From: Alphaproteobacteria bacterium
GTDB lineage: Bacteria; Pseudomonadota; Alphaproteobacteria; Thalassobaculales; Thalassobaculaceae
Assembly (NCBI GenBank): GCA_024742275.1
Contig: JANSYS010000001.1
Span: 310,001 to 374,000, forward strand
Length of the DNA stretch: 64,000 bases
Direction: 5' to 3'
How positions within the stretch are numbered: position 1 is the stretch's first letter; the number at the start of each line of letters is the position of its first letter. Of this stretch, positions 1 to 64,000 are shown piece after piece. The notes under the pieces were generated by a model. That model had not been told where the DNA came from. It ran no database searches and saw only the letters and a list, made by a program, of their open reading frames with translations. The translations under genes and the position numbers were made by a program.

Positions 1-967
1 GCCCACCGTAAACCGTGTCCGCTCCATCCCCGCCCAGGATCAGGTCGGTGCCGATATTGCCGTAAAGAAGGTCGTTGCCTGCGCCGCCGCTCAACGTATC
101 GGCGCCCAGACCCGCCATAACGCCGTCGTCGCCGGCGCCGAGTTGGAAAAGGTCGTCGCCGCCATTGCCGATGAAGTAGTTGACGCCCGACGAGCCGACG
201 AACGTCTCTGCGGTATCCGCGCCCCAGGTGACGTTACCCATGGTCGCGGCGGTGCTGATGCCATAGAGGTACTGGACCGCCTGCACATCGAGCCATCCCA
301 GCGTGGAGGCGTAGGTAACGGAGCCGTCGTAGTACGACATTACGGTTGTGTCTGTGTTGTCGGTGTCCGTGGGCAGGAACGGCCCCTCCGCCGAGGCGTT
401 GTAGTTCCCCGGATGTTTCAGCCCGATGGCGTGACCGATTTCGTGCAGAAGAGTCAGATAGCCGTAGCCGCCGACTTCCGGGTTGAGGTTATAGGAGAAG
501 TTATTGGCGATCATGATGTCGCCGCCGATCGCGCTGGTCGACGGGAAGTAGGCGTATCCGGACGACCCCGCCTGGAAATTCGCGCCGAACCGGATCTGCC
601 CTCCGTCTCCGGCGTCCGACACCTCCACGAAGGAAAGGTTCGCCGCATCCCCCCAAACGTCTAGGGCGCTGCGCGCTGCCGCTTTCATGGCCTCGTTGAA
701 CACGGTGAATGTGGCGTCGGTGCCGTGATAGCTCGGCAAGCTGTCCATGAAGGAATAGGTGACGGTCGTGCTCACCCCCATCATGCCGATGCCCCATTTG
801 CTGGACACACCGGCGACGACGGCATCAAGGTTTCCGTCGCCCGAGCTTTCGGCCGTCGACAGCGTCTGTCGCCCCTCCGCGGTGCCGCTGGTATGACCCA
901 TGCAGCCTCCAGTGCCACAAGCACAGGAGCAGGCGGCCGGAGCGGCCTCGGGAGTGTAAGCCGTCAT
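1..967 (-). CDS. Serralysin-like (M10B) secreted metalloprotease with RTX repeats, 3' end beyond window
   Basis: The frame starts at ATG 967 and runs off the window edge, so 322 residues are visible. The metzincin zinc motif HEIGHAIGLKH lies at residues 175-185 and a Met-turn (VMSYY) follows, which together identify an M10-type zinc endopeptidase. After the catalytic domain come glycine/aspartate-rich nonapeptide repeats (for example GGAGNDLLYG) that bind calcium in RTX proteins. Such proteins normally leave the cell by a type I secretion system using a C-terminal signal, which here would lie outside the window. There is no N-terminal signal peptide. Instead residues 13-22 contain four cysteines (C13, C15, C17, C22), which is unusual for serralysins. 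The start lies 3 bases after the stop of the upstream gene, so the two are probably co-transcribed. Family assignment is firm; the substrate is unknown. Confidence 0.9.
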   Translation of the reverse strand, partial: MTAYTPEAAPAACSCACGTGGCMGHTSGTAEGRQTLSTAESSGDGNLDAVVAGVSSKWGIGMMGVSTTVTYSFMDSLPSYHGTDATFTVFNEAMKAAARSALDVWGDAANLSFVEVSDAGDGGQIRFGANFQAGSSGYAYFPSTSAIGGDIMIANNFSYNLNPEVGGYGYLTLLHEIGHAIGLKHPGNYNASAEGPFLPTDTDNTDTTVMSYYDGSVTYASTLGWLDVQAVQYLYGISTAATMGNVTWGADTAETFVGSSGVNYFIGNGGDDLFQLGAGDDGVMAGLGADTLSGGAGNDLLYGNIGTDLILGGDGADTVYGG

Positions 968-970
968 CGT

Positions 971-1480
971 CTAGCCTTTCTTTTCGACCGGGGCCTGCCC
1001 GGTGGCCGGTACCGCACGCCTCCAAGGGTCGACCACGGTGTCGAACAGCAGTGCCGCAAGGCTGTCCGCCAGTTCCGAAGATTCGGTTAACGGGGCATCG
1101 GTACCGACCACGATCGGCGCCGAGCCGAACAGACGCGCGTCCACATGGCCCGGGCGCAACATCCTGACGTCGATCACCAGCAGGGGACCGTTCGGTCCGG
1201 CGATCTCGTAGCCGTTCACCAGGACAGTAACGGCATTCGGATCCGATAGTGCGGCGGTACCGACGGCAACATCGGATCCGGACAGATCCTCCAGCGCGGA
1301 CTCGGCCAGCGTACAGAGCGCCGTTCGAAGATCCGTCGCGGTGGGTCTGCCGCAGAACACCGCGAGGCGTTCGACACCTTGGAAGAACGGCACGGGGGAC
1401 AACGCCTGCGCCGGCGCCGGCATCAGGAGCAATATTGCCAAGAGCAACGGCGCAATGCCTGTCATCGGTAGAAAACGCAT
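971..1480 (-). CDS. Small exported protein of unknown function, upstream partner of the serralysin-like protease
   Basis: A 169-residue protein with a clear Sec signal peptide: a hydrophobic core (roughly residues 8-22, LLLAILLLM) followed by an AQA cleavage site near residue 26. The mature part has two cysteines (in VFCGRP and ALCTLAE) that could form a disulfide. I recognise no family. The gene ends 3 bases before the start of the metalloprotease gene on the same strand, implying one transcript. A role with the protease, such as inhibitor, chaperone or receptor, is only a guess from position. Confidence 0.75.
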   Translation of the reverse strand: MRFLPMTGIAPLLLAILLLMPAPAQALSPVPFFQGVERLAVFCGRPTATDLRTALCTLAESALEDLSGSDVAVGTAALSDPNAVTVLVNGYEIAGPNGPLLVIDVRMLRPGHVDARLFGSAPIVVGTDAPLTESSELADSLAALLFDTVVDPWRRAVPATGQAPVEKKG

Positions 1481-1646
1481 GGGCAGCTCAGCCGGGACGA
1501 GTCGATCTATGCCGTTGATTTCAGCTTAATCGATGCATAACCGGTTGCACAGCACAGCATGCCCGAGGCCACCATACGGTCGGCAGCCATGCCTGCAGGG
1601 ACCGCGTTTAGGCACGCGGCAAGACAAACGGGTTTTCGGAGAATTT

Positions 1647-1722
1647 TGGCGACCCCTACGGGATTCGAACCCGTGTTGCCGCCGTGAGAGGGCGGTGTCC
1701 TAGGCCTCTAGACGAAGGGGTC
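1647..1722 (-). tRNA. tRNA-Glu (anticodon CTC)
   Basis: Read on the minus strand, this 76-base segment folds as a tRNA. The acceptor arm GACCCCT pairs with AGGGGTC, the T loop GGTTCGAATCC is standard, and the anticodon stem CCGCC/GGCGG encloses a seven-base loop with anticodon CTC at 1686-1688. The 3' CCA (1647-1649) is encoded. It is nearly identical to the next tRNA gene. Confidence 0.96.
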
Positions 1723-1823
1723 GCAGAGGCGAGCGGGTAGATATCAATCCGCCGCTCGCTTGGCAAGCGCGTTCCGAGACGCCGGTCCGAAATATCCGGT
1801 CGATCCCGCAACACCAGTGAGAG

Positions 1824-1899
1824 TGGCGACCCCTACGGGATTCGAACCCGTGTTGCCGCCGTGAAAGGGCGGTGTCCTAGGCCTCTAGACGAAGGGGTC
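1824..1899 (-). tRNA. tRNA-Glu (anticodon TTC)
   Basis: This is a second glutamate tRNA on the minus strand, 101 bases from the first, with the same arms and an encoded CCA (1824-1826). The only difference I see within the gene is the anticodon, TTC at 1863-1865. It lies upstream of the CTC copy in the direction of transcription, so the pair may form one transcript. Confidence 0.96.
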
Positions 1900-2266
1900 A
1901 TCCGAGGAAGGTGGAGATACAAGCCGCCGGTCGGGAAATCAAGTCCGAAGCATCGCCTTTGAAGGCCGTCTCCATCGTTTTCGCCCCACGGCTTTGGGTA
2001 GCGCTACCGAAACTCTACCATCAATGGGCAATCCAGCCGCGGATCGCCGTTTGCATAATCGCCACCTCCTGCTTCCCAATCCCTGTTTTGGGAGATCGAG
2101 CCTGTTGATCTGGACCGGAACGAACTTCCGACTGATGCAAAGCCCCAAAAAAAATTTTTCCCTCATTACATTTATTTCGATCTGTATTCTCTTTTTGATT
2201 TTATATAATGTAATTAATACTCGTTAAACGCGTTTTTTCGCCAAGCAAACTGGGAGCTATGTCACC
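1900..2266. other. Intergenic stretch, turning AT-rich before the orphan gene
   Basis: I find no convincing gene in these 367 bases. The left part has typical GC content, while about 2140-2225 is strikingly AT-rich compared with the rest of the window. It contains a perfect -10-like hexamer, described separately. Confidence 0.5.
2204..2209 (+). promoter_or_regulatory. Candidate -10 box (TATAAT) upstream of the orphan gene
   Basis: The hexamer TATAAT matches the sigma-70 -10 consensus exactly and lies 58 bases before the ATG at 2267. I see no good -35 box at 16-18 base spacing. In such AT-rich sequence a chance match is possible. Confidence 0.35.
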
Positions 2267-2704
2267 ATGTCAGAAATCCAATCCGATAACCCGCCGCTTA
2301 CCTCAAACAGCCCCGAAGCACAGTCAATTATTTTCCCCATCACACAGCCTTTCTCCTTTAAGACCGTGGACATCAACATTGAGAACCCGTATGTTGTTAT
2401 AAATATTACAGAAGTAAACGATTACGGATGGATCGTTATAAATGGGCACTGTGTGGCCTCCACTAATAGTAATATAAAATATCCCGCCGATCTAAAGCGT
2501 GGTGAAAACGCTATTTCCGTTTCTCTCACAAATATTAGCGGAGCAACTAGCATTAAAGCCAGCGTGAGTTTTTATAATGGAGACCATAGTAAGATCAGAG
2601 AGTATGGAATTGATTGGGCTGACAATCAGACATCCGGCGCTGGCGCCCCGGGCCGTAGCGCCCTTACGGCTCAATATACTTGGTTAATAAAGTGTGGTTC
2701 CTAA
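2267..2704 (+). CDS. AT-rich orphan protein, function unknown
   Basis: The gene encodes 145 residues and follows a ribosome-binding sequence (GGGAG) at good spacing. Codon use differs sharply from its neighbours, with many AAT, ATT, AAA and TCT codons. The protein has no signal peptide or transmembrane segment and is rich in Asn, Ile and Ser. Alternating hydrophobic residues (for example PYVVINITEV and GWIVINGH) suggest a beta-sandwich or carbohydrate-binding-like fold, but I do not recognise a family. The odd composition beside two tRNA genes suggests horizontal acquisition. Confidence 0.6.
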   Translation: MSEIQSDNPPLTSNSPEAQSIIFPITQPFSFKTVDINIENPYVVINITEVNDYGWIVINGHCVASTNSNIKYPADLKRGENAISVSLTNISGATSIKASVSFYNGDHSKIREYGIDWADNQTSGAGAPGRSALTAQYTWLIKCGS

Positions 2705-2747
2705 AAAGGAGGCTTTCTACACTCATTATGTATGAGGTCACCGAAAA

Positions 2748-2783
2748 TCAGAAGGGTTAGCATTGGGTCTCAAGCCCTTCTGA
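2748..2783 (+). terminator. Hairpin downstream of the orphan gene
   Basis: A 9-bp perfect stem, TCAGAAGGG with CCCTTCTGA, encloses an 18-base loop, 44 bases after the stop codon of the orphan gene. There is no run of T afterwards, so it is a weak candidate for an intrinsic terminator. Confidence 0.35.
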
Positions 2784-3129
2784 ATTCATTTCCCCATATT
2801 CATTCAGGATATCAAAGAACTAGACAGCGCGCACCCTATCCAAGGCGTTAGAGGCGCCAACGTCGATGAACGGCTGCGCGCTGTCGACGTCCCGAAATCT
2901 TTCAAAAAAAAATGCCGCAACACACGGTCCACTTTTTGAGGCCGCGAGGATCACTTCCGTGTTCGCTCTAGGTTGACATAATGCGCCTCTCCGCGGTGAC
3001 GCTACCGTGGACCCCGCCGCTCCTGCATCCCCCACCCCCAGTCTCAGCACGCCTGCCCGCGGACACGGTATGGGGCGCCACGTCATCAAGGCGCCCCTGT
3101 CGTCCGTTTTGACTGTGGGGATCTTGGGC
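2784..3129. other. Intergenic stretch without a convincing gene
   Basis: Only low-quality open frames occur here. The right end carries a GC-rich hairpin, described separately. I see no transposase remnant or recognisable RNA gene. Confidence 0.4.
3072..3097 (-). terminator. Hairpin 3' of the cyclase-family gene
   Basis: An 8-bp perfect stem, GGGGCGCC with GGCGCCCC, has a 10-base loop and lies 33 bases past the end of the minus-strand gene. No U tract follows on the minus strand, so terminator function is inferred from position and stem strength. Confidence 0.4.
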
Positions 3130-4194
3130 TCAGGTCACCGCGATCGGCGATCCTGCAGACCCCGTTCCGCCTTTGATCGGCGTCGGCGCGAAGATGTAGA
3201 CGAACCGGTATTTGCCGTCGGCGATGAGATCATCGAAGAACAGGTTCTCGTGGTTGAAGATGCCGTTCTTGGTGATCAGCTCGGCATGGACCGGGAACGC
3301 CAGGTTGGGATCGGGATTCGGAACCACCTCCGTCGGCCAGGTATCGGCTCCGGTGATCGAGATTTCCTTCTCGATCAACCAGCGCGCCACCTCCATGCCG
3401 ATACCGGGACAGCCGGAATTGAAGCGGTCATTATTCTTCATCCACAGCGATCCCCAGCCCGTGTTGAAGAACACCGCATCGCCCGAGTTGATGTCGCCCT
3501 CGGACATCCCCTGCTTGGACAGTGCATCCTGAACATCGGCCAGGGTTATCTCGTAGCCCGCATCCTTCATCTCGCCCAGCGAGCCGTGGACATCGATGAG
3601 ATGCGCCGGGGTGAAGAACGGCTTCACATGTTCGACGCCGAGCTTCGACAGACCGTAGGCCCCACTAACCGCGGTGCCATCGAAGCCGTTGTAATACTTG
3701 TGATCTTTCTTATTGGCGACGTCGCCACTCAGCACGCCGATATGACCGAGCCCATCGAACTGGGTCCCGACCTGACCGATCTCGGTCGCCAGAAACTCGT
3801 CATTGTAGATCAGATTGTTGGCGCCGAAGGGACCACCGGTCGGCGCGCCGGGAATTCGGACCCCGAACACCCGGGCTCCGAACAGCGGCATACCTGCCTC
3901 GTAGACCCGGCCGATCTTGTAGACCCTCCCGTCCCGGATCTGGCTCGCCGCCTGAAGCGTTTTCTCTGGTGTCATCCAGTTGGACGCGCCGGCCTCGTCT
4001 TCGGCCCCCCAGCGCGACGGCCACCATGTCTCCCCGGATGCGGTTTGCGCCTGAGCGACCTGATCGCCGCCGCCGCTACCGACCAGGGCCGCGCTTCCCG
4101 CAGCAGCGCCGATGGCGGCGGTCTTGATGAAATCGCGTCGGCTGGGCGCTACCGGATCCGTGCCATCGCCGGCCTCGAATTTGCTCTTGCGCAT
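3130..4194 (-). CDS. Tat-exported cyclase-family metal-dependent hydrolase
   Basis: The 354-residue protein begins with a twin-arginine signal (SRRDFIKTA near residue 18, then an Ala/Gly-rich hydrophobic segment), so it is probably folded before export to the periplasm. The body matches the cyclase/kynurenine formamidase-like family (PF04199). The central metal motif reads GTQFDGLGH, with Gln where kynurenine formamidases have His; a GTQ-D subgroup is known in this family. The substrate is not predictable, though members open cyclic amides, lactones or isatin-type rings. The ATG at 4194 follows an excellent GGAGGAG site. The gene diverges from the GTPase gene. Confidence 0.82.
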   Translation of the reverse strand: MRKSKFEAGDGTDPVAPSRRDFIKTAAIGAAAGSAALVGSGGGDQVAQAQTASGETWWPSRWGAEDEAGASNWMTPEKTLQAASQIRDGRVYKIGRVYEAGMPLFGARVFGVRIPGAPTGGPFGANNLIYNDEFLATEIGQVGTQFDGLGHIGVLSGDVANKKDHKYYNGFDGTAVSGAYGLSKLGVEHVKPFFTPAHLIDVHGSLGEMKDAGYEITLADVQDALSKQGMSEGDINSGDAVFFNTGWGSLWMKNNDRFNSGCPGIGMEVARWLIEKEISITGADTWPTEVVPNPDPNLAFPVHAELITKNGIFNHENLFFDDLIADGKYRFVYIFAPTPIKGGTGSAGSPIAVT

Positions 4195-4355
4195 GCCGCT
4201 CTCCTCCCGAGGTTGTTCTGGTTATCTGGGCGTGGAAATCGTCGACCGATTCGGCCCCCATTGGTGGAATGGTGACGGCGCCTGCGACAAAGTGTCAAGC
4301 TGTGGGAAACGCGTCGGCGCGGGAACCGCCGATTTGCCAGGGAGGGACCACATCC

Positions 4356-5411
4356 ATGAGCCTGTTCGAAACGGACAAATCCGCGGACCGCATTCCCGTC
4401 TCGGTGCTGACCGGTTTCCTCGGCAGCGGCAAGACGACTCTGCTGAACGCCCTTCTGCGCGATCCGGCCCTGGCGGACACGGCCGTCATCGTCAACGAGT
4501 TCGGCGAGATTGGGCTCGACCACCTGCTGATGGAGTCGGTCGACGGCGAGATGACGGTGATGGCCTCCGGCTGCATCTGCTGCACCATACGCTCCGACCT
4601 GGAGAGCACCCTGCGCGACCTGCTCGCCCGGGCGCGCGCCGGATCGATTCCGCAGTTTCGACGGGTGGTCGTGGAGACGACAGGCTTAGCCGACCCCGCT
4701 CCGATAGTTCAAATGCTCCTGAACAACCCGCTGGTCTCCGGATTCTTTCGGCTCGACGCGGTCATCACCACCGTCGACGCGGTGAACGGCGGCGGTCAGC
4801 TCGACACCCAGGACGAGGCACTGAAACAGGCGGCGATGGCCGATCGGCTGATTCTGACCAAGACCGATCTCGCCGATTCTGCCGCAACCGAGGCGCTCGC
4901 CACGCGGCTCGCAAGCATCAATCCGACCGCGGAGCGGATCAGAGCGGTCAGCGGCGCGGTGGCCGCCTCTCGCCTCTTCGGTGCCGGCTGGTACGACCCC
5001 GACGGCAAGACGCCCGACGTGCGAAGATGGCTGCGCGACGAGGCACTGGCGGTGGAGCACGCCCATCACCACGGGGACCACGATCATCACGATGTCAATC
5101 GACACGACGGCGGGATCGTCGCGTTCGCCATGACCTACGAAGAGCCTTTGGACTGGGACCTGGTGAACACGTGGCTTGCTGGCCTGCGCGAGATCCACGG
5201 CGAGAAACTGCTTCGGGTGAAAGGCATCCTGAACCTCGCGGACGAGCCCGATCCGGTGGTGATCCACGGCGTGCAGCACGTCTTCCATTCCCCAGCTAGG
5301 CTGCCCTCCTGGCCCGACGGCGACCGGCGGTCGAGGATCGTGTTCATCACGCGGGACCTCGACGAGGGAACGGTCCGGGCGTTCTGGGATCAGGCAGCGG
5401 CCGCCGCCTGA
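4356..5411 (+). CDS. COG0523/CobW-family GTPase, putative metallochaperone
   Basis: The 351-residue protein has a Walker A motif GFLGSGKTT (residues 20-28) and the family signature GCICC with Cys73, Cys75 and Cys76. A histidine-rich stretch from about residue 235 separates the GTPase domain from the CobW C-terminal domain. G3E GTPases of this group deliver or insert metals such as Zn or Co. The internal His cluster and CxCC fit a zinc-linked ZigA/YeiR-type role, but metal choice cannot be read from sequence. The start at 4356 is chosen over an upstream in-frame ATG because GGGAGGG sits just before it. Confidence 0.88.
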   Translation: MSLFETDKSADRIPVSVLTGFLGSGKTTLLNALLRDPALADTAVIVNEFGEIGLDHLLMESVDGEMTVMASGCICCTIRSDLESTLRDLLARARAGSIPQFRRVVVETTGLADPAPIVQMLLNNPLVSGFFRLDAVITTVDAVNGGGQLDTQDEALKQAAMADRLILTKTDLADSAATEALATRLASINPTAERIRAVSGAVAASRLFGAGWYDPDGKTPDVRRWLRDEALAVEHAHHHGDHDHHDVNRHDGGIVAFAMTYEEPLDWDLVNTWLAGLREIHGEKLLRVKGILNLADEPDPVVIHGVQHVFHSPARLPSWPDGDRRSRIVFITRDLDEGTVRAFWDQAAAAA

Positions 5412-5418
5412 CGGCGGC

Positions 5419-7200
5419 TCACACGGCGGCGGCCGCGTCGTCGATGACGAGTTGAACGTTGTCACCGCCACGGAAATCATCAAGCCGTAGGTGACCAGCG
5501 ACGTGAACCGGAAGCTGGCCCGCCTGCAACAGAGCGGGACCGAGATCGCCGGCCATGGCGCGAAAGGCGATCGCGTTGACCCGTCCACCGTCACCGCCGG
5601 CCAACGTGCAGCGGACGTGGTTCTCGCCGACGACGCCGCTGGAGACGATCCGGGCTCCCGACAAGACGAAACGCGGCTCCGAATTGCCGGTGCCGAACGG
5701 CCCCACCCTGGACACGGCGCGGACCAGATCGGCGTTCGCCCCCCTCGGGGAAACGGCGGCGTCGACGGACAACTCGGCAACCAGCGGGCTCCCGGAGAGC
5801 GCTGCCGAAACCCGCTCGGCGAGAAAGGCGCGAAATGCCTCGATCTGCGACGCGGCAACCGTAAAGCCCGCCGCCATGGCATGTCCGCCGCCCTTCTCCA
5901 GCACGCCCGCCTGATGGGCCGCGATGACGGCAGCCCCCAGATCGACGCCCGGAACCGACCGCCCGGATCCCTTGCCGACACCACCGTCCACACCGATCAC
6001 GCAGGCCGGTCGGTGGAAGCGGTCTTTCAGCCGACTTGCGACGATCCCGACCACACCAGGATGCCAGCCGTCGCCCGCGACCACCAGGACGGGGCTGTCG
6101 CCGGCCTCCTCTGCCTGGGCGATGGCACGGTCGAGTACCTCCGCCTCGATCGCTCGCCGCTCGTCGTTGTAGCGGTCGAGTTCGCCTGCGATCAGCCTCG
6201 CTTCGGCCGGATCGTCGGTGGAGAGCAATCGGGCGCCGAGGTCTGCTTTGCCGACCCGGCCGCCCGCATTGATGCGCGGCCCGAGCACGAAACCGAGATG
6301 GTAGGGATCAGGCTTCCGGTCGAGTCCGGCGACATCGGCCAGCGCCGCCAATCCCGGCGTGGAGCGGCCAGCCATCACCTTCAGACCTTGGGCGATGAAA
6401 GCGCGGTTGAGGCCCGTAAGCGGAACCACGTCGCAGACCGTGCCGAGCGCCGTGAGGTCGAGAATGCCGCGCAGGTCAGGTTCACGCTTGTCGGTGAACC
6501 AGCCCCGCGCCCGCAGCGCGCGGTTGACCGCCACCAGGGTCACGAAGGTTACGCCGCACGCCGCCAGATGACCGAATCCCGGCTCCTCGTCCAGCCGGTT
6601 CGGATTGACCACGGCGACCGCGGCGGGAAGCTCCGGCTCGGCGTTGTGGTGGTCGACCACCACCACGTCGATACCGGCGGCCCGGGCCTGTCCGAGCGTC
6701 TCGACCGCCAGGATGCCGCAGTCCAGACAGACCACCACCCCCGCTCCCCGGTCGACCAGCCCCCGCAGTGCCGGAAGGTTCGGTCCGTAGCCCTCATCGA
6801 TCCGATCCGGGATATGCAGCAGTGTGGGCGCGCCAACGGCATGGAAATAGCGGGCCATGCTCGCGGCGGAGGTGGCGCCGTCCACATCGTAGTCGGCGAA
6901 CAGGCCGATGGCCTGGCCGGATACGACGGCGTCGGCCAGCCGCTCGGCGGCGGCATCCATGTCGCGAAACCGGCTCGGGTCCGGCAATTCCGTGCGAAGG
7001 GTAGGCTCCAGGAAACGGTCGACCGCGTCCAGGTCGATGCCGCGCTGGGCCAAGATGCGGCCCACTATCTCCGGCAGGTCGAAGCGCTGGGCGATGGCGA
7101 GCGCCAGACGGTCGACCTCGATCCCGCTCCCGCCGCGCAGCGTCCAGCGACGCGCGGTCATCGATCGATCTACACCGAGGAACGCGTCTCCGTTCGGCAC
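5419..7200 (-). CDS. recJ: Single-stranded-DNA-specific 5'-3' exonuclease RecJ
   Basis: The 593-residue product has DHH phosphoesterase motifs (DYDVDGATS near the N-terminal third, and VVVDHHNAE) followed by the DHHA1 motif GGHAMAAGF. Both are characteristic of RecJ, which degrades single-stranded DNA in recombination and mismatch repair. Length matches the family. The frame opens with GTG at 7200, and an ATG at 7161 (MTARRW) is an alternative start. It lies 32 bases after glpX on the same strand, so hom-glpX-recJ is probably one operon. Confidence 0.95.
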   Translation of the reverse strand: MPNGDAFLGVDRSMTARRWTLRGGSGIEVDRLALAIAQRFDLPEIVGRILAQRGIDLDAVDRFLEPTLRTELPDPSRFRDMDAAAERLADAVVSGQAIGLFADYDVDGATSAASMARYFHAVGAPTLLHIPDRIDEGYGPNLPALRGLVDRGAGVVVCLDCGILAVETLGQARAAGIDVVVVDHHNAEPELPAAVAVVNPNRLDEEPGFGHLAACGVTFVTLVAVNRALRARGWFTDKREPDLRGILDLTALGTVCDVVPLTGLNRAFIAQGLKVMAGRSTPGLAALADVAGLDRKPDPYHLGFVLGPRINAGGRVGKADLGARLLSTDDPAEARLIAGELDRYNDERRAIEAEVLDRAIAQAEEAGDSPVLVVAGDGWHPGVVGIVASRLKDRFHRPACVIGVDGGVGKGSGRSVPGVDLGAAVIAAHQAGVLEKGGGHAMAAGFTVAASQIEAFRAFLAERVSAALSGSPLVAELSVDAAVSPRGANADLVRAVSRVGPFGTGNSEPRFVLSGARIVSSGVVGENHVRCTLAGGDGGRVNAIAFRAMAGDLGPALLQAGQLPVHVAGHLRLDDFRGGDNVQLVIDDAAAAV

Positions 7201-7232
7201 GCGCCCTGCCCTTTCTTCAGTGATCTCGGCGG

Positions 7233-8216
7233 TCAGTCGACCGACGGCTTGCGGGTGAAGTCGTGGGTCGCCTCGACCGTGCGGACCGTCCCTGTCTTCG
7301 AGCGCATGATGATCGAATGGGTGGTCGCACCGCCGGCATAGCGGCGCACGCCCCGCAGCATCGCGCCGTTGGTCACGCCGGTGGCCGCGAACATCACGTC
7401 TCCGCCGGCCAGTCCCATCAGGTCGTACTTCATGTCGAGGTCGGTGATGCCCCAGCGCTTGGCGCGGGCCTTCTCGTCGTCATTGCGGAACAGAAGACGG
7501 CCCTGGATCTGGCCGCCGATGCAGCGCAGAGCCGCGGCCGCGAGAACGCCTTCCGGGGCGCCGCCCGAACCCATGTAGATGTCGACGCCGCTGCTCGGCT
7601 GCGAGGTGGCAATGACGCCGGACACATCGCCGTCGGAGATCAGCATGATCCGCGCGCCCGACTCGCGTACCTGAGCGATCAGGTCAGCGTGACGCGGGCG
7701 GTCGAGGATGCAGGCGACGATATCGGAGACGTCGACGCCCTTGGCCTCGGCCAGATTCTTCATGTTTTGCTCGACCGTGTTGTCGAGATCGACAACACCC
7801 TCGGGAAGACCGCCGCCGACGGCGATCTTGTCCATGTAGACGTCCGGAGCGTTCAGGAAGCCGCCCTCGGACGCGAGCGCAACCACCGCCAGCGCATTCT
7901 GGCCGCCCTTGGCGGTAATGGTCGTGCCTTCCAGCGGGTCGAGGGCAATGTCGATCTTCGGGCCGCCGCGACCGACCTTCTCTCCGATATACAGCATCGG
8001 CGCCTCGTCGCGCTCGCCCTCGCCGATCACGACCGTGCCGTCCATCTCGAGGTTGTTCAGCGCGGTGCGCATCGCGTCGACCGCCGCCTGGTCCGCCGCC
8101 TTTTCGTCGCCCCTTCCCATCAGCCGCGAGGCCGCGAGCGCCGCAGCCTCGGTGACCCGCACGGCCTCCAGGGCAAGGTTGCGGTCCATGGTGAAGACTT
8201 CGGCGGTGTCGGACAT
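7233..8216 (-). CDS. glpX: Class II fructose-1,6-bisphosphatase GlpX
   Basis: This 327-residue enzyme hydrolyses fructose 1,6-bisphosphate to fructose 6-phosphate in gluconeogenesis. Family motifs are clear: GEGERDEAPML near residue 60, DPLEGTT near residue 93, and an LISDGDVSG segment. The length is normal. It sits between hom and recJ on the same strand, which supports a common transcript. Confidence 0.95.
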   Translation of the reverse strand: MSDTAEVFTMDRNLALEAVRVTEAAALAASRLMGRGDEKAADQAAVDAMRTALNNLEMDGTVVIGEGERDEAPMLYIGEKVGRGGPKIDIALDPLEGTTITAKGGQNALAVVALASEGGFLNAPDVYMDKIAVGGGLPEGVVDLDNTVEQNMKNLAEAKGVDVSDIVACILDRPRHADLIAQVRESGARIMLISDGDVSGVIATSQPSSGVDIYMGSGGAPEGVLAAAALRCIGGQIQGRLLFRNDDEKARAKRWGITDLDMKYDLMGLAGGDVMFAATGVTNGAMLRGVRRYAGGATTHSIIMRSKTGTVRTVEATHDFTRKPSVD

Positions 8217-8239
8217 CTTTCTCTCCCGGTCTTTCCTGG

Positions 8240-8259
8240 GCCGCCCGTCGGCGGGCGGC
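8240..8259 (-). other. Intercistronic hairpin between hom and glpX
   Basis: An 8-bp GC stem (GCCGCCCG with CGGGCGGC) closes a 4-base loop just upstream of glpX. There is no U tract, so it may adjust mRNA stability or read-through rather than end transcription. Confidence 0.4.
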
Positions 8260-8323
8260 GGTGTTTCCCGTTGGCCGGGTTCTTAACCGATCCGAAACGT
8301 CTTCGCGACTCCGGATTGCCGGG

Positions 8324-9616
8324 TCACAGGTCGACGATACGGATCATCGCCGGGGGTTCCTGCACGGCATCGAGCTTGCCGATTTCCACCAGGGCCCTCC
8401 GCATGGAGGCTTCATCGACCTCGTGGGTGGTCAGCGCGACCGGCACCTTCTCATCCGGGTCGCGGCCCCGCTGGACCATCGATTCCATCGAGACGTTCTG
8501 GTCCCGCATGATGGCGGTGACGTCGGCCAGGACGCCGGGGCGGTCGATCACCATCAGGCGGACGTAGTACCCGCCGCGCATGCTTTCCCACGGCGCCTCC
8601 CGATTTTCAGAAAGCTCGTCAGCCGGGCGACCGAACACGGGCGCGCCTCGGCCGGAGGCGATGTCGACCACGTCGCCGATCACCGCCGACGCGGTCGGGC
8701 CGGCACCGGCTCCCCGTCCGTAATGGAGCGTCGTTCCGACAGCGTCGCCCTCGGCCATAACGGCGTTGAACACGCCCTCCACCTGGGCGATCGGCGCATT
8801 CTTGGCGACCATGCAGGGATGGACCCGCTGGCGCACACCCTCCTCGGTCCGCTCGGCAATGCCGAGCAGCTTGATCCGGTAGCCGAACTCCTCCGCATAG
8901 GCGATGTCGAGGGCCGAGACCGATCTGATGCCTTCGGTATGGACCGCGTCGAAATCCACCGCATGACCGAAGGCCAACGCCGAGAGCAGTGCGAGTTTAT
9001 GGGCGGCGTCGATACCGTCGACGTCGAAGGTCGGATCTGCCTCCGCATACCCCAGCGCCTGGGCCTCGGCGAGCACATCGTCGAACGCCCGGCCGCTCTC
9101 GCGCATGGCCGTGAGGATGTAGTTACAGGTGCCATTGAGAATGCCGTAAATGCGGCTCACCTCGTTGACCACTAGCCCTTCGCGCAGTGCCCGGATGATC
9201 GGGATACCGCCGGCGACGGCCGCCTCGTAGGCAAGTGTCACGCCCGCCTTCTCGGCCCGCCGCGCCAGATCGGATCCATGGTGGGCGAGCAGCGCCTTAT
9301 TGGCCGTCACGACCGATTTGCCCGACTCCATCGCGGCCTCGACCAGCGCCTTTGCCACGCCCTCAGAACCGCCGATCAACTCGCAGACGACGTCCACGTC
9401 GTCACGTCCTGCCAGCGCCATCGGATCGTCCATCCAATCCACACCCGACAGGTCGACTCCTCGGTCTCTGGACCTGTCGCGGGCGGAAACCGCCACCACC
9501 TCGACCGGCCGGCCGGCATGGGATGCGATCGACTGCCGCCGCTCGGCCAGGAGCCGCACCGTTTCCGCGCCAACCGTACCCAACCCTGCGACGGCTACCC
9601 GTAGCGCCTCGCTCAT
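8324..9616 (-). CDS. hom: Homoserine dehydrogenase
   Basis: A 430-residue enzyme with an N-terminal NAD(P)-binding motif GLGTVGAETVRLL, the catalytic homoserine dehydrogenase domain in the middle, and a C-terminal ACT domain (VIDRPGVLADVTAIM) that usually gives threonine feedback control. It reduces aspartate semialdehyde to homoserine on the way to threonine and methionine. It appears to be the first gene of the hom-glpX-recJ group. Confidence 0.96.
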   Translation of the reverse strand: MSEALRVAVAGLGTVGAETVRLLAERRQSIASHAGRPVEVVAVSARDRSRDRGVDLSGVDWMDDPMALAGRDDVDVVCELIGGSEGVAKALVEAAMESGKSVVTANKALLAHHGSDLARRAEKAGVTLAYEAAVAGGIPIIRALREGLVVNEVSRIYGILNGTCNYILTAMRESGRAFDDVLAEAQALGYAEADPTFDVDGIDAAHKLALLSALAFGHAVDFDAVHTEGIRSVSALDIAYAEEFGYRIKLLGIAERTEEGVRQRVHPCMVAKNAPIAQVEGVFNAVMAEGDAVGTTLHYGRGAGAGPTASAVIGDVVDIASGRGAPVFGRPADELSENREAPWESMRGGYYVRLMVIDRPGVLADVTAIMRDQNVSMESMVQRGRDPDEKVPVALTTHEVDEASMRRALVEIGKLDAVQEPPAMIRIVDL

Positions 9617-9634
9617 GTTCTCACCTGTTTTATA

Positions 9635-9647
9635 AGAAAACTTTTCT
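9635..9647. promoter_or_regulatory. Perfect inverted repeat in the hom promoter region
   Basis: AGAAAA-C-TTTTCT is a perfect 6-1-6 palindrome 18 bases before the hom start, overlapping a TATAAA-like -10 candidate read on the minus strand. It could be an operator, but AT-rich palindromes occur by chance. Confidence 0.25.
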
Positions 9648-9675
9648 AGTGACTTGAAATCGCTTAATTGATCTC

Positions 9676-10962
9676 TCAGTACTGGAACAGGATCTCGGCC
9701 CGGCGGTTGCCGGCTTCGCCAGATGGCATGCTCTCGAAGTAGAGCGGCTGGCTGGCGCTCATGGCCTCGACCAACACCCGTTCCGCCGGCACCCCGGCCC
9801 CGATTAGCGCCTGGGCCACGCTCTCCGCCCGCGCGAGGGATTCCTGGAAGTTCACCAGCTCGTGGCTCGACAGATCCATCTCAGCGGTTCGAGCCGACGC
9901 GTGGCCGATCACCCGGATGAAGGCATCGGTTTCCTGCGCGGCGGACGCGATCGACCGGACCATGTCCAGGTCGTCAGCGTTGAGCCGGGCGGAACCATGG
10001 GCGAAGTTCACCGTGCCGACCAGGTAAGCCGGTCCGGAAAACCCGAGCTGGTACTGATCGAGGCTCGGACCGTCGACGATGACCGACGGGGACTCGTCAG
10101 CCGGCGCCGGACTCGCCGGCGCGGTCATCTTATCGGGTGTCGCTGTCTCGGTCGCCGGAGCTGCCGCGACCTGCGCGCTGGCCGCGCCGGTATTGCCCGC
10201 GGAGTCCAGGCGCGTCGTCGCCGTTTCGGTTTGTGTTCGCGCAGCCGCCACAACCGCGGGGCTCGGCTCCGCCAGCGGACGTCCGCTGGACGGAACCGTG
10301 TCCACCGAAGCGGCCGGCGAGCGCGCCACCGTCGACTGACTGTCGGTCACCCTGCCGGTCGTCACGGGCGCGCGGTTTTCCGATTGGGGGACCGGGCGAC
10401 GCGGCCAGAGGTCGGATCCCGCTGTCGAGGCCGGTTCTGTGGACCGGACCGTCGGCTGAGCGGCCTGGACCTGAGCCGGCGGCGCAACCGCGACAGTCTG
10501 CGGGGGCGGCGGCGGAGCGGCGACCGTCACCGTTGATTGGGCAGGGGCGGATTGCGCGTCAGCGGCTTGGCTCGTCGTGCGTGGACGCGGCGCCGCGGCG
10601 GGAGCCGACGCGTCGGCGCTGTCTGTGTAGCGCGCATTGTTGCGGTCGGCGATCAACCCCTGCTGAATTTCTGCCCGCTGCTCCGCCGTTGTGCTCGGGG
10701 TCGGACGCTCGGGAACGCTCGCCAGATTCGGAAAAGAACTATCGGCTGCGGCCGATCCGGCGTCGGCTGTCGCGGCACCTTCATCGTCGGAGAACCAGCC
10801 GCCGACCGCATCGGTCGTGCTCTCATACCACTCGACCGGGTTGAGGGCGTCGGGTACCGACGAGCACCCGGCAAGCAGCAAGACGGCCGCCATACTCGTC
10901 ATCGGCGCGTTCCACAGACTGCAGCGCTTCGCGCCTTGGACCGGGCTCACCCTCTTGATCAT
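9676..10962 (-). CDS. OmpA-family outer membrane lipoprotein with long disordered linker
   Basis: Starting at ATG 10962, which has GGGAG upstream, the protein has 428 residues. A lipoprotein signal with lipobox LLLAGC places the lipidated Cys near residue 31. About 250 residues rich in Ala, Pro, Ser and Thr follow, probably an extended tether. The C-terminal 120 residues form an OmpA-like peptidoglycan-binding domain (HGSARLNADD, RVIGHASARTAEMD, ESLARAESVAQAL). The likely role is anchoring the outer membrane to the cell wall. The in-frame sequence further upstream lacks an export signal and is rejected as coding. Confidence 0.85.
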   Translation of the reverse strand: MIKRVSPVQGAKRCSLWNAPMTSMAAVLLLAGCSSVPDALNPVEWYESTTDAVGGWFSDDEGAATADAGSAAADSSFPNLASVPERPTPSTTAEQRAEIQQGLIADRNNARYTDSADASAPAAAPRPRTTSQAADAQSAPAQSTVTVAAPPPPPQTVAVAPPAQVQAAQPTVRSTEPASTAGSDLWPRRPVPQSENRAPVTTGRVTDSQSTVARSPAASVDTVPSSGRPLAEPSPAVVAAARTQTETATTRLDSAGNTGAASAQVAAAPATETATPDKMTAPASPAPADESPSVIVDGPSLDQYQLGFSGPAYLVGTVNFAHGSARLNADDLDMVRSIASAAQETDAFIRVIGHASARTAEMDLSSHELVNFQESLARAESVAQALIGAGVPAERVLVEAMSASQPLYFESMPSGEAGNRRAEILFQY

Positions 10963-11229
10963 CACACTCTCCCGCATCGCTTCCGAGGTCACCTCCCGTC
11001 GGAGACCGCAGTTTACGTGTCCTGGCACCTCAACACCAGCACTGCAAGCATTTAGAACCACTGAGCTTTCTCTAGGGCGAACCGGAAAGTCCACCCATTC
11101 ACCCGCTTCTTCCAACCTGCGGATCGACGGATACCACACATCGAAATTGCTGTTTTTATCACTGAACTATCCATGATGGTTTTTATTATCAATTTTGCAT
11201 CCTTGCCGAGCTTAAATTGGGAGAAACCA

Positions 11230-11712
11230 ATGATCGATCTCACACAGTTTCTTGGCAGCACGTCTACGGTGGGCGCGCCGTTGAACTATTCGTTCAATGG
11301 CAATGTCCAACCGAATTCGTCCGCCGTGTTCCTCGTCAGGGCTCCTCAAGTCATTATTCTATTTGGGAAATTGGTACTCGGCCTTGTCCCGATCTCCGGG
11401 ACACTGTCCCTGAGCACAACGTCCAGCGGCGACGGTGGCAGAATCGTCTACACCCCCACATCCGGCGGTGCATCGATGTCGCAGAACGTCAGCTTCCAAG
11501 TGAGCGGGAACGTCCTGACCCTGACACCGACGGCAAGCGTTATCCACGGCGACCCGGACGACGATTTGGAGAAACTATTTAAAGAAACGCTCGATGCGAT
11601 AACGTACTTCACGATCCAGCCGGTGCCCGGAACCGGAAGCGAAACCAACACCCAGCTATTCGCTGATGTGGCCGGGCTTAGCGCGACAACCGTTCTTGTC
11701 CCCGCGAGCTAG
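11230..11712 (+). CDS. Orphan protein of unknown function
   Basis: The 160-residue frame starts at ATG 11230 behind a GGGAG site. There is no signal peptide or clear transmembrane segment. A central stretch from about residue 30 is hydrophobic (VIILFGKLVLGLV) and the rest is Ser/Thr-rich with beta-strand character. I recognise no family. It stands alone between the divergent OmpA-like gene and phaC. Confidence 0.6.
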   Translation: MIDLTQFLGSTSTVGAPLNYSFNGNVQPNSSAVFLVRAPQVIILFGKLVLGLVPISGTLSLSTTSSGDGGRIVYTPTSGGASMSQNVSFQVSGNVLTLTPTASVIHGDPDDDLEKLFKETLDAITYFTIQPVPGTGSETNTQLFADVAGLSATTVLVPAS

Positions 11713-11890
11713 ACGATCGGGCGGGCTCGCGCCATAGAGCCCGCCCCCGCGTCTCAACGGTCGGCCAACCTCGTTCTACGATCCCGGTTGATCGCCAAGT
11801 CATGCTTGCCGTTAGCCAAGCGCTCCTCATCTCTGCTAGTAATCGACGCGGTAGAGCCGCGTCCGAGTACCAGGAATGAAGGCAGACATC

Positions 11891-13693
11891 ATGGCCAACC
11901 CAAAAGAAACGCAAGTCACCGCACCGGACCCCGTCCAGATGTCTATTGCGATGACCCAGATAGCCGAACGCAGTCAGCGGCTCGTGACGGAGTTCCTGAA
12001 GCATCAGGACCCGAACGCCCTCGGGTTGTCCGATCCGCTCAACATCGGCAAGGCGTTCATCGACATGACGTCGAAGATGATGGCCGATCCGTCGAAGTTG
12101 ATGAAAGCGCAAATGGACCTCTGGCAGTCATACATGACGCTTTGGCAGACCACGGCGTCGCGCATGATGGGCGCCACCGCAGAGCCGCTTATCCCGGCCG
12201 ATCGTCAGGACCGCCGGTTCAAGGACGAGGCCTGGAACGAGAACGTCGTCTTCGACTACATCAAGCAAAGCTACCTGCTGACCGCCGAATGGATGCAGCG
12301 CACGGTAAACGACGTTGAAGGACTGGATGACAAGACCCGCCGCAAGGTCGATTTCTACACCAAGCAGTTCGCCGACGCCGTCGCCCCGACCAACTTCCTG
12401 ATGACCAATCCCGAAGTCCTGCGCGCCACCGTCGAGAGCGGCGGCGAGAACCTCTTGAAGGGATTGGAGCACCTGCTAGACGACCTCGAGCGCGGCAAGG
12501 GGAAGCTGTCCATCAAGATGGTGGACGAGAGCGCGTTCAAGATCGGCGAGAACGTCGCCACCACCCCCGGAAAGGTGGTGTATCAAAACGATCTGATGCA
12601 GTTGATTCAGTATGCGCCGACCACCGAGACCGTTTACCGCCGACCGCTGCTGATCGTGCCGCCCTGGATCAACAAGTTCTATATCCTCGATCTGCGGGCC
12701 AAGAACTCGTTCATCAAGTGGGCTGTCGACCAGGGCATCACTGTCTTCGTCGTGTCCTGGGTTAACCCGGATGCCGAGCTGGCGGCCAAGAGCTTCGAGG
12801 ACTACATGCTCGAAGGTCCGCTGGCGGCACTGGACGCCATCGAGCAGGCAACCGGCGAGCGCGACATCAACGCCATCGGCTACTGCATCGGCGGAACGCT
12901 GATGGCGAGCACCCTCGCCTACATGACCGCCAAGGGCGACGACCGGATCAAGTCGATCACGTTCTTTACTACCATGATCGACTTCACCGAGGCGGGCGAA
13001 CTGTCGGTGTTCATCGATGAAGAGCAATTGGCGGCCCTTGAGGACCGGATGAACAAGGACGGCTATCTGGATGGCCGGGCCATGGCGACAACGTTCAACA
13101 TGCTGCGGGCGAATGACCTGATCTGGTCGTTTGTGGTGAACAACTACTTGATGGGCAAGGAGCCGTTTCCATTCGATCTGCTGTACTGGAACTCCGACAG
13201 TACGCGGATGCCGGCGGCGATGCACAGTTTCTATCTTCGGAACATGTACCAGCAGAACAAGCTGGTGCAGCCGGGCGGCATTACCCTGGGCGGCGTACCG
13301 ATAGATCTCGGCCAGATCAAGCTTCCGACTTTCGTCCTGTCGACCCGTGAGGACCATATCGCCCCCTGGAAATCGACCTATGCGGCCACTCAGGTCTACA
13401 AAGGCCCCGTAAAGTTCGTGCTCGCCATGTCGGGACACATCGCCGGGGTGGTCAATCCGCCCTCCGAGCCGCCGAAATACGGTTACTGGACGAAGGCCGG
13501 GCGCGCGCCCAAGGATCCGGAGAAGTGGCTGGCCGGCGCAACCGCCCACGACGGTTCCTGGTGGCCGGAATGGAAGACGTGGCTCGATCGCCATGGCGGC
13601 GGCCAGGTCCCAGCGCGCGTGCCGGGAGACGGCGGATTGGCGCCGATTGAGGACGCACCGGGCAGCTACGTTGCGGTGAAAGCCGGAGACTGA
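11891..13693 (+). CDS. phaC: Class I poly(3-hydroxyalkanoate) synthase
   Basis: The 600-residue protein is a PHA polymerase of normal class I size. The lipase-like box is GYCIGG with catalytic Cys332, and the partner residues appear as Asp488 (in STREDHIAPW) and His516 (in SGHIAG), counted from ATG 11891. It polymerises (R)-3-hydroxyacyl-CoA into storage granules. The start at 11891 (MANPKE) is preferred because GAAGG lies upstream; ATG 11876 is possible. No phaA, phaB or phasin gene is adjacent. Confidence 0.95.
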   Translation: MANPKETQVTAPDPVQMSIAMTQIAERSQRLVTEFLKHQDPNALGLSDPLNIGKAFIDMTSKMMADPSKLMKAQMDLWQSYMTLWQTTASRMMGATAEPLIPADRQDRRFKDEAWNENVVFDYIKQSYLLTAEWMQRTVNDVEGLDDKTRRKVDFYTKQFADAVAPTNFLMTNPEVLRATVESGGENLLKGLEHLLDDLERGKGKLSIKMVDESAFKIGENVATTPGKVVYQNDLMQLIQYAPTTETVYRRPLLIVPPWINKFYILDLRAKNSFIKWAVDQGITVFVVSWVNPDAELAAKSFEDYMLEGPLAALDAIEQATGERDINAIGYCIGGTLMASTLAYMTAKGDDRIKSITFFTTMIDFTEAGELSVFIDEEQLAALEDRMNKDGYLDGRAMATTFNMLRANDLIWSFVVNNYLMGKEPFPFDLLYWNSDSTRMPAAMHSFYLRNMYQQNKLVQPGGITLGGVPIDLGQIKLPTFVLSTREDHIAPWKSTYAATQVYKGPVKFVLAMSGHIAGVVNPPSEPPKYGYWTKAGRAPKDPEKWLAGATAHDGSWWPEWKTWLDRHGGGQVPARVPGDGGLAPIEDAPGSYVAVKAGD

Positions 13694-13871
13694 TCCCGGG
13701 GCGGAGACATCGGCGACCCAAGCCGAACCTCGACCCAACGGCGCGCGCGGCATCCCCTCCTGAAGCGGACCGCCCAGAAGGCTTCGGGAGAATCGCGGCC
13801 TGATCGCCTAGCCGCAAAGACACCCGCCGGCCTGTTCTCGGCTTGAACGGAAATCCTAGAAAGGCGACGGA

Positions 13872-15281
13872 GTGCCGAACCCTATGCAGAACGCCGCTGA
13901 GGTTCCGGCGACAGCCGAGGCCGGCACCGTCTTTGCCCGCCGCGCGCGTTTGACCGACGGATGGGCGCGCGACATCACGTTGCGGATCGAAAGCGGCCGT
14001 ATCACCGCGATCGATATCGGCGTGTCTCGCCCGCCGGGTGCCATCGCCGTGGACACGCTGCTGCCGGCCCTTGGGAACCTGCACAGCCACGCCTTCCAGC
14101 GGGCCATGGCCGGCATGACGGAACGCAAGCAGGCGGGACAGGACAGCTTCTGGACCTGGCGGACGCTGATGTACGCCTTTCTCGAGCGACTCACACCGGA
14201 GCATATCGAGGCGATCGCCGCCCAGGTGTTCCTGGAAATGCTCGAGGCGGGATACGCCGCGGTTGGAGAGTTCCACTACCTGCACCATCAACCCGATGGC
14301 AGCCCCTATAACGACTTGGCCGAAACCGGTGCGCGCATCGCGGCCGCCGCCGCAGAGACCGGAATCGGCTTGACCCTCCTACCCGTGCTCTACACCCATG
14401 GAGGCGCCGGATGTCAGCCGGTCGAGGGCGGTCAGCGGCGGTTCGCCAACAGCCCCGATCGGTTCGCCCGCCTGGTCGAGTCCACCCGATCGGCCGTGTC
14501 CGCGCTCCCTCCGGACACGGTGGTCGGCATCGCGCCGCATTCCCTTCGGGCCACCGATCCCGACGGTCTCACCGCAACCGTGACCGCTCATCCCGTCGGT
14601 CCGGTCCATATCCACATCGCCGAACAGACCCGTGAGATCGAGCAGATCGAAGCCTGGCTCCGCGCGCGGCCGGTCGAATGGCTGCTGGCGAACCAGTCGG
14701 TCGACCGGCGCTGGTGCCTAGTCCATGCCACCCACATGACGCCGGACGAAATCGACGGAGCCGCCCGTTCCGGCGCGGTGGCCGGACTGTGTCCAATCAC
14801 CGAGGCCAACCTGGGCGACGGAGTCTTCGAGGGCCCGCGCTACCTAGCCGCCGGCGGCGGCTTCGGTATCGGGTCGGACAGCAACGTGCGCATTGCTCTC
14901 GGCGAAGAGCTCAGGATGCTGGAATACTCTCAGCGCCTGCGCGATCGGGCGCGGAACGTCCTCGTGCCGCGGGAAGGGTCTGTGGGGGAGACACTCTACC
15001 TTGGGGCGGCCGCAGGCGGCGCACAGGCGCTGGGGCGTGGTGCCGGGACCCTGGCAACCGGCTCGCTCGCGGATCTCGTGGCGATCGACGGCAGTGATCC
15101 GAGCCTCGCCGCCCTCTCCGATGGCCAACTGCTCGACGGGCTTTGCTTCGCCGCCGGAGACCGGGTCGTAACAGATGTCTGGAGCGCCGGCCGCCATGTG
15201 ATCCGCAGCGGCCGTCATCCGAGGCGCGAGGAGATCCGGGTCCGCTATGCCCGCGCGGTCTCAGATCTGATCAATCCGTGA
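13872..15281 (+). CDS. hutF: Formimidoylglutamate deiminase (histidine degradation)
   Basis: This 469-residue amidohydrolase-superfamily member has the metal motif GNLHSHAFQRAMAG near residue 75 and the family's conserved HIAEQ and VHATHM segments with a late GSDSN motif. HutF converts N-formimino-L-glutamate to N-formylglutamate in the five-step histidine pathway. Translation probably starts at GTG 13872 or ATG 13884. Its 3' end overlaps the convergent M81 gene by 11 bases. No other hut gene is in the window. Confidence 0.9.
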   Translation: MPNPMQNAAEVPATAEAGTVFARRARLTDGWARDITLRIESGRITAIDIGVSRPPGAIAVDTLLPALGNLHSHAFQRAMAGMTERKQAGQDSFWTWRTLMYAFLERLTPEHIEAIAAQVFLEMLEAGYAAVGEFHYLHHQPDGSPYNDLAETGARIAAAAAETGIGLTLLPVLYTHGGAGCQPVEGGQRRFANSPDRFARLVESTRSAVSALPPDTVVGIAPHSLRATDPDGLTATVTAHPVGPVHIHIAEQTREIEQIEAWLRARPVEWLLANQSVDRRWCLVHATHMTPDEIDGAARSGAVAGLCPITEANLGDGVFEGPRYLAAGGGFGIGSDSNVRIALGEELRMLEYSQRLRDRARNVLVPREGSVGETLYLGAAAGGAQALGRGAGTLATGSLADLVAIDGSDPSLAALSDGQLLDGLCFAAGDRVVTDVWSAGRHVIRSGRHPRREEIRVRYARAVSDLINP

Positions 15282-16779
15282 CGGAGACCGGTTGCAGATC
15301 CTCGTCCAGCGGAAAGATCGGCCGCCGCACGGTTTCGAAGTTCAGCATCGAGTAGTCGGAGGTGCAGACCCCGACACCGGCGCATTCCACTGTCTCGGCG
15401 GCGATGTCGCGGAACCCGGCGCGCCAGTGAACCCGGCTCTTCAACATCAAATAGTGTTTCGCCCGCGGATCGATTCCCAGCGAGGTGAAGGCGGCGGTGT
15501 CGTTCGGCTCCTGCTGGCTGGACGTGACCACGATCTCCACGTTTCCGGTGTCAAGGACGACGGTCGGCCCCATCGCGTTCATGACTCCGCGCCCCATCGG
15601 TCCGACATTTCGGAACCTGCCGTCGGAAATCAGCTTCACACGGCCGCTCACTTCCAGGGGTTCGCCCGTGCGCCCGATCGCGGGCATGTCTGTCTTGCCG
15701 CCCAGCGACACGGTAACCTCGTTCCCGATGCCGGCCGCGATCATCGTCTCCACCGCCGTCGGATCGCAAATCGCGAAGACCGCCACGTCCTCCAGGCCCG
15801 CTTCAAGGACGCCCTTCAGCACCGCCATGGTATCCATTGAGCCGCCGGAGGCGGCGTTGTCGTAATGGTCAAGCAGGATGATCGGTCCGTCCGCCTTCAG
15901 GGACGCGGCCCTTTCCAGCGATTTCTCGAGCGGCTCGATCTCATAGACGAAGGCGCGGCGTTCCCGCCAGGCCAGGTCCAGAAGCTCATCGACCATGGAT
16001 TGCGCGCCCTCAGGATCGTTGTCCGTCACCACCACCGCACTGGATCCCGCCAGTCGAATATCGGCATGGGGGAATCCGGTGAAGAAGCTGGCGCAGAGCG
16101 CGCCATCGGCCTCCATCTTCCGGGCTAGTTCCTGGATCTGTTTGTTCGGGAAATCGTCGGTGCCCTGGCGCATCACATGAGGAAGCATCGGGCGGTTTCC
16201 CCAGGCCATGGTCGGCTTGGCTACGCCCCGCAACATGGCCAGGATCGGCAGTGCCGTACGCCGTCCGGTCTCGTAGACATCGATATGCGGATAGGTCTGG
16301 TAGCCGGCGACGACGTCGGCATTTTCGACGATGGCCGGGTACATGTTCGTGTGCATGTCCAAGGTGACGCCGATCGGCGTCTCAGGTGCCAGTGCGCGCA
16401 CTCTGGCGACCAGCGGCCCCTCGCCGTCCTCCAGGCTCTCGGTGACCATGGCGCCGTGCAAATGCAGCAGGATCGCGTCCGGCTTTTCGGCGGCGACCGC
16501 GTCGCAGATCTTGTCGCTCATGTAGTGGTAGGCCCCGTCCTCAACAGGGCCGCTCGGCCAGGCCATCGCCGCGAGCGGGAGCACATAGGCCAAGTTCTCG
16601 GCCTCGCAGATCTCGATATAGGCGCCAAGCGCCGAGCCGGTCCCCTTGAACGCCTTCACCGCAGCGCCCCCTTCCCAGGGGACGCCGGCCGGGTTGCTGC
16701 GCGAGAACCGGGCAAGCGGCGTCGGCACCGTGGAGAAGGTGTTGGTCTCGTGCTGCATCATCGCCATCAGGATCTTCAT
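15271..16779 (-). CDS. M81-family (MlrC-like) metallopeptidase, copy 1
   Basis: Starting at ATG 16779 (MKILMAMMQHETNTFS) it encodes 502 residues. Conserved metal-ligand regions are MMQHETNTFS at the N-terminus, LLHLHGAMV, DMHTNMY, and LDHYDNAASGG in the C-terminal half. MlrC was named for a microcystin-degrading enzyme, but most M81 members have unknown peptide or amide substrates, so the role here is open. A homologue lies at 55930-57423. Sequence upstream of 16779 stays in frame but lacks family similarity. Confidence 0.88.
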   Translation of the reverse strand: MKILMAMMQHETNTFSTVPTPLARFSRSNPAGVPWEGGAAVKAFKGTGSALGAYIEICEAENLAYVLPLAAMAWPSGPVEDGAYHYMSDKICDAVAAEKPDAILLHLHGAMVTESLEDGEGPLVARVRALAPETPIGVTLDMHTNMYPAIVENADVVAGYQTYPHIDVYETGRRTALPILAMLRGVAKPTMAWGNRPMLPHVMRQGTDDFPNKQIQELARKMEADGALCASFFTGFPHADIRLAGSSAVVVTDNDPEGAQSMVDELLDLAWRERRAFVYEIEPLEKSLERAASLKADGPIILLDHYDNAASGGSMDTMAVLKGVLEAGLEDVAVFAICDPTAVETMIAAGIGNEVTVSLGGKTDMPAIGRTGEPLEVSGRVKLISDGRFRNVGPMGRGVMNAMGPTVVLDTGNVEIVVTSSQQEPNDTAAFTSLGIDPRAKHYLMLKSRVHWRAGFRDIAAETVECAGVGVCTSDYSMLNFETVRRPIFPLDEDLQPVSVTD

Positions 16780-16901
16780 CGGCCCACTCCATCTCACCAC
16801 CGCGGAACGCAAGCGTAGCGCGCGGACGGCGGTAGGAGAATGGTCCGAATGAGCGGTGTGCGATCCAGATTGGCAGTGCCCTGCTCCCGCCCTGGCGCCG
16901 T

Positions 16902-18545
16902 TCAACGCAACTTATTGAATTGATCGAAGAGCGTGGCCGTTCGTTCTCCGGGCTTCTGCTTCCTGGTAACAGGCGGCGTCCCTGGAAACTCGCCCTGGGC
17001 CGCGAGCTTGCAACTGCGCTGCATTTCCGGACGGTCGATTTCGCAGGACTTCTGTATCTCGAAAGCCTTCAGATGATTGCCAAGGGCTCGATAAGCGAAG
17101 ATAGCGTAGGGCATGAGCTGTGGGATCTCGCCGCCTGCGTCCCCTTGGGCCTTCGCGACGACATCCAAGATCCCGTCATACGCGCCCTTTTCGTTCTCGA
17201 GATCGATGTATTCGAAATACACCAGCATGGGCACGACGTCGCTTCGCTGCGCCAGCTGGAGATTTTGTTCCGCCTTGGCGTAACGCTTCTGAGCACGGCG
17301 AACCTTTTGGAACACCACCCGCGGAAACGTATGGCTCGAAGTGATGCCGGTCACCCCTTTGCGGGCCATTTGCTCCGCCCGCCGAAGGTCCTCATCGCCA
17401 AGCGCGGAGATCGCTTCATTGGCAGCGTCGTAGGCTCGCATGATCCGGTTTACGGGATGATCGTCCGAAGCCACCCAGGGCACGGAGACCTTCAACCCGG
17501 GGATCGCCTCGCTGTAGTGCTTCTCGCTGTATTCGAAAATCTCCTCGGCCCGCACCTCGGCGGGATAGTGCTCCGAACTGATCGCCGCAATCATCTCGCC
17601 CAGCCCGGCCGCAATGCCCGCAAGGATCGGATTCGAAGAGACGTCTCCATCGCTCAACCCGAAAGCCTCGGCGCTGCGGGTCTCCATAAGCGTCCGCGAT
17701 CCTTGTCGATTGAGTTCGATCTGCGCCTCGTGGTCCGCAATGATTTCCATCACCCCTTCAGCGTCAAAAGGGTAGTAGCCGGCACCAACCATCAGATCCA
17801 AGCCGAGGCGGTCGGCCTCCTGCTCCTGCTCTCGGCCCCAGGCGGAGAACACGACACGATCGGAGATGTCGTAGATGATCGCGCCGATCTGATTGGCCCG
17901 TTCCAGCTTCCTGGAAATGGCGGAATCCGATCCGCCGACCTTCTGCGCAAGCCCGTTCCCGATGCTGCGCAGCGTCTCTACTCCGGTCAGCATCCGCGAC
18001 TCGGTCTGGACGAACCAATCGGATGAATGATGCTGGAGTAGAAAATGGGAAACCTCATGCGCTAGCAAAAAGGCGACCTCTCCTTCAGTTCGCATAGCCT
18101 GAACGAGACCGATATTCAGAAACAGGCCACCATCCGGCGTCGCGAGCGCTTGAGCATCCATATCGGCGTGCAAGAACACCCGGGGCGCGAGATCACCGAG
18201 ACCGTTGGCCACCAGGATCTTCCGCAGGATGCCGTTGAGGTACTTTTCTGTTTCAGGTTCCGTAATCAGTCCGGCGCCGCGCGCATTCTGAAGCCGGATC
18301 GCTTCCGGGCGCCGAGTCATCAATCGACCGTAACCTTCGGCCGGCCTCTCGAACTCCGAAAGTTCGGTTCCGCCGCTCCCGAAAAGTCCGAAGAAGGACC
18401 CATCCGTCGAAGTGCCGCCGGTCGCAACACCGCTACCGGCAAACGGGTCGGCCCGATCCCCATCCGCTTGCGCCGCAGGAGTCAGCACCAGTCCCGAAAG
18501 AAGGCAGACCACCTGTAGCGAATGGAGCCTTTTGTTCCACATCAC
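16902..18545 (-). CDS. Exported M48-family zinc metalloprotease with C-terminal helical repeats
   Basis: The 547-residue protein has a signal peptide ending at AQA (residue 27). The zinc motif HEVSH is at residues 163-167 and the third ligand lies in EQEADRLGLD (residues 241-250), typical of M48 peptidases such as BepA. The C-terminal half is helical and TPR-like. Periplasmic M48 enzymes act in outer membrane protein quality control. It lies 67 bases downstream of a small exported protein gene and in line with a CHASE2 gene, suggesting a functional cluster. Confidence 0.85.
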   Translation of the reverse strand: MMWNKRLHSLQVVCLLSGLVLTPAAQADGDRADPFAGSGVATGGTSTDGSFFGLFGSGGTELSEFERPAEGYGRLMTRRPEAIRLQNARGAGLITEPETEKYLNGILRKILVANGLGDLAPRVFLHADMDAQALATPDGGLFLNIGLVQAMRTEGEVAFLLAHEVSHFLLQHHSSDWFVQTESRMLTGVETLRSIGNGLAQKVGGSDSAISRKLERANQIGAIIYDISDRVVFSAWGREQEQEADRLGLDLMVGAGYYPFDAEGVMEIIADHEAQIELNRQGSRTLMETRSAEAFGLSDGDVSSNPILAGIAAGLGEMIAAISSEHYPAEVRAEEIFEYSEKHYSEAIPGLKVSVPWVASDDHPVNRIMRAYDAANEAISALGDEDLRRAEQMARKGVTGITSSHTFPRVVFQKVRRAQKRYAKAEQNLQLAQRSDVVPMLVYFEYIDLENEKGAYDGILDVVAKAQGDAGGEIPQLMPYAIFAYRALGNHLKAFEIQKSCEIDRPEMQRSCKLAAQGEFPGTPPVTRKQKPGERTATLFDQFNKLR

Positions 18546-18612
18546 GGTTCTCCTCTCCCATTCCGCCGGCGCAACCCCGTCGCGCGATCGTTCGACTCGC
18601 TACTTGGAGGGA

Positions 18613-18996
18613 TCAATTCTTGCAGTCGCCGCCGATACCGCGGCTTGCACCGGCACTGGAGCCGCCAAGACGGCTGCCACAGGTCAACTCAGGGCGCTGC
18701 CCTGAAACCTGCGCCTGATCGGACAGGATCCACCGTCGCTGTTTCTGATGAAGGATCTCCATCCACTTGCCTCGAACGGTTACGATCGATAGCGGAGACT
18801 TCTTCAATTGCCGGCCGTCGTGCCGGGTAATCTCGCCCAGCTTTTCCCCGTCCGGCTCGGCATACAGGCTCATCACTGGGCCCCGTACACCCGTAACGAG
18901 ACCGTTTCCTGCAAGGGTCACGGATGCGGCAAAGACAACAAAGCCAAAACAGATCGCAACTGGTCCGAGGACGCCGACTATGTAACGGATCATCAT
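18613..18996 (-). CDS. Small exported SH3-like protein
   Basis: The 127-residue product has an N-terminal hydrophobic segment (residues 4-30) that may be a signal peptide or membrane anchor. The middle part resembles a bacterial SH3 fold: a GPVMSLYAEPDGEKLGEI start and a closing GKWMEILHQKQRRWIL strand pattern. Two cysteines lie near the C-terminus. SH3-like domains often bind peptidoglycan or proteins. Domain assignment is by pattern only. It sits between the CHASE2 and M48 genes. Confidence 0.65.
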   Translation of the reverse strand: MMIRYIVGVLGPVAICFGFVVFAASVTLAGNGLVTGVRGPVMSLYAEPDGEKLGEITRHDGRQLKKSPLSIVTVRGKWMEILHQKQRRWILSDQAQVSGQRPELTCGSRLGGSSAGASRGIGGDCKN

Positions 18997-19198
18997 GAAG
19001 TCCCCCCGCTGCCACCAACCAAGGCTAGTGACTTTCGCAAGGACAGTTCAAGCCCTTAATCCCGATAAACGCGCATTATCCGAAGATGATTCTCCTAACG
19101 CTCGTTGGGCCAGTCAGAATATAACTCATTGGCGGATTGGCCCACGTCGGCAGCGATCCGCTTGAGGCGCGCGACGACTGCAAACAGCCGTGACCGTC

Positions 19199-20896
19199 TC
19201 AGTTCTCCGTGTCGTCGTCCCAGTGCTCATACATCACGCTGACCAAGGCAGTACTGATCCAAGTCAGAGCCAGCGGAGCAGCCACGATCGAGAACTCCAC
19301 CAAAGAGGAGAACCAGCCGAAAGGAGGAAATCTGTAAAAAATCAGCACGAACGAAAAAATAAAAAAAACAAGGACCCCGGTCCGAACGGAACGTGACAGG
19401 CGCGTTCGATAGCCGGTTCGCAAATCCTCGACAAACAAGGCGCTTGATTTGGCCAGAGGGGCCCTCTCGACTTGGATCGAATAGGCCAAGGCGGAAACAA
19501 ACACGGCAGCGATCAGGATGGCCGTCGACTTGTCGATCCCGATCGGACTTGCCCGATCCCGGACGTAATCGAGACCGAACTTGAACAGGTTGTCGACCGC
19601 GACCGCATGCACCAAAGCGCCGGGGCGGGAAACCGCGTTCGGCGTCGTGCGAACGTCAGCTGCAGAACTCTGAGCCGAACCGATCACTACAACCCGCCCC
19701 TCGATCAGGTCGCGCGTGGCCAAGGTTCCGTCCATCGGGTTTTCCGGGAAGACAAGGAAGTGAGCCGGCATCATGGGCGGTCCGCTCATCGGGCGCGACA
19801 GAAGCGACATATCGAACAGGATGCCGCCGACCATCTCTTTCAGATTGCGCCACCACCCTACCGTTTCCGTCTGATCAGCAGCGAACAGAGTGCGAGTGAC
19901 AACATGGGAGCGGCGGTCCCAGAACAGTGACATGCTCGGAATCTGGGTCCGGGAGACGGGGCGCTCTTTCTCCCTCGCGGCGCCGAAAAGAGTCGGAGCC
20001 ACGGTCATCGACACAGTCTCCGGGCCATCCGGATCCAGGACTTGGGCCCCACCACACTGCGCCCCAGGATCCACCCTCCCCAAGCCCCCCGACAATTCCT
20101 CGCTGTCCAGTCCGGTTATCGGGCGAGCGGACGTGACCCACATATCGTAGTCGCGGATTACCGGGCGGACCGGCAGAAAGGCGGGGACGAACGAGACGAC
20201 CGTCTTCCCGGCCTCCGCGTTCGCCGCAGCTACGGCATCGATCATGTCAGCAAAGGCGGGCGGCCCCTCCCAGTCGAGGTCGCACGCGATGAACAGCGGG
20301 GTCGACGATCCGGCAAATGCCCGGATCTCAGCCGCAAGCTCCCCCCATGTATCGTCGACCCGTTTGGAAAGGAAAACGAAATCCAGAAAGATGGCCTTCG
20401 CCTGCATCTCCCTGGCCTCGTATAGTGCCGCGGCATGAGCGGCGTAGCTGATCGGCCAGATCTCCTCCGCGTACTTCTCCTCTCTCATCACCGACATCGC
20501 TTCGTCGGTCCACAGGACGAGTGTAACGCCGTCCGGACGGTCGGCTCGCCACGTTTCCGCGACAGCCGATTGGTCGACTCCAGAGCCCCGCAGCCGGTCG
20601 TGTTCCGGCCAAACACCGATCAGGTTTCCGGCCTGCATTACGACGTCATGCGCCATGGCATCCGCCGCGGATTTGCTGCCAACAGGGTCCAACCGATCCA
20701 GCGCCAGCATGATCATGCAGATCATCAACACCCGATACCCATGACGGATGAAAGGCCGGGCGAAAGCTCGACGGAGCAATCGGGCGACCAATCCTTGGCG
20801 CGGTCGAAGACCGCTGCAGCCCGGCTCTTCCGCTGCCTTGCCACCAGCTTCGTCAAGTCTGTCCGGGCGTGCGGTTTTTCCCTCGCGCTCGGCCAT
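19199..20896 (-). CDS. CHASE2-domain membrane sensor without visible output domain
   Basis: The 565-residue protein has one transmembrane segment near residues 54-69, a long periplasmic CHASE2 sensor region (including an AIFLDFVFLSKRVDD segment and a GRVVVIGSAQSSAADVRTTP segment typical of the domain), and three C-terminal transmembrane helices (from about residue 456). CHASE2 is usually fused to adenylate cyclase, kinase or GGDEF domains; here only a short acidic tail follows. It may signal through a partner. The next genes on the strand are the small SH3-like protein and the M48 protease. Confidence 0.82.
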   Translation of the reverse strand: MAEREGKTARPDRLDEAGGKAAEEPGCSGLRPRQGLVARLLRRAFARPFIRHGYRVLMICMIMLALDRLDPVGSKSAADAMAHDVVMQAGNLIGVWPEHDRLRGSGVDQSAVAETWRADRPDGVTLVLWTDEAMSVMREEKYAEEIWPISYAAHAAALYEAREMQAKAIFLDFVFLSKRVDDTWGELAAEIRAFAGSSTPLFIACDLDWEGPPAFADMIDAVAAANAEAGKTVVSFVPAFLPVRPVIRDYDMWVTSARPITGLDSEELSGGLGRVDPGAQCGGAQVLDPDGPETVSMTVAPTLFGAAREKERPVSRTQIPSMSLFWDRRSHVVTRTLFAADQTETVGWWRNLKEMVGGILFDMSLLSRPMSGPPMMPAHFLVFPENPMDGTLATRDLIEGRVVVIGSAQSSAADVRTTPNAVSRPGALVHAVAVDNLFKFGLDYVRDRASPIGIDKSTAILIAAVFVSALAYSIQVERAPLAKSSALFVEDLRTGYRTRLSRSVRTGVLVFFIFSFVLIFYRFPPFGWFSSLVEFSIVAAPLALTWISTALVSVMYEHWDDDTEN

Positions 20897-21020
20897 GTAA
20901 CGTCTCCTACCCGACCTGAGTGCGAATGCCGGTTTCTCATTTCCCGCATGGAGGGTAGACGGATCGTTTCACCTCACACAAGACGCTGGCGCGATCCGTT
21001 CGAAAGCTGCGGAAGTAAGG

Positions 21021-22784
21021 TCAGATCGGATAGAACAACAGCAGAGCGCCGAACGGAAAGAGCAGGAGGCGAAGCAAGCCTCGCCCCGGAGCGATCACCG
21101 CGAACGAAACCGCCGCCAGGCCCAGTGCGACTTTGCCGGCCGCCAGCAGGGCCAACCCAGGCGTCGAGGCCAGCGCGATCAGGTCCGGGTTCGCGATCAT
21201 CGCCAGGGGGATCAGATACAGACCGATCCCGAGCGCCATGGCGTGGACGGCGACTCTCAGCCAGTTCTCCTCGACCATCCCTGCGGCGATGAAGACCGCC
21301 CCGCAAACCGGTGGCGTGATCGTGCTCAATAGTGCGAACCAGAACACGAAGAGATGCGCCTGCAACGGGGTCAGGCCGAGTTCGATGAGCGCCGGGCCCG
21401 CGACCGAGACGCAGATCACATAGGCGGCCGTGGTCGGCACCTCCATTCCCAGCACCAGGCAGGCCACCGCCGTCAGAAGCAGCGCGGGCCATAGCGATCC
21501 GCCCGACCCCGACAAGATCAGAGACGTGATCTTCACGCCGAGACCGGTGATGCCGAGCACGCCGATGATGATCGAGGCGCAGAGGATGATGGAGGCGATG
21601 GTGGCGATCTGCTTGCCGGCCCCCATACAGGCCGCCTCAACCCGCTCCACGGTGCGCCGCCAATCGAAGGAGAGGCGACCATCGACCAGCAGCAGAATCG
21701 TGCCGGCGAGGATCGCCAGACAGGCCGCATACTGCGGCGTGTAGCCGGCGCCGAACATGCCCCACAGAAGTACGGTGAACGGAACCAGAAAGAAGGCGGA
21801 TGTGACGAGCACGTCGCCGCCCGACGGCCGGGCGTCTTCGTCGAGCCCGCGCAAATCGTAGCGCCGCGAGAAGCCGTCGATACCGACCCAGACCGCCAGG
21901 AAATACAGGATCGCCGGCAGCAGCGCGGCGGCCATGATCCCGGTATAGGGCGTACCGGTAAGCTCGACCATGACGAAGGCGCCCGCCCCCATCAGCGGCG
22001 GCATGATCTGTCCGCCGGACGACGCAACCGCTTCAACCGCCGCCGCGAGAGAGCGCGGATAGCCGAGCTTTAGCATGGTCGGAAGGGTGATCGCTCCGGT
22101 CGATGCGACATTCGCCGAGGCCGAGCCGGAGATCGAGCCGAACAGGGCCGAGGAGATCACCGAGACCTTGGCGGCGCCGGCGCGCAAACGGCCGGCAGCT
22201 GCGGCCGCAACGTTCATGAAGCCCTGGCCGGCCTCGCCGGCATTGAGCACGGCACCGAAGATCACGAAGATCGCGACGATGTTGACCGAGACCGCAGTCA
22301 GACTGCCCCAAAGGCCGCCCTCTGCGATGGTGAGCGTTCCAAGAAAACTGGAAAGCGGCGTGCCGGGGTGGCCGAATTCGCCGGGGATCCATTGGCCGAA
22401 CAGGCCGTAGGCGAGCGCCAGCATCGCGACCAGCGGCAACGGCCAGCCGATCGACCGCCGAGCCATCTCCAACACGACGAGAAGGAGAGTGGCGGCGACA
22501 ACGACCTGGAAATCGCCGTCGAGGAAGCCGTATTGATCCGAAAGCGCATCGGCGTTGAATGCCAGCCAGAGGCAGGCCGCCAGACCGGCCGCTCCAAGCG
22601 CCGCGCCGCTGATCAGTTCAGCCCGGCTGCGGGCGACGAAAAGCATCGCCCAAGGCAACGCCAAAGCCATATGCAGCGGCCGACTGACCAGGTTCGGAAC
22701 GAGGCCCGAGAAGATCAGCCAGAGATGAAAGGCGATCGAGACCGCACCGAGGGCGCTCCAGATCAATCGGGCGGAGGGTGACAT
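21021..22784 (-). CDS. TRAP transporter fused permease (TAXI type, DctQM fusion)
   Basis: A 587-residue integral membrane protein with about 15 or more hydrophobic segments. The small (Q) subunit portion is at the N-terminus and the large (M) portion follows, with the family's SGSASANVASTGAIT and GGQIMPPLMGAGAF motifs. These symporters use a TAXI binding protein, here encoded just upstream (22851-23807). The substrate is not predictable; known TAXI substrates include glutamate and other dicarboxylates. Confidence 0.93.
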   Translation of the reverse strand: MSPSARLIWSALGAVSIAFHLWLIFSGLVPNLVSRPLHMALALPWAMLFVARSRAELISGAALGAAGLAACLWLAFNADALSDQYGFLDGDFQVVVAATLLLVVLEMARRSIGWPLPLVAMLALAYGLFGQWIPGEFGHPGTPLSSFLGTLTIAEGGLWGSLTAVSVNIVAIFVIFGAVLNAGEAGQGFMNVAAAAAGRLRAGAAKVSVISSALFGSISGSASANVASTGAITLPTMLKLGYPRSLAAAVEAVASSGGQIMPPLMGAGAFVMVELTGTPYTGIMAAALLPAILYFLAVWVGIDGFSRRYDLRGLDEDARPSGGDVLVTSAFFLVPFTVLLWGMFGAGYTPQYAACLAILAGTILLLVDGRLSFDWRRTVERVEAACMGAGKQIATIASIILCASIIIGVLGITGLGVKITSLILSGSGGSLWPALLLTAVACLVLGMEVPTTAAYVICVSVAGPALIELGLTPLQAHLFVFWFALLSTITPPVCGAVFIAAGMVEENWLRVAVHAMALGIGLYLIPLAMIANPDLIALASTPGLALLAAGKVALGLAAVSFAVIAPGRGLLRLLLFPFGALLLFYPI

Positions 22785-22803
22785 GCGCGCTCTCTGAACG
22801 GGA

Positions 22804-22831
22804 CCGGCCCGGGCGCGTGCGCCCGGGCCGG
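22804..22831 (-). terminator. GC-rich hairpin between TAXI binding-protein and permease genes
   Basis: A perfect 13-bp inverted repeat, CCGGCCCGGGCGC with GCGCCCGGGCCGG and a 2-base centre, fills the gap between the two genes. It lacks a U tract and probably acts as a partial terminator or 3' stabiliser, favouring the binding protein over the permease. Confidence 0.6.
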
Positions 22832-22850
22832 AAGGTTCGCTGGGAGACCG

Positions 22851-23807
22851 TTACTGCTGCGCGTCGCTGAGCGCGAAGCCCTTCTCCTTGTAGAACCGGA
22901 CGGCGCCCGGATGCAGCTTGCCGCTGATGTTGGACATCAGCCCTTCGTTCACGCCATTCCACCACGCCGCATCCTTGCCCATCTTGGCCTTTTGATCCCA
23001 GAAGGTCTTGGTGAGCTGATAGGCGGTCTCATCGTCCATGTCGGTCGTCGAATAGGCCACCACCGGCAGCGAGGTTGTTACGATGTCCTTGTCTTGACCG
23101 GCATAGGTTCCCGCCGGGATGACCAACTTAGCGCGCTTGGTCTCGGCGATCTGAGCGTCGGTCAGCGACAGGACCGTGACGCCGGTACCGGCGGCGGCCT
23201 CGATCACGTTCGGAGCCGGATAGGAGCCGGCGGTCACGAACCCGTCGATCTGTCCGTTCTTCAGCGCGGGCACGGCGTTGGACAGCTCGACATCGGCGAG
23301 GTCGACCTTGCCCTCCAGCCCGAACAGTTTGAGGTACTTCTCGCCTTCCCTGGCGCCGAAAGACCCTTTGCCGAGAAGGATGGTCTTGCCCTCCAGATCG
23401 GCGAAGCTCGTCACGCCGGCGTCGGACCGAACGACGAAATGCATGGTCAGCGACGGGATCGGGAACAGGGCGCGGATCTCATCGAAGCGAGGATTGCCCT
23501 TGTCCTTGAACATCGCCTTGCCGCCCTGAGCGAGCTTGACGAGCACGGGCGGGGTGGTGAAGACGTAGTTGCCTGTGCGGGCGACGGTTTCCATCACGTT
23601 CTGGACCGACCCCTGGCTCTCTTCCACCGTGACGATGATCTCGCCGCCGGAGCCAGCCTTCATGGCTTCGGCAATCTGCACGGCCATCTGATAGTAGGAC
23701 GACGAGGATTTGGCGGACTTGTAGGTCACCCGGGTCTCGGCCGAGGCGACCGTAGCCGACAGGGCCACCGCGAGGCCGGCGACGGCCAGGGACTTCACGA
23801 ACTTCAT
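22851..23807 (-). CDS. TAXI-family TRAP transporter solute-binding protein
   Basis: Starting at ATG 23807 behind GGGAG, it encodes 318 residues. A signal peptide (MKFVKSLAVAGLAVALS, cleaved after ASA) exports it to the periplasm. The mature protein has TAXI features, such as YYQMAVQIAEAMK near the N-terminus and LEGKTILLGKGSFGA in the middle. It hands its ligand to the fused permease encoded downstream. Confidence 0.92.
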   Translation of the reverse strand: MKFVKSLAVAGLAVALSATVASAETRVTYKSAKSSSSYYQMAVQIAEAMKAGSGGEIIVTVEESQGSVQNVMETVARTGNYVFTTPPVLVKLAQGGKAMFKDKGNPRFDEIRALFPIPSLTMHFVVRSDAGVTSFADLEGKTILLGKGSFGAREGEKYLKLFGLEGKVDLADVELSNAVPALKNGQIDGFVTAGSYPAPNVIEAAAGTGVTVLSLTDAQIAETKRAKLVIPAGTYAGQDKDIVTTSLPVVAYSTTDMDDETAYQLTKTFWDQKAKMGKDAAWWNGVNEGLMSNISGKLHPGAVRFYKEKGFALSDAQQ

Positions 23808-23946
23808 GGCGTTCTCCCAAACTGACGAAGCGACCGGCATTCAAGGCCGGAAGTCTGATTGGGGCAGTCCTACACGAGCCGTACGGCGCGGAAAAGCTCA
23901 GAAAGACCGACTGGATCGCCATCGGATGCGGTCCGTGCGACCGCAG

Positions 23947-23972
23947 GCCGCCCGACCTGAAGGCCGGGCGGC
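23947..23972 (-). terminator. Hairpin between chemoreceptor and TAXI genes
   Basis: On the minus strand an 11-bp stem (one G-U pair) with a TTCA loop lies 51 bases after the chemoreceptor stop codon. The strong GC stem suggests transcription of the chemoreceptor ends here, although there is no U tract. Confidence 0.5.
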
Positions 23973-24023
23973 TGAATAAAGGATTAATTTGAGAAGAACG
24001 CGGACAACGCGACCCGTCCGCCG

Positions 24024-25739
24024 TCACGCAACCTTGGACATGTTCCGGATCTCGGTCACGACGGAGTCGACCGTCTGACGCAGGCTGGCGGACAACCGAT
24101 CGAGCTCGGACCCGAGAGTCGAGACTTCATCGGTAGCCTCGGCCCCCCGACGCGCGCCCTCTGCAACCTCACGAAGCTTCTGGCCAACCTCGTCGGACGC
24201 TCCGGCGACCTGCTGAACGCTGCCGGCAATCTCACCGAGAGCCGCGTTCTGCTCCTCCACCGCGCTGGCGATCGACGTGGATGTCTCCCTCACGCGGGAG
24301 ATGATCTCGTTGATACGCGAGATCGCCTGGACCGTTTCGCGGATCATCGCCTGGTTGTTCGAGATCTGTCCGGAGATCTCTTCGGTCGCCTTGGCCGTCT
24401 GAGTCGCGAGGCTCTTCACCTCCGAGGCGACGACCGCAAAGCCCTTGCCGGCGTCTCCGGCACGCGCCGCCTCGATGGTCGCGTTCAGAGCCAGCAGGTT
24501 GGTCTGCTCGGCGATCTCGGTGATCAGACCGACGACCTGACCGATCTTGTCCGCGGACTCCGAGAGGCGGGCCACCTGGTCGGCAGCCGCCGAGGCCGTA
24601 TCGCCCGCCTCACCGACGACCTCGGTGGACAGCGTGACCTGGCGGCTGATCTCGGCCGCGGTCGAGCTCATCTCATCCGACGCCGCTGCAACGGACTGCA
24701 TGTTCGCGGTGGTCTGTTCCGTCGCCACCGCAACGTCCTGGCTCATGGATCGCGCGGAGTTGGTCACGCCGCGCAGGGTGGCGATCCGGTCCGTCATGCC
24801 CCGAACGCCATCGCCGAGGTCGCGCACGATGGCCGACACCTTGGCATCGAGATCGCCGGCGAGTTCGGATAGCAGTTCGGCGCGTTTCAACTCGGCCTCA
24901 TGCTCCAGTTCCTCCTGCCGCGCCTCCACGGCGGCCCTTTGGATGGCGTTCTCGCGGAACACTTCGACCGTACGAGCCATGGCGCCGATCTCGTCCCCGC
25001 GATCGGTCCCGGGAATTCCGGCGTCGAAATCGCCGCCCGCCAGCGCGGTCATGGATCGGCCGAGTCCGCCGATCGCACGGCGCAGGTCGACGACCGTTAG
25101 GGTGATGAGGCTGAGCGCGATCAGGAGAACGATGCCGCAGATCAACCCGAGTTCAGTCAATTTGTCGACGAACGCCGCCTCGAGATCGTCAGCGTAGACG
25201 CCCGATCCCAGGAACATGTCACCCCGCGGAAACCCGACGGCATAGCTCAATTTCAGGACATCGCCCTCAACACCGGCCTTCGGCCAGTGGTACTGGACGA
25301 CCGCACTGCCGCTCTTCCTGATCCCCTCGACCATCTCCTTGACGAGGAGAACACCGTTCTTGTCTTTCAGGCCGATCAGGGGCTGACCATCGAGCTCAGG
25401 CTTGATCGGATGAATACGTCCCGAGCCGTCCATGCCAAAGGCAAAAACGTAGTCGATCTCGTTGTACCGCACACCGTGGATGAACTCCCGAAGCTTCGCG
25501 AAGGCCTCATCCTCGGTGATCTCGCCGGCGTCCGCTTTCGCGTAGACGTGCTCGGCGTATGAGCTTGTGGAATCAACAACCGCCTTGACGAGTTCCAGCC
25601 TATCGGCGCGCAGCTGATGATACGTGTTGTACAGTGAGACGGCCGACAGTCCGAGGACAGAGACTGCGGTGACGACGGCCAAAGCCGTCAGTTTCGCCGC
25701 GACTGGGAGTCGGGCCAGCAGTGAAAGCGGGTTCATCAT
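24024..25739 (-). CDS. Methyl-accepting chemotaxis protein with single Cache sensor
   Basis: The 571-residue receptor has transmembrane helices near residues 15-32 and 200-215 flanking a periplasmic single-Cache domain ([31 protein letters not shown]). A HAMP linker and a signalling domain with the conserved hairpin tip [21 protein letters not shown] follow. It should sense a small molecule, often a carboxylate in this Cache subtype, and control CheA. The start is ATG 25739. Confidence 0.93.
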
Positions 25740-26014
25740 GAGGCTCCAAATGTACGATTTCGCAGAGCCTATGAATTAAAAGAATGAACGTCCGGTTAAC
25801 GATGTAAGACTTTATTTTTCAATAAAACTCTCCCGGTTTTTTTCGTTTAATTTGCATAATATTTTCGAACTACCGGGCCAGGACCGGAGAAATTTTTATG
25901 CAGCCAGATGCGCGTGGATGCCCAAAAAAGAAGCATACGACTGTGGGCAGCAAGCACCCCAAGCAATCAGCCCCCTGTCTTCTCTGCCCCAAGAATATCT
26001 AACCAATTGAAATA
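25740..26014. other. AT-rich regulatory stretch between chemoreceptor and urtA
   Basis: I see no gene here. The part near the chemoreceptor start (25760-25870) is notably AT-rich with T runs. The rest probably holds enhancer sites for the sigma-54 promoter of urtA; I could not make out a good NtrC site by eye. Confidence 0.4.
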
Positions 26015-26027
26015 TATCATCTTGTTA
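26015..26027 (+). promoter_or_regulatory. Candidate IHF site upstream of urtA
   Basis: TATCATCTTGTTA fits the IHF consensus WATCARNNNNTTR at all but one fixed position. It lies 25 bases upstream of the sigma-54 promoter, a usual place for IHF to bend DNA for enhancer contact. Confidence 0.45.
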
Positions 26028-26051
26028 TCAGACACCCACAAACTAACCGAG

Positions 26052-26066
26052 TGGCACAGCTCTTGC
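26052..26066 (+). promoter_or_regulatory. Sigma-54 (-24/-12) promoter of urtABCDE
   Basis: TGGCAC, five bases, then TTGC matches the RpoN consensus with correct GG-to-GC spacing. It lies 51 bases upstream of the urtA start. Sigma-54 promoters need an enhancer-binding activator, most likely NtrC for a urea transporter, so expression should rise on nitrogen limitation. Confidence 0.75.
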
Positions 26067-26116
26067 GCTCCCGTCGGGGTCGCGGGCTTCCGCCCGCCCT
26101 AAGAGGGGCTTCATCC

Positions 26117-27406
26117 ATGAAAATGACGAAGATGTTGAGGGGATCGGCGCTCGGCCTGGCCGCCGGACTGATGCTGTCCACCGCTGTTCAGGCGCAGGAG
26201 ACGATCAAGGTCGGCATTCTGCATTCGCTGTCCGGCACCATGGCGATCAGCGAGACGACGTTGAAAGACGCCATGCTGATGCTGATCGAACAGCAGAACG
26301 CCAAAGGCGGTCTGCTGGGTAAGAAACTCGAGCCGGTGGTCGTCGATCCGGCCTCCGATTGGCCGCTCTTCGCCGAGAAGGCACGCGAACTCATCACCGG
26401 CGAGAAGGTCGCGGCCGTGTTCGGCTGCTGGACCTCGGTCTCGCGCAAATCGGTGCTGCCGGTGTTCGAGGAGCTGAACAGCATCCTGTTCTACCCGGTT
26501 CAGTACGAGGGCGAGGAGAGCCAGCGCAACGTGTTCTACACCGGCGCCGCCCCGAACCAGCAGGCGATCCCGGCCGTCGACTACCTTGCCGAGGTCGAGG
26601 GCGTCGAGCGGTGGGTGCTTGCCGGTACCGACTACGTGTACCCGCGTACCACAAACAAGATTCTCGAGACCTATCTCCTCGATAGCGGCGTGGCCGCCGA
26701 GGACATCATGATCAACTACACGCCGTTCGGTCACTCCGACTGGCAGACCATCGTCGCCGACATCAAGTCGTTCGGCTCGGCCGGCAAAAAGACGGCGGTC
26801 GTCTCCACGATCAACGGCGATGCCAACGTGCCATTCTACAAGGAACTGGCCAACCAGGGCATCAAGGCCGAGGACATTCCGGTCGTCGCCTTCTCGGTCG
26901 GCGAAGAGGAACTGGCGGGCATCGACACCGCGCCGCTCGTCGGCCATCTCGCGGCGTGGAACTACTTCATGTCAGCTCCCACTCCCGAGAACGACGAGTT
27001 CATCGCTGCCTGGCACAAGTTCATCGGCGATGAGAACCGGGTCACCAACGACCCGATGGAAGCCCACTACATCGGCTTCAACATGTGGGTAAAGGCGGTC
27101 GAGAAGGCCGGCACCACCGACACCGACGCGGTGATCGACAGCATCATCGGCGTGTCCGTGCCGAACCTGACCGGCGGCTACTCGGCGATGATGCCGAACC
27201 ACCACATCACCAAGCCGGTTCTGATCGGCGAAATCCAGGATGACGGCCAGTTCGAAACCGTGTTCGAGACTCCCGGCCTCGTCGTCGGCGATGCGTGGTC
27301 GGACTTCCTTCCGGACTCCAAGGACCTGATCGCCGATTGGCGCAAGCCGATGAACTGCGGAAACTTCAACACCGCCACCGGCAAATGCGGCGGCAAGGGT
27401 AGCTGA
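26117..27406 (+). CDS. urtA: Urea ABC transporter substrate-binding protein
   Basis: The 429-residue protein begins with a signal peptide (MKMTKMLRGSALGLAAGLML, cleaved after VQA). Mature features match UrtA: the VGILHSLSGTMAISE N-terminus, VFGCWTSVSRKSVLPV, and the NSILFYPVQYEGEES segment. The conserved C-terminal cysteines (MNCGNFN and GKCGGKG) are present. It binds urea in the periplasm. It is first in the urt operon. Confidence 0.96.
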   Translation: MKMTKMLRGSALGLAAGLMLSTAVQAQETIKVGILHSLSGTMAISETTLKDAMLMLIEQQNAKGGLLGKKLEPVVVDPASDWPLFAEKARELITGEKVAAVFGCWTSVSRKSVLPVFEELNSILFYPVQYEGEESQRNVFYTGAAPNQQAIPAVDYLAEVEGVERWVLAGTDYVYPRTTNKILETYLLDSGVAAEDIMINYTPFGHSDWQTIVADIKSFGSAGKKTAVVSTINGDANVPFYKELANQGIKAEDIPVVAFSVGEEELAGIDTAPLVGHLAAWNYFMSAPTPENDEFIAAWHKFIGDENRVTNDPMEAHYIGFNMWVKAVEKAGTTDTDAVIDSIIGVSVPNLTGGYSAMMPNHHITKPVLIGEIQDDGQFETVFETPGLVVGDAWSDFLPDSKDLIADWRKPMNCGNFNTATGKCGGKGS

Positions 27407-27423
27407 CGCCACGCGTGAACCGG

Positions 27424-27451
27424 GGAGCCCCGTCCAATACGGCGGGGCTCC
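27424..27451 (+). terminator. Attenuating hairpin between urtA and urtB
   Basis: A 9-bp perfect stem (GGAGCCCCG with CGGGGCTCC) with a 10-base loop, followed by a short pyrimidine tract TTCTCT. Placed 17 bases after the urtA stop, it likely lets only part of transcription pass into urtB. It also argues for a urtB start downstream of it. Confidence 0.65.
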
Positions 27452-27477
27452 TTCTCTCCGGTCCTCTCCCAGTCAGC

Positions 27478-29124
27478 ATGCGAGCACCCCGAGCCATGGC
27501 GCGCTCTTGTTTTTCGATCCTTCAGCGGGTCACGCTTGTGCTTGTCCTGGCGACCGCCTTCCTCGGTGGGCCAGCACAAGCACAATCCGACTCCCCTGCC
27601 GAGCTTATCTCCCGCCTCGCCGGCGCCGACTTCCGCGAGACCGAGCGGATCGTAGAGGCCCTCGCGGCGACCGGCGACCCTGCGGTCGCCCCGGTCCTCG
27701 AGGCGCTTGGCGAGGGCGACCTGTTCTATCGGCGCTCGGACAACGCGGTCTTCATCGCCCGGCGCGGCGGGGCCGGATACCTGCTGACCGATCCGCTCAC
27801 CGGCGCCGATGCCGGCGAAGCGGGACGACGCGAGGTCACCAAGGTCCGCGTGAACAACAGCCTGCGCCGTGCCGTACGCTCGGCCATCGGCACCCTCACG
27901 CTTCAGAGCCCCGACCCAGGCGTGCGCATGGCCGCCGCCGAGGCGGTCCTGAAAAGTCGCGATCCCGAGGCCATCGGATCGCTCGACGCGGCGATCGGGC
28001 GCGAGCAAAACGAACGGGTGCGCACCGTCATGGAACGGGCGCGCGCCGCCGCGGTTCTGAACAGCGATGCCTCCGACGCCGATAAGATCGCGGCAGCGCA
28101 GACCATCGCCGAAAAAAGCGACCAGGAGGCCCGCGCCATCCTTATGGCCGCCAGCAACGGTGCCAGTGCCCAGTTGGGGGAGGCGCTGGCCTACGCCGTG
28201 CGCCAGGTCGAACGCGATCTCGCCATGTGGTCGGCGGCCCAGAACGTCTGGTACGGGCTGTCCCTCGGCTCCGTTCTGCTCCTGGCCGCCATCGGGCTCG
28301 CCATCACCTTCGGAGTCATGGGCGTCATCAACATGGCCCACGGCGAAATGGTGATGATCGGTGCCTACGTGACCTATGTGGTCCAGGAGATCATCCGCAA
28401 CCATGCTCCCTTCCTGTTCGACCTGTCCCTGCTGATCGCCCTCCCCCTCGCCTTCGTCACCGCCGGCGCGGTCGGCATGGCGATCGAACGGGGTATCATC
28501 CGGTTCTTGTACGGGCGGCCGCTGGAAACCCTCCTGGCGACCTGGGGCTTGTCGCTGATCCTCCAGCAGGTCGTGCGCAGCCTGTTCGGCCCGACGAACC
28601 AGGAGGTCGGCGCCCCGAGCTGGATGAGCGGCGCGTTCGAGTTGGGCGGACTGACGCTCACCTACGGCCGGGTCTGGATCATCGTCTTTGCCTTGGCGGT
28701 TTTCGCCGTGCTGGTGCTGGTTCTGCGCCACACGTCCTTCGGCCTGCAGATGCGCGCCGTCACCCAGAACCGGCGGATGGCGAGTTCCATGGGCATCCGC
28801 ACCAACTGGACGGACGCGCTCACCTTCGGTCTCGGCTCCGGGATAGCGGGCGTCGCCGGCGTCGCCCTGTCTCAGATCGACAACGTCAGCCCCAACCTCG
28901 GCCAGTCCTACATCATCGACAGCTTCCTGGTCGTGGTCTTCGGCGGGGTCGGGAACCTCTGGGGAACCCTGGTCGGCGCCCTCTCGCTCGGCGTGCTGAA
29001 CAAGTTCCTGGAGCCCTATGCCGGCGCAGTGCTCGGGAAGATCCTTGTGCTGGTCTTCATCATCCTGTTCATCCAGAAGCGCCCGCGCGGCCTGTTCGCG
29101 CTCAAAGGCCGGGCGGTGGAATGA
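27478..29124 (+). CDS. urtB: Urea ABC transporter permease UrtB
   Basis: From ATG 27478 the protein has 548 residues. A signal-like hydrophobic segment is followed by about 220 residues of exported helical sequence, then a LivH-type permease domain (for example GVMGVINMAHGEMVMIGAY and FGGVGNLWGTLVGA). This long N-terminal extension is normal for UrtB. The start is placed after the intergenic hairpin. Its stop overlaps the urtC start. Confidence 0.93.
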   Translation: MRAPRAMARSCFSILQRVTLVLVLATAFLGGPAQAQSDSPAELISRLAGADFRETERIVEALAATGDPAVAPVLEALGEGDLFYRRSDNAVFIARRGGAGYLLTDPLTGADAGEAGRREVTKVRVNNSLRRAVRSAIGTLTLQSPDPGVRMAAAEAVLKSRDPEAIGSLDAAIGREQNERVRTVMERARAAAVLNSDASDADKIAAAQTIAEKSDQEARAILMAASNGASAQLGEALAYAVRQVERDLAMWSAAQNVWYGLSLGSVLLLAAIGLAITFGVMGVINMAHGEMVMIGAYVTYVVQEIIRNHAPFLFDLSLLIALPLAFVTAGAVGMAIERGIIRFLYGRPLETLLATWGLSLILQQVVRSLFGPTNQEVGAPSWMSGAFELGGLTLTYGRVWIIVFALAVFAVLVLVLRHTSFGLQMRAVTQNRRMASSMGIRTNWTDALTFGLGSGIAGVAGVALSQIDNVSPNLGQSYIIDSFLVVVFGGVGNLWGTLVGALSLGVLNKFLEPYAGAVLGKILVLVFIILFIQKRPRGLFALKGRAVE

Positions 29125-30278
29125 TGATGACCGCTCGTTTCCTCCGCCTGACGGGTACTTCGGGGCTGATCCTGCTGGCCTGCCTCGCGGCGGCGGCGAT
29201 CTACGTGCCCGTCGCCAACCAGTTCATCCCCGAAACCTCCCTCTTCCACGTCTCGACCGCATCGGTGGTTGTGTTCGGCAAGTATCTCTGTTTCGCAATG
29301 CTGGCGCTCTCCATCGACCTGGTCTGGGGTTACTGCGGAATCCTGTCGCTGGGCCATGGCGCGTTCTTCGCGCTCGGCGGCTATGCCATGGGCATGCATC
29401 TGATGCGCGAGATCGGACCGCGAGGCGTCTACGGCAACCCGATTCTGCCGGATTTCATGGTGTTCCTGAACTGGGAGGAACTGCCCTGGTTCTGGCACGG
29501 CTTCGACATGTTCTGGTTCGCCATGGTCATGGTGCTGCTTGTGCCGGGCGCCCTGGCCTTCGTCTTCGGTTTCCTGGCCTTCCGCTCCCGGGTCACCGGC
29601 GTCTATCTCTCGATCATCACTCAGGCCATGACCTTCGCCCTGATGCTGGCCTTCTTCCGCAACGAGATGGGCTTCGGCGGCAATAACGGGCTGACCGACT
29701 TCAAGGATGTGCTTGGGTTCGACCTGCAGGCGGACGGTACCCGGATCGGCCTTTATCTGCTGTCCGTGCTCGCGCTCGCGCTCATGTTCCTGATATGCCG
29801 CGGGATCGTGCTTTCCCGCCTCGGGAAGGTGCTGATCGCCGTGCGCGACGCCGAAAGCCGGACCCGCTTCATCGGCTATCGGGTGGAGCACTACAAGCTG
29901 TTCGTGTTCACCGTGTCGGCGATGATGGCCGGAGTGGCGGGCGCACTCTACGTACCGCAGATCGGCATCATCAATCCGGGCGAGTTCGCGCCGGCCAATT
30001 CGATCGAGGCGGTGGTCTGGGTCGCGGTCGGCGGTCGCGGAACTCTGGTCGGCGCGGTGATCGGCGGCATCGGGGTGAACTTCGGCAAGAGCTACTTCAC
30101 CGGCGCCCTGCCCGAAATCTGGCTGTTCGCGTTGGGCGGTCTGTTTGTCGTCGTGACCCTGTTCATGCCGAAGGGCATCCTCGGCGTGCTGTCGCAGTGG
30201 CGCCGCAAGACGGCACCCGCCGAAACGGCAGCGTCGACCGCTCCCCGAACCGACGAAAAGGCGGAGGAGCGGGCATGA
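29121..30278 (+). CDS. urtC: Urea ABC transporter permease UrtC
   Basis: The 385-residue LivM-type permease starts at ATG 29121, overlapping the urtB stop by 4 bases; two further in-frame ATG codons follow directly. Motifs include WGYCGILSLGHGAFFALGGY and the coupling-loop region VRDAESRTRFIGYRVEHYK. It forms the channel with UrtB. The start of urtD overlaps its stop. Confidence 0.95.
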   Translation: MMMTARFLRLTGTSGLILLACLAAAAIYVPVANQFIPETSLFHVSTASVVVFGKYLCFAMLALSIDLVWGYCGILSLGHGAFFALGGYAMGMHLMREIGPRGVYGNPILPDFMVFLNWEELPWFWHGFDMFWFAMVMVLLVPGALAFVFGFLAFRSRVTGVYLSIITQAMTFALMLAFFRNEMGFGGNNGLTDFKDVLGFDLQADGTRIGLYLLSVLALALMFLICRGIVLSRLGKVLIAVRDAESRTRFIGYRVEHYKLFVFTVSAMMAGVAGALYVPQIGIINPGEFAPANSIEAVVWVAVGGRGTLVGAVIGGIGVNFGKSYFTGALPEIWLFALGGLFVVVTLFMPKGILGVLSQWRRKTAPAETAASTAPRTDEKAEERA

Positions 30279-31036
30279 ACACTCTCAGCAAGGAGCTGAC
30301 CCACACCGTCCTCTATCTCGACGGCATCAGCGTGTCGTTCGACGGGTTCAAGGCGCTCAACGACCTCTCGTTCGTCGTGGTACCGGGCGAGATGCGCGCC
30401 ATCATCGGCCCGAACGGCGCCGGCAAGACGACGATGATGGATGTGATCACCGGGAAGACTCGGCCCGATGTCGGAACCGCCCTCTTCGCCGGCCAGCACG
30501 ACCTCACCAAACTCGACGAGGCGTCGATCGCCCAACTCGGTATCGGCCGCAAGTTCCAGCGTCCGACCGTGTTCGAAAGCCACACGGTGCGCGACAACAT
30601 CGTGCTCGCCCTCGCCGGCAAACGAACGGTATTCGACACCCTGTTCGCCCGTGCCACAGAAGAAGAAGCCGATCGGATCGACCGCGTGCTCGACACCATC
30701 CGGCTGGCCGACCGGGCGGGGACGATGGCGGCTGATCTCAGCCACGGCCAAAAGCAGTGGCTGGAGATCGGTATGCTGCTGGCCCAGGACCCGTCGCTCC
30801 TCCTGGTGGATGAGCCGGTGGCCGGGATGACCGACGCGGAAACGGTGCAGACCGCCACTCTGCTGAAGGAGATCGCCAAGGATCATTCGGTCGTGGTCGT
30901 CGAACACGACATGAGCTTCGTGCAGGATCTGGGCGTCATGGTCACCGTGTTGCACGAGGGCTCGGTGCTTGCCGAGGGATCGCTCGACCGGGTCAGCGCG
31001 GACGAGCGCGTGATCGACGTCTATCTCGGCCGGTGA
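30275..31036 (+). CDS. urtD: Urea ABC transporter ATP-binding protein UrtD
   Basis: A 253-residue ATPase with Walker A GPNGAGKTT, the signature LSHGQKQWLEIG and Walker B LLLVDEP. The LSHGQKQWLEI form of the signature is typical of UrtD. It starts at ATG 30275, overlapping the urtC stop by 4 bases, with GGAGGAG upstream. Confidence 0.95.
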   Translation: MNTLSKELTHTVLYLDGISVSFDGFKALNDLSFVVVPGEMRAIIGPNGAGKTTMMDVITGKTRPDVGTALFAGQHDLTKLDEASIAQLGIGRKFQRPTVFESHTVRDNIVLALAGKRTVFDTLFARATEEEADRIDRVLDTIRLADRAGTMAADLSHGQKQWLEIGMLLAQDPSLLLVDEPVAGMTDAETVQTATLLKEIAKDHSVVVVEHDMSFVQDLGVMVTVLHEGSVLAEGSLDRVSADERVIDVYLGR

Positions 31037-31060
31037 GGCCAGGGAACCGGGGAGCAGACG

Positions 31061-31759
31061 ATGCTGACGATCAAGGATCTCACCCTGCACTACGGCGCCG
31101 CCCAGATCCTGTGGGGCATCGACCTGCAGGCGGAGGTCGGCAAGGTGACCTGCGTACTCGGACGCAACGGCGTCGGCAAGACCAGCCTGCTGCGCGGGAT
31201 CGTCGGGCATCACCCGGTCAGCGGCGGGACCCTGGCCTGGGACACGACCGATCTGACAGGCCTGCCTTCTTTCGAGCGGGCACGGGCCGGCATCGCCTAT
31301 GTGCCGCAGGGGCGGGAAATCTTCCCGCTGCTGACCGTGAAGGAGAACCTCCAGACGGGATACGCCTGCCTGCCGGCAAGCGAACGGCGGGTTCCGGATG
31401 AAATCTTCGACCTGTTCCCGGTATTGAACTCCATGCTGGACCGACGCGGCGGCGATCTGTCCGGCGGCCAGCAGCAGCAGCTGGCGATCGCCCGGGCGCT
31501 GGTCACCAAGCCCAAGCTGCTGATCCTCGACGAGCCGACGGAAGGCATCCAGCCGTCGATCATCAAGGATATCGGCCGCGCGATCGAAATCCTGCGCGAC
31601 CGCGGCGAGATGGCGATCCTGCTGGTCGAGCAGTATCTCGACTTCGCCAAGGCGCTGGCCGACAGCGTGGCCGTCATGAGCCGTGGACGCGTGGTGTTCT
31701 CCGGCCGCCCCGACGGCCCCGATTCAGGTGAGATCGACCGACTGATGGGGCTGACCTGA
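31061..31759 (+). CDS. urtE: Urea ABC transporter ATP-binding protein UrtE
   Basis: This 232-residue LivF-type ATPase has Walker A GRNGVGKTS, signature LSGGQQQQLAIARAL and Walker B LLILDEPTEGIQPS. It is the last gene of the operon. No urease or urea amidolyase gene follows; the next genes are on the opposite strand. Confidence 0.95.
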   Translation: MLTIKDLTLHYGAAQILWGIDLQAEVGKVTCVLGRNGVGKTSLLRGIVGHHPVSGGTLAWDTTDLTGLPSFERARAGIAYVPQGREIFPLLTVKENLQTGYACLPASERRVPDEIFDLFPVLNSMLDRRGGDLSGGQQQQLAIARALVTKPKLLILDEPTEGIQPSIIKDIGRAIEILRDRGEMAILLVEQYLDFAKALADSVAVMSRGRVVFSGRPDGPDSGEIDRLMGLT

Positions 31760-31796
31760 GAGCGGCCGAGCGATGGCTTGAGCTTGAGCCTGAGCC

Positions 31797-32846
31797 CTAT
31801 CCCTTCGCCTCGCCCAGCGACACGAGGCGCTGCAGCAGGGAGTCCCGTGTCACCATTCCCACCGCTCCGTCGCCGTCCAGCACGACCACCGGCTTCGGGT
31901 CGCGCAGAGTTTGCTCCATGACGCTTTCGATCTCGGTGTCCCGGCCGACCGTGACGTCGGACACGTCCCCTTGTAGCGGCACCATCACGTCGCCAGCCGT
32001 CAGCACGCCCAGCGGGTTCATATTGTGGACGAACTCCGCGACGTAATTATTTGCTGGATATGAATAAATCTCCCGGGGCGTTCCGCATTGGACGATCCGT
32101 CCACCCTCCATGATGGCGATCCGGTCACCGAGCTTGAACGCCTCGTCCAGGTCGTGGCTGACGAAGATGATGGTGCGCTTCAGGCTTTCCTGGAGGTCCA
32201 GCAACTCGTTCTGAAGGTGAGTGCGTATCAGCGGATCCAAAGCGGAGAACGGCTCGTCCATCAGAAGGATCGGCGCCTTCGTGGCGAACGCACGGGCCAG
32301 GCCGACACGCTGCTGCATGCCGCCGGAGAGTTCGGCCACCTTTCGATCGGCCCAATCGGAGAGGCCCACCAGCGCGAGCTGCTCGGCCACCTGCTCGGCG
32401 CGCTCCTTGGGGGCCATGCCGGCCAGTTCCAGACCCAAGCCGACATTCTCCTGGACGCTGCGCCAGGGAAGCAGACCGAACTGCTGAAACACCATCGCGA
32501 CCCGCTGCTGGCGCAGACGCCTCAGCATTGCCGGCTCGGCCTCGGAGATGTTCACCATGTCGGCGCCGTCGTTCACCATGACGCACCCCCGCGTCACGGG
32601 GTTCAGCGCATTCACCGCCCGTAGCAGGGTCGATTTTCCGGAGCCGGACAGGCCCATCAGCACCAGGATCTCGCCCTCGCCCACGGTCAGCGAACAGTCG
32701 TGAACCCCCAGCACCTGACCGGTCGCCGACTGGATCTCGCCGCGCGATTGCCCCGCGTCCATCAGCGGCAGCGCGGTCTGGGGGGTCTCGCCGAAGACGA
32801 TCGAGACGTTCCGGAACTCGACGGCCGCCGTCGTCCCGCCGCTCAT
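31797..32846 (-). CDS. choV: Choline ABC transporter ATP-binding protein
   Basis: The 349-residue protein has Walker A GLSGSGKSTLL, signature LSGGMQQRVGLARAFA and Walker B ILLMDEPFSALDP. The C-terminal 80 residues resemble a CBS-type regulatory domain as in ProV/ChoV. Assignment to choline follows from the adjacent ChoX-like binding protein. Start ATG 32846 overlaps the choW stop by 4 bases, which marks the true start; the frame continues upstream only as an out-of-frame shadow of choW. Confidence 0.9.
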   Translation of the reverse strand: MSGGTTAAVEFRNVSIVFGETPQTALPLMDAGQSRGEIQSATGQVLGVHDCSLTVGEGEILVLMGLSGSGKSTLLRAVNALNPVTRGCVMVNDGADMVNISEAEPAMLRRLRQQRVAMVFQQFGLLPWRSVQENVGLGLELAGMAPKERAEQVAEQLALVGLSDWADRKVAELSGGMQQRVGLARAFATKAPILLMDEPFSALDPLIRTHLQNELLDLQESLKRTIIFVSHDLDEAFKLGDRIAIMEGGRIVQCGTPREIYSYPANNYVAEFVHNMNPLGVLTAGDVMVPLQGDVSDVTVGRDTEIESVMEQTLRDPKPVVVLDGDGAVGMVTRDSLLQRLVSLGEAKG

Positions 32847-33676
32847 CCCTTTGTCACCCGCAACATGCGGTCGAGCATGATGGCGACCACGACGATGATG
32901 AACCCGGACTCGAAACCCAGCGCGGTGTTGACCTGATTCAGCGCGCGGACCACCGGGACCCCGAGACCATCGGCGCCGACCAGGGCGGCGATGACGACCA
33001 TGGACAGCGACAGCATGATGGTCTGGTTCAGCCCGGCCATGATCTGCGGGAAAGCATAGGGTAACTCGACCTTCCAGAGTTTCTGGGCCGGCGTGGCGCC
33101 GAACGCCTCGGCCGCCTCCAGCAGGTGGGTCGGGGTCGACACAACGCCCAAGTGCGTCAGTCGGATCGGCGCCGGCACGACGAAGATCACCGTGGCGATC
33201 AGGCCGGGAACCATGCCGATTCCGAAGAACACGATCGCCGGAATGAGGTAGACGAAGGTCGGCAGGGTCTGCATCAGGTCGAGAACCGGCCGCATGACCC
33301 GGTACAGCTTCGGGCGGTGGGCGACGGCGATCCCTATCGGCACGCCCACGCCCATGCACACCACGCAGGCGGAAAGCACGAGGGTCAGGGACTCCGTCGT
33401 CTCCTCCCAATACCCCTGGTTCAGAATGAACAGAAACCCAAGGACGATCAGGGTGGTCGTCTTCAGACTCCGCTGCAGGGCATAAGTGATGCCCGCGAAG
33501 ACGGCGACGATCACCAACGGATGGGGCCATTGCAGGACCAGCAGAATGGCGTCGATCATCCATTCCAGCGCGTCCGACAGCCCCCAGAAAAACCAGCCGC
33601 CATGGGTCTGCAGCCAGTCGAAAACCGATCCGGCCGTGCGCCCTACCGGGATCTTCGTCTCGGTCAGCCACTCCAT
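32843..33676 (-). CDS. choW: Choline ABC transporter permease
   Basis: A 277-residue inner membrane protein with about six hydrophobic helices and the binding-protein-dependent permease EAA-like loop (EAAEAFGATPAQKLWKVELP). This matches ProW/ChoW of glycine betaine/choline transporters. It overlaps choV downstream and lies 82 bases after choX. Confidence 0.92.
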   Translation of the reverse strand: MEWLTETKIPVGRTAGSVFDWLQTHGGWFFWGLSDALEWMIDAILLVLQWPHPLVIVAVFAGITYALQRSLKTTTLIVLGFLFILNQGYWEETTESLTLVLSACVVCMGVGVPIGIAVAHRPKLYRVMRPVLDLMQTLPTFVYLIPAIVFFGIGMVPGLIATVIFVVPAPIRLTHLGVVSTPTHLLEAAEAFGATPAQKLWKVELPYAFPQIMAGLNQTIMLSLSMVVIAALVGADGLGVPVVRALNQVNTALGFESGFIIVVVAIMLDRMLRVTKG

Positions 33677-33705
33677 GGGATCACTCCGCCGCTAAGTGGA
33701 AAAGC

Positions 33706-33735
33706 GGACGGGAGGGACGACCGCCCCTCCCGTCC
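33706..33735 (-). terminator. Hairpin between choX and choW
   Basis: An 11-bp perfect stem (GGACGGGAGGG with CCCTCCCGTCC) with an 8-base loop sits in the choX-choW gap. It probably reduces read-through from the binding-protein gene into choW. Confidence 0.55.
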
Positions 33736-33758
33736 ATCGGTTCTGTTCCTGCGTTGGC

Positions 33759-34685
33759 TCAGAGCCCCAGCGCAGCCTTCAGCGCCGCCTTCGCGTCGCC
33801 GCCGTCCCGCGTGGTCACGCCGTCGAGCCAGCCCATCACCACCTCCGGATTCTTCTTCATCCAGGCGGTGGCGGCGGCGTCCGGCTGGGTACCGTCATTC
33901 AGGATCGCGCCCATGATCTCGTTCTCCATCGCGAGGGAGAACTTAAGATTTTTCAACAGCATGCCGACATTCTTGCATTCGTCCACATAGCCGGCGCGGG
34001 TGTTGGTGTAGACCGTGGCACCGCCCAGGTTCGGGCCGAAATAATCGTCGCCGCCGGTGAGGTAGGTCAGGTCGAAATTGGCGTTCATCGGATGCGGTTC
34101 CCATCCGAGGAAGACAACGGGTTCGCCGCGCTGATCGGCCCGGGCGACCTGAGCCAGCATGCCCTGCTCGGAGCTCTCCTTGACTTCGAAACCCTTCAGG
34201 CCGAAGGCGTTCTTCTCGATCATGTCCATGATGAGGCGGTTGCCGTCGTTGCCCGGCTCGATGCCGTAGATCGTCTCGTCCAGAGCGTCGGCATGCTTGG
34301 CGATGTCCGCGAAACTCTTGATGCCGAGCTTGGCGCCGGCCGCGTTGGTGGCCAGGGTGTACTTCGCCCCTTCCAGGTTCTCGCGCACGGTGTCGACCGT
34401 TCCCTTGTCGCGGTAGGGCGCGATGTCGGCTTCCATGGTCGGCATCCAATTGCCGAGGAACACGTCGATGTCCCCTTGGGCCATGGAGGTGTAGGTGACA
34501 GGCACCGACAGCACCTTGATATCGGTCTCGTAGCCGAGCGCCTGCAACACTTCCGTCGTCGCGGCGGTGGTGGCTGTGATGTCGGTCCAGCCCACATCGG
34601 AGAAGGTGACGGTGTCGCAGCTCGCGTAAGCGGTGCCGGCGGAAAGGCTCAGCGCCAGGGCAAGCGCGGCGGTTCTGATTCTCAT
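33759..34685 (-). CDS. choX: Choline ABC transporter substrate-binding protein
   Basis: The 308-residue protein has a signal peptide (MRIRTAALALALSLSAGTAYA). The mature sequence shows ChoX features: CDTVTFSDVGWTDITATTA at the N-terminus, a VFLGNWMPTME segment and the FLGWEPHPMN motif carrying an aromatic cage residue for quaternary amines. It should bind choline and perhaps acetylcholine or betaine. Confidence 0.92.
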   Translation of the reverse strand: MRIRTAALALALSLSAGTAYASCDTVTFSDVGWTDITATTAATTEVLQALGYETDIKVLSVPVTYTSMAQGDIDVFLGNWMPTMEADIAPYRDKGTVDTVRENLEGAKYTLATNAAGAKLGIKSFADIAKHADALDETIYGIEPGNDGNRLIMDMIEKNAFGLKGFEVKESSEQGMLAQVARADQRGEPVVFLGWEPHPMNANFDLTYLTGGDDYFGPNLGGATVYTNTRAGYVDECKNVGMLLKNLKFSLAMENEIMGAILNDGTQPDAAATAWMKKNPEVVMGWLDGVTTRDGGDAKAALKAALGL

Positions 34686-34813
34686 CGCGAAAGGCTCTCC
34701 CGTTTCAGATAACGTGTCGTGACCATCCCCAGGTTGCGGACGATCCTGTCTCTATCACATCACAGATTGGGGCGAGGTCAACCGGAGCGGCCCGCCGGGA
34801 GGCCGCTTGCCGC

Positions 34814-36115
34814 TCAGTCCCGCGCGTCGAGCTGGCGATAGCGGACCAGCGCCGCCTGGGCGAGTCGGCCGAGGGAACTGATGAACGGCATCGGCGTGAT
34901 CTCCAGCTTCGGCAGTCCCAGCGCGTCGGCCGATTTGCCCTCTGCCCAGTCGGCCAATTCCCGGCCCATGGCGACGCCGATCGCCATCCCACGTCCGTTG
35001 TAGGCGATCGGAGAAATCGCGCCCGGGCCGATCTCGTGGATCCGGGGCAAGCGGTTGGGCGTCAGGGCAATACGCCCGTTCCAGACGTATTCGAGCCGGC
35101 GGTCGGTGATCTGCGGGAAAGCGTTTCCGATCCGCTCGGCGATCCAAGGCCGAATCCGGGCATCCATGTTCAGTGGCAGAGCCAGGGTCGCACCGGTGAC
35201 CAGACGACCGGCCCGATCCTTGCGGAACGGATAGAGATCGGCTCGGGTGTCCGAAGAGGAAATGTCGCTCGGGATCACTCCGGCCGCGATCTCCTTCGGC
35301 ATCGGATGGGTCGAGACCTGGTAGTTGATGATCCGGACGAGGCTTCGGGCGAGCTGAGGGATCAACGCCCCGGTATAGGCGTTGGTCGCGACCACCAGCC
35401 GCTCCGCGATCACCTGCCCTGACGGTGTGGCGACCCGCCACTTGCCGTCCGCACGCTCGACGCTCAGCGCGGGGGAACCGGTATATACGCGAGCCCCCTG
35501 CTCCATCGCCGCTCTCGCCAGCCCCTGGGCCAATGCCAGCGGGTTCACATGGCCGCCCGTGCGCATGAACAGAGCGCCGTGATAGACATCCGTCCCCAGC
35601 TTGTCGGCGATGGCGCCGGCATCCAGCAGATCGACCCGTGTCTGACGCCGCGTCCATTCCTCATAGCGGCGTTCCAGGACCTTCATGCGAGAGGCCCGAT
35701 GCGCCGGCTGGGCCCATCCGTTCTGCACGGCGTCGCAATCGATGCCGTATTTGCGAATGAGGTCGAAGGTGAGCGAGGCGCTGTCGCGCAGGAACGCGAT
35801 CATCCGCTCGCCGGCATCCGCGCCGAGCTTGGCAACCAGCATGTCCGGATCACGGGCCCCCAGCGCAGGAATGATATGCCCGCTGTTGCGGCCGGAGCCG
35901 CCGAAACCGGTGCGCGCCGCTTCCAGCACCACAGCGGAGATACCCCGCTCGGCCATGTGCAGTGCGCTGGACAAACCGGTCACGCCGCCGCCGACGATCA
36001 CCACGTCCGCTTGAACGGCATCGGTCAGTTGGACCGTCTCGGGTGCCGGGGGCGCGGTCGCCGCCCAGAGCGACGGCGCGTGATCGGGAAGAACGGTCGA
36101 TGAAGAAAAGGCCAC
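34814..36115 (-). CDS. FAD-dependent amine oxidase-like oxidoreductase (DAO family)
   Basis: The 433-residue protein has an N-terminal dinucleotide motif VVIVGGGVTGLSSALHMAE (about residues 38-56) and the DAO-fold GFGGSGRNSGHI flavin segment. It resembles gamma-glutamylputrescine oxidase and related secondary amine oxidases. The start is GTG 36115, whose last-read base is shared with the TAG stop of the LivM-like gene, so it is translationally coupled to the transporter operon. The transported compound may therefore be its substrate. Confidence 0.85.
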   Translation of the reverse strand: MAFSSSTVLPDHAPSLWAATAPPAPETVQLTDAVQADVVIVGGGVTGLSSALHMAERGISAVVLEAARTGFGGSGRNSGHIIPALGARDPDMLVAKLGADAGERMIAFLRDSASLTFDLIRKYGIDCDAVQNGWAQPAHRASRMKVLERRYEEWTRRQTRVDLLDAGAIADKLGTDVYHGALFMRTGGHVNPLALAQGLARAAMEQGARVYTGSPALSVERADGKWRVATPSGQVIAERLVVATNAYTGALIPQLARSLVRIINYQVSTHPMPKEIAAGVIPSDISSSDTRADLYPFRKDRAGRLVTGATLALPLNMDARIRPWIAERIGNAFPQITDRRLEYVWNGRIALTPNRLPRIHEIGPGAISPIAYNGRGMAIGVAMGRELADWAEGKSADALGLPKLEITPMPFISSLGRLAQAALVRYRQLDARD

Positions 36116-37131
36116 TATTCCCCCGGTTGCGGCCTCGCTTGGCCCGGTGTCCCGGGTGTCTCGGAGCGCCGCTCGAACGCGTCGATGAGCCGCCCGACGA
36201 CGCCGCGCGGCATGTAGATGATGAACAGGACCAGCATCGCACCGTAGATCATGACGTCAAGACCGTGAACGTCGTGGCCGACGGTCTGCCGAAGCGTTTC
36301 GGTCAGCAACAGGGTGATCACCGCGCCTACTGTCGGACCGAGCTGCACGAACATCCCGCCGGCGATCGCGGCGAAGACGATCTGCAGGGAGATGGCGATG
36401 CCCGACGTGGTTTCCGGATTGATGTAGAGCTGATACTGGCCGTAGATCGCGCCGCCGACGGCGGTCATCGCCGCCGAGATCATGGTCACGATCAACTTGG
36501 TTCGGGTGACGTGGACGCCGACAGAGGCCGCCGCGTCCTCCTCCTGGCTGACCGCCTCCATGGCGTAGCGGATCATCGACCGGTCAACCGCCCGCCAGAT
36601 CAGCAACCCGATCACCCAGACCGCCACGACGATGTAGAACCAGCTGACCTTGTCGGAGAACTGCATCGCCAGGAAGGAGGACGGGTTGTCTGCCGAGATC
36701 ACGCTTACGGGCGTTACCCCGAGAGAGCCTCCGGTGTAGTCGCGCAGCGCCACGATCAGCAGGCGCACGACCTCCGACAGCGCGAGCGTGACCAGGGCGA
36801 AATAGTGACCGGTGATGCGGAAGCGGAAGCACGGAAACCCAATCATGAATCCGACCGCCATGGACACAATCACCGCGACCGGAATACCGATCCACGGCGT
36901 GATGCCGGCATGGTTCCAGAGCATCGTCACCACATAGGCCCCGATCCCCATGAAGGCGCCGTGGCCTAGGGATACCAGGCCGAAACGGCCCATCACCGAC
37001 CAGCCGGTGTAGATGTAGCCCCAGAGCAGGATCGAGATCGCGATGTGCAGTACGTAGTCGCTGAACCCCAAGGCCGGAAAGGCGAGGATCGCCAGCAGAC
37101 CGACCGCCTTGAACACCGTTGCTACGGTCAT
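36115..37131 (-). CDS. Branched-chain amino acid-type ABC permease (LivM family)
   Basis: This is a 338-residue multi-helix inner membrane protein with the LivM pattern GRFGLVSLGHGAFMGIGAY and an AIAGGMFVQLGPTVGA segment. It pairs with the LivH-like protein encoded 10 bases upstream. The substrate is unknown and need not be a branched-chain amino acid. Confidence 0.92.
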   Translation of the reverse strand: MTVATVFKAVGLLAILAFPALGFSDYVLHIAISILLWGYIYTGWSVMGRFGLVSLGHGAFMGIGAYVVTMLWNHAGITPWIGIPVAVIVSMAVGFMIGFPCFRFRITGHYFALVTLALSEVVRLLIVALRDYTGGSLGVTPVSVISADNPSSFLAMQFSDKVSWFYIVVAVWVIGLLIWRAVDRSMIRYAMEAVSQEEDAAASVGVHVTRTKLIVTMISAAMTAVGGAIYGQYQLYINPETTSGIAISLQIVFAAIAGGMFVQLGPTVGAVITLLLTETLRQTVGHDVHGLDVMIYGAMLVLFIIYMPRGVVGRLIDAFERRSETPGTPGQARPQPGE

Positions 37132-37141
37132 GCCCGCCCCC

Positions 37142-38017
37142 TCAGTTCTTGGTTCCGAGAATGCCCTGTGGGCGGATGAACATCATCACGATGAAGAAGG
37201 CGAAGGCGATCACGTAGCCCCATTCGATCTCGGCGTAGAACCCGCCAAGCGCGATGAACTCGGCGAAGATGAAAGCGGCGATGAAGCCGCCGATCATGTT
37301 GCCGAGTCCGCCCATGACGCAGACCATGAAGGTGATCGGTCCGAAGGTCAGTCCGATCGCCGGATGGATGTCGTAGAGCAGGACCAGAAGACAGGCGCCG
37401 AGCCCGGCCAGGCCGCCGCCCAGCGCCGAGGTCACCAGGTAGATCTTGCGCGGGCTCACCCCCATGAGCGGCATGACGTCCCGGTCCTGGCTGATCGCCC
37501 GGATCGCCGTGCCGAGATAGGTCCGCTTGAGAAACAGCCACAGCCCGACCACCGCCACCAGGCTGACCACGAAGGCCAGCAGGCGGGTGGTGGGGATGTA
37601 CATGTCACCGGCCTCGATGCTGCCGAACGAGACGCCGAGATTGCGGAACTCCACCGAGAAGGCGAGCGTCGCGAAACCCTGCAGGAAGAACAGCACGCCG
37701 CCGGTGACCAGAAGCTGGTTGATCGGCTCGGTATGCAGGATCGGCCGGATGATGAAATGGTGCAGCGCCGCGCCAAGCACCGCCACGACAAGAACCCCTC
37801 CCCCCATGGCCAGCGGCAGCGGGACGCCGTAATCGCTGTACAGGAAGTAGATCGTGTACATGCCGATCATGATGAGCTCGGCGTAGCAAATCCACACGAC
37901 GTCGATGACGCCGAAGATGATGTTGAGGCCCAGGGACAGAAGGGCCAGGACACCGCCGAACAGCAGCCCCTGAATGACGGTCTCCCAGAAGAACGGGTCG
38001 GTGAGCGGGAAATCCAC
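37142..38017 (-). CDS. Branched-chain amino acid-type ABC permease (LivH family)
   Basis: A 291-residue permease starting at GTG 38017 with GGAGAAG upstream. It has LivH signatures including LNIIFGVIDVVWICYAELI near residue 33 and VMGGLGNMIGGFIAA in the C-terminal part. It forms the membrane channel with the LivM-like partner. Confidence 0.92.
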   Translation of the reverse strand: MDFPLTDPFFWETVIQGLLFGGVLALLSLGLNIIFGVIDVVWICYAELIMIGMYTIYFLYSDYGVPLPLAMGGGVLVVAVLGAALHHFIIRPILHTEPINQLLVTGGVLFFLQGFATLAFSVEFRNLGVSFGSIEAGDMYIPTTRLLAFVVSLVAVVGLWLFLKRTYLGTAIRAISQDRDVMPLMGVSPRKIYLVTSALGGGLAGLGACLLVLLYDIHPAIGLTFGPITFMVCVMGGLGNMIGGFIAAFIFAEFIALGGFYAEIEWGYVIAFAFFIVMMFIRPQGILGTKN

Positions 38018-38029
38018 GGCGCTTCTCCT

Positions 38030-38749
38030 TCAGAGACCGATATACGCGCGGCGGACGTCGTCATTCTCCAGGAGTTCCTGGGACGATCCGCTCATCTTGA
38101 TCTGGCCGACTTCGAGCAGGTAGGCCCGATCCACGACCTTCAGAACCTGCTGTATGTTCTGCTCGACGATCAGCACGGTGTAGCCTTCTTGGCGGATCCG
38201 ACGGACCAGATCGAACACCTGCTGAACAATCACCGGCGCCAGCCCGGCGGACGGTTCATCCAGAAGAAGCAGCTTCGGTCCCGACATCAGGCCGCGGCCG
38301 ATCGCGCACATCTGTTGCTCGCCGCCGGACATGGTACCTGCGAGCTGATGGCGCCGTTCCTTCATGCGCGGAAACAGCTCGTAGACATAAGCGAGCCGTT
38401 CCTCGAAATGGGCGCGGGCATCGGCGATGAAGCCCCCCATCTTCAGGTTTTCCTCAACAGTGAGCCGGGGGAAAAGACGCCGGTGCTCGGGCACGTGGGC
38501 GATGCCGAGCTCGATGATGCGGTGGGCCGGCACGTCGTTCAGCGCCACGCCCTCCATGGAGATCTGGCCGCCATTGAGGTCGATGACCTTCGAGATCACG
38601 CGCAACAGCGACGTCTTCCCGGCACCGTTCGGGCCGATCACCGCCACCGCCTCGCCGGCGCGGACTTCCAGGCTCACATCGAACAGGGCTTGGAAAGTTC
38701 CGTAGCCGGCGGAAACGTTCTTCAGTTCCAGCATGCCGCCCCCCGTCAC
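38030..38749 (-). CDS. Branched-chain amino acid-type ABC ATPase (LivF family)
   Basis: The 239-residue ATPase has Walker A GPNGAGKTSLL, signature MSGGEQQMCAIGRGL and Walker B LLLLDEPSAGLAP. GTG 38749 overlaps the LivG-like stop in a GTGA arrangement; ATG 38734, which has a G-rich site before it, is an alternative start giving MLELKNV. Confidence 0.93.
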   Translation of the reverse strand: MTGGGMLELKNVSAGYGTFQALFDVSLEVRAGEAVAVIGPNGAGKTSLLRVISKVIDLNGGQISMEGVALNDVPAHRIIELGIAHVPEHRRLFPRLTVEENLKMGGFIADARAHFEERLAYVYELFPRMKERRHQLAGTMSGGEQQMCAIGRGLMSGPKLLLLDEPSAGLAPVIVQQVFDLVRRIRQEGYTVLIVEQNIQQVLKVVDRAYLLEVGQIKMSGSSQELLENDDVRRAYIGL

Positions 38750-39537
38750 GCGCCGACCGTCTCGGTCTGGCCGGCGGCCTGACCTCCGACCTGGCTCTGA
38801 ATGGTCTCGGCGTCGGACCCGAGATAGACCTCTACCACCTTGGGATCGTGGGCCACCTCCTGCGGCAGGCCGGCGGCGATGATCTCCCCGTGGTCGAGAA
38901 CGATGCAGCGGTCCACGACACGCATGAGAACACCCATGATGTGCTCGACCCAGATGATGGTGATTCCCCGCTGCTCGCGGATGTGGCTCAGCATATCCGC
39001 CGCCTGATCCATCTCCTTCTCGTCGAGACCGCCGAGGCTCTCGTCCGCCAGAAGCAGGCGCGGCTGGGTCGCCAGCGCACGAGCAAGTTCGAGTTTCTTG
39101 AGGCCGGCCGCGCCCAGACCGTCGACGCGGGACCGGTCATCGACCGGGAGTTGGGTAAGATCCAGGGCATCTTCCGCCCGTTTCCAAGCCTCGGCGCGCG
39201 AGATCGAACCGTTGGCGCCGAAATACGCCGCGAGGGCCACGTTCTCGAGGATGGTCAGCTTCCGGAACGGCCGCGGGATCTGATAGGTGCGGCCCACTCC
39301 CTTATGGCAAACCTGGGTGGGGGCGAGACCGGTGATGTCCCGCCCCTCCAGAGTGATGGAGCCGGCTGTCGGCGTCAGCGCGCCGGCGATCAGGTTGAAG
39401 GTGGTGCTTTTTCCCGACCCGTTCGGTCCGATAAGCCCGAGGATCTCTCCCTCGCCCAGATCGAACGCGACCTCGTTGACGGCCGTGAAACCGCCGAACT
39501 TCTTGGTCAGGCCGCGCACCTGCAGCATCTCTCCCAT
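38746..39537 (-). CDS. Branched-chain amino acid-type ABC ATPase (LivG family)
   Basis: A 263-residue ATPase with Walker A GPNGSGKSTT and Walker B LLLADESLGGLD. The signature loop region reads AAGLKKLELARAL, a LivG-like variant. It overlaps the next ATPase gene. Translation may start at ATG 39537 or three codons later. Confidence 0.92.
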   Translation of the reverse strand: MGEMLQVRGLTKKFGGFTAVNEVAFDLGEGEILGLIGPNGSGKSTTFNLIAGALTPTAGSITLEGRDITGLAPTQVCHKGVGRTYQIPRPFRKLTILENVALAAYFGANGSISRAEAWKRAEDALDLTQLPVDDRSRVDGLGAAGLKKLELARALATQPRLLLADESLGGLDEKEMDQAADMLSHIREQRGITIIWVEHIMGVLMRVVDRCIVLDHGEIIAAGLPQEVAHDPKVVEVYLGSDAETIQSQVGGQAAGQTETVGA

Positions 39538-39552
39538 CGCCGAACCCCCTGT

Positions 39553-39606
39553 GCCGACATAAGTCGGCCGACGTGACCGACTATCTGGACGCCGAAATTC
39601 GGCGTC
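39553..39606 (-). terminator. Two hairpins between the binding-protein gene and the LivG-like gene
   Basis: The first (39588-39606) is a 9-bp repeat, GACGCCGAA with TTCGGCGTC, that reaches into the stop codon of the binding-protein gene. The second (39553-39568) has stem GCCGAC/GTCGGC and an ATAA loop. Together they may limit read-through to the transporter genes. Confidence 0.5.
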
Positions 39607-40927
39607 AGCGCGCGTAGGTGTGGCCGTCCGGCAGAGGAAGAACCGGATCCATGGTCTGGATCGCGGTCGGCCAAACGATCTTGGTCGCCCCGTCCACGTA
39701 CTGCATGACCACCGGCGAGGAGCGTTCGTTCTGACCGGCCATCTTGTGGCCCGGAGGGTTGAACTTCACGCCATAGCCCTGGACCGTTCCGCCGACCGGA
39801 ATGTCGGTTTCCAGCGCGGCCTTGCGGAGAGCTTCCGGATCGTAACCGCCATGCTGCTTAATGGCCCGCGGCAGGACGTCGGTGAAGAAGATCCAGGCCT
39901 GATTGAAGCCCATTGAGGTGTGCGGCGGCACCTCGGTCGCGCCCGTCTTCTCCTTATAGCGCTTGACCATCTCCGCCGTCAGGTCTCCGAGGCCCGGCGC
40001 CAGGGTCGACGGATCGAGCAATTGGGCCGCGACGGGATCGGTGTTGTAGATGAAGTTGGCGTCCTTGCCGAAAGCCTCGGTCAGCTTGTCGATCTGACCG
40101 TAGCCGGCACCGTGACCGATCAACGCCTTCCACTTCAGTCCCTGCTCCTTGGCCTGGCGCAGGAACAACGTGATGTCCGGATTGTAGCCGGTGTGCAGGA
40201 TCACATCCGCCCGGGCACGCCGGAGCTTTGTGACAAGACTGGAAAGGTCCGGCGCGGTGGCGGAGTAGCCTTCCTTCAGCGTCACCTCCATGCCGTATTC
40301 CTTACAGGTCGCCTCGTTGCCGGAGGCCACGCCGGAGCCGTAGGGTCCATCTTCATAGATGATCGCAACCTTCAGATCCGACGGCTTCATCCCGAGTTTC
40401 TTCTCGGCATACTCGTTCAGGAACGTGCAGGACGCCCAGCCGAACTGGTCGGAATGAACCTGACCCCGGAACACGTACTTGAGGTTCTTGTCCTTAAACA
40501 CCGCGGAAGACACGCAGACATTCGCCCACATGAACTTCTGCTGAGCGTCGACCTTCTGGGCCATCGGGACGCAATGGGCCGACGAGAACACGCCCATGAT
40601 CAGGTCGACATTCTCCTGATCGAGCAGCCGTGTCGCCTCGTTGATCGCCACCTCGGCCTTCGACTGCGCGTCGGCCACGATGGTCTCGATCATATGCCCC
40701 TCAACGCCACCCTGTTCGTTGATGAGTTCGACCGCGATCTCGTTGCCGATGGCGGCCGCCGTCGATCCGCCGGCGGCAAACGGGCCGGTGAAGTCATAGA
40801 TAACCCCGATCCGGATCGGGTCGGCGGCCTGCGCCAAACCCGGAACCAACGTGGCGATCGGCACGGCAACCGCCGCCGCGCCAAGTACGGACAACGCCGC
40901 CCGGCGGGCGTAACCAATGGATTTCAT
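39605..40927 (-). CDS. ABC transporter substrate-binding protein (Liv-type, periplasmic binding fold I)
   Basis: From ATG 40927, behind GGAGGAAA, it encodes 440 residues. A long signal peptide ends at AQA. The mature protein opens with IRIGVIYDFTGPFAAGGS and belongs to the type I binding-protein family 6 (Peripla_BP_6). The ligand is unknown. It is the first gene of the operon binding protein-LivG-LivF-LivH-LivM-FAD oxidase. Confidence 0.92.
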   Translation of the reverse strand: MKSIGYARRAALSVLGAAAVAVPIATLVPGLAQAADPIRIGVIYDFTGPFAAGGSTAAAIGNEIAVELINEQGGVEGHMIETIVADAQSKAEVAINEATRLLDQENVDLIMGVFSSAHCVPMAQKVDAQQKFMWANVCVSSAVFKDKNLKYVFRGQVHSDQFGWASCTFLNEYAEKKLGMKPSDLKVAIIYEDGPYGSGVASGNEATCKEYGMEVTLKEGYSATAPDLSSLVTKLRRARADVILHTGYNPDITLFLRQAKEQGLKWKALIGHGAGYGQIDKLTEAFGKDANFIYNTDPVAAQLLDPSTLAPGLGDLTAEMVKRYKEKTGATEVPPHTSMGFNQAWIFFTDVLPRAIKQHGGYDPEALRKAALETDIPVGGTVQGYGVKFNPPGHKMAGQNERSSPVVMQYVDGATKIVWPTAIQTMDPVLPLPDGHTYAR

Positions 40928-41064
40928 GACGTTTCCTCCAGCTCTTTTGAGCATTTACGTCCGGTGACCCCGGATCGTTCATTGGACGACAAGTGTCGAA
41001 AGCGAAGCACTTGAGAGTCAAGATGCTAAACTTACACGAATGCGCCGCTTTTATGGCGCGCTAT

Positions 41065-41077
41065 TGTGCACTGCACA
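41065..41077. promoter_or_regulatory. Palindromic candidate operator in a divergent promoter region
   Basis: TGTGCA-C-TGCACA is a perfect 6-1-6 inverted repeat between the minus-strand Liv-type operon and the plus-strand quinone oxidoreductase gene. The position suits a regulator of one or both units. No regulator gene is nearby. Confidence 0.4.
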
Positions 41078-41170
41078 GGCACGCCCGGATCGGCGACCTT
41101 ACGCTTGGGCAATTCCCAAGGCGGCATCCGATGGTTTAGGAAGGGGCAGCCAATCACTGGGAGGACATCC

Positions 41171-42166
41171 ATGACTGAAATTCCGGCCACCATGACGGCG
41201 ATCGAGATCGAGGGGGCCGGCGGACCGCCCGAGGTTCTCAAGCCGACCACCCGCGACGTCCCCGCCCCCGCTGCAGGCGAGGTACTGGTCAAGGTGGCCT
41301 ATGCCGGCGTGAACAGGCCCGACTGCATCCAGCGTTCGGGCGGCTACCCGCCGCCGCCGGGTGCCTCAGACATTCCGGGCCTGGAAATCGCCGGCGAGGT
41401 GGTGTCGATCGCGCCGGACGTCACCCGCTGGAAGGTGGGCGACCTCGTCACCGCCCTCGTGCCGGGCGGCGGCTACGCGGAATACTGCACCGCCGCATCC
41501 GACACCTGTTCGCCGGTCCCTACGGGCTATTCGCTGGAAGAAGCCGCGGCGATACCGGAGAACTACTACACCGTGTGGACCAACGTTTTCGAACGCGGCC
41601 GACTGCAGAAGGGTGAAACCATTCTGATCCACGGCGGGTCTTCCGGTATCGGCACGACCGCCATCCAACTCGCCCATCACTTCGGCGCGACGGTCTACGC
41701 CACCGCCGGATCGGCAGAAAAGTGCAAGGTCTGCATGGATCTCGGTGCCGACCGGGCGATCAACTACCGGGAAGAAGACTTCGAAGCGGTCATGAAGGAA
41801 GCCGGCGGCGCCGACGTCATCCTCGACATGGTCGGCGGTCCCTACATCCAGAAGAACGTCGACTGCCTGAAGCTCGAGGGCCGGCTGGTGCAGATCGCCT
41901 TCCTGCAGCCGCCCAAGGTCGAGAACTTCAACTTCCAGAAGGTCATGGTCAACCGGCTGACGATCACCGGCTCGACCCTGCGACCCCGCACGGTCGCTCA
42001 GAAGGCCGCGATCGCCCGCCAGCTCGAGGAGAAGGTCTGGCCGCTGCTCGAAGCCAGGACGGTCAAGCCGATCATGTACAAGACCTTCCCGCTGACGCAG
42101 GCCGCCGAGGCCCACGCCCTCATGGAATCCAGCACCCACATCGGCAAGATCATGCTGAAAACCTGA
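41171..42166 (+). CDS. NAD(P)H quinone oxidoreductase (PIG3-like, zinc-free MDR)
   Basis: The 331-residue medium-chain reductase has the cofactor motif GGSSGIGTTAIQLA and a VNRPDCIQRSGGYPPPPGAS segment typical of the PIG3/TIGR02824 quinone oxidoreductase group. It lacks zinc-ligand motifs of alcohol dehydrogenases. The start at 41171 has GGGAGG upstream; several earlier in-frame ATG codons lack this. The next gene begins 13 bases later. Confidence 0.9.
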   Translation: MTEIPATMTAIEIEGAGGPPEVLKPTTRDVPAPAAGEVLVKVAYAGVNRPDCIQRSGGYPPPPGASDIPGLEIAGEVVSIAPDVTRWKVGDLVTALVPGGGYAEYCTAASDTCSPVPTGYSLEEAAAIPENYYTVWTNVFERGRLQKGETILIHGGSSGIGTTAIQLAHHFGATVYATAGSAEKCKVCMDLGADRAINYREEDFEAVMKEAGGADVILDMVGGPYIQKNVDCLKLEGRLVQIAFLQPPKVENFNFQKVMVNRLTITGSTLRPRTVAQKAAIARQLEEKVWPLLEARTVKPIMYKTFPLTQAAEAHALMESSTHIGKIMLKT

Positions 42167-42179
42167 CGCAGGAGCGCCC

Positions 42180-42707
42180 ATGTCGACCGAGACATCGTCC
42201 CAAGACGCGCATGAGGGAGAGCCGGAGGCGGTAACCCTGGACCAGTTGAGGGCCGCCGTGAACATGCGGGCCGCCGCCTACGGTCATATCTTCGACGTGC
42301 TGACCGAACGTTTCGGATCCGAGGAAGCCGTGGATCTTCTCGGCGAGGCGACCCGGAGGCTCGGCACCGACATGGGGAAACACTTCGCATCGCACGGACC
42401 GGACGATACCGTCGGGCTGTGCGATGCCTTTCTCGGCGGAATACCCGGGCGCGAGGCGCTGTTCGCGCCCGAGGTGATCGAGCGCAGCGACGCCCGGATG
42501 GAAATCCAGTTCCACCGCTGCCCTTTGAAGGACTTCTGGGTCGCCGACGGCCGGTCCGACGCGGACATCGAACGACTATGTCGGGCGGCAGGCCGGATCG
42601 ACGGTGGCCTGTTCGAGCGGGCGGGGTTCGTCTTCAAAGGCAGGACCTGGAAACCAGGTCAGTCGGGCTGCTGCCGCCTGATCGTGGAGCCGGGCGCAGA
42701 CGGCTAG
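42180..42707 (+). CDS. L-2-amino-thiazoline-4-carboxylate hydrolase-like protein
   Basis: The 175-residue cytosolic protein contains the FHRCPLKDFW pattern and a C-terminal block (ERLCRAAGRIDGGLFE ... CCRLI) that recall the ATC hydrolase-like family (PF14196). Few members have been tested and many probably have other roles. It is 13 bases downstream of the quinone oxidoreductase gene and probably co-expressed. Confidence 0.65.
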   Translation: MSTETSSQDAHEGEPEAVTLDQLRAAVNMRAAAYGHIFDVLTERFGSEEAVDLLGEATRRLGTDMGKHFASHGPDDTVGLCDAFLGGIPGREALFAPEVIERSDARMEIQFHRCPLKDFWVADGRSDADIERLCRAAGRIDGGLFERAGFVFKGRTWKPGQSGCCRLIVEPGADG

Positions 42708-42734
42708 AACCGATTTCGACACGGCACGCTGGAC

Positions 42735-43556
42735 CTAGCGAACGACGGCCGCATCCGAGATTTCCCGGCCCCGCTCTTCGTCCGGCTCCAACCGTTCGGG
42801 GACCAGATCGAACAGAGTGTCGGCGCCCAGATCGTAGCGGGTCGAGGAAAATCGGCGGGCCTCGTCCATGGTGTCGACCGCGTCGAGCATGAACCCCGCG
42901 CGGCCTGAGCCAAGGATCGTCGGAGCCACAAGCAGATGCAGGCGGGAAAGGCATCCCGCCGCCAGGAACCGAGACAGTGTCTTCGCGCCGCCTTCCACCA
43001 GCACCACGTCCAACCCGAAGGCCGACAGGCTTTCAAGGACCCCGCGCGGATCGACAAGGCCGTCCCCATCCGGCTCGCAGGGCAGGTCGACTCCGGTCAC
43101 TAGGGTCGGAGCGGCATCGTCCTTGAACAGTTTGCGGTCGCGGGGAATCCGGGCGGTTCCCGCCAACACCACGCGGGTCGGATTGTCGCCGGCGCAGCGT
43201 CTGACGGTGAGCGAGGGATCGTCCGTCCTCAGGGTGCCCGCCCCGACCACCACCGCGTCGACCAGCGCCCGCAGCCGATGCAGGTGATCCAGAGCCTCCG
43301 GGCCGTTCACGTAGTGGGAATGACCCCGCTCGGTTGCGATCCTGCCGTCCAGGGTCTGACCGCTTTGGCCGACGGCGACAGGCCCGCGAACCGCCGCTTC
43401 GACCAGATCCAGCAAGGCGCCGAAGGCGGGAATAGCTGATCCTTGCGACCGCATGGCCGTCAGATCGGCGATCAGCGGCCGCGCATCGCCGCCCAGCCGG
43501 CGCACTTCGCGAGCGCGAACCATCGCCTGACACAGCGTCTCCCAGCTCACACTCAC
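42735..43556 (-). CDS. RibD C-terminal domain (DHFR-fold) reductase
   Basis: The 273-residue protein has an N-terminal extension of about 60 residues, then the reductase domain: VAVGQSGQTLDGRIA, VVVGAGTLRTDDPSL and VEGGAKTLSRFLAA. It lacks the deaminase domain of bifunctional RibD. Such reductases act on ribosylamino-pyrimidines in flavin or related pathways. GTG 43556 overlaps the creatininase-family stop in a GTGA arrangement, so the two are translationally coupled. Confidence 0.85.
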   Translation of the reverse strand: MSVSWETLCQAMVRAREVRRLGGDARPLIADLTAMRSQGSAIPAFGALLDLVEAAVRGPVAVGQSGQTLDGRIATERGHSHYVNGPEALDHLHRLRALVDAVVVGAGTLRTDDPSLTVRRCAGDNPTRVVLAGTARIPRDRKLFKDDAAPTLVTGVDLPCEPDGDGLVDPRGVLESLSAFGLDVVLVEGGAKTLSRFLAAGCLSRLHLLVAPTILGSGRAGFMLDAVDTMDEARRFSSTRYDLGADTLFDLVPERLEPDEERGREISDAAVVR

Positions 43557-44350
43557 GCCAAACCCTCGAATGCCGCCAGATCACCGATCACCGCGGCGAG
43601 ACGGACAGCCATCGCGTCGATGATGCGGTCGCCGAGTTCGGCTGACGCGGCCGCAGCATTGCCGGTGACGCCGGAGGAATTGAGATCCTGCGCCATCCAC
43701 CCCAGACCCGTTGCACCCTCGCCCTCAAGGGCGGCAAACCCCGCCTCCCACGTCTCGGCGGAGTTGCCGAAATCGGCGAGCGCTTCCCGACGCACCAGAT
43801 CCGGAGCGACGGCCAGCATCATCGACGTTTCCAACATCCCGCCATGCAGGCCGTAGCGCGCCTCGCGGGCACCCAGATCCACCGCATCGCCCAACAGGCG
43901 AAAGGTCGTCGCCCGGACCACCGTCATCGCGTTTTCTACTCTCAGCCGCGTCGCCACCACGTTGACGAGGCCGGTCTGGCCGCCATGGCCGTTGAGGATG
44001 ACCAGCTTGGACACGCCCGCGCGTGCCGCAGAGGCGCCGATGGCACTCCAAGCCGCGATCACCGTTTCAGCGTCGAGCGACAGGGTTCCGGGAAACGCCG
44101 TGTGCTCGGGGCTCAGGCCGACGCGCTGGGTCGGTAGCCGCAGCACAGACGCGCCGGGCACCCCTTTCGCCCGCGCGGCGGCCACCACAGCATCGGTGAG
44201 GATCGCGTCGGTCCCGAGCGGCAGATGCGGGCCGTGCTGCTCGACAGCGGCCACCGGCAGCAGAGCGACCGCATGTGTCGGCACGCCGCCGCTCAAGTCG
44301 GTCGTGGTCAAGTGTTCCCAGTCGATCCAGGCGGGTGATTGATGCGTCAT
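43553..44350 (-). CDS. Creatininase-family amidohydrolase
   Basis: A 265-residue protein starting at ATG 44350. Metal-site motifs are VEQHGPHLPLGTD near residue 38, HTAFPGTLS, NGHGGQ near residue 125, and HGGMLETS. The superfamily includes creatinine amidohydrolase, the mycofactocin protein MftE and the archaeal formamidopyrimidine deformylase ArfB. Coupling to a RibD-C reductase makes a pyrimidine-formamide substrate more likely than creatinine, but this is inference. Confidence 0.85.
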   Translation of the reverse strand: MTHQSPAWIDWEHLTTTDLSGGVPTHAVALLPVAAVEQHGPHLPLGTDAILTDAVVAAARAKGVPGASVLRLPTQRVGLSPEHTAFPGTLSLDAETVIAAWSAIGASAARAGVSKLVILNGHGGQTGLVNVVATRLRVENAMTVVRATTFRLLGDAVDLGAREARYGLHGGMLETSMMLAVAPDLVRREALADFGNSAETWEAGFAALEGEGATGLGWMAQDLNSSGVTGNAAAASAELGDRIIDAMAVRLAAVIGDLAAFEGLA

Positions 44351-44394
44351 GGGCGGGAGCGAACGCGACCTTCCCCGTTTCGTCAACTCCGCGC

Positions 44395-46296
44395 TTAGCT
44401 CTCAGGCCGCATCGGTACCGGAATTCGGTTCGACAGCATCAGAGCGACCGGACCACCGGCGGCCAGCACGCCGACGATATCTTCACGGTCCGCCGGCGCC
44501 TGGGCGGCGGCGACCTCCGGAGGGATGTCGAACTCTTCCGGTACGGCGCAGAGTCGCCGACGCAGCAGCGCCCGGCCGAGCCCCGGCGCAGCAGATATCA
44601 CCGCGAACGGGACCGCGAGCAGCCAGGCCAGAACGATCGGCGCCGCCCAGGGCAGCATCGACGGGGCGAAGACCGCCAGCACGCCCGCGAACGCCCCCCC
44701 GACCAGAGTCTGCGGCCAGAGCGTCGACAGCGCGTGGCCCCACCGCACCTCGCGCGGATCGCGCATCTGTGCGTTCCAGGTGATACGTTTGCCGCAGAAC
44801 AGGCCGGCGATGAAGATGGTCTGGGCAACCGCCACCACCGGCGCCACGAGCATACCGAACACAAGCTCGAGCAAGGCTCCTGCCGTCATCCGGACCCCAC
44901 CGCCGTAGCGACGTCGCTTGGCTGCGGAGAGCATGATATCGACCACGCCCATGATCTTCGGGGCGAACGTCACCGCCATCATCGTGGCGAAGAGCGCCAC
45001 GCCTTCGTTCCATTGCACCGCCGACCAGAGAGCGTCGGAGAACGCGAGGTCGCTTTGCGGGGCGATACCACCGGCGAAAAGCCGGGTCATGCTGAGAGCG
45101 ATGAAACCGAGCCACATGGGCGCCGACAGATACATCAGGATCGCCAGCGCGAGTTGCACCCGGCCCAGCGGACGCCAGATCGGCCAGCCGATCAGTTTGA
45201 AATACTGCAGATTGCCCTGACACCAGCGCAGATCGCGCTTGATGAAGTCCAGCAGGCTCGGCGGATTCTCCTCGTAGGATCCGCCCTCGATCGGCAGAAC
45301 CCGAACCTCGTAGCCGGCCGCTCGCATCAGTGCCGCCTCGACCTGATCGTGGCTGAGGATCTCACCGCCCAGCGGCGCGGCACCCGGCAGACGCGGCAAC
45401 CGGCAATGAGCGCGGAACGCCGACATCCTTAGGATCGCATTGTGACCCCAATATGGGCCGCTCTCGCCTTGCCACCAGGCGCTGCCTGTCGTGTAGGCGC
45501 GCATGCCGTGGCGCATCCCAAACTGGAAGACCCGGGCAAAGGCGCTTGAGGACGGCAGGCCGACCGCCAGGGTCTGAAGGATGCCTAGCCGCGGATTTCG
45601 CTGCATAAGCCGGACCAGTCGGAGGATCGCTTCCCCGGACATCAGGCTGTCCGCGTCAAGGACGATCATGTTCTCGAAACGGTCGCCGTGGCTGTCGCAG
45701 AAGTCCTCGATATTCCCGACCTTCTGTCGCGTGTTCAGAACGCGGCGGCGATAGTGAATGCGGTCGGGAGCCGCCGAGACGGCCCGCCAGGCGGCGAAGC
45801 GGCGCTCTTCTTCGGCGGCGATCTCCGGATCGGTGCTGTCGGAAAGCAGAAATATCTCGAAGTGAGAGCCCTGCCCGGTCGACGCCAGCGAGCTTTCGAC
45901 GACCCGCAGATGGCGGAACACGCGCTGCGGGTCCTCGTTGTAGACCGGCATGACGATCGCGGTCGCGGCCGTGACGGGTGAGCGATCGTCCTCCAGACCA
46001 TCGAGCGGCAAGACCTCCGACAGCCAGTCCCGCCGAAGGTTGATCAGGCCGACGCCGATAACGGCATTCCAAAGACCGATGATCACCCAGGGGAGCGTAC
46101 CGGCGTAGAGCGCAAGCATCAGCACGTCCAGCGGGTCGATGCCGTCGCTCCCGAGCAGCCGCGTCATCCAACCCAGCAGCCCGACACAGGTCACCGCGAC
46201 CAGGCCGAGGAATATCAATCGGCGACGACGCATCACATGCGTTTGCCGCGCCGCCGGATGCTGCGCTCCGGCAGCACCGAAATCGCTGACAGTCAT
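44395..46296 (-). CDS. opgH: Osmoregulated periplasmic glucan glucosyltransferase OpgH/MdoH
   Basis: This 633-residue membrane glycosyltransferase of family GT2 has two N-terminal helices, a cytoplasmic catalytic domain with MPVYNEDP, the DADSLM metal motif and the acceptor motif RDLRWCQGNLQ, and several C-terminal helices. It makes the beta-glucan backbone from UDP-glucose and exports it. It diverges from opgC, which supports the assignment. Confidence 0.93.
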   Translation of the reverse strand: MTVSDFGAAGAQHPAARQTHVMRRRRLIFLGLVAVTCVGLLGWMTRLLGSDGIDPLDVLMLALYAGTLPWVIIGLWNAVIGVGLINLRRDWLSEVLPLDGLEDDRSPVTAATAIVMPVYNEDPQRVFRHLRVVESSLASTGQGSHFEIFLLSDSTDPEIAAEEERRFAAWRAVSAAPDRIHYRRRVLNTRQKVGNIEDFCDSHGDRFENMIVLDADSLMSGEAILRLVRLMQRNPRLGILQTLAVGLPSSSAFARVFQFGMRHGMRAYTTGSAWWQGESGPYWGHNAILRMSAFRAHCRLPRLPGAAPLGGEILSHDQVEAALMRAAGYEVRVLPIEGGSYEENPPSLLDFIKRDLRWCQGNLQYFKLIGWPIWRPLGRVQLALAILMYLSAPMWLGFIALSMTRLFAGGIAPQSDLAFSDALWSAVQWNEGVALFATMMAVTFAPKIMGVVDIMLSAAKRRRYGGGVRMTAGALLELVFGMLVAPVVAVAQTIFIAGLFCGKRITWNAQMRDPREVRWGHALSTLWPQTLVGGAFAGVLAVFAPSMLPWAAPIVLAWLLAVPFAVISAAPGLGRALLRRRLCAVPEEFDIPPEVAAAQAPADREDIVGVLAAGGPVALMLSNRIPVPMRPES

Positions 46297-46591
46297 GAAC
46301 CCCTTCCGACGACGATGCAGGCCGCGCGGCTACGCGCCAGCCGGCGTGTCGGCCCAGCGCCGACGATCGACAATATGGATGCGGTCGACGCCGCCTTCCA
46401 GCGGATCGGCAAACAGATGACCGAAACGTGAGAACGGGTGAGTCCGGGCGTTCACGAACCCGTGCTCCAGGCCTTACGGGGACTTGATTGGTCTTGAAGG
46501 CCAACCTGCCATATGTATCGGGGAGCCGGTCGTTTCGCACCCGTCGGGCGGCTCGGGAAGCAGCACCCCATCTTCCGTCGAGGAAGCAGAA

Positions 46592-47812
46592 ATGAGCGTA
46601 ACCGGCCGCGCACCGCGCGACCCACGACTGGACTTCTTCCGAGGCATCGCGATGTTGATCATCTTCGTCGCGCATGTCCCGGGCAACCTATGGGCAAACT
46701 ACATTCCCGCGCGGTTCGGGTGGTCGGACGCGACGGAGATGTTCGTGTTCTGCTCAGGGTTCGCCGCCGCGCTCGCCTTCGGCTCGACGTTCACCAAAGC
46801 CAACTTCGCGTACGGCACACTGAGGATCGGCTATCGCGTCTGGCAAATCTATGCCGCACACATTGCCATGTTCATCTTCATCGCCGCGCTGGTCTATGCC
46901 GCGACATCGGTCTTCGGGGAGACCAGAAGCTACGTCGATCAGCTGAACCTGAGTTGGTTCTTCGACAATCCGGGCCAGGGCCTCATCGGGCTGTTCACGC
47001 TGACTTACGTCCCGAACTATTTCGATATCCTGCCGATGTATATCGGGGCGCTCATCCTGGTGCCGGCGGTCATGGCCATGGCGCGTCTCCATCCCACGGC
47101 CGCGCTGGCCTTCATCGCCTGTGTCTACGCAAGCGTCTATGCCTTCGGGCTGAAGTTGCCGGCGCACCCAGAGAACACCGAGATCCGCTGGTTCTTCAAC
47201 CCGCTGGCCTGGCAGCTTCTTTTCTTCACCGGTTTCGCGTTCGCCATGGGCTGGTTGCCGGCACCCCGAATATCCCGCCCCTGGGTGATCACCGCCGCCA
47301 TCTTCGTGATCGCGTGCATTCCTGCCGCGAATTGGGGTTTCGCCCAGGACGTGCCGTTTCTCCGGTGGGTACGGGAGGTCATCTGGGGCATTCAGGACAA
47401 GACCGATTTCGGCCTGCTGCGCTACATTCATTTCCTGGCCCTGGCGTATCTGGCGCTGGCCGTCGTCAATCCGCGTCTGGAGGCGCTGCGGTCCGACTGG
47501 GCGAAACCGATCGTGACCGTCGGGCAGAACTCGCTGGCCGTCTTCCTGCTGGGTATGGGGCTGTCCCGGGTCGCGGGGATCGCCTTGGATCAAATCGGTC
47601 GCTCGACGATGACCTTCGCCGTGGTGAACATCGCCGGGCTGACCATCATGATAGGGTTCGCGTATTGGTGCACGCTGCTGAAGAGACAACCCTGGCGACA
47701 CCTGGCCGCCGCGCACGACGCCCGCAATCGGCTCGCACCGGCAGTCCGCCATCCAGGCGCCGATCGCGCCCGCGATGGCGCGGGCTCCGCGCATCCGGCC
47801 CCGGCGGAATAG
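46592..47812 (+). CDS. opgC: OpgC-type glucan succinyltransferase/acyltransferase
   Basis: From ATG 46592, behind GAGGAAG, the 406-residue protein has about ten transmembrane helices and the OpgC N-terminus RDPRLDFFRGIAMLIIFVAH with the following GWSDATEMFVFCSGF segment. OpgC adds succinyl groups to osmoregulated periplasmic glucans, giving them charge. Its 3' end overlaps the next gene. Confidence 0.92.
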   Translation: MSVTGRAPRDPRLDFFRGIAMLIIFVAHVPGNLWANYIPARFGWSDATEMFVFCSGFAAALAFGSTFTKANFAYGTLRIGYRVWQIYAAHIAMFIFIAALVYAATSVFGETRSYVDQLNLSWFFDNPGQGLIGLFTLTYVPNYFDILPMYIGALILVPAVMAMARLHPTAALAFIACVYASVYAFGLKLPAHPENTEIRWFFNPLAWQLLFFTGFAFAMGWLPAPRISRPWVITAAIFVIACIPAANWGFAQDVPFLRWVREVIWGIQDKTDFGLLRYIHFLALAYLALAVVNPRLEALRSDWAKPIVTVGQNSLAVFLLGMGLSRVAGIALDQIGRSTMTFAVVNIAGLTIMIGFAYWCTLLKRQPWRHLAAAHDARNRLAPAVRHPGADRARDGAGSAHPAPAE

Positions 47813-48663
47813 CCGCCGTCATCCTTGCATTCGGGCTGCTGCTCGCAGGGGCACCGGCTCTGGCCGGAAAGGTCGAGACCCGATCCATAGAGAGCCCGGT
47901 CCTCGGTCACCCGATCGATGTCCAGGTCTACGTCCCGACGACCACGGGGGCCGCTCCCCTCCCCGTGCTGTATCTGCTGCACGGCTTCGGCGGCGGTGCC
48001 GTAGACAGGGTCGGTGCGGGAGACGCGGCGGCGACCGCGCAGACGGTCTTTGCGGATCCAGACGCCGTGCCGATGCTGCTGGTGATGCCGGGGGTCGGCA
48101 ATTCCTGGTATGTGAACTCCGCAAAGTTCGGTGCCTGGGAGCAGGCACTGATCGACGATCTGATCCCCACCGTCGAATCCCTCTTCCCCGCGCGGCGCGA
48201 CCGTGACCAGCGTTTCGTGGCCGGTCTGTCGATGGGTGGATACGGTGCGCTGCGCCTTGCGCTGCATTATCCGCGACTGTTCAGCGCTGCCGCCGCGTTC
48301 AGCCCCGCCATCTTCGAAGACGTCACCTCGGCGGACGACTTTCCCGCGTTCCAACTCCGCTTTTTCGCAGGCGCCTTCGGCGAGCCGTTCGAACCGGCCC
48401 TGTTCAACACGGCGAACGTCTTCTCGCCACTTTCCTCCATCCCCTCGGATCTGGAGATGGATTTCTATGTCATGACCGGAGACCACGACGGTCTCGGGCT
48501 TTGGGACGGCGCTCTCAAATTCTTCCGGGCGGCGCGGGCAGCCGATCATCGCGTCGAGTTGCGGGTTCACGACGGAGATCACGAATGGCGGCTCTGGCGC
48601 AACGAGTTGGCACCGGCGCTCCGCTGGTTCGGGAGCGTGTCGCGAAAGGCGGATGGACGCTGA
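47668..48663 (+). CDS. Exported alpha/beta-hydrolase esterase (EstA/esterase D-like), start uncertain
   Basis: The protein is clearly coding from about 47812: a signal-like segment AAVILAFGLLLAGAPALAG, an oxyanion-region LLHGFGGG, nucleophile elbow GLSMGGYG and a late catalytic HEWRLWR histidine. No ATG, GTG or TTG lies in frame at the expected position; GTG 47668 is the nearest usual start and would overlap opgC by 145 bases with a long basic leader. A non-standard ATA at 47809, overlapping the opgC TAG, is another option. Coupling to opgC suggests action on acylated envelope glucans, which is inference. Confidence 0.75.
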   Translation: MHAAEETTLATPGRRARRPQSARTGSPPSRRRSRPRWRGLRASGPGGIAAVILAFGLLLAGAPALAGKVETRSIESPVLGHPIDVQVYVPTTTGAAPLPVLYLLHGFGGGAVDRVGAGDAAATAQTVFADPDAVPMLLVMPGVGNSWYVNSAKFGAWEQALIDDLIPTVESLFPARRDRDQRFVAGLSMGGYGALRLALHYPRLFSAAAAFSPAIFEDVTSADDFPAFQLRFFAGAFGEPFEPALFNTANVFSPLSSIPSDLEMDFYVMTGDHDGLGLWDGALKFFRAARAADHRVELRVHDGDHEWRLWRNELAPALRWFGSVSRKADGR

Positions 48664-48666
48664 CGG

Positions 48667-48828
48667 TCAGTGCGGTAGGCCGAGATCCAGTTCCTCCGCG
48701 TCCGCCAGGGACCAGTCATCGCCGATCGCGTCGATCAGTTCGTCCATGTCTGCCGTCAGGATGGCGGCCTCGGCCGCATCCGTCGGGATCAGGCCGTAGT
48801 CATCGGAAAACCTCGGAACATGTCGCAT
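48667..48828 (-). CDS. Small acidic protein of unknown function
   Basis: A 53-residue frame starting at ATG 48828 with GGAGG at good spacing upstream. The product is acidic (many Asp and Glu) and helical, with no signal or membrane segment. I recognise no family. It is convergent with the esterase gene, ending 3 bases away. Confidence 0.5.
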   Translation of the reverse strand: MRHVPRFSDDYGLIPTDAAEAAILTADMDELIDAIGDDWSLADAEELDLGLPH

Positions 48829-49113
48829 CGCTCTGTCCTCCAGTGAATGGAGCTTCCGCTCCCGGCTCAGACCAAGCAAACACTGTGCCAACCGATCGCA
48901 CGGCGCGACTCTCCGGGCGCTCAGATTCGCGGGGCGGGAAGCCGCCGCCCCGAATACCGACGGTTCTCGAAGGATATCGGCCTCTGTTCGCCCGTAAGAG
49001 TTCCGTCCAGGTCATGGGTTGACGGACACGGGCCTTAGCAATCCACTCTTGCGCAGGCATCGCAGGCTGCAAGAGGCAGCATGAGAGCCGGAAGCCGTCT
49101 CCGGAGGGAAACG

Positions 49114-50148
49114 ATGCGATCCAGCACCATGATCCAGATCGTCGGTTGCCACGCCGAGGGAGAAGTCGGCGACGTGATCGTCGGCGGGGTCGCCCCGCCT
49201 CCAGGCGATACCCTCTGGGAGCAGTCCCGCTTCATCGCGACGGATGAGACGCTTCGAAACCTTGTGCTGAACGAGCCCCGAGGCGGCGTTTTCCGCCACA
49301 TCAACCTGCTGGTTCCGCCGAGACATCCGGACGCCGCCATGGGCTTCATCATCATGGAGCCTGCCGATACGCCGCCCATGTCCGGCTCGAACAGCCTGTG
49401 CGTCGCGACCGTATTGCTGGAGACCGGAATTCTGCCGATAACCGGCGCGCAGACCCGGATCGTCCTGGAGGCTCCCGGCGGCTTGGTGGAGGCTACCGCC
49501 AGATGCCGCGACGGCAAGGTCGAACGGGTTCGAACCCGCAACCTGCCGTCCTTCGCCGATCGGCTTGATGCGACCCTGGAAGTCGAGGGGCTGGGCACGC
49601 TCACCGTCGACACCGCTTTCGGAGGCGACAGCTTCGTCATCGTCTCCGCCGACACGCTTGGATTTGCTTTGACCCCCGACGAGGCCCGCGACATCGCAGG
49701 CATCGGCACCCGGATCACCGCCGCCGCTAACGAGCAGCTCGGCTTCTCCCATCCGACCCTACCCGGTTGGCGGCATATCTCATTTTGCCAGGTCGCTGCC
49801 CCGGTCCAAGCCGACGGAGACGGACTGCTGAGCCGCAACGCCGTTGCGATCCGGCCGGGAAAAATCGACCGTTCACCCTGCGGCACTGGTTGTTCGGCGC
49901 GCATGGCGGTCCTGCACGCCAGAGGCCTGCTGGCGATCGGTCAGCGTTTCACGGGCGTCTCACTCATCGACAGTCGCTTCGACTGCCGGATCGAGTCGGT
50001 GGAGCGGCGCGACGGGCGGGACTGGATCACCCCATCCCTGGAAGGCCGGGCCTGGATCACCGACACCCGGCAGATCCTGGTCGACCCGAGCGACCCCTGG
50101 CCCGGGGGCTACCGGCTGAGCGACACGTGGCCAGGGGCACAGGCTTGA
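49114..50148 (+). CDS. Proline racemase-superfamily enzyme (hydroxyproline epimerase-like, Ser/Cys type)
   Basis: The 344-residue protein starts at ATG 49114 behind GGAGGG. The two catalytic positions read MSGSNS (Ser in place of the first Cys) and [10 protein letters not shown] (second Cys kept). The superfamily includes proline racemase, 4-hydroxyproline 2-epimerase and trans-3-hydroxyproline dehydratase; Ser/Cys variants are a recognised subgroup. No other hydroxyproline degradation gene is adjacent, so the substrate is not settled. Confidence 0.85.
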
Positions 50149-50273
50149 CGCCACCGGATCAATGGCCAAATTCCAAGGCATAGACCGCCGGTATCAATCA
50201 TTCCCCCTGCGTTCGACTTCACCGTGTGCTCGGTTCCGGGCACTGTCTGATGATATTTTGAGAAGACCTCGCC

Positions 50274-52481
50274 ATGACACAGTCGCACGACGCCGCATCC
50301 TCATTCGAAAGCGTCATGGTCGAGGATAAGTCCTGCTCGACCATCGTGCGCGCCGACCGAGCTGCGCTGATGGTCGACGGCATGGAGTATTTCGCGGCAC
50401 TGCGGAGTGCCATGCTGCAGGCAAAGCGAACGATCGTGCTGGTCGGATGGGACCTGGACAGCCAGGTCGATCTCGCGCCGCAGTTGCATGACGGTTCCGG
50501 CGTCGATGCCGACGGCGTTCCGACGCAGCTAAAGGCACTGCTCGAATACCTGATCGAAAGAACGCCCGAACTCGAGGTGCGCCTCCTGCTTTGGGATTTC
50601 ACCCCCCTTTTCGTGCGGGAACGCGAGCCGCTCCCGGTCGTCAACCTTGAGCTGACCACCTCGTCGCGGGTGCAGTTGCAACTCGACGACGCCCTGCCGT
50701 TCGGCGCCTGCCACCATCAGAAATTCGCCGTGGTCGACGACGCCATCGGCTTCTGCGGCGGATTGGACGTCACCCGGGAACGCTGGGACACGAGCGAGCA
50801 CACCCCGCACGATCCTCGCCGGATCTCGCCGAAAGGCGGCCTCTACGCACCGTTCCACGACACACACATGGCCGTGACCGGCCCGGCGGCGCGGGCGCTT
50901 GGGGATCTGGCCCGCAAGCGCTGGCAGGCCGTCTGTCCGGACAGCATTCCCGAGGTCGAGGCGGTGGACTCGATCTGGCCCGAAGACCTGGAGCCGCAGT
51001 TCACCGATATCGACGTCGGGTTGTCCCTGACCGAGCCGTCCCTCAACGGCAAGCCCGCTCTCCGACAGATCGAAACCCTCTACGCCAGAGCGATCCGCAA
51101 GGCCGAGCGCCTCGTCTTCATCGAGAACCAGTTCCTGACCGCTCCGGTCGTCGCCAAGGCGCTGACCGAGAGACTTCAGGAACAACCGGAACTCGAAGCC
51201 GTGATCATCACCCCCGCGGTCCAGGAAACCTGGCTCGAGACAAAGTCGATGGGCGGCGGCAGGCGGATGTTCCGGGCCCAGCTCGAGGAGGCGGGCGTGA
51301 CGGATCGCGTCACGCTGGTCGCCCCGGAAACCCGCGCGGCCGACGGATCCAAGGCGTCGGTGATGGTGCATTCCAAGCTGATGATCGTCGACGACAGCTT
51401 CCTGACGGTCGGCTCGGCGAAGCTGAACCGCCGCTCGATGCGGTTCGATACAGAAGCCAATCTGGCGCTGGTCGGCGATACCGACGACCGCCGCCGGACG
51501 ATCGCCGGCCTGCGACATCGCCTGCTCGGGGAGCACCTCGGCCTGACGCCAGAAGAATTTGTCGAGCGTACAGAGGCGAGCGGCAGCGTGGGCGCGCTGG
51601 TGCGCGAAACAGCCGAGGAATACAGATCCGGCTCCGGCGAGGGCCGCGGCCTGCTGCCGATCCAGGAACCGGCCTCCTTCACGCTCGACCCGGCGACCAG
51701 CGTCCTCCTGGACCTGGCGGACCCGGATCGCCAATTGAAGGACGGGGTGCTCGGCTTTCTGTCGATGGACTCGGTTCCGTCTTTCCGCCCGCGCCTGCAG
51801 AAGCTGGTGCTCGCCATCACGATTCTCTGCCTGATCGGTCTCGGCGCGGTCTGGACCACGACGCCGCTCGCGGAGTTCGCCAATGTCGACCGCCTGGGGC
51901 CGCTTTTCGAAAGACTGACGGGGAGTGCGTGGACGCCGCTGCTGGTCGCCGCGGTCTATACCGTCGCCAGCCTGACCATGTTCCTAATCACCGTGCTTCT
52001 GGTCCTGACCGCGGTCACCTTCGAACCTGTAGTCGCGGTCCTTTACTCGATCCTGGGAACGACGTTGGGCGCCGTTCTGACCTACGGGATTGGACGCTGG
52101 GGCGGGCGCGATCTGGTCCACCGACTGATGGGCCATCGCCTGAAGGCCCTGTCAGGCAAGGTCGGCCAACAGGGAATCGTGGCGGTTCTCACTTTGCGGA
52201 TCACCCCGATCGCGCCCTTCACTCTGATCAACGTGCTCGCCGGTGCGACCCACATCAAACCCTGGGATTTCGTGATCGGGACGGCTCTCGGTCTTCTGCC
52301 GAGCGTGATCGCGCTGACCGCCGTCGGCGAGAGCATCTGGCAGCTGTTTTCCGACCCGACGTTGACCCGAGTGGCGATCCTCGTCGGCGTGCTGCTGGGA
52401 TGGCTCGGCCTCAGCATTCTGCTCCAACGCGTGGTCAACATGCTCAGTTCCGACGACGATGACGATGAGAACGACGACTGA
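50274..52481 (+). CDS. Phospholipase D-family protein fused to a VTT (DedA-like) membrane domain
   Basis: The 735-residue protein has two HKD half-sites: H148-x-K150 in HHQKFAVVDD and H366-x-K368 in HSKLMIVDD, forming one phospholipase D active site. The C-terminal third has several transmembrane helices and a VTT domain (GAVLTYGIGRWGGRDLV, LTLRITPIAPFTLINVLAG). The tail is a run of Asp/Glu. It probably acts on membrane phospholipids, like cardiolipin synthases. The next gene, 6 bases on, encodes an EEP nuclease-fold protein, as in the E. coli ybhP-clsB pair. Confidence 0.88.
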   Translation: MTQSHDAASSFESVMVEDKSCSTIVRADRAALMVDGMEYFAALRSAMLQAKRTIVLVGWDLDSQVDLAPQLHDGSGVDADGVPTQLKALLEYLIERTPELEVRLLLWDFTPLFVREREPLPVVNLELTTSSRVQLQLDDALPFGACHHQKFAVVDDAIGFCGGLDVTRERWDTSEHTPHDPRRISPKGGLYAPFHDTHMAVTGPAARALGDLARKRWQAVCPDSIPEVEAVDSIWPEDLEPQFTDIDVGLSLTEPSLNGKPALRQIETLYARAIRKAERLVFIENQFLTAPVVAKALTERLQEQPELEAVIITPAVQETWLETKSMGGGRRMFRAQLEEAGVTDRVTLVAPETRAADGSKASVMVHSKLMIVDDSFLTVGSAKLNRRSMRFDTEANLALVGDTDDRRRTIAGLRHRLLGEHLGLTPEEFVERTEASGSVGALVRETAEEYRSGSGEGRGLLPIQEPASFTLDPATSVLLDLADPDRQLKDGVLGFLSMDSVPSFRPRLQKLVLAITILCLIGLGAVWTTTPLAEFANVDRLGPLFERLTGSAWTPLLVAAVYTVASLTMFLITVLLVLTAVTFEPVVAVLYSILGTTLGAVLTYGIGRWGGRDLVHRLMGHRLKALSGKVGQQGIVAVLTLRITPIAPFTLINVLAGATHIKPWDFVIGTALGLLPSVIALTAVGESIWQLFSDPTLTRVAILVGVLLGWLGLSILLQRVVNMLSSDDDDDENDD

Positions 52482-52487
52482 CGCCCG

Positions 52488-53285
52488 ATGCCGATCACCG
52501 TTGCGACTTTCAACATCCACGACGCGGTCGGGACGGACGGTGTCCGAGACATCGCCCGTATCGCTCGGGCGATCGAGGAGACAAGCGCGGATGTCGTCGC
52601 CCTGCAGGAGGTCTCGGGACCCGGCGGGGTGAAGGGGACCCGCCCGGATCTCTTTGCCGTTCTGTCGCGGTCGTTCGGCGGCTACGCGGTCGAGGGAGCC
52701 GCGCTGCTGGATCCGGAGAGGCGATACGGCAACCTGCTGCTGTCCAAGTGGCCGGTGATCGACCAGCGCGTTGCCGATCTGACCTATGGCAGTCGAGAAC
52801 CCCGTACGGCCATCGTGGCGACCCTCGCCTCACCGGCCGGTCCGCTCCGCATCATAGCCAGCCATTTCGGCCTGAAACTCGGAGAGCGATGGCGGCAGGC
52901 CGGAACGATCGGCGGTCTGGTAGGAACGGAGCGGGCCTTGCCGACCATCGTCCTGGGCGATTTCAACGACTGGCTGCCGTTCTCGCCGGCCGTTCGACGT
53001 TTGTGCCGCGCGCTCGACCTGCTCCCCGGCCCGTTCAAACGCGTTCCCACCTTTCCGAGCCGCCTTCCCTTGCTCGCCCTCGACCGCATTCTAACGAACG
53101 GTTTGATCATACCGCGCACACTCGAGGTATAGCAGACGCATCTGGGCCGAACGGCGTCGGATCACCGTCCACTGATTGCGGAAATCGAAATCATCCGAGC
53201 CGCGCGGCGCTCCCCGGAAATGCAGGCAATGAACTCCAAACTCGTACCGATCTTCGCAAACGCTCGATTCCAGCCGCGCCTCTAA
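52488..53285 (+). pseudogene. EEP-superfamily (endonuclease/exonuclease/phosphatase) gene interrupted by an in-frame TAG
   Basis: The first 214 codons encode an EEP fold with FNIH, the LQEV metal glutamate and LGDFND. TAG at 53130-53132 then stops the frame. Reading on in the same frame gives TASDHRPLIAEIEI, the C-terminal catalytic SDHRPL motif, and a TAA at 53283. The product as written thus lacks its Asp-His catalytic pair. A single base change (for example CAG to TAG) or a sequencing error would explain it. It follows the phospholipase D-VTT gene by 6 bases. Confidence 0.85.
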
Positions 53286-53482
53286 GACGGCAACCATCGC
53301 CGAACGGTAGATTGCCATTTCGGCTCACAACCCTTAAGGCATTTACAACAATTAAATACAATCTAACAAAATTTAACGATAATTTAAAATATAGAAATTT
53401 AAACTCCCCACTGATCTGGCGTCCTGAGCCACCCAGGCCGGAGAAGCGCCTACGCTCGTTCTAGATCTCGGGAGTTATTACT
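53286..53482. other. AT-rich promoter region of the CHASE3 chemoreceptor
   Basis: Bases 53334-53405 are very AT-rich (repeated AATTTAA-like runs), unlike the window average. No gene or firm -35/-10 pair is seen. The region presumably carries the promoter of the next gene. Confidence 0.4.
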
Positions 53483-55666
53483 ATGTTCTCCAGCCTCAAG
53501 ACCCGCACCAAGGTCCTTGTCGGCGTTCTCTCGCCTCTTTCACTTTTGGTCGTGTTGGGCGGCGTCACTTTCTACAGCGTGACATCGATCGTCAGGACAA
53601 CGGACTGGGTCGATCACACCCGCGTCGTTCTCAGCGAAGCGAGTGGATTGGTGGCGGCGGCCGTCGACATGGAAACCGGCATGCGCGGGTATCTACTGGC
53701 CGGAAAGGAAGACTTTCTAGATCCGTACAAGGGCGGTGAAAGCCGGGCCTACACCGGGATCGACGAGTTGCAGAAGACGGTAAGCGATAATCCCGGCCAG
53801 GTCGCGCGCCTGGATGAAGTGCGCCAGGTCCTGAAGGACTGGCAGTCGAACGTCACGACGCCGACGATCGAATTCCGCCGAGAGATCGGCGACGCGAAGA
53901 CCATGAATGACATGGCCAAGCTGGTCGGCGAGGCCCGCGGCAAGATCTTCTTCGACAAGTTCCGCGGCCAACTCGCCACCTTCGTGGAGCGCGAGGCGGT
54001 ACTGCTCGTGAAGCGCCGGCAGGAGTTCGAAGAGGCCTTCAAGGTCATGCAGACCAATCCGAACCCGGCAGCCCTCGAGACCCTTCGCGAGAACGAGGCC
54101 TGGGTCAGCCACACCTATCGGGTCATCGGCGAGGCTAAGGAGATTCTGCTTGCCGCCGTTGACATGGAAACCGGTATGCGTGGCTACCTGCTCGCCGGCA
54201 AGGAAGAGTTCCTCGAGCCGCTCAACGGCGGACGTGAGAGGTTCGCGGCTCTTGTCACTGAGCTGAGCAACACAGTCTCGGACAATCCCGCCCAGGTTGA
54301 ACTGCTGGACGAGATCTCCGCGACGATCCGCGAATGGAACTCCTTGGTCGTCGACCCCGCCATCCAACTCCGTCGGGAGATCGGCGACGCGGCGACGATG
54401 GACGATATGGCGGACCTGATCGGAGAAGCTCGCGGCAAAGCCTACTTCGACAAGTTCAGGGCCCTGATGAAGGCATTTGCCGACGAAGAAGAAGCCCTCA
54501 TGGTCGAGCGGATGGCGGAGAAGGAATCGACGACGTCCTTCACCTACATCGCGATCATCGCAAGCGTCATCGCCGGGTTGATTATCGGTGTCGTCGCAGC
54601 CGTCTTCATCGGCGGCCAGATCGGCTCCCCGATCGTCAACATGACCCGGACGATGCGCGAGCTCGCCGACGGCAAAGCGGAGGCCGAAATCCCCGGGACG
54701 GATCGCAAGGACGAGATCGGCGAGATGGCCGGTGCAGTCTCGGTGTTCAAGGAGAACATGATCAAAGCCCGCGAACTCGAGGCCCGCGAGAAGGAACAGC
54801 AGGCAGAGCGCGACCGCCGCGCCAAGCAGGTTGAAGAAGCCGTCCGTTCCTTCCAGACCACGATCGGAGAGCGGCTGGACAGCCTGTCCGGTGTCTCTTC
54901 GGAGCTTGGCCGGTCGGCGGAAGAGCTGGCCCGGTCCGCGGAGAGCGCCAAGCAACAGAGCATGATCGCCTCCTCGGCGACGGACGAGACCTCCTCCAAC
55001 GTGCAGAACGTCTCCGCCGCGGCGGAAGAAATGGACGCATCGTTCGGAGAGATCGTCTCGCAAGTCACGAGAGCCAGCACCTCGGTCCGGGACACCTCCG
55101 CCAAGGCGCAGGAGACCCTGACCCTTATGGAGGATCTTCAGGCGCAGTCGGAAGCGATCGCTCAAGTGATCGAGTTGATCAATGGCATCTCTGAGCAGAC
55201 CAATCTGTTGGCGCTCAATGCCACCATCGAAGCCGCCCGGGCCGGCGACGCCGGAAAGGGCTTCGCGGTTGTCGCCAACGAGGTGAAGAGCCTTGCCACC
55301 CAGACCGGCAAAGCCACAGTCGAAATCGGCGACAAGATCCGCGGCGTACAGGAGATTTCAGGCGCCTCGATGGAGTCGGTGCGGACCATCGCGCAGAGCA
55401 TCCGGGATATCGACGAAATCTCGGCCGCGATCTCGGCCTCGGTCGAGGAGCAGAAAGCGGCGACGACGGAGATCACGCGCAACATGCAACAGGCGGGCGA
55501 AGGCACGTCCCAGCTCTCCGAGAACATGGCCCAGCTCAATCAGACGGCCGACCGGACCTCTGCCGCCGTGTCGGGCGTGACGGACGCTGCGGGTCGCACC
55601 GATGATGAGGCCAAGGAAATCCGAGAGGCGGTCGGTGAGTTCATCCAAAAGGTAAAGGTGGCCTGA
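53483..55666 (+). CDS. Methyl-accepting chemotaxis protein with two tandem CHASE3 sensor domains
   Basis: The 727-residue receptor has transmembrane helices near residues 12-35 and 355-380. Between them the CHASE3 hallmark VDMETGMRGYLLAGKE occurs twice, starting at residues 61 and 226, each followed by FRREIGDAxTM-like and GEARGK segments, so the sensor is duplicated. HAMP, a helical region and a signalling domain with [18 protein letters not shown] follow. CHASE3 ligands are mostly unknown. It is preceded by GGGAG. Confidence 0.93.
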   Translation: MFSSLKTRTKVLVGVLSPLSLLVVLGGVTFYSVTSIVRTTDWVDHTRVVLSEASGLVAAAVDMETGMRGYLLAGKEDFLDPYKGGESRAYTGIDELQKTVSDNPGQVARLDEVRQVLKDWQSNVTTPTIEFRREIGDAKTMNDMAKLVGEARGKIFFDKFRGQLATFVEREAVLLVKRRQEFEEAFKVMQTNPNPAALETLRENEAWVSHTYRVIGEAKEILLAAVDMETGMRGYLLAGKEEFLEPLNGGRERFAALVTELSNTVSDNPAQVELLDEISATIREWNSLVVDPAIQLRREIGDAATMDDMADLIGEARGKAYFDKFRALMKAFADEEEALMVERMAEKESTTSFTYIAIIASVIAGLIIGVVAAVFIGGQIGSPIVNMTRTMRELADGKAEAEIPGTDRKDEIGEMAGAVSVFKENMIKARELEAREKEQQAERDRRAKQVEEAVRSFQTTIGERLDSLSGVSSELGRSAEELARSAESAKQQSMIASSATDETSSNVQNVSAAAEEMDASFGEIVSQVTRASTSVRDTSAKAQETLTLMEDLQAQSEAIAQVIELINGISEQTNLLALNATIEAARAGDAGKGFAVVANEVKSLATQTGKATVEIGDKIRGVQEISGASMESVRTIAQSIRDIDEISAAISASVEEQKAATTEITRNMQQAGEGTSQLSENMAQLNQTADRTSAAVSGVTDAAGRTDDEAKEIREAVGEFIQKVKVA

Positions 55667-55734
55667 CCGCCACTGTGAGATGACCAGCGGGACGAGCGAT
55701 CCGTCGCCCGCCCCGTGTGTCCGCGAAGACAAAA

Positions 55735-55764
55735 GATCCCGGCCGATGACCTTCGGCCGGGATC
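55735..55764 (+). terminator. Strong hairpin downstream of the CHASE3 chemoreceptor
   Basis: A perfect 12-bp stem (GATCCCGGCCGA with TCGGCCGGGATC) with a 6-base loop, preceded by AAAA and followed by only a few T residues. It lies 68 bases after the stop codon and is the best terminator candidate for that gene. Confidence 0.6.
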
Positions 55765-55929
55765 GACTCGATTAGAACGCAGGATCTGAGCGTCACACGC
55801 GGTCGAGCGGCTCCAGTGGTGCTCCAATGGATCGCGGGAACCCGGCACCTCGACAAGCGCGCCGCGAGCCCACAAAATCTCCGGATTGCCCGACCGCCTT
55901 CTGCCACTCACCTGATCGGAGCCGCTCCC

Positions 55930-57423
55930 ATGCGCCTGCTCGTCGCCATGATGAAGCACGAGACCAACACCTTCTCCCCCGTGGTCACCGATCTGGACCG
56001 GTTCATGGCCTGGGGCGGGTACGTGGGCGAGGCGGCGTACAAAGCCTACAAAGGGACGGGAATGCCGTTCGGCGCCTATCTGGACATCGCCGAAGCCGCC
56101 GGCCACGAGGTCGTCACCCCAATCGCCGCCGAGGCCATGCCGTCAGGGCTGGTCAAGGCGGAGGCCTACGAGTTCCTGACGGACAAGATCCTCGACGCGG
56201 TGCGCGAGGGCGTCGACGCCTGCCTGCTCGACCTGCACGGCGCCATGGTCGCCGAGACCACCGACGACGGCGAGGGCACGCTGCTGGAGAACATCCGCAA
56301 GATCGCCCCGGGGCTTCCGATCGCGGTCACCTACGACCTGCACACCAACCTGACCCAGAAGATGGTCGACAACTGCACCTGCCTGATCGGCTACAAGACC
56401 TATCCCCATGTCGACATGGCCGAGGTGGGAAGCCAGATCGCCCATGTGCTCATGCGTACCATTGCCGGCGAGGTGAACCCGGTCATGGCGTGGGGCCAGC
56501 CGGCCCTTCTCGCCCAGACCCTGCGCATGGGACACGACGACGAGCCGATGAAGACCCTGCTGGCGCTCGCCCGCGAGGCCGAGGAAGACCCCAAGGTACT
56601 GGCCGCGACCGTTTTCGGCGGTTTCCCGCTCGCCGATTTCCACGACGCCGGGTCGAGTGTCGTGGTGGTGACCGACGGCGACCAGGCGCTCGCCGACCGC
56701 TGGCGCGACCGGCTGGTCGAAGAAATGTGGAAGCGGCGCGAAGAGTTCGTCTATCAGCACGAGCCTCTCGGCGAGGCGGTGGCCCGGGCGAAGGAGATCG
56801 ACACCCAGAAAACGGATGGCGGGCCGACCCTGCTGCTCGACCATGCCGACAACACCGGCTCCGGCGGCACCCAGGACGTGATGACCGTGATCGAGGAGAT
56901 CCTGGCCCAAGGCTTGGAGGATGTGGCGGTCGCCGCAGTCTATGATCCGGAAGCCGTGAAGCAGATGCAGACGGCCGGCATTGGCGCCACCGTGACGCTC
57001 CAGCTCGGCGGCAAGACCGACATGCCCTCCATCGACATGGAGGGCCGACCGCTGGAGGTAACCGGAACCGTGAAGGCGCTGACCGACGGGCGCTGGACCG
57101 TGCGCGGACCGATGTATACCGGGGTGCAGGTCAGCATGGGGCACAGCGCCGTGCTGGACACCGGCAAGGTGGAGATCGTCGTCACCTCGAACCACCATGA
57201 ACCCTGGGATATCGGGGTCTTCACCTCGGTCGGCATCCAGCCGCAGCACAAGCGCTACCTGCTGCTCAAATCCCGCATCCACTACCGGGCAGGCTTCGGT
57301 GATCTCGGCAAGGAGACGATCACGCTCGACGGCGACGGCGTCACCACATCGGACAACTCGATCCTGGATTTCAAGAAGGTGCGCCGTCCGATCTATCCGC
57401 TCGACCGGGTGAACGAGCCCTGA
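55930..57423 (+). CDS. M81-family (MlrC-like) metallopeptidase, copy 2
   Basis: Starting at ATG 55930 it encodes 497 residues, parallel to the copy at 15271-16779: MMKHETNTFSPV at the N-terminus, LLDLHGAMV, DLHTNLTQ, and LDHADNTGSGG in the C-terminal half. The substrate is unknown, and the microcystinase name should not be taken literally. It stands alone with a terminator upstream. In-frame sequence before 55930 lacks similarity. Confidence 0.9.
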   Translation: MRLLVAMMKHETNTFSPVVTDLDRFMAWGGYVGEAAYKAYKGTGMPFGAYLDIAEAAGHEVVTPIAAEAMPSGLVKAEAYEFLTDKILDAVREGVDACLLDLHGAMVAETTDDGEGTLLENIRKIAPGLPIAVTYDLHTNLTQKMVDNCTCLIGYKTYPHVDMAEVGSQIAHVLMRTIAGEVNPVMAWGQPALLAQTLRMGHDDEPMKTLLALAREAEEDPKVLAATVFGGFPLADFHDAGSSVVVVTDGDQALADRWRDRLVEEMWKRREEFVYQHEPLGEAVARAKEIDTQKTDGGPTLLLDHADNTGSGGTQDVMTVIEEILAQGLEDVAVAAVYDPEAVKQMQTAGIGATVTLQLGGKTDMPSIDMEGRPLEVTGTVKALTDGRWTVRGPMYTGVQVSMGHSAVLDTGKVEIVVTSNHHEPWDIGVFTSVGIQPQHKRYLLLKSRIHYRAGFGDLGKETITLDGDGVTTSDNSILDFKKVRRPIYPLDRVNEP

Positions 57424-57469
57424 GGGGCGATGGACACGCCGCGTCGCCCCGGCCGATCCGTGCCATTTC

Positions 57470-57937
57470 CTATCTGGCTCCCTGCCCGCTGTCAGCGCCG
57501 GGCAGGATCGCCCCCGCAACGGTCCGCGAATGGCCCCGGAACTCGGCGACCGTCCTACCCGTCTGATCCGTCACCGTGACGTCGTAGATGCCGCTGCGCC
57601 CGGCCAACGAACGCTCCAGCGCAGTCGCGGTCAGCCGATCACCGACGGAGGCCGCCTGGATGAATGTGATAGCGCAGTGCTGGGCCACGGTGCGCTGATC
57701 CCGTGTGTTGCTTGCGTAGCCGAAAGCGGCATCCGCCAGAGTGAAAACAAGGCCGCCATGGGCGATCCCGTGACCGTTTGTCATCCGATCCGTCACCGTC
57801 ATCGACAGCACCGCCTCGCCCGGAGCCACGCGATCGAGCGACAGACCGAAGTCCCGACACACCCCGTCCCTCTCCCACATGGAGGCGGCGCAAGCCTCGG
57901 CGATTTCCTGCGCTGTTTGATCATCGGCCATCGACAC
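57470..57937 (-). CDS. PaaI-type hot-dog thioesterase
   Basis: The 155-residue protein has the hot-dog fold pattern NGHGIAHGGLVFTLADAAFG with the catalytic-region Asp, as in hydroxyphenylacetyl-CoA thioesterase PaaI. It hydrolyses acyl-CoA thioesters, protecting CoA pools in phenylacetate degradation. No other paa gene is in the window, so the pathway is not certain. ATG 57937 or 57931 may be the start. Confidence 0.85.
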   Translation of the reverse strand: MSMADDQTAQEIAEACAASMWERDGVCRDFGLSLDRVAPGEAVLSMTVTDRMTNGHGIAHGGLVFTLADAAFGYASNTRDQRTVAQHCAITFIQAASVGDRLTATALERSLAGRSGIYDVTVTDQTGRTVAEFRGHSRTVAGAILPGADSGQGAR

Positions 57938-58076
57938 GCTCCCTCCGGCATTCGTACGCTAAGTTGATGATGGCTGTCGGTCCAATGGGCTAAAAGCGCG
58001 ATGTCCAGGAGCGCTCTCTCGGCCGTCCTGGAACATGCTTCGACACGAACCACCGGATATTCCCAGGAGTCTACGC

Positions 58077-58817
58077 ATGAACCGAGCAATGGAGCTTACC
58101 GGGCGCGTTTGTCTCGTGACCGGGGCCTCGAAAGGCATTGGTCAAGCGATTGCCCTGGAACTCGCCGCTGCCGGCGGGGATATAGCGGTCAACTTCAGGT
58201 CGGATGAAGCCGCAGCACAAAGTGTCGCCTCTCGAGTGGCGGCTCTCGGTCGCCGAGTCTTGTTGGTGAGAGCCGACGTGAGCGATAGCGACGACGTCTC
58301 CCGAATGTTGGCTGAGATCGAACAAGACCTCGGTCCCGTGGACGTTCTCGTCAACAACGCGGGCATCGGTCTCAAGCGCACGATAGACGAACTGACCGAG
58401 GCGGAGTTCGATCGAACGATCGCGGTCAATCTGAAGTCGGCGTTCCTCTGCACGCAGGCGGTCCTGCCGAAGATGCGGGCCAGGAAATGGGGCCGGATCG
58501 TCAACATATCCTCGGGCGCGGCGCGCGGTGCGGGTGAAATCGGCGTCCACTACAATGCGGCCAAGGCCGGAATGGAGGGACTGACGCGTGGATACGCGAT
58601 GCGCGTCGCTGGCGAGGGAATCACGGTCAATTCAGTCGCTCCATCGCTCATTGCAACGGACATGGCCTCGGCGATCGAGGAGTCCGCGATCAACCGGGTT
58701 CCCGTTCGCCGCATGGGACGTGTCGAAGAGGTTGCCCAGGCAACCCTGATGGCGATTTCGAACGATTTCATCACCGGCCAGACGATCCCGGTCAACGGTG
58801 GGAAGCATCTGATCTAG
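58077..58817 (+). CDS. Short-chain dehydrogenase/reductase (FabG-like)
   Basis: A 246-residue Rossmann-fold enzyme with cofactor motif GASKGIGQ, the NNAG motif (VNNAGIGL), catalytic Ser in NISSGAARGAG and YNAAK as the Tyr-x-x-x-Lys pair. It resembles 3-oxoacyl-ACP/CoA reductases, but SDR substrates cannot be read from sequence alone. ATG 58077 follows CAGGAG. It is convergent with the NAGGN peptidase gene. Confidence 0.88.
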   Translation: MNRAMELTGRVCLVTGASKGIGQAIALELAAAGGDIAVNFRSDEAAAQSVASRVAALGRRVLLVRADVSDSDDVSRMLAEIEQDLGPVDVLVNNAGIGLKRTIDELTEAEFDRTIAVNLKSAFLCTQAVLPKMRARKWGRIVNISSGAARGAGEIGVHYNAAKAGMEGLTRGYAMRVAGEGITVNSVAPSLIATDMASAIEESAINRVPVRRMGRVEEVAQATLMAISNDFITGQTIPVNGGKHLI

Positions 58818-58833
58818 AGCCGGCGAGGCGACG

Positions 58834-60000
58834 CTACTCCTGGACGTCGGGAAAACCGTCGATGGGGCCTAGTCCCTGAGTATCGCGGGCGACCACCGGC
58901 GGCGAAGCCATGTACACCGCGATCAGGCGCGCGATGGCGATCAGAGACTCTACATGCACCCGCTCCCAACCATGGCTGCCATCGAGACCGAAGGCGATCA
59001 GGGCGGTCCGGATGTCGTTCCCCGCCTCGATGGCCGAGGCCGCGTCGCAACGATAGTGCTTGAACACGTCGCGGCTGTGCTCGATCCCATGACGCTCCGC
59101 GAGGGCGATGAGGCCATGGGAAAGGTGGTAGTCGAAAGGACCTGTCATATCGCCCATGGCGATCGTGGCGCCGTATTCCGACGAATTCTGACCGGGCGCG
59201 ACGGTGGCGTTGTCCACCGATAGAAGTTCCGAGACGTCGCCGTGCAGAATGGACGAGGCACCGGAGCCGGTCTCTTCGGAGATGGTGAACAGGAAGTGGC
59301 AATCGACCGGAAGCGGCAGCTTCTCCTCCAGCACCGCCTCGAGCGCGGTGAGCATCGCGGCGACGCCCGCCTTGTCGTCAAGATGGCGGCTGTTGATGAA
59401 GCCGGCCGGCGTCACCTCGGGATTTGGATCGACCGCGACGATGTCGCCCACGTTGAATCTCGCTCCCACCAGATCGCTGTGGGAGGAGACGCGCTCGTCG
59501 ATCCGAATCTCGAGGTTCTCCCAATCCGAAGGCTGGGTGTCGATACCGGTGTCGAAAACGTGCCCAGACGCCTTCAAGGGAAGGATCGTGCCGCGTCGCG
59601 GACCGACATCGGTGAAGATCGTCACCCGCGCTCCCTCGGCGAAGCGGGCCGCCCAGGTACCGATCGGACGGAGGGAGAGCCGGCCGTTCTCCTTGAGGGC
59701 GGTCACTTGAGCCCCGAGGGTATCCAGATGAGAGACCACGGCCCGATCCGGACTGTAGACGTCCCCGCGCAGATTGACCCGGATCGCGCCGCGTCGCGTG
59801 ATCTCGTACTCGACGCCCAACTCTTTCAGATGCCCGCAGACGTGATGGACGATCGTGTCGGTATATCCCGTCGGACTAGGGATGGCCTGCAATTCAAGCA
59901 GCAGCTCGATGATCCGCTCACCGTCGATCCGCCGAAGCACCCGCGCCATCGGATCGCGGGCATCGATCGGTCGCAGGTGGCCGTGTTCAGCCGCTGGCAT
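58834..60000 (-). CDS. NAGGN-system M42-family peptidase
   Basis: The 388-residue metallopeptidase has VVSHLDTLGA, the metal segment SRHLDDKAG and the SEETGSGAS active-site motif of M42/M20-like aminopeptidases. Members next to asnO and ngg form a conserved three-gene osmoprotectant locus and may degrade or process the dipeptide NAGGN. Its start overlaps the ngg end by 14 bases. Confidence 0.88.
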   Translation of the reverse strand: MPAAEHGHLRPIDARDPMARVLRRIDGERIIELLLELQAIPSPTGYTDTIVHHVCGHLKELGVEYEITRRGAIRVNLRGDVYSPDRAVVSHLDTLGAQVTALKENGRLSLRPIGTWAARFAEGARVTIFTDVGPRRGTILPLKASGHVFDTGIDTQPSDWENLEIRIDERVSSHSDLVGARFNVGDIVAVDPNPEVTPAGFINSRHLDDKAGVAAMLTALEAVLEEKLPLPVDCHFLFTISEETGSGASSILHGDVSELLSVDNATVAPGQNSSEYGATIAMGDMTGPFDYHLSHGLIALAERHGIEHSRDVFKHYRCDAASAIEAGNDIRTALIAFGLDGSHGWERVHVESLIAIARLIAVYMASPPVVARDTQGLGPIDGFPDVQE

Positions 60001-61607
60001 GTCTTGGCTCCTTCATTTCGAGAAAGCGGTCCGTGGTCTGGGGAAACAGAAGATCGACGAACGCCTCGGCCGTCGGCTGCGGCTCGTGATTGGCGAGACC
60101 CGGCCGCTCGTTCGCTTCGATGATCACATAGTCGTCGCGCTCGACGTCCGGCACCAGGAAATCGAACCCCACCACCGGGATATCGAGGATGCGGGCCCCC
60201 TCCTCCGCCACCTCCCTCAGGCGCGGGTTGAGCCGGTCGGTCACGTCGTGAATGGTACCGCCGGTATGCAGGTTGGCCGTCTTACGCACCGCCAAAGACT
60301 GACCCTTGGGCAGGATCATGTCAAAGTCGTACCCGGCCGACCGAACACAGCGTTCGGTCTCCGAGTCGACAGGAATGCGGCTCTCCCCGCCGGTCGCTGA
60401 CGATTTCCGCCGCCTCTATAGCGCGGACCATGTCGACCGGATCGCTGATGTCGACGGAGATCCCCCGGCCCTGCTCGCCGCGCGCCGGCTTGACGACGAT
60501 CCGACCGTATTGCTCCAGGAAAGCCCGCGCGTCGCTCTCGTCGTCGACCTCGTGCTGTGCCGGGACCCGCAGCCCATGGCGGGCCAGAAGCCGGTGGGTC
60601 AGGGACTTGTCGTCGCATCGGCTGAGCGCGACTGCGCTGGTCAGTTCCGACAGCGACTCCCGGCAGGAGACGCGGCGTCCACCGTGGGACAGCGCGAACA
60701 GGCCGCCTTCCGCATCCTCGACATCCACATTCACGCCGCGGCGCCTGGCTTCGTTGATGATGATCCGGGCATAGGGGTTCAGCTTCGCCTCGGGCATGGG
60801 CGCGCTGTACAGCTTCTCATTGATCGGATTCTTGTACTTCAGAGAAAACAGCGGCACCCGCTGGAACCCGAGTTTCTCATAGAGCTTTATAGCAGGACCG
60901 TTGTCATGCATCACCGACAGGTCCAAATGCGCCAGTCCGCGTGTCTGGAAAGTTTCGATCAAATGACGCAGCAGGACCTCACCGATCCCCGGCAGCGGCG
61001 CCTGCGGATCGACGGCTAGGCACCAGAGGCTGGAGCCGCCCTCCGGGTCGTCGTAAACGCGCTCGTGGTCGACTCCGGTGATCGTTCCCACCACCTGCCC
61101 CGTGGTGCTGTCCACGGCCACAAGATGGACGATGCGCCTCGACCCGCGATGGGCGAGCAGAAAGTCGCGCGCGACAGGGATCATTCCGACCTTTGCGTAG
61201 ATCCGGTTCACCGCCTCTGCGTCGGCGCTGGAGCGCAGTCGCCGGACATAGATTCCCACGACCCGGTCGCTCCGCGGGCGATAGTGCTCGAACTCCAGAC
61301 GGAAGGTGTGTGACGGGTCGAGGAAGAAAGCCTCAGGCGCCTGGGCGAGTACGACGTGCGGGTTGTTGACGTTGATCGTGATGTCCCGCTCGTCCGGCGC
61401 CTCCTGCCGCATCACCTCGGCAAGCCCTTCCGCGGTCTCGAAGGTGTCCGCGAAGATCAGTCGGCCCCACCCCACATTGACGACGGCATTTGGCTGCCCG
61501 CGGTCCTCGGGCGGGCCCTCGCCGGGGTGGCGGGTCCAGGCGCGGCGCGAACGGCCACGCGCCCGGGCACGGCGCTGCTTGAACTCTCGCTGAGCGCGTT
61601 CAGTCAT
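59987..61607 (-). pseudogene. ngg: N-acetylglutaminylglutamine synthetase gene, internally deleted and frameshifted
   Basis: The gene should encode a GNAT acetyltransferase joined to an ATP-grasp ligase. The first frame (61607-60321) holds the GNAT part and early ATP-grasp (ARIIINEARRRGVNVDV, RIVVKPARGEQGRGISVD), then runs into a nonsense tail. The family sequence resumes in another frame from about 60415 (RRRKSSATGGESRIP, then MILPKGQSLAVRKTANLHTGG) to the stop at 59987. From memory of the family, about 50 residues are missing at the junction (near 60412-60432), including part of the ATP-binding region. Both neighbours are intact. A real deletion or an assembly error are both possible. Confidence 0.85.
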
Positions 61608-61646
61608 TTTCCGGTCCTCCGGGGGATCTTCTATCCGATGGTCGAT

Positions 61647-63422
61647 CTACAGCCCGTTGGACTGCAGCCACGCCTCCAAGAGCGTGACCTGCCAGAGCTT
61701 CGATCCGCCAAGAGGCGTGATCTGATCCTCCGGCCGGTCCAGGAGCTGGTCGACGAAACCACGATCGAACAGTTCCCGCTCCCGCGCCTTTGCGCTGTCC
61801 ATGATGCCGCGCACGTAGTCGAGCGTATCGCCCCGGATGTATTTCAGGGCCGGTACCGGGAAGTAGCCCTTAGGCCGGTCGATCACCTCGGAAGGGACGA
61901 TCTGGCGCGCCGCCTCCTTGAGGATGTGCTTGCCGCCATGCCCGGCCTTCAAGTCCGGCGGTATCTTCGCCGCGAGTTCCACCAATTCGTGATCGAGGAA
62001 AGGCACCCGGGCCTCCAGGCTCCAGGCCATCGTCATGTTGTCGACCCGTTTCACCGGATCGTCGACCAGCATTACCGTGGTATCGAGCCGCAGCGCCTTG
62101 TCCACGGCGGCACTCGCTCCCGGCTTGTCGAACATTTCCTCCACGAACTCGCCGGCGTGGTCGCCGTTTCGGAATCGCGGATGGACCGCCGACAGATATT
62201 CCGCGTGGGTGCGATCGCGAAAGAGCCGTGCATAGTCGGCCACGCCTGCGCCGTCCTCCATCAGCGGCGGATACCAGTGGTAGCCGCCGAAGACCTCGTC
62301 GGCCCCCTGACCCGACTGCACGACCTTCACATGCCGGGCGACTTCCTGGGACAGAAGATAGAAGCCGATGCAATCGTGGCTGACCATCGGCTCGGACATC
62401 GCCGCGATGCAACCGGGCAGGCTCGGCAACAGCCGCTCCCGGCTGTCGACCTGGATCTTGTGGTGGCGGGTACCGAACCGTTCGGCGATCACGTCGGAGT
62501 ACCTGAACTCATCGCCCTGTTCGTTCCCGACGCTTTCGAAGCCCACGCTGAAGGTGTCCAGGTCGCCTCCAGTCTGCTCCGCGACAAGGGCGGTGATCAT
62601 CGAACTGTCGACGCCGCCCGACAACAGCACGCCCACCGGAACGTCTGCGACGAGACGTCGGCGCACAGCGACACGCAGGGACTCGAGGACCCGGTCGCGC
62701 CATTCCTCTTCCGACACGCGCGCATCCTCGCCGGGCGTCCCGTAGACCGGCTCCCAGTAGCGACGCTGGGTCTCTTTGCCGTCGGCGGTGACGGTCATGG
62801 TGGTCGCGGGCGGGAGTTTGCGCACTCCCGAGACGATCGTGTAGGGCGCCGGAACGACGGCGTGGAAATTCATGTAGTGGTTCAGCGCCACGGGATCGAT
62901 GTCGGTGTCGACGCCGCCCGCGGCCAGAATGGCCTGCATGTTGGACGCAAAACGCAGTCCGCCGTTGACCCGCGCGAGATACAACGGCTTGATGCCAAGC
63001 CTGTCGCGCGCCAGCGTCAGGGTCCGCTTGCCGCGATCCCAGACGGCAAAGGCGAACATGCCGTGGAACCGCTCCACACAGGACTCTCCCCAGGCGTGGA
63101 ACGCCTTGAGGATCACCTCCGTGTCGCCGTCGCTGTAGAAGGTATACCCCTTGGCCTCGAGCTGCGGGCGCAGCTCCTTGTAGTTGTAGATCGCGCCGTT
63201 GAAGACGATCGTCAGGCCGAGCGCGGGGTCATGCATCGGCTGTTGCGCGCGGTCGGAAAGGTCGATGATCGACAGGCGTCGGTGGGCCAAGCCGATGCCG
63301 CTTTGAACATACGTACCCTGGGCATCCGGTCCCCTCGCCGCCATGGCCTCGGCCATCGACGACAACACGTCGAATGCAACAAACCCTCCGTCGAACTTCA
63401 GCTCGCCGGCTAAACCGCACAT
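61647..63422 (-). CDS. asnO: N-acetylglutaminylglutamine amidotransferase (asparagine synthetase family)
   Basis: The start is placed at ATG 63422 so that Cys2 (MCGLAGELKFDGG) becomes the N-terminal nucleophile; GGAG lies upstream. The 591-residue protein has an N-terminal glutaminase domain (RGPDAQGTY, VFNGAIYN) and a C-terminal synthetase domain with the pyrophosphatase loop LLSGGVDSSMI. It amidates N-acetylglutaminylglutamine to the osmoprotectant NAGGN, as shown for Sinorhizobium meliloti and Pseudomonas aeruginosa homologues. It heads the three-gene locus. Confidence 0.93.
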   Translation of the reverse strand: MCGLAGELKFDGGFVAFDVLSSMAEAMAARGPDAQGTYVQSGIGLAHRRLSIIDLSDRAQQPMHDPALGLTIVFNGAIYNYKELRPQLEAKGYTFYSDGDTEVILKAFHAWGESCVERFHGMFAFAVWDRGKRTLTLARDRLGIKPLYLARVNGGLRFASNMQAILAAGGVDTDIDPVALNHYMNFHAVVPAPYTIVSGVRKLPPATTMTVTADGKETQRRYWEPVYGTPGEDARVSEEEWRDRVLESLRVAVRRRLVADVPVGVLLSGGVDSSMITALVAEQTGGDLDTFSVGFESVGNEQGDEFRYSDVIAERFGTRHHKIQVDSRERLLPSLPGCIAAMSEPMVSHDCIGFYLLSQEVARHVKVVQSGQGADEVFGGYHWYPPLMEDGAGVADYARLFRDRTHAEYLSAVHPRFRNGDHAGEFVEEMFDKPGASAAVDKALRLDTTVMLVDDPVKRVDNMTMAWSLEARVPFLDHELVELAAKIPPDLKAGHGGKHILKEAARQIVPSEVIDRPKGYFPVPALKYIRGDTLDYVRGIMDSAKARERELFDRGFVDQLLDRPEDQITPLGGSKLWQVTLLEAWLQSNGL

Positions 63423-63633
63423 AGTCATCTCCAATTGTCGCGTTTGCGACAACATGGCAATTTTACGATAGTTTTCAAGGTTGCTGTCTTTGCCGACGCC
63501 TTCCGAGCGCATGGCTGCGCCTGCGGTGCCCGCAGCACACACTCCCGACATGCTGTACGCGGATGACGCGTACAGGCCGTTGATCTCCTGCAGTTCCCTG
63601 CGCTCGAGAAACCGGACGTCGGGTCGGACCGAA

Positions 63634-64000
63634 CTACGGCTGACGCGCGCGCTCCAGGACGGCGACGAAGAAACCGTCGGTACCCTCGCGATGCGGCGCC
63701 AGCGTGAGATACGGGCCCGTCGCCGGACAGGCTGCGCCGCCGATCGTCTCGGCCCAGACGCCGGCAATCGGCAGCACGGAGAACCGGTCGCTCTCGGCAA
63801 GGAAGCCCTCGACCACGTCCTCGTTCTCGGCGCGCAAGACCGAGCACGTAACGTAAATCACCCGTCCCCCGGGTTTCACCAGGCTCGCTGCGCGTTCGAG
63901 GATCGACCGCTGGGATCTGGTCAGCTCCGTGAGATCGTCAGCTCCGTAGCGCCATTTGGCATCCGGGTTGCGGCGCCATGTGCCGGTACCGGAACATGGA
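63634..64000 (-). CDS. RsmB/NOP-family rRNA cytosine-C5 methyltransferase, 5' part beyond window
   Basis: The frame enters from the window edge and ends at TAG 63634. The visible 120 residues contain PCSGTGTWRRNPD (motif IV) and the catalytic-cysteine motif VIYVTCSV, the two conserved cysteines of RNA m5C methyltransferases. Likely action is on 16S rRNA. The N-terminal part, needed to choose between RsmB and relatives, is missing. Confidence 0.88.
   Translation of the reverse strand, partial: PCSGTGTWRRNPDAKWRYGADDLTELTRSQRSILERAASLVKPGGRVIYVTCSVLRAENEDVVEGFLAESDRFSVLPIAGVWAETIGGAACPATGPYLTLAPHREGTDGFFVAVLERARQP

Follow-up and report, generated by a model that had tools for sequence, protein, structure and literature searches.

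The window, a stretch of 64,000 nucleotides covering 310001-374000 of contig C61, belongs to the genome of a marine bacterium which we place in the genus Thalassobaculum; this genome has 4.69 Mb in 88 contigs (completeness 97.9). On its forward strand, a gene encoding a fusion of phospholipase D and VTT domains (PLD-VTT) ends in a TGA at 52479-52481; 6 bases after this stop, the ATG of an EEP gene at 52488 opens a frame which is closed, after 214 codons, by a TAG at 53130-53132. The features on which the analysis rests are the following:

50274-52481, forward strand: PLD-VTT fusion, 735 aa, stop TGA; Pfam matches to PLDc, PLDc_2 and VTT
50715-50738, forward strand: first HKD motif, residues 148-155 (H148, K150, D155), each of the three present in 80/80 homologues
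51369-51422, forward strand: second HKD motif through GSxN, residues 366-383 (H366, K368 and D373 kept, each in 80/80 homologues; residue 383 is Lys)
51984-51986, forward strand: residue 571, Leu, placed by the model just before a predicted helix (572-582) of the VTT part; Pro in 80/80 others
51990-52331, forward strand: VTT membrane domain (DedA/TVP38-type), residues 573-686; PF09335, 85.8 bits, cut-off 33.9
52488-53132, forward strand: interrupted EEP gene, 214 codons and TAG; PF03372, 64.8 bits, cut-off 24.5, residues 6-206
53130-53132, forward strand: premature TAG, in a loop variable among relatives; a gap column in most other EEPs, Pro (CCC) in the four closest orthologues
53133-53285, forward strand: same frame after the stop up to TAA, encoding SDHRPL at 53157-53174; homology to the C termini of intact EEPs
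59987-61607, reverse strand: GNAT and ATP-grasp gene, split, its frame shifted by a net loss of 167 bases; in T. litoreum one ORF of 595 residues

The PLD-VTT fusion ahead of the EEP gene, recognized earlier in the sequence-only reading, is borne out by the Pfam matches: PLDc at residues 147-170, PLDc_2 at 272-399 and VTT at 573-686, the last being a match to the PF09335 profile of VTT/DedA domains. Both HxKxxxxD motifs of the PLD superfamily are present. The AlphaFold model of the protein has a mean pLDDT of 84.9 and a pTM of 0.78, and the orthologues in two congeners, Thalassobaculum litoreum (G002) and G004, are 79% and 78% identical, respectively. The second HKD motif is followed by a GSxN consensus, whose Asn falls at residue 383. 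GSxN is absent at this place from the window protein, where residue 383 is Lys, versus Asn in 80/80 other homologues (the best 80 of 484); likewise, residue 571 in the VTT part is Leu, versus Pro in 80/80 of the same set. When such singleton changes at otherwise invariant sites are counted over the 81 sequences, 72 have none, six have one and three have two (the window, L159 and L191); that 2 of the 80 other sequences carry two such changes as well speaks against reading them as decay in the window. In one family relative (L010; G009 C136:11144-15160) the PLD homologue is itself stopped by a TAG, after about 333 residues, and no VTT match lies behind it.

Conservation of the gene pair was evaluated over loci from named genomes, the best 80 of 484 PLD-VTT relatives that were confirmed; several of these are the same contigs as those of the genomes compared below, and an EEP match was accepted if located downstream of PLD-VTT, on the same strand, with E up to 1e-4. 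Such a match is found just downstream in 72 of these 80 loci, its EEP model starting between -3 and 159 bases from the PLD-VTT stop. Eight loci lack it: in three of them (L150, L171, L175) the contig ends within 650 bases. Two loci from MAGs carry an imperfect EEP: in L180, a second copy in G026, it is split between two frames, while in L192 it is matched only over 43 positions. When flanking ORFs are grouped, EEP covers 71 of the 80 loci (again the best 80 of 484), and the next groups not overlying the two genes by position cover 7. Among 61 genomes examined, EEP directly follows PLD-VTT in G002, G004, G010, G019, G007, G018 and G026, and the window shows the same arrangement, with EEP on the same strand directly behind PLD-VTT. 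PLD-VTT and EEP are thus a conserved two-gene module.

In the window, the second gene of this module is interrupted. The TAG within the EEP frame, and an SDHRPL motif encoded in that frame 25 bases past it, had both been pointed out before and are confirmed by the ORF reading: the frame past the TAG is open to a TAA at 53283-53285, and TCG GAT CAC CGT CCA CTG (53157-53174) encodes SDHRPL. The truncated product still matches the EEP superfamily profile PF03372 across the domain; the C-terminal SDH catalytic motif is absent from it, being encoded, but beyond the TAG. An SDH occurring in frame by chance was rejected: the frame past the TAG is homologous to intact EEPs, because past the stop 15/20 aligned residues agree with T. 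litoreum and 16/24 with G004, and because S, D and H are kept in 71/71 other aligned EEPs. Before the stop, identities are 137/214 and 133/214, respectively; the two parts do not differ by Fisher's test (p = 1.0 for 137/214 before versus 16/24 after the stop, figures taken from two different relatives). Codons past the stop are no more decayed than the rest of the gene, a condition which also fits a base error or read-through. Compared with the nearest orthologues, the frame after the TAG has about 25 additional codons; it is followed by an AT-rich stretch (53285-53482).

The EEP alignment comprises the window sequence and 71 others (70 named loci from the best 80 of 484, plus G004); L180 and L192 were left out because EEP is split or partial there. 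At the stop column, 56 of the 71 other EEPs have a gap. In the comparison of this codon across relatives that had been proposed earlier, G002, G004, G010 and G019 carry a sense codon there, CCC (Pro), followed by SDH in an intact gene. Over all 72 sequences 21 columns are invariant, with N, E, D, N, H and SDH among the invariant positions; wherever the other 71 sequences are invariant, the window agrees with them.

The Asp and the His of the SDH motif are catalytic in EEP enzymes. The T. litoreum EEP was modelled (mean pLDDT 94.7, pTM 0.92), and there the part beyond the aligned stop position contains a helix (216-221), SDH (222-224) and a strand (227-233). Judging from this model, truncation costs the protein its last core strand and a short helix, along with the catalytic Asp-His; the product should therefore be inactive. 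A 214-residue EEP retained for a non-catalytic role, for instance as a partner of PLD-VTT, might be suggested by the retention, before the stop, of the residues invariant elsewhere; given that S-D-H is present in 71/71 other aligned EEPs, and that a strand of the predicted fold is among the parts lost, such a role is considered extremely unlikely. Since the EEP begins at the first predicted strand, leaving no room for a signal peptide, we infer that the intact enzyme is cytosolic.

The gene might, alternatively, be intact, and the TAG a base-calling or assembly error. This would agree with the presence of a single lesion in EEP, with the preservation of downstream codons and of all columns invariant elsewhere, and with the variability of the stop column, so that the codon standing there could have been a sense one, a single step from TAG. 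The codon of the nearest orthologues, CCC, is however more than one substitution from TAG. Forty places of the window with counterparts among the ORFs of G002 or G004 at more than 60% identity were surveyed for lesions: only two are clearly damaged, EEP and the GNAT/ATP-grasp gene. No gene other than EEP was found to have an in-frame stop within its body, and base quality therefore looks good. Signs of loosened constraint elsewhere in the pair (N383K, P571L, a long EEP branch) also speak against an error, which we regard as rather unlikely. Two apparent stops at 42792-43751 were not retained as a lesion: they lie upstream of the start of the window ORF (43556), overlapping the preceding gene.

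Read-through of the TAG, yielding some full-length EEP, is another way to account for a frame and an SDH motif preserved past the stop; as the TAG falls in a length-variable loop, insertion of nearly any residue should be harmless there. Rfam matches 79 tRNAs in the genome, and none of the 76 typed by ARAGORN has anticodon CTA (three are untyped). With the PylS model the score is 28.3 bits (cut-off 178.15), a weak test because 13 of 14 control genomes gave a match too (one over the cut-off), while prfA, for release factor 1, is present, at 531 bits and over its cut-off. Recoding of UAG by pyrrolysine or by a suppressor tRNA is accordingly not supported. TAG terminates 10 of the 43 ORFs picked in the window, EEP included, and ends PLD-VTT in G002 and G004. 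The four nearest orthologues have a sense codon at the stop column. Read-through is considered very unlikely. As for the arrangement of the tRNA genes, dense arrays occur in this genome, with 16 tRNAs in 16 kb on one contig (L089, C15:1-16000) and a further 16 in two stretches of another, C8 (L090, L091); these arrays are perhaps phage or plasmid.

The genus context was then considered. Six Thalassobaculum genomes were found, and among them no second isolate of the window species. The pair is present in three of the six: the window genome (G000), T. litoreum (G002) and G004. It is flanked by proline racemase on one side and MlrC on the other. In a fourth genome, G003, these two flanking genes are separated by 815 bases, which resemble the G004 sequence between EEP and MlrC (84% over 658 bases), and a search of an 11-kb stretch of G003 for PLD-VTT and EEP gave nothing better than E 0.009: this congener is without the pair at the same site. 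Neither PLD-VTT nor EEP is found in the other two genomes listed in the genus, G001 and G005, at 1.5 Mb. The space between EEP and MlrC varies: MlrC directly follows EEP in T. litoreum, other ORFs lie between them in G004, and in the window the interval holds a chemoreceptor gene with two CHASE3 stretches (53483-55666, forward strand).

Branch lengths were estimated on a fixed topology, because a free EEP tree failed to recover the expected grouping. On this tree the window branch is 0.40 (LG) or 0.65 (LG+G4) for EEP, versus 0.13 or 0.16 for PLD-VTT. Tajima tests give, for EEP, p = 0.024, 0.27, 0.020 and 0.036, according to the partner chosen, and 0.25-0.40 for PLD-VTT. The dN/dS ratio of EEP (NG86) is 0.27-0.29 from the window to congeners, versus 0.37 between congeners, and is therefore not raised, which speaks against decay, as does the undecayed state of the codons past the stop. 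N383K, P571L, the long EEP branch and the absence of the pair from G003 all fit a loosened constraint on the pair.

Three causes had been offered for the stop in the sequence-only reading: a recent nonsense mutation, stop-codon read-through or a sequencing error. The two changes in PLD-VTT, the long EEP branch and G003 favour the first; dedicated read-through finds no support, and a sequencing error keeps the low probability given above. Disruption of a second nearby gene, the GNAT/ATP-grasp gene with its net loss of 167 bases, is also counted in favour of a real inactivation. The explanation we prefer, with a probability of roughly 0.65, is a real and recent nonsense mutation that inactivates EEP, as part of a relaxed constraint affecting the unit as a whole; from one congener this unit is absent altogether. 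Both the reality of the base and the recency of the mutation are inferred from the comparisons described.

The role of the pair is probably in membrane lipid remodelling, presumably acting on lipid headgroups, and the link between remodelling and lipid flipping, suggested before, is plausible. The PLD part, anchored to the membrane, would act at the inner membrane, hydrolysing or transphosphatidylating a phospholipid headgroup; the VTT part, a lipid-transport domain of DedA/TVP38 type, may move the lipid product between leaflets; EEP, as a soluble phosphodiesterase or phosphatase, would process in the cytosol the phosphate-bearing headgroup, released or still attached. Literature searches, covering titles and abstract openings, with subscription papers mostly outside their scope, returned no paper on the combination of PLD-VTT and EEP. 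We tentatively propose, at somewhat less than even odds, that the two genes form an undescribed conserved lipid module, chiefly of Proteobacteria, in which a eukaryotic-type PLD with its own scramblase-like domain is always meant to act together with a dedicated EEP phosphodiesterase, and that the window represents a species caught while losing the module, with both proteins damaged. A nonsense codon by itself is ordinary gene inactivation; its wider value lies in the partnership it exposes, which leads to a testable hypothesis, the coupling of phospholipid headgroup chemistry to leaflet exchange, for which one genus offers a natural loss series of the pair.

Comparison with known systems may be made for each component. 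Among solved structures, the sequence of the PLD half matches PLD1, PLD2, PLD alpha 1 and 7v53 (from P. aeruginosa by its title), and in the fold search PLD1 and PLD2 come out on top, ahead of plant PLD and P. aeruginosa PLD. This half is of PLD1/PLD2 type, closer to human and plant PLD than to cardiolipin synthase. An assignment as cardiolipin synthase was rejected on two NCBIfam equivalog models, with 31.7 bits against 281 for ClsB and 28.5 against 290 for TIGR04265 of bacterial Cls; the undecaprenyl-phosphate transporter model, in turn, gives on PLD-VTT only 23.8 bits, the cut-off being 250. With the eukaryotic-type enzymes (human PLD1 and PLD2, plant PLD alpha, and PldA, the PLD of P. aeruginosa) the window protein shares the two HKD motifs and its best sequence and fold matches. 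Identity is 16-20% where the listed PLD1, PLD2 and plant entries match by fold. The window protein differs from these enzymes by the VTT domain fused behind and by the EEP gene next to it.

The VTT domain is held in common with DedA/VTT proteins (COG0398 type; TVP38, TMEM41B), a likeness based on the PF09335 match. COG0398 proteins have been suggested as phospholipid scramblases in PMC10127716, whose main text names other fusion partners and does not contain the terms "phospholipase" or "PLD". EEP has its best structural match, both by sequence and by fold, in 4ruw, and for 8 of 9 aligned members there is, in addition, a match to the PGAP2IP C-terminal domain. In its fold and profile matches and in its invariant positions it is like the EEP superfamily (4ruw, 3g6s, 3teb, TDP2, Nocturnin), from which the window member differs by the interrupting TAG.

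At the level of gene order, a parallel was drawn by the sequence-only reading with ybhP and clsB of E. coli, where ybhP is the EEP gene. The enterobacterial clsB operon, whose gene order is written ybhP-clsB-ybhN for Salmonella in PMC9241728, likewise sets an HKD-type lipid enzyme beside an EEP gene. As a resemblance between operons, the analogy is fair. It does not extend to the enzyme, since the PLD of the window is of PLD1/PLD2 type, far below the ClsB cut-off; in addition, the window EEP gene comes after the PLD gene, not before it, and the VTT domain is fused to the PLD.
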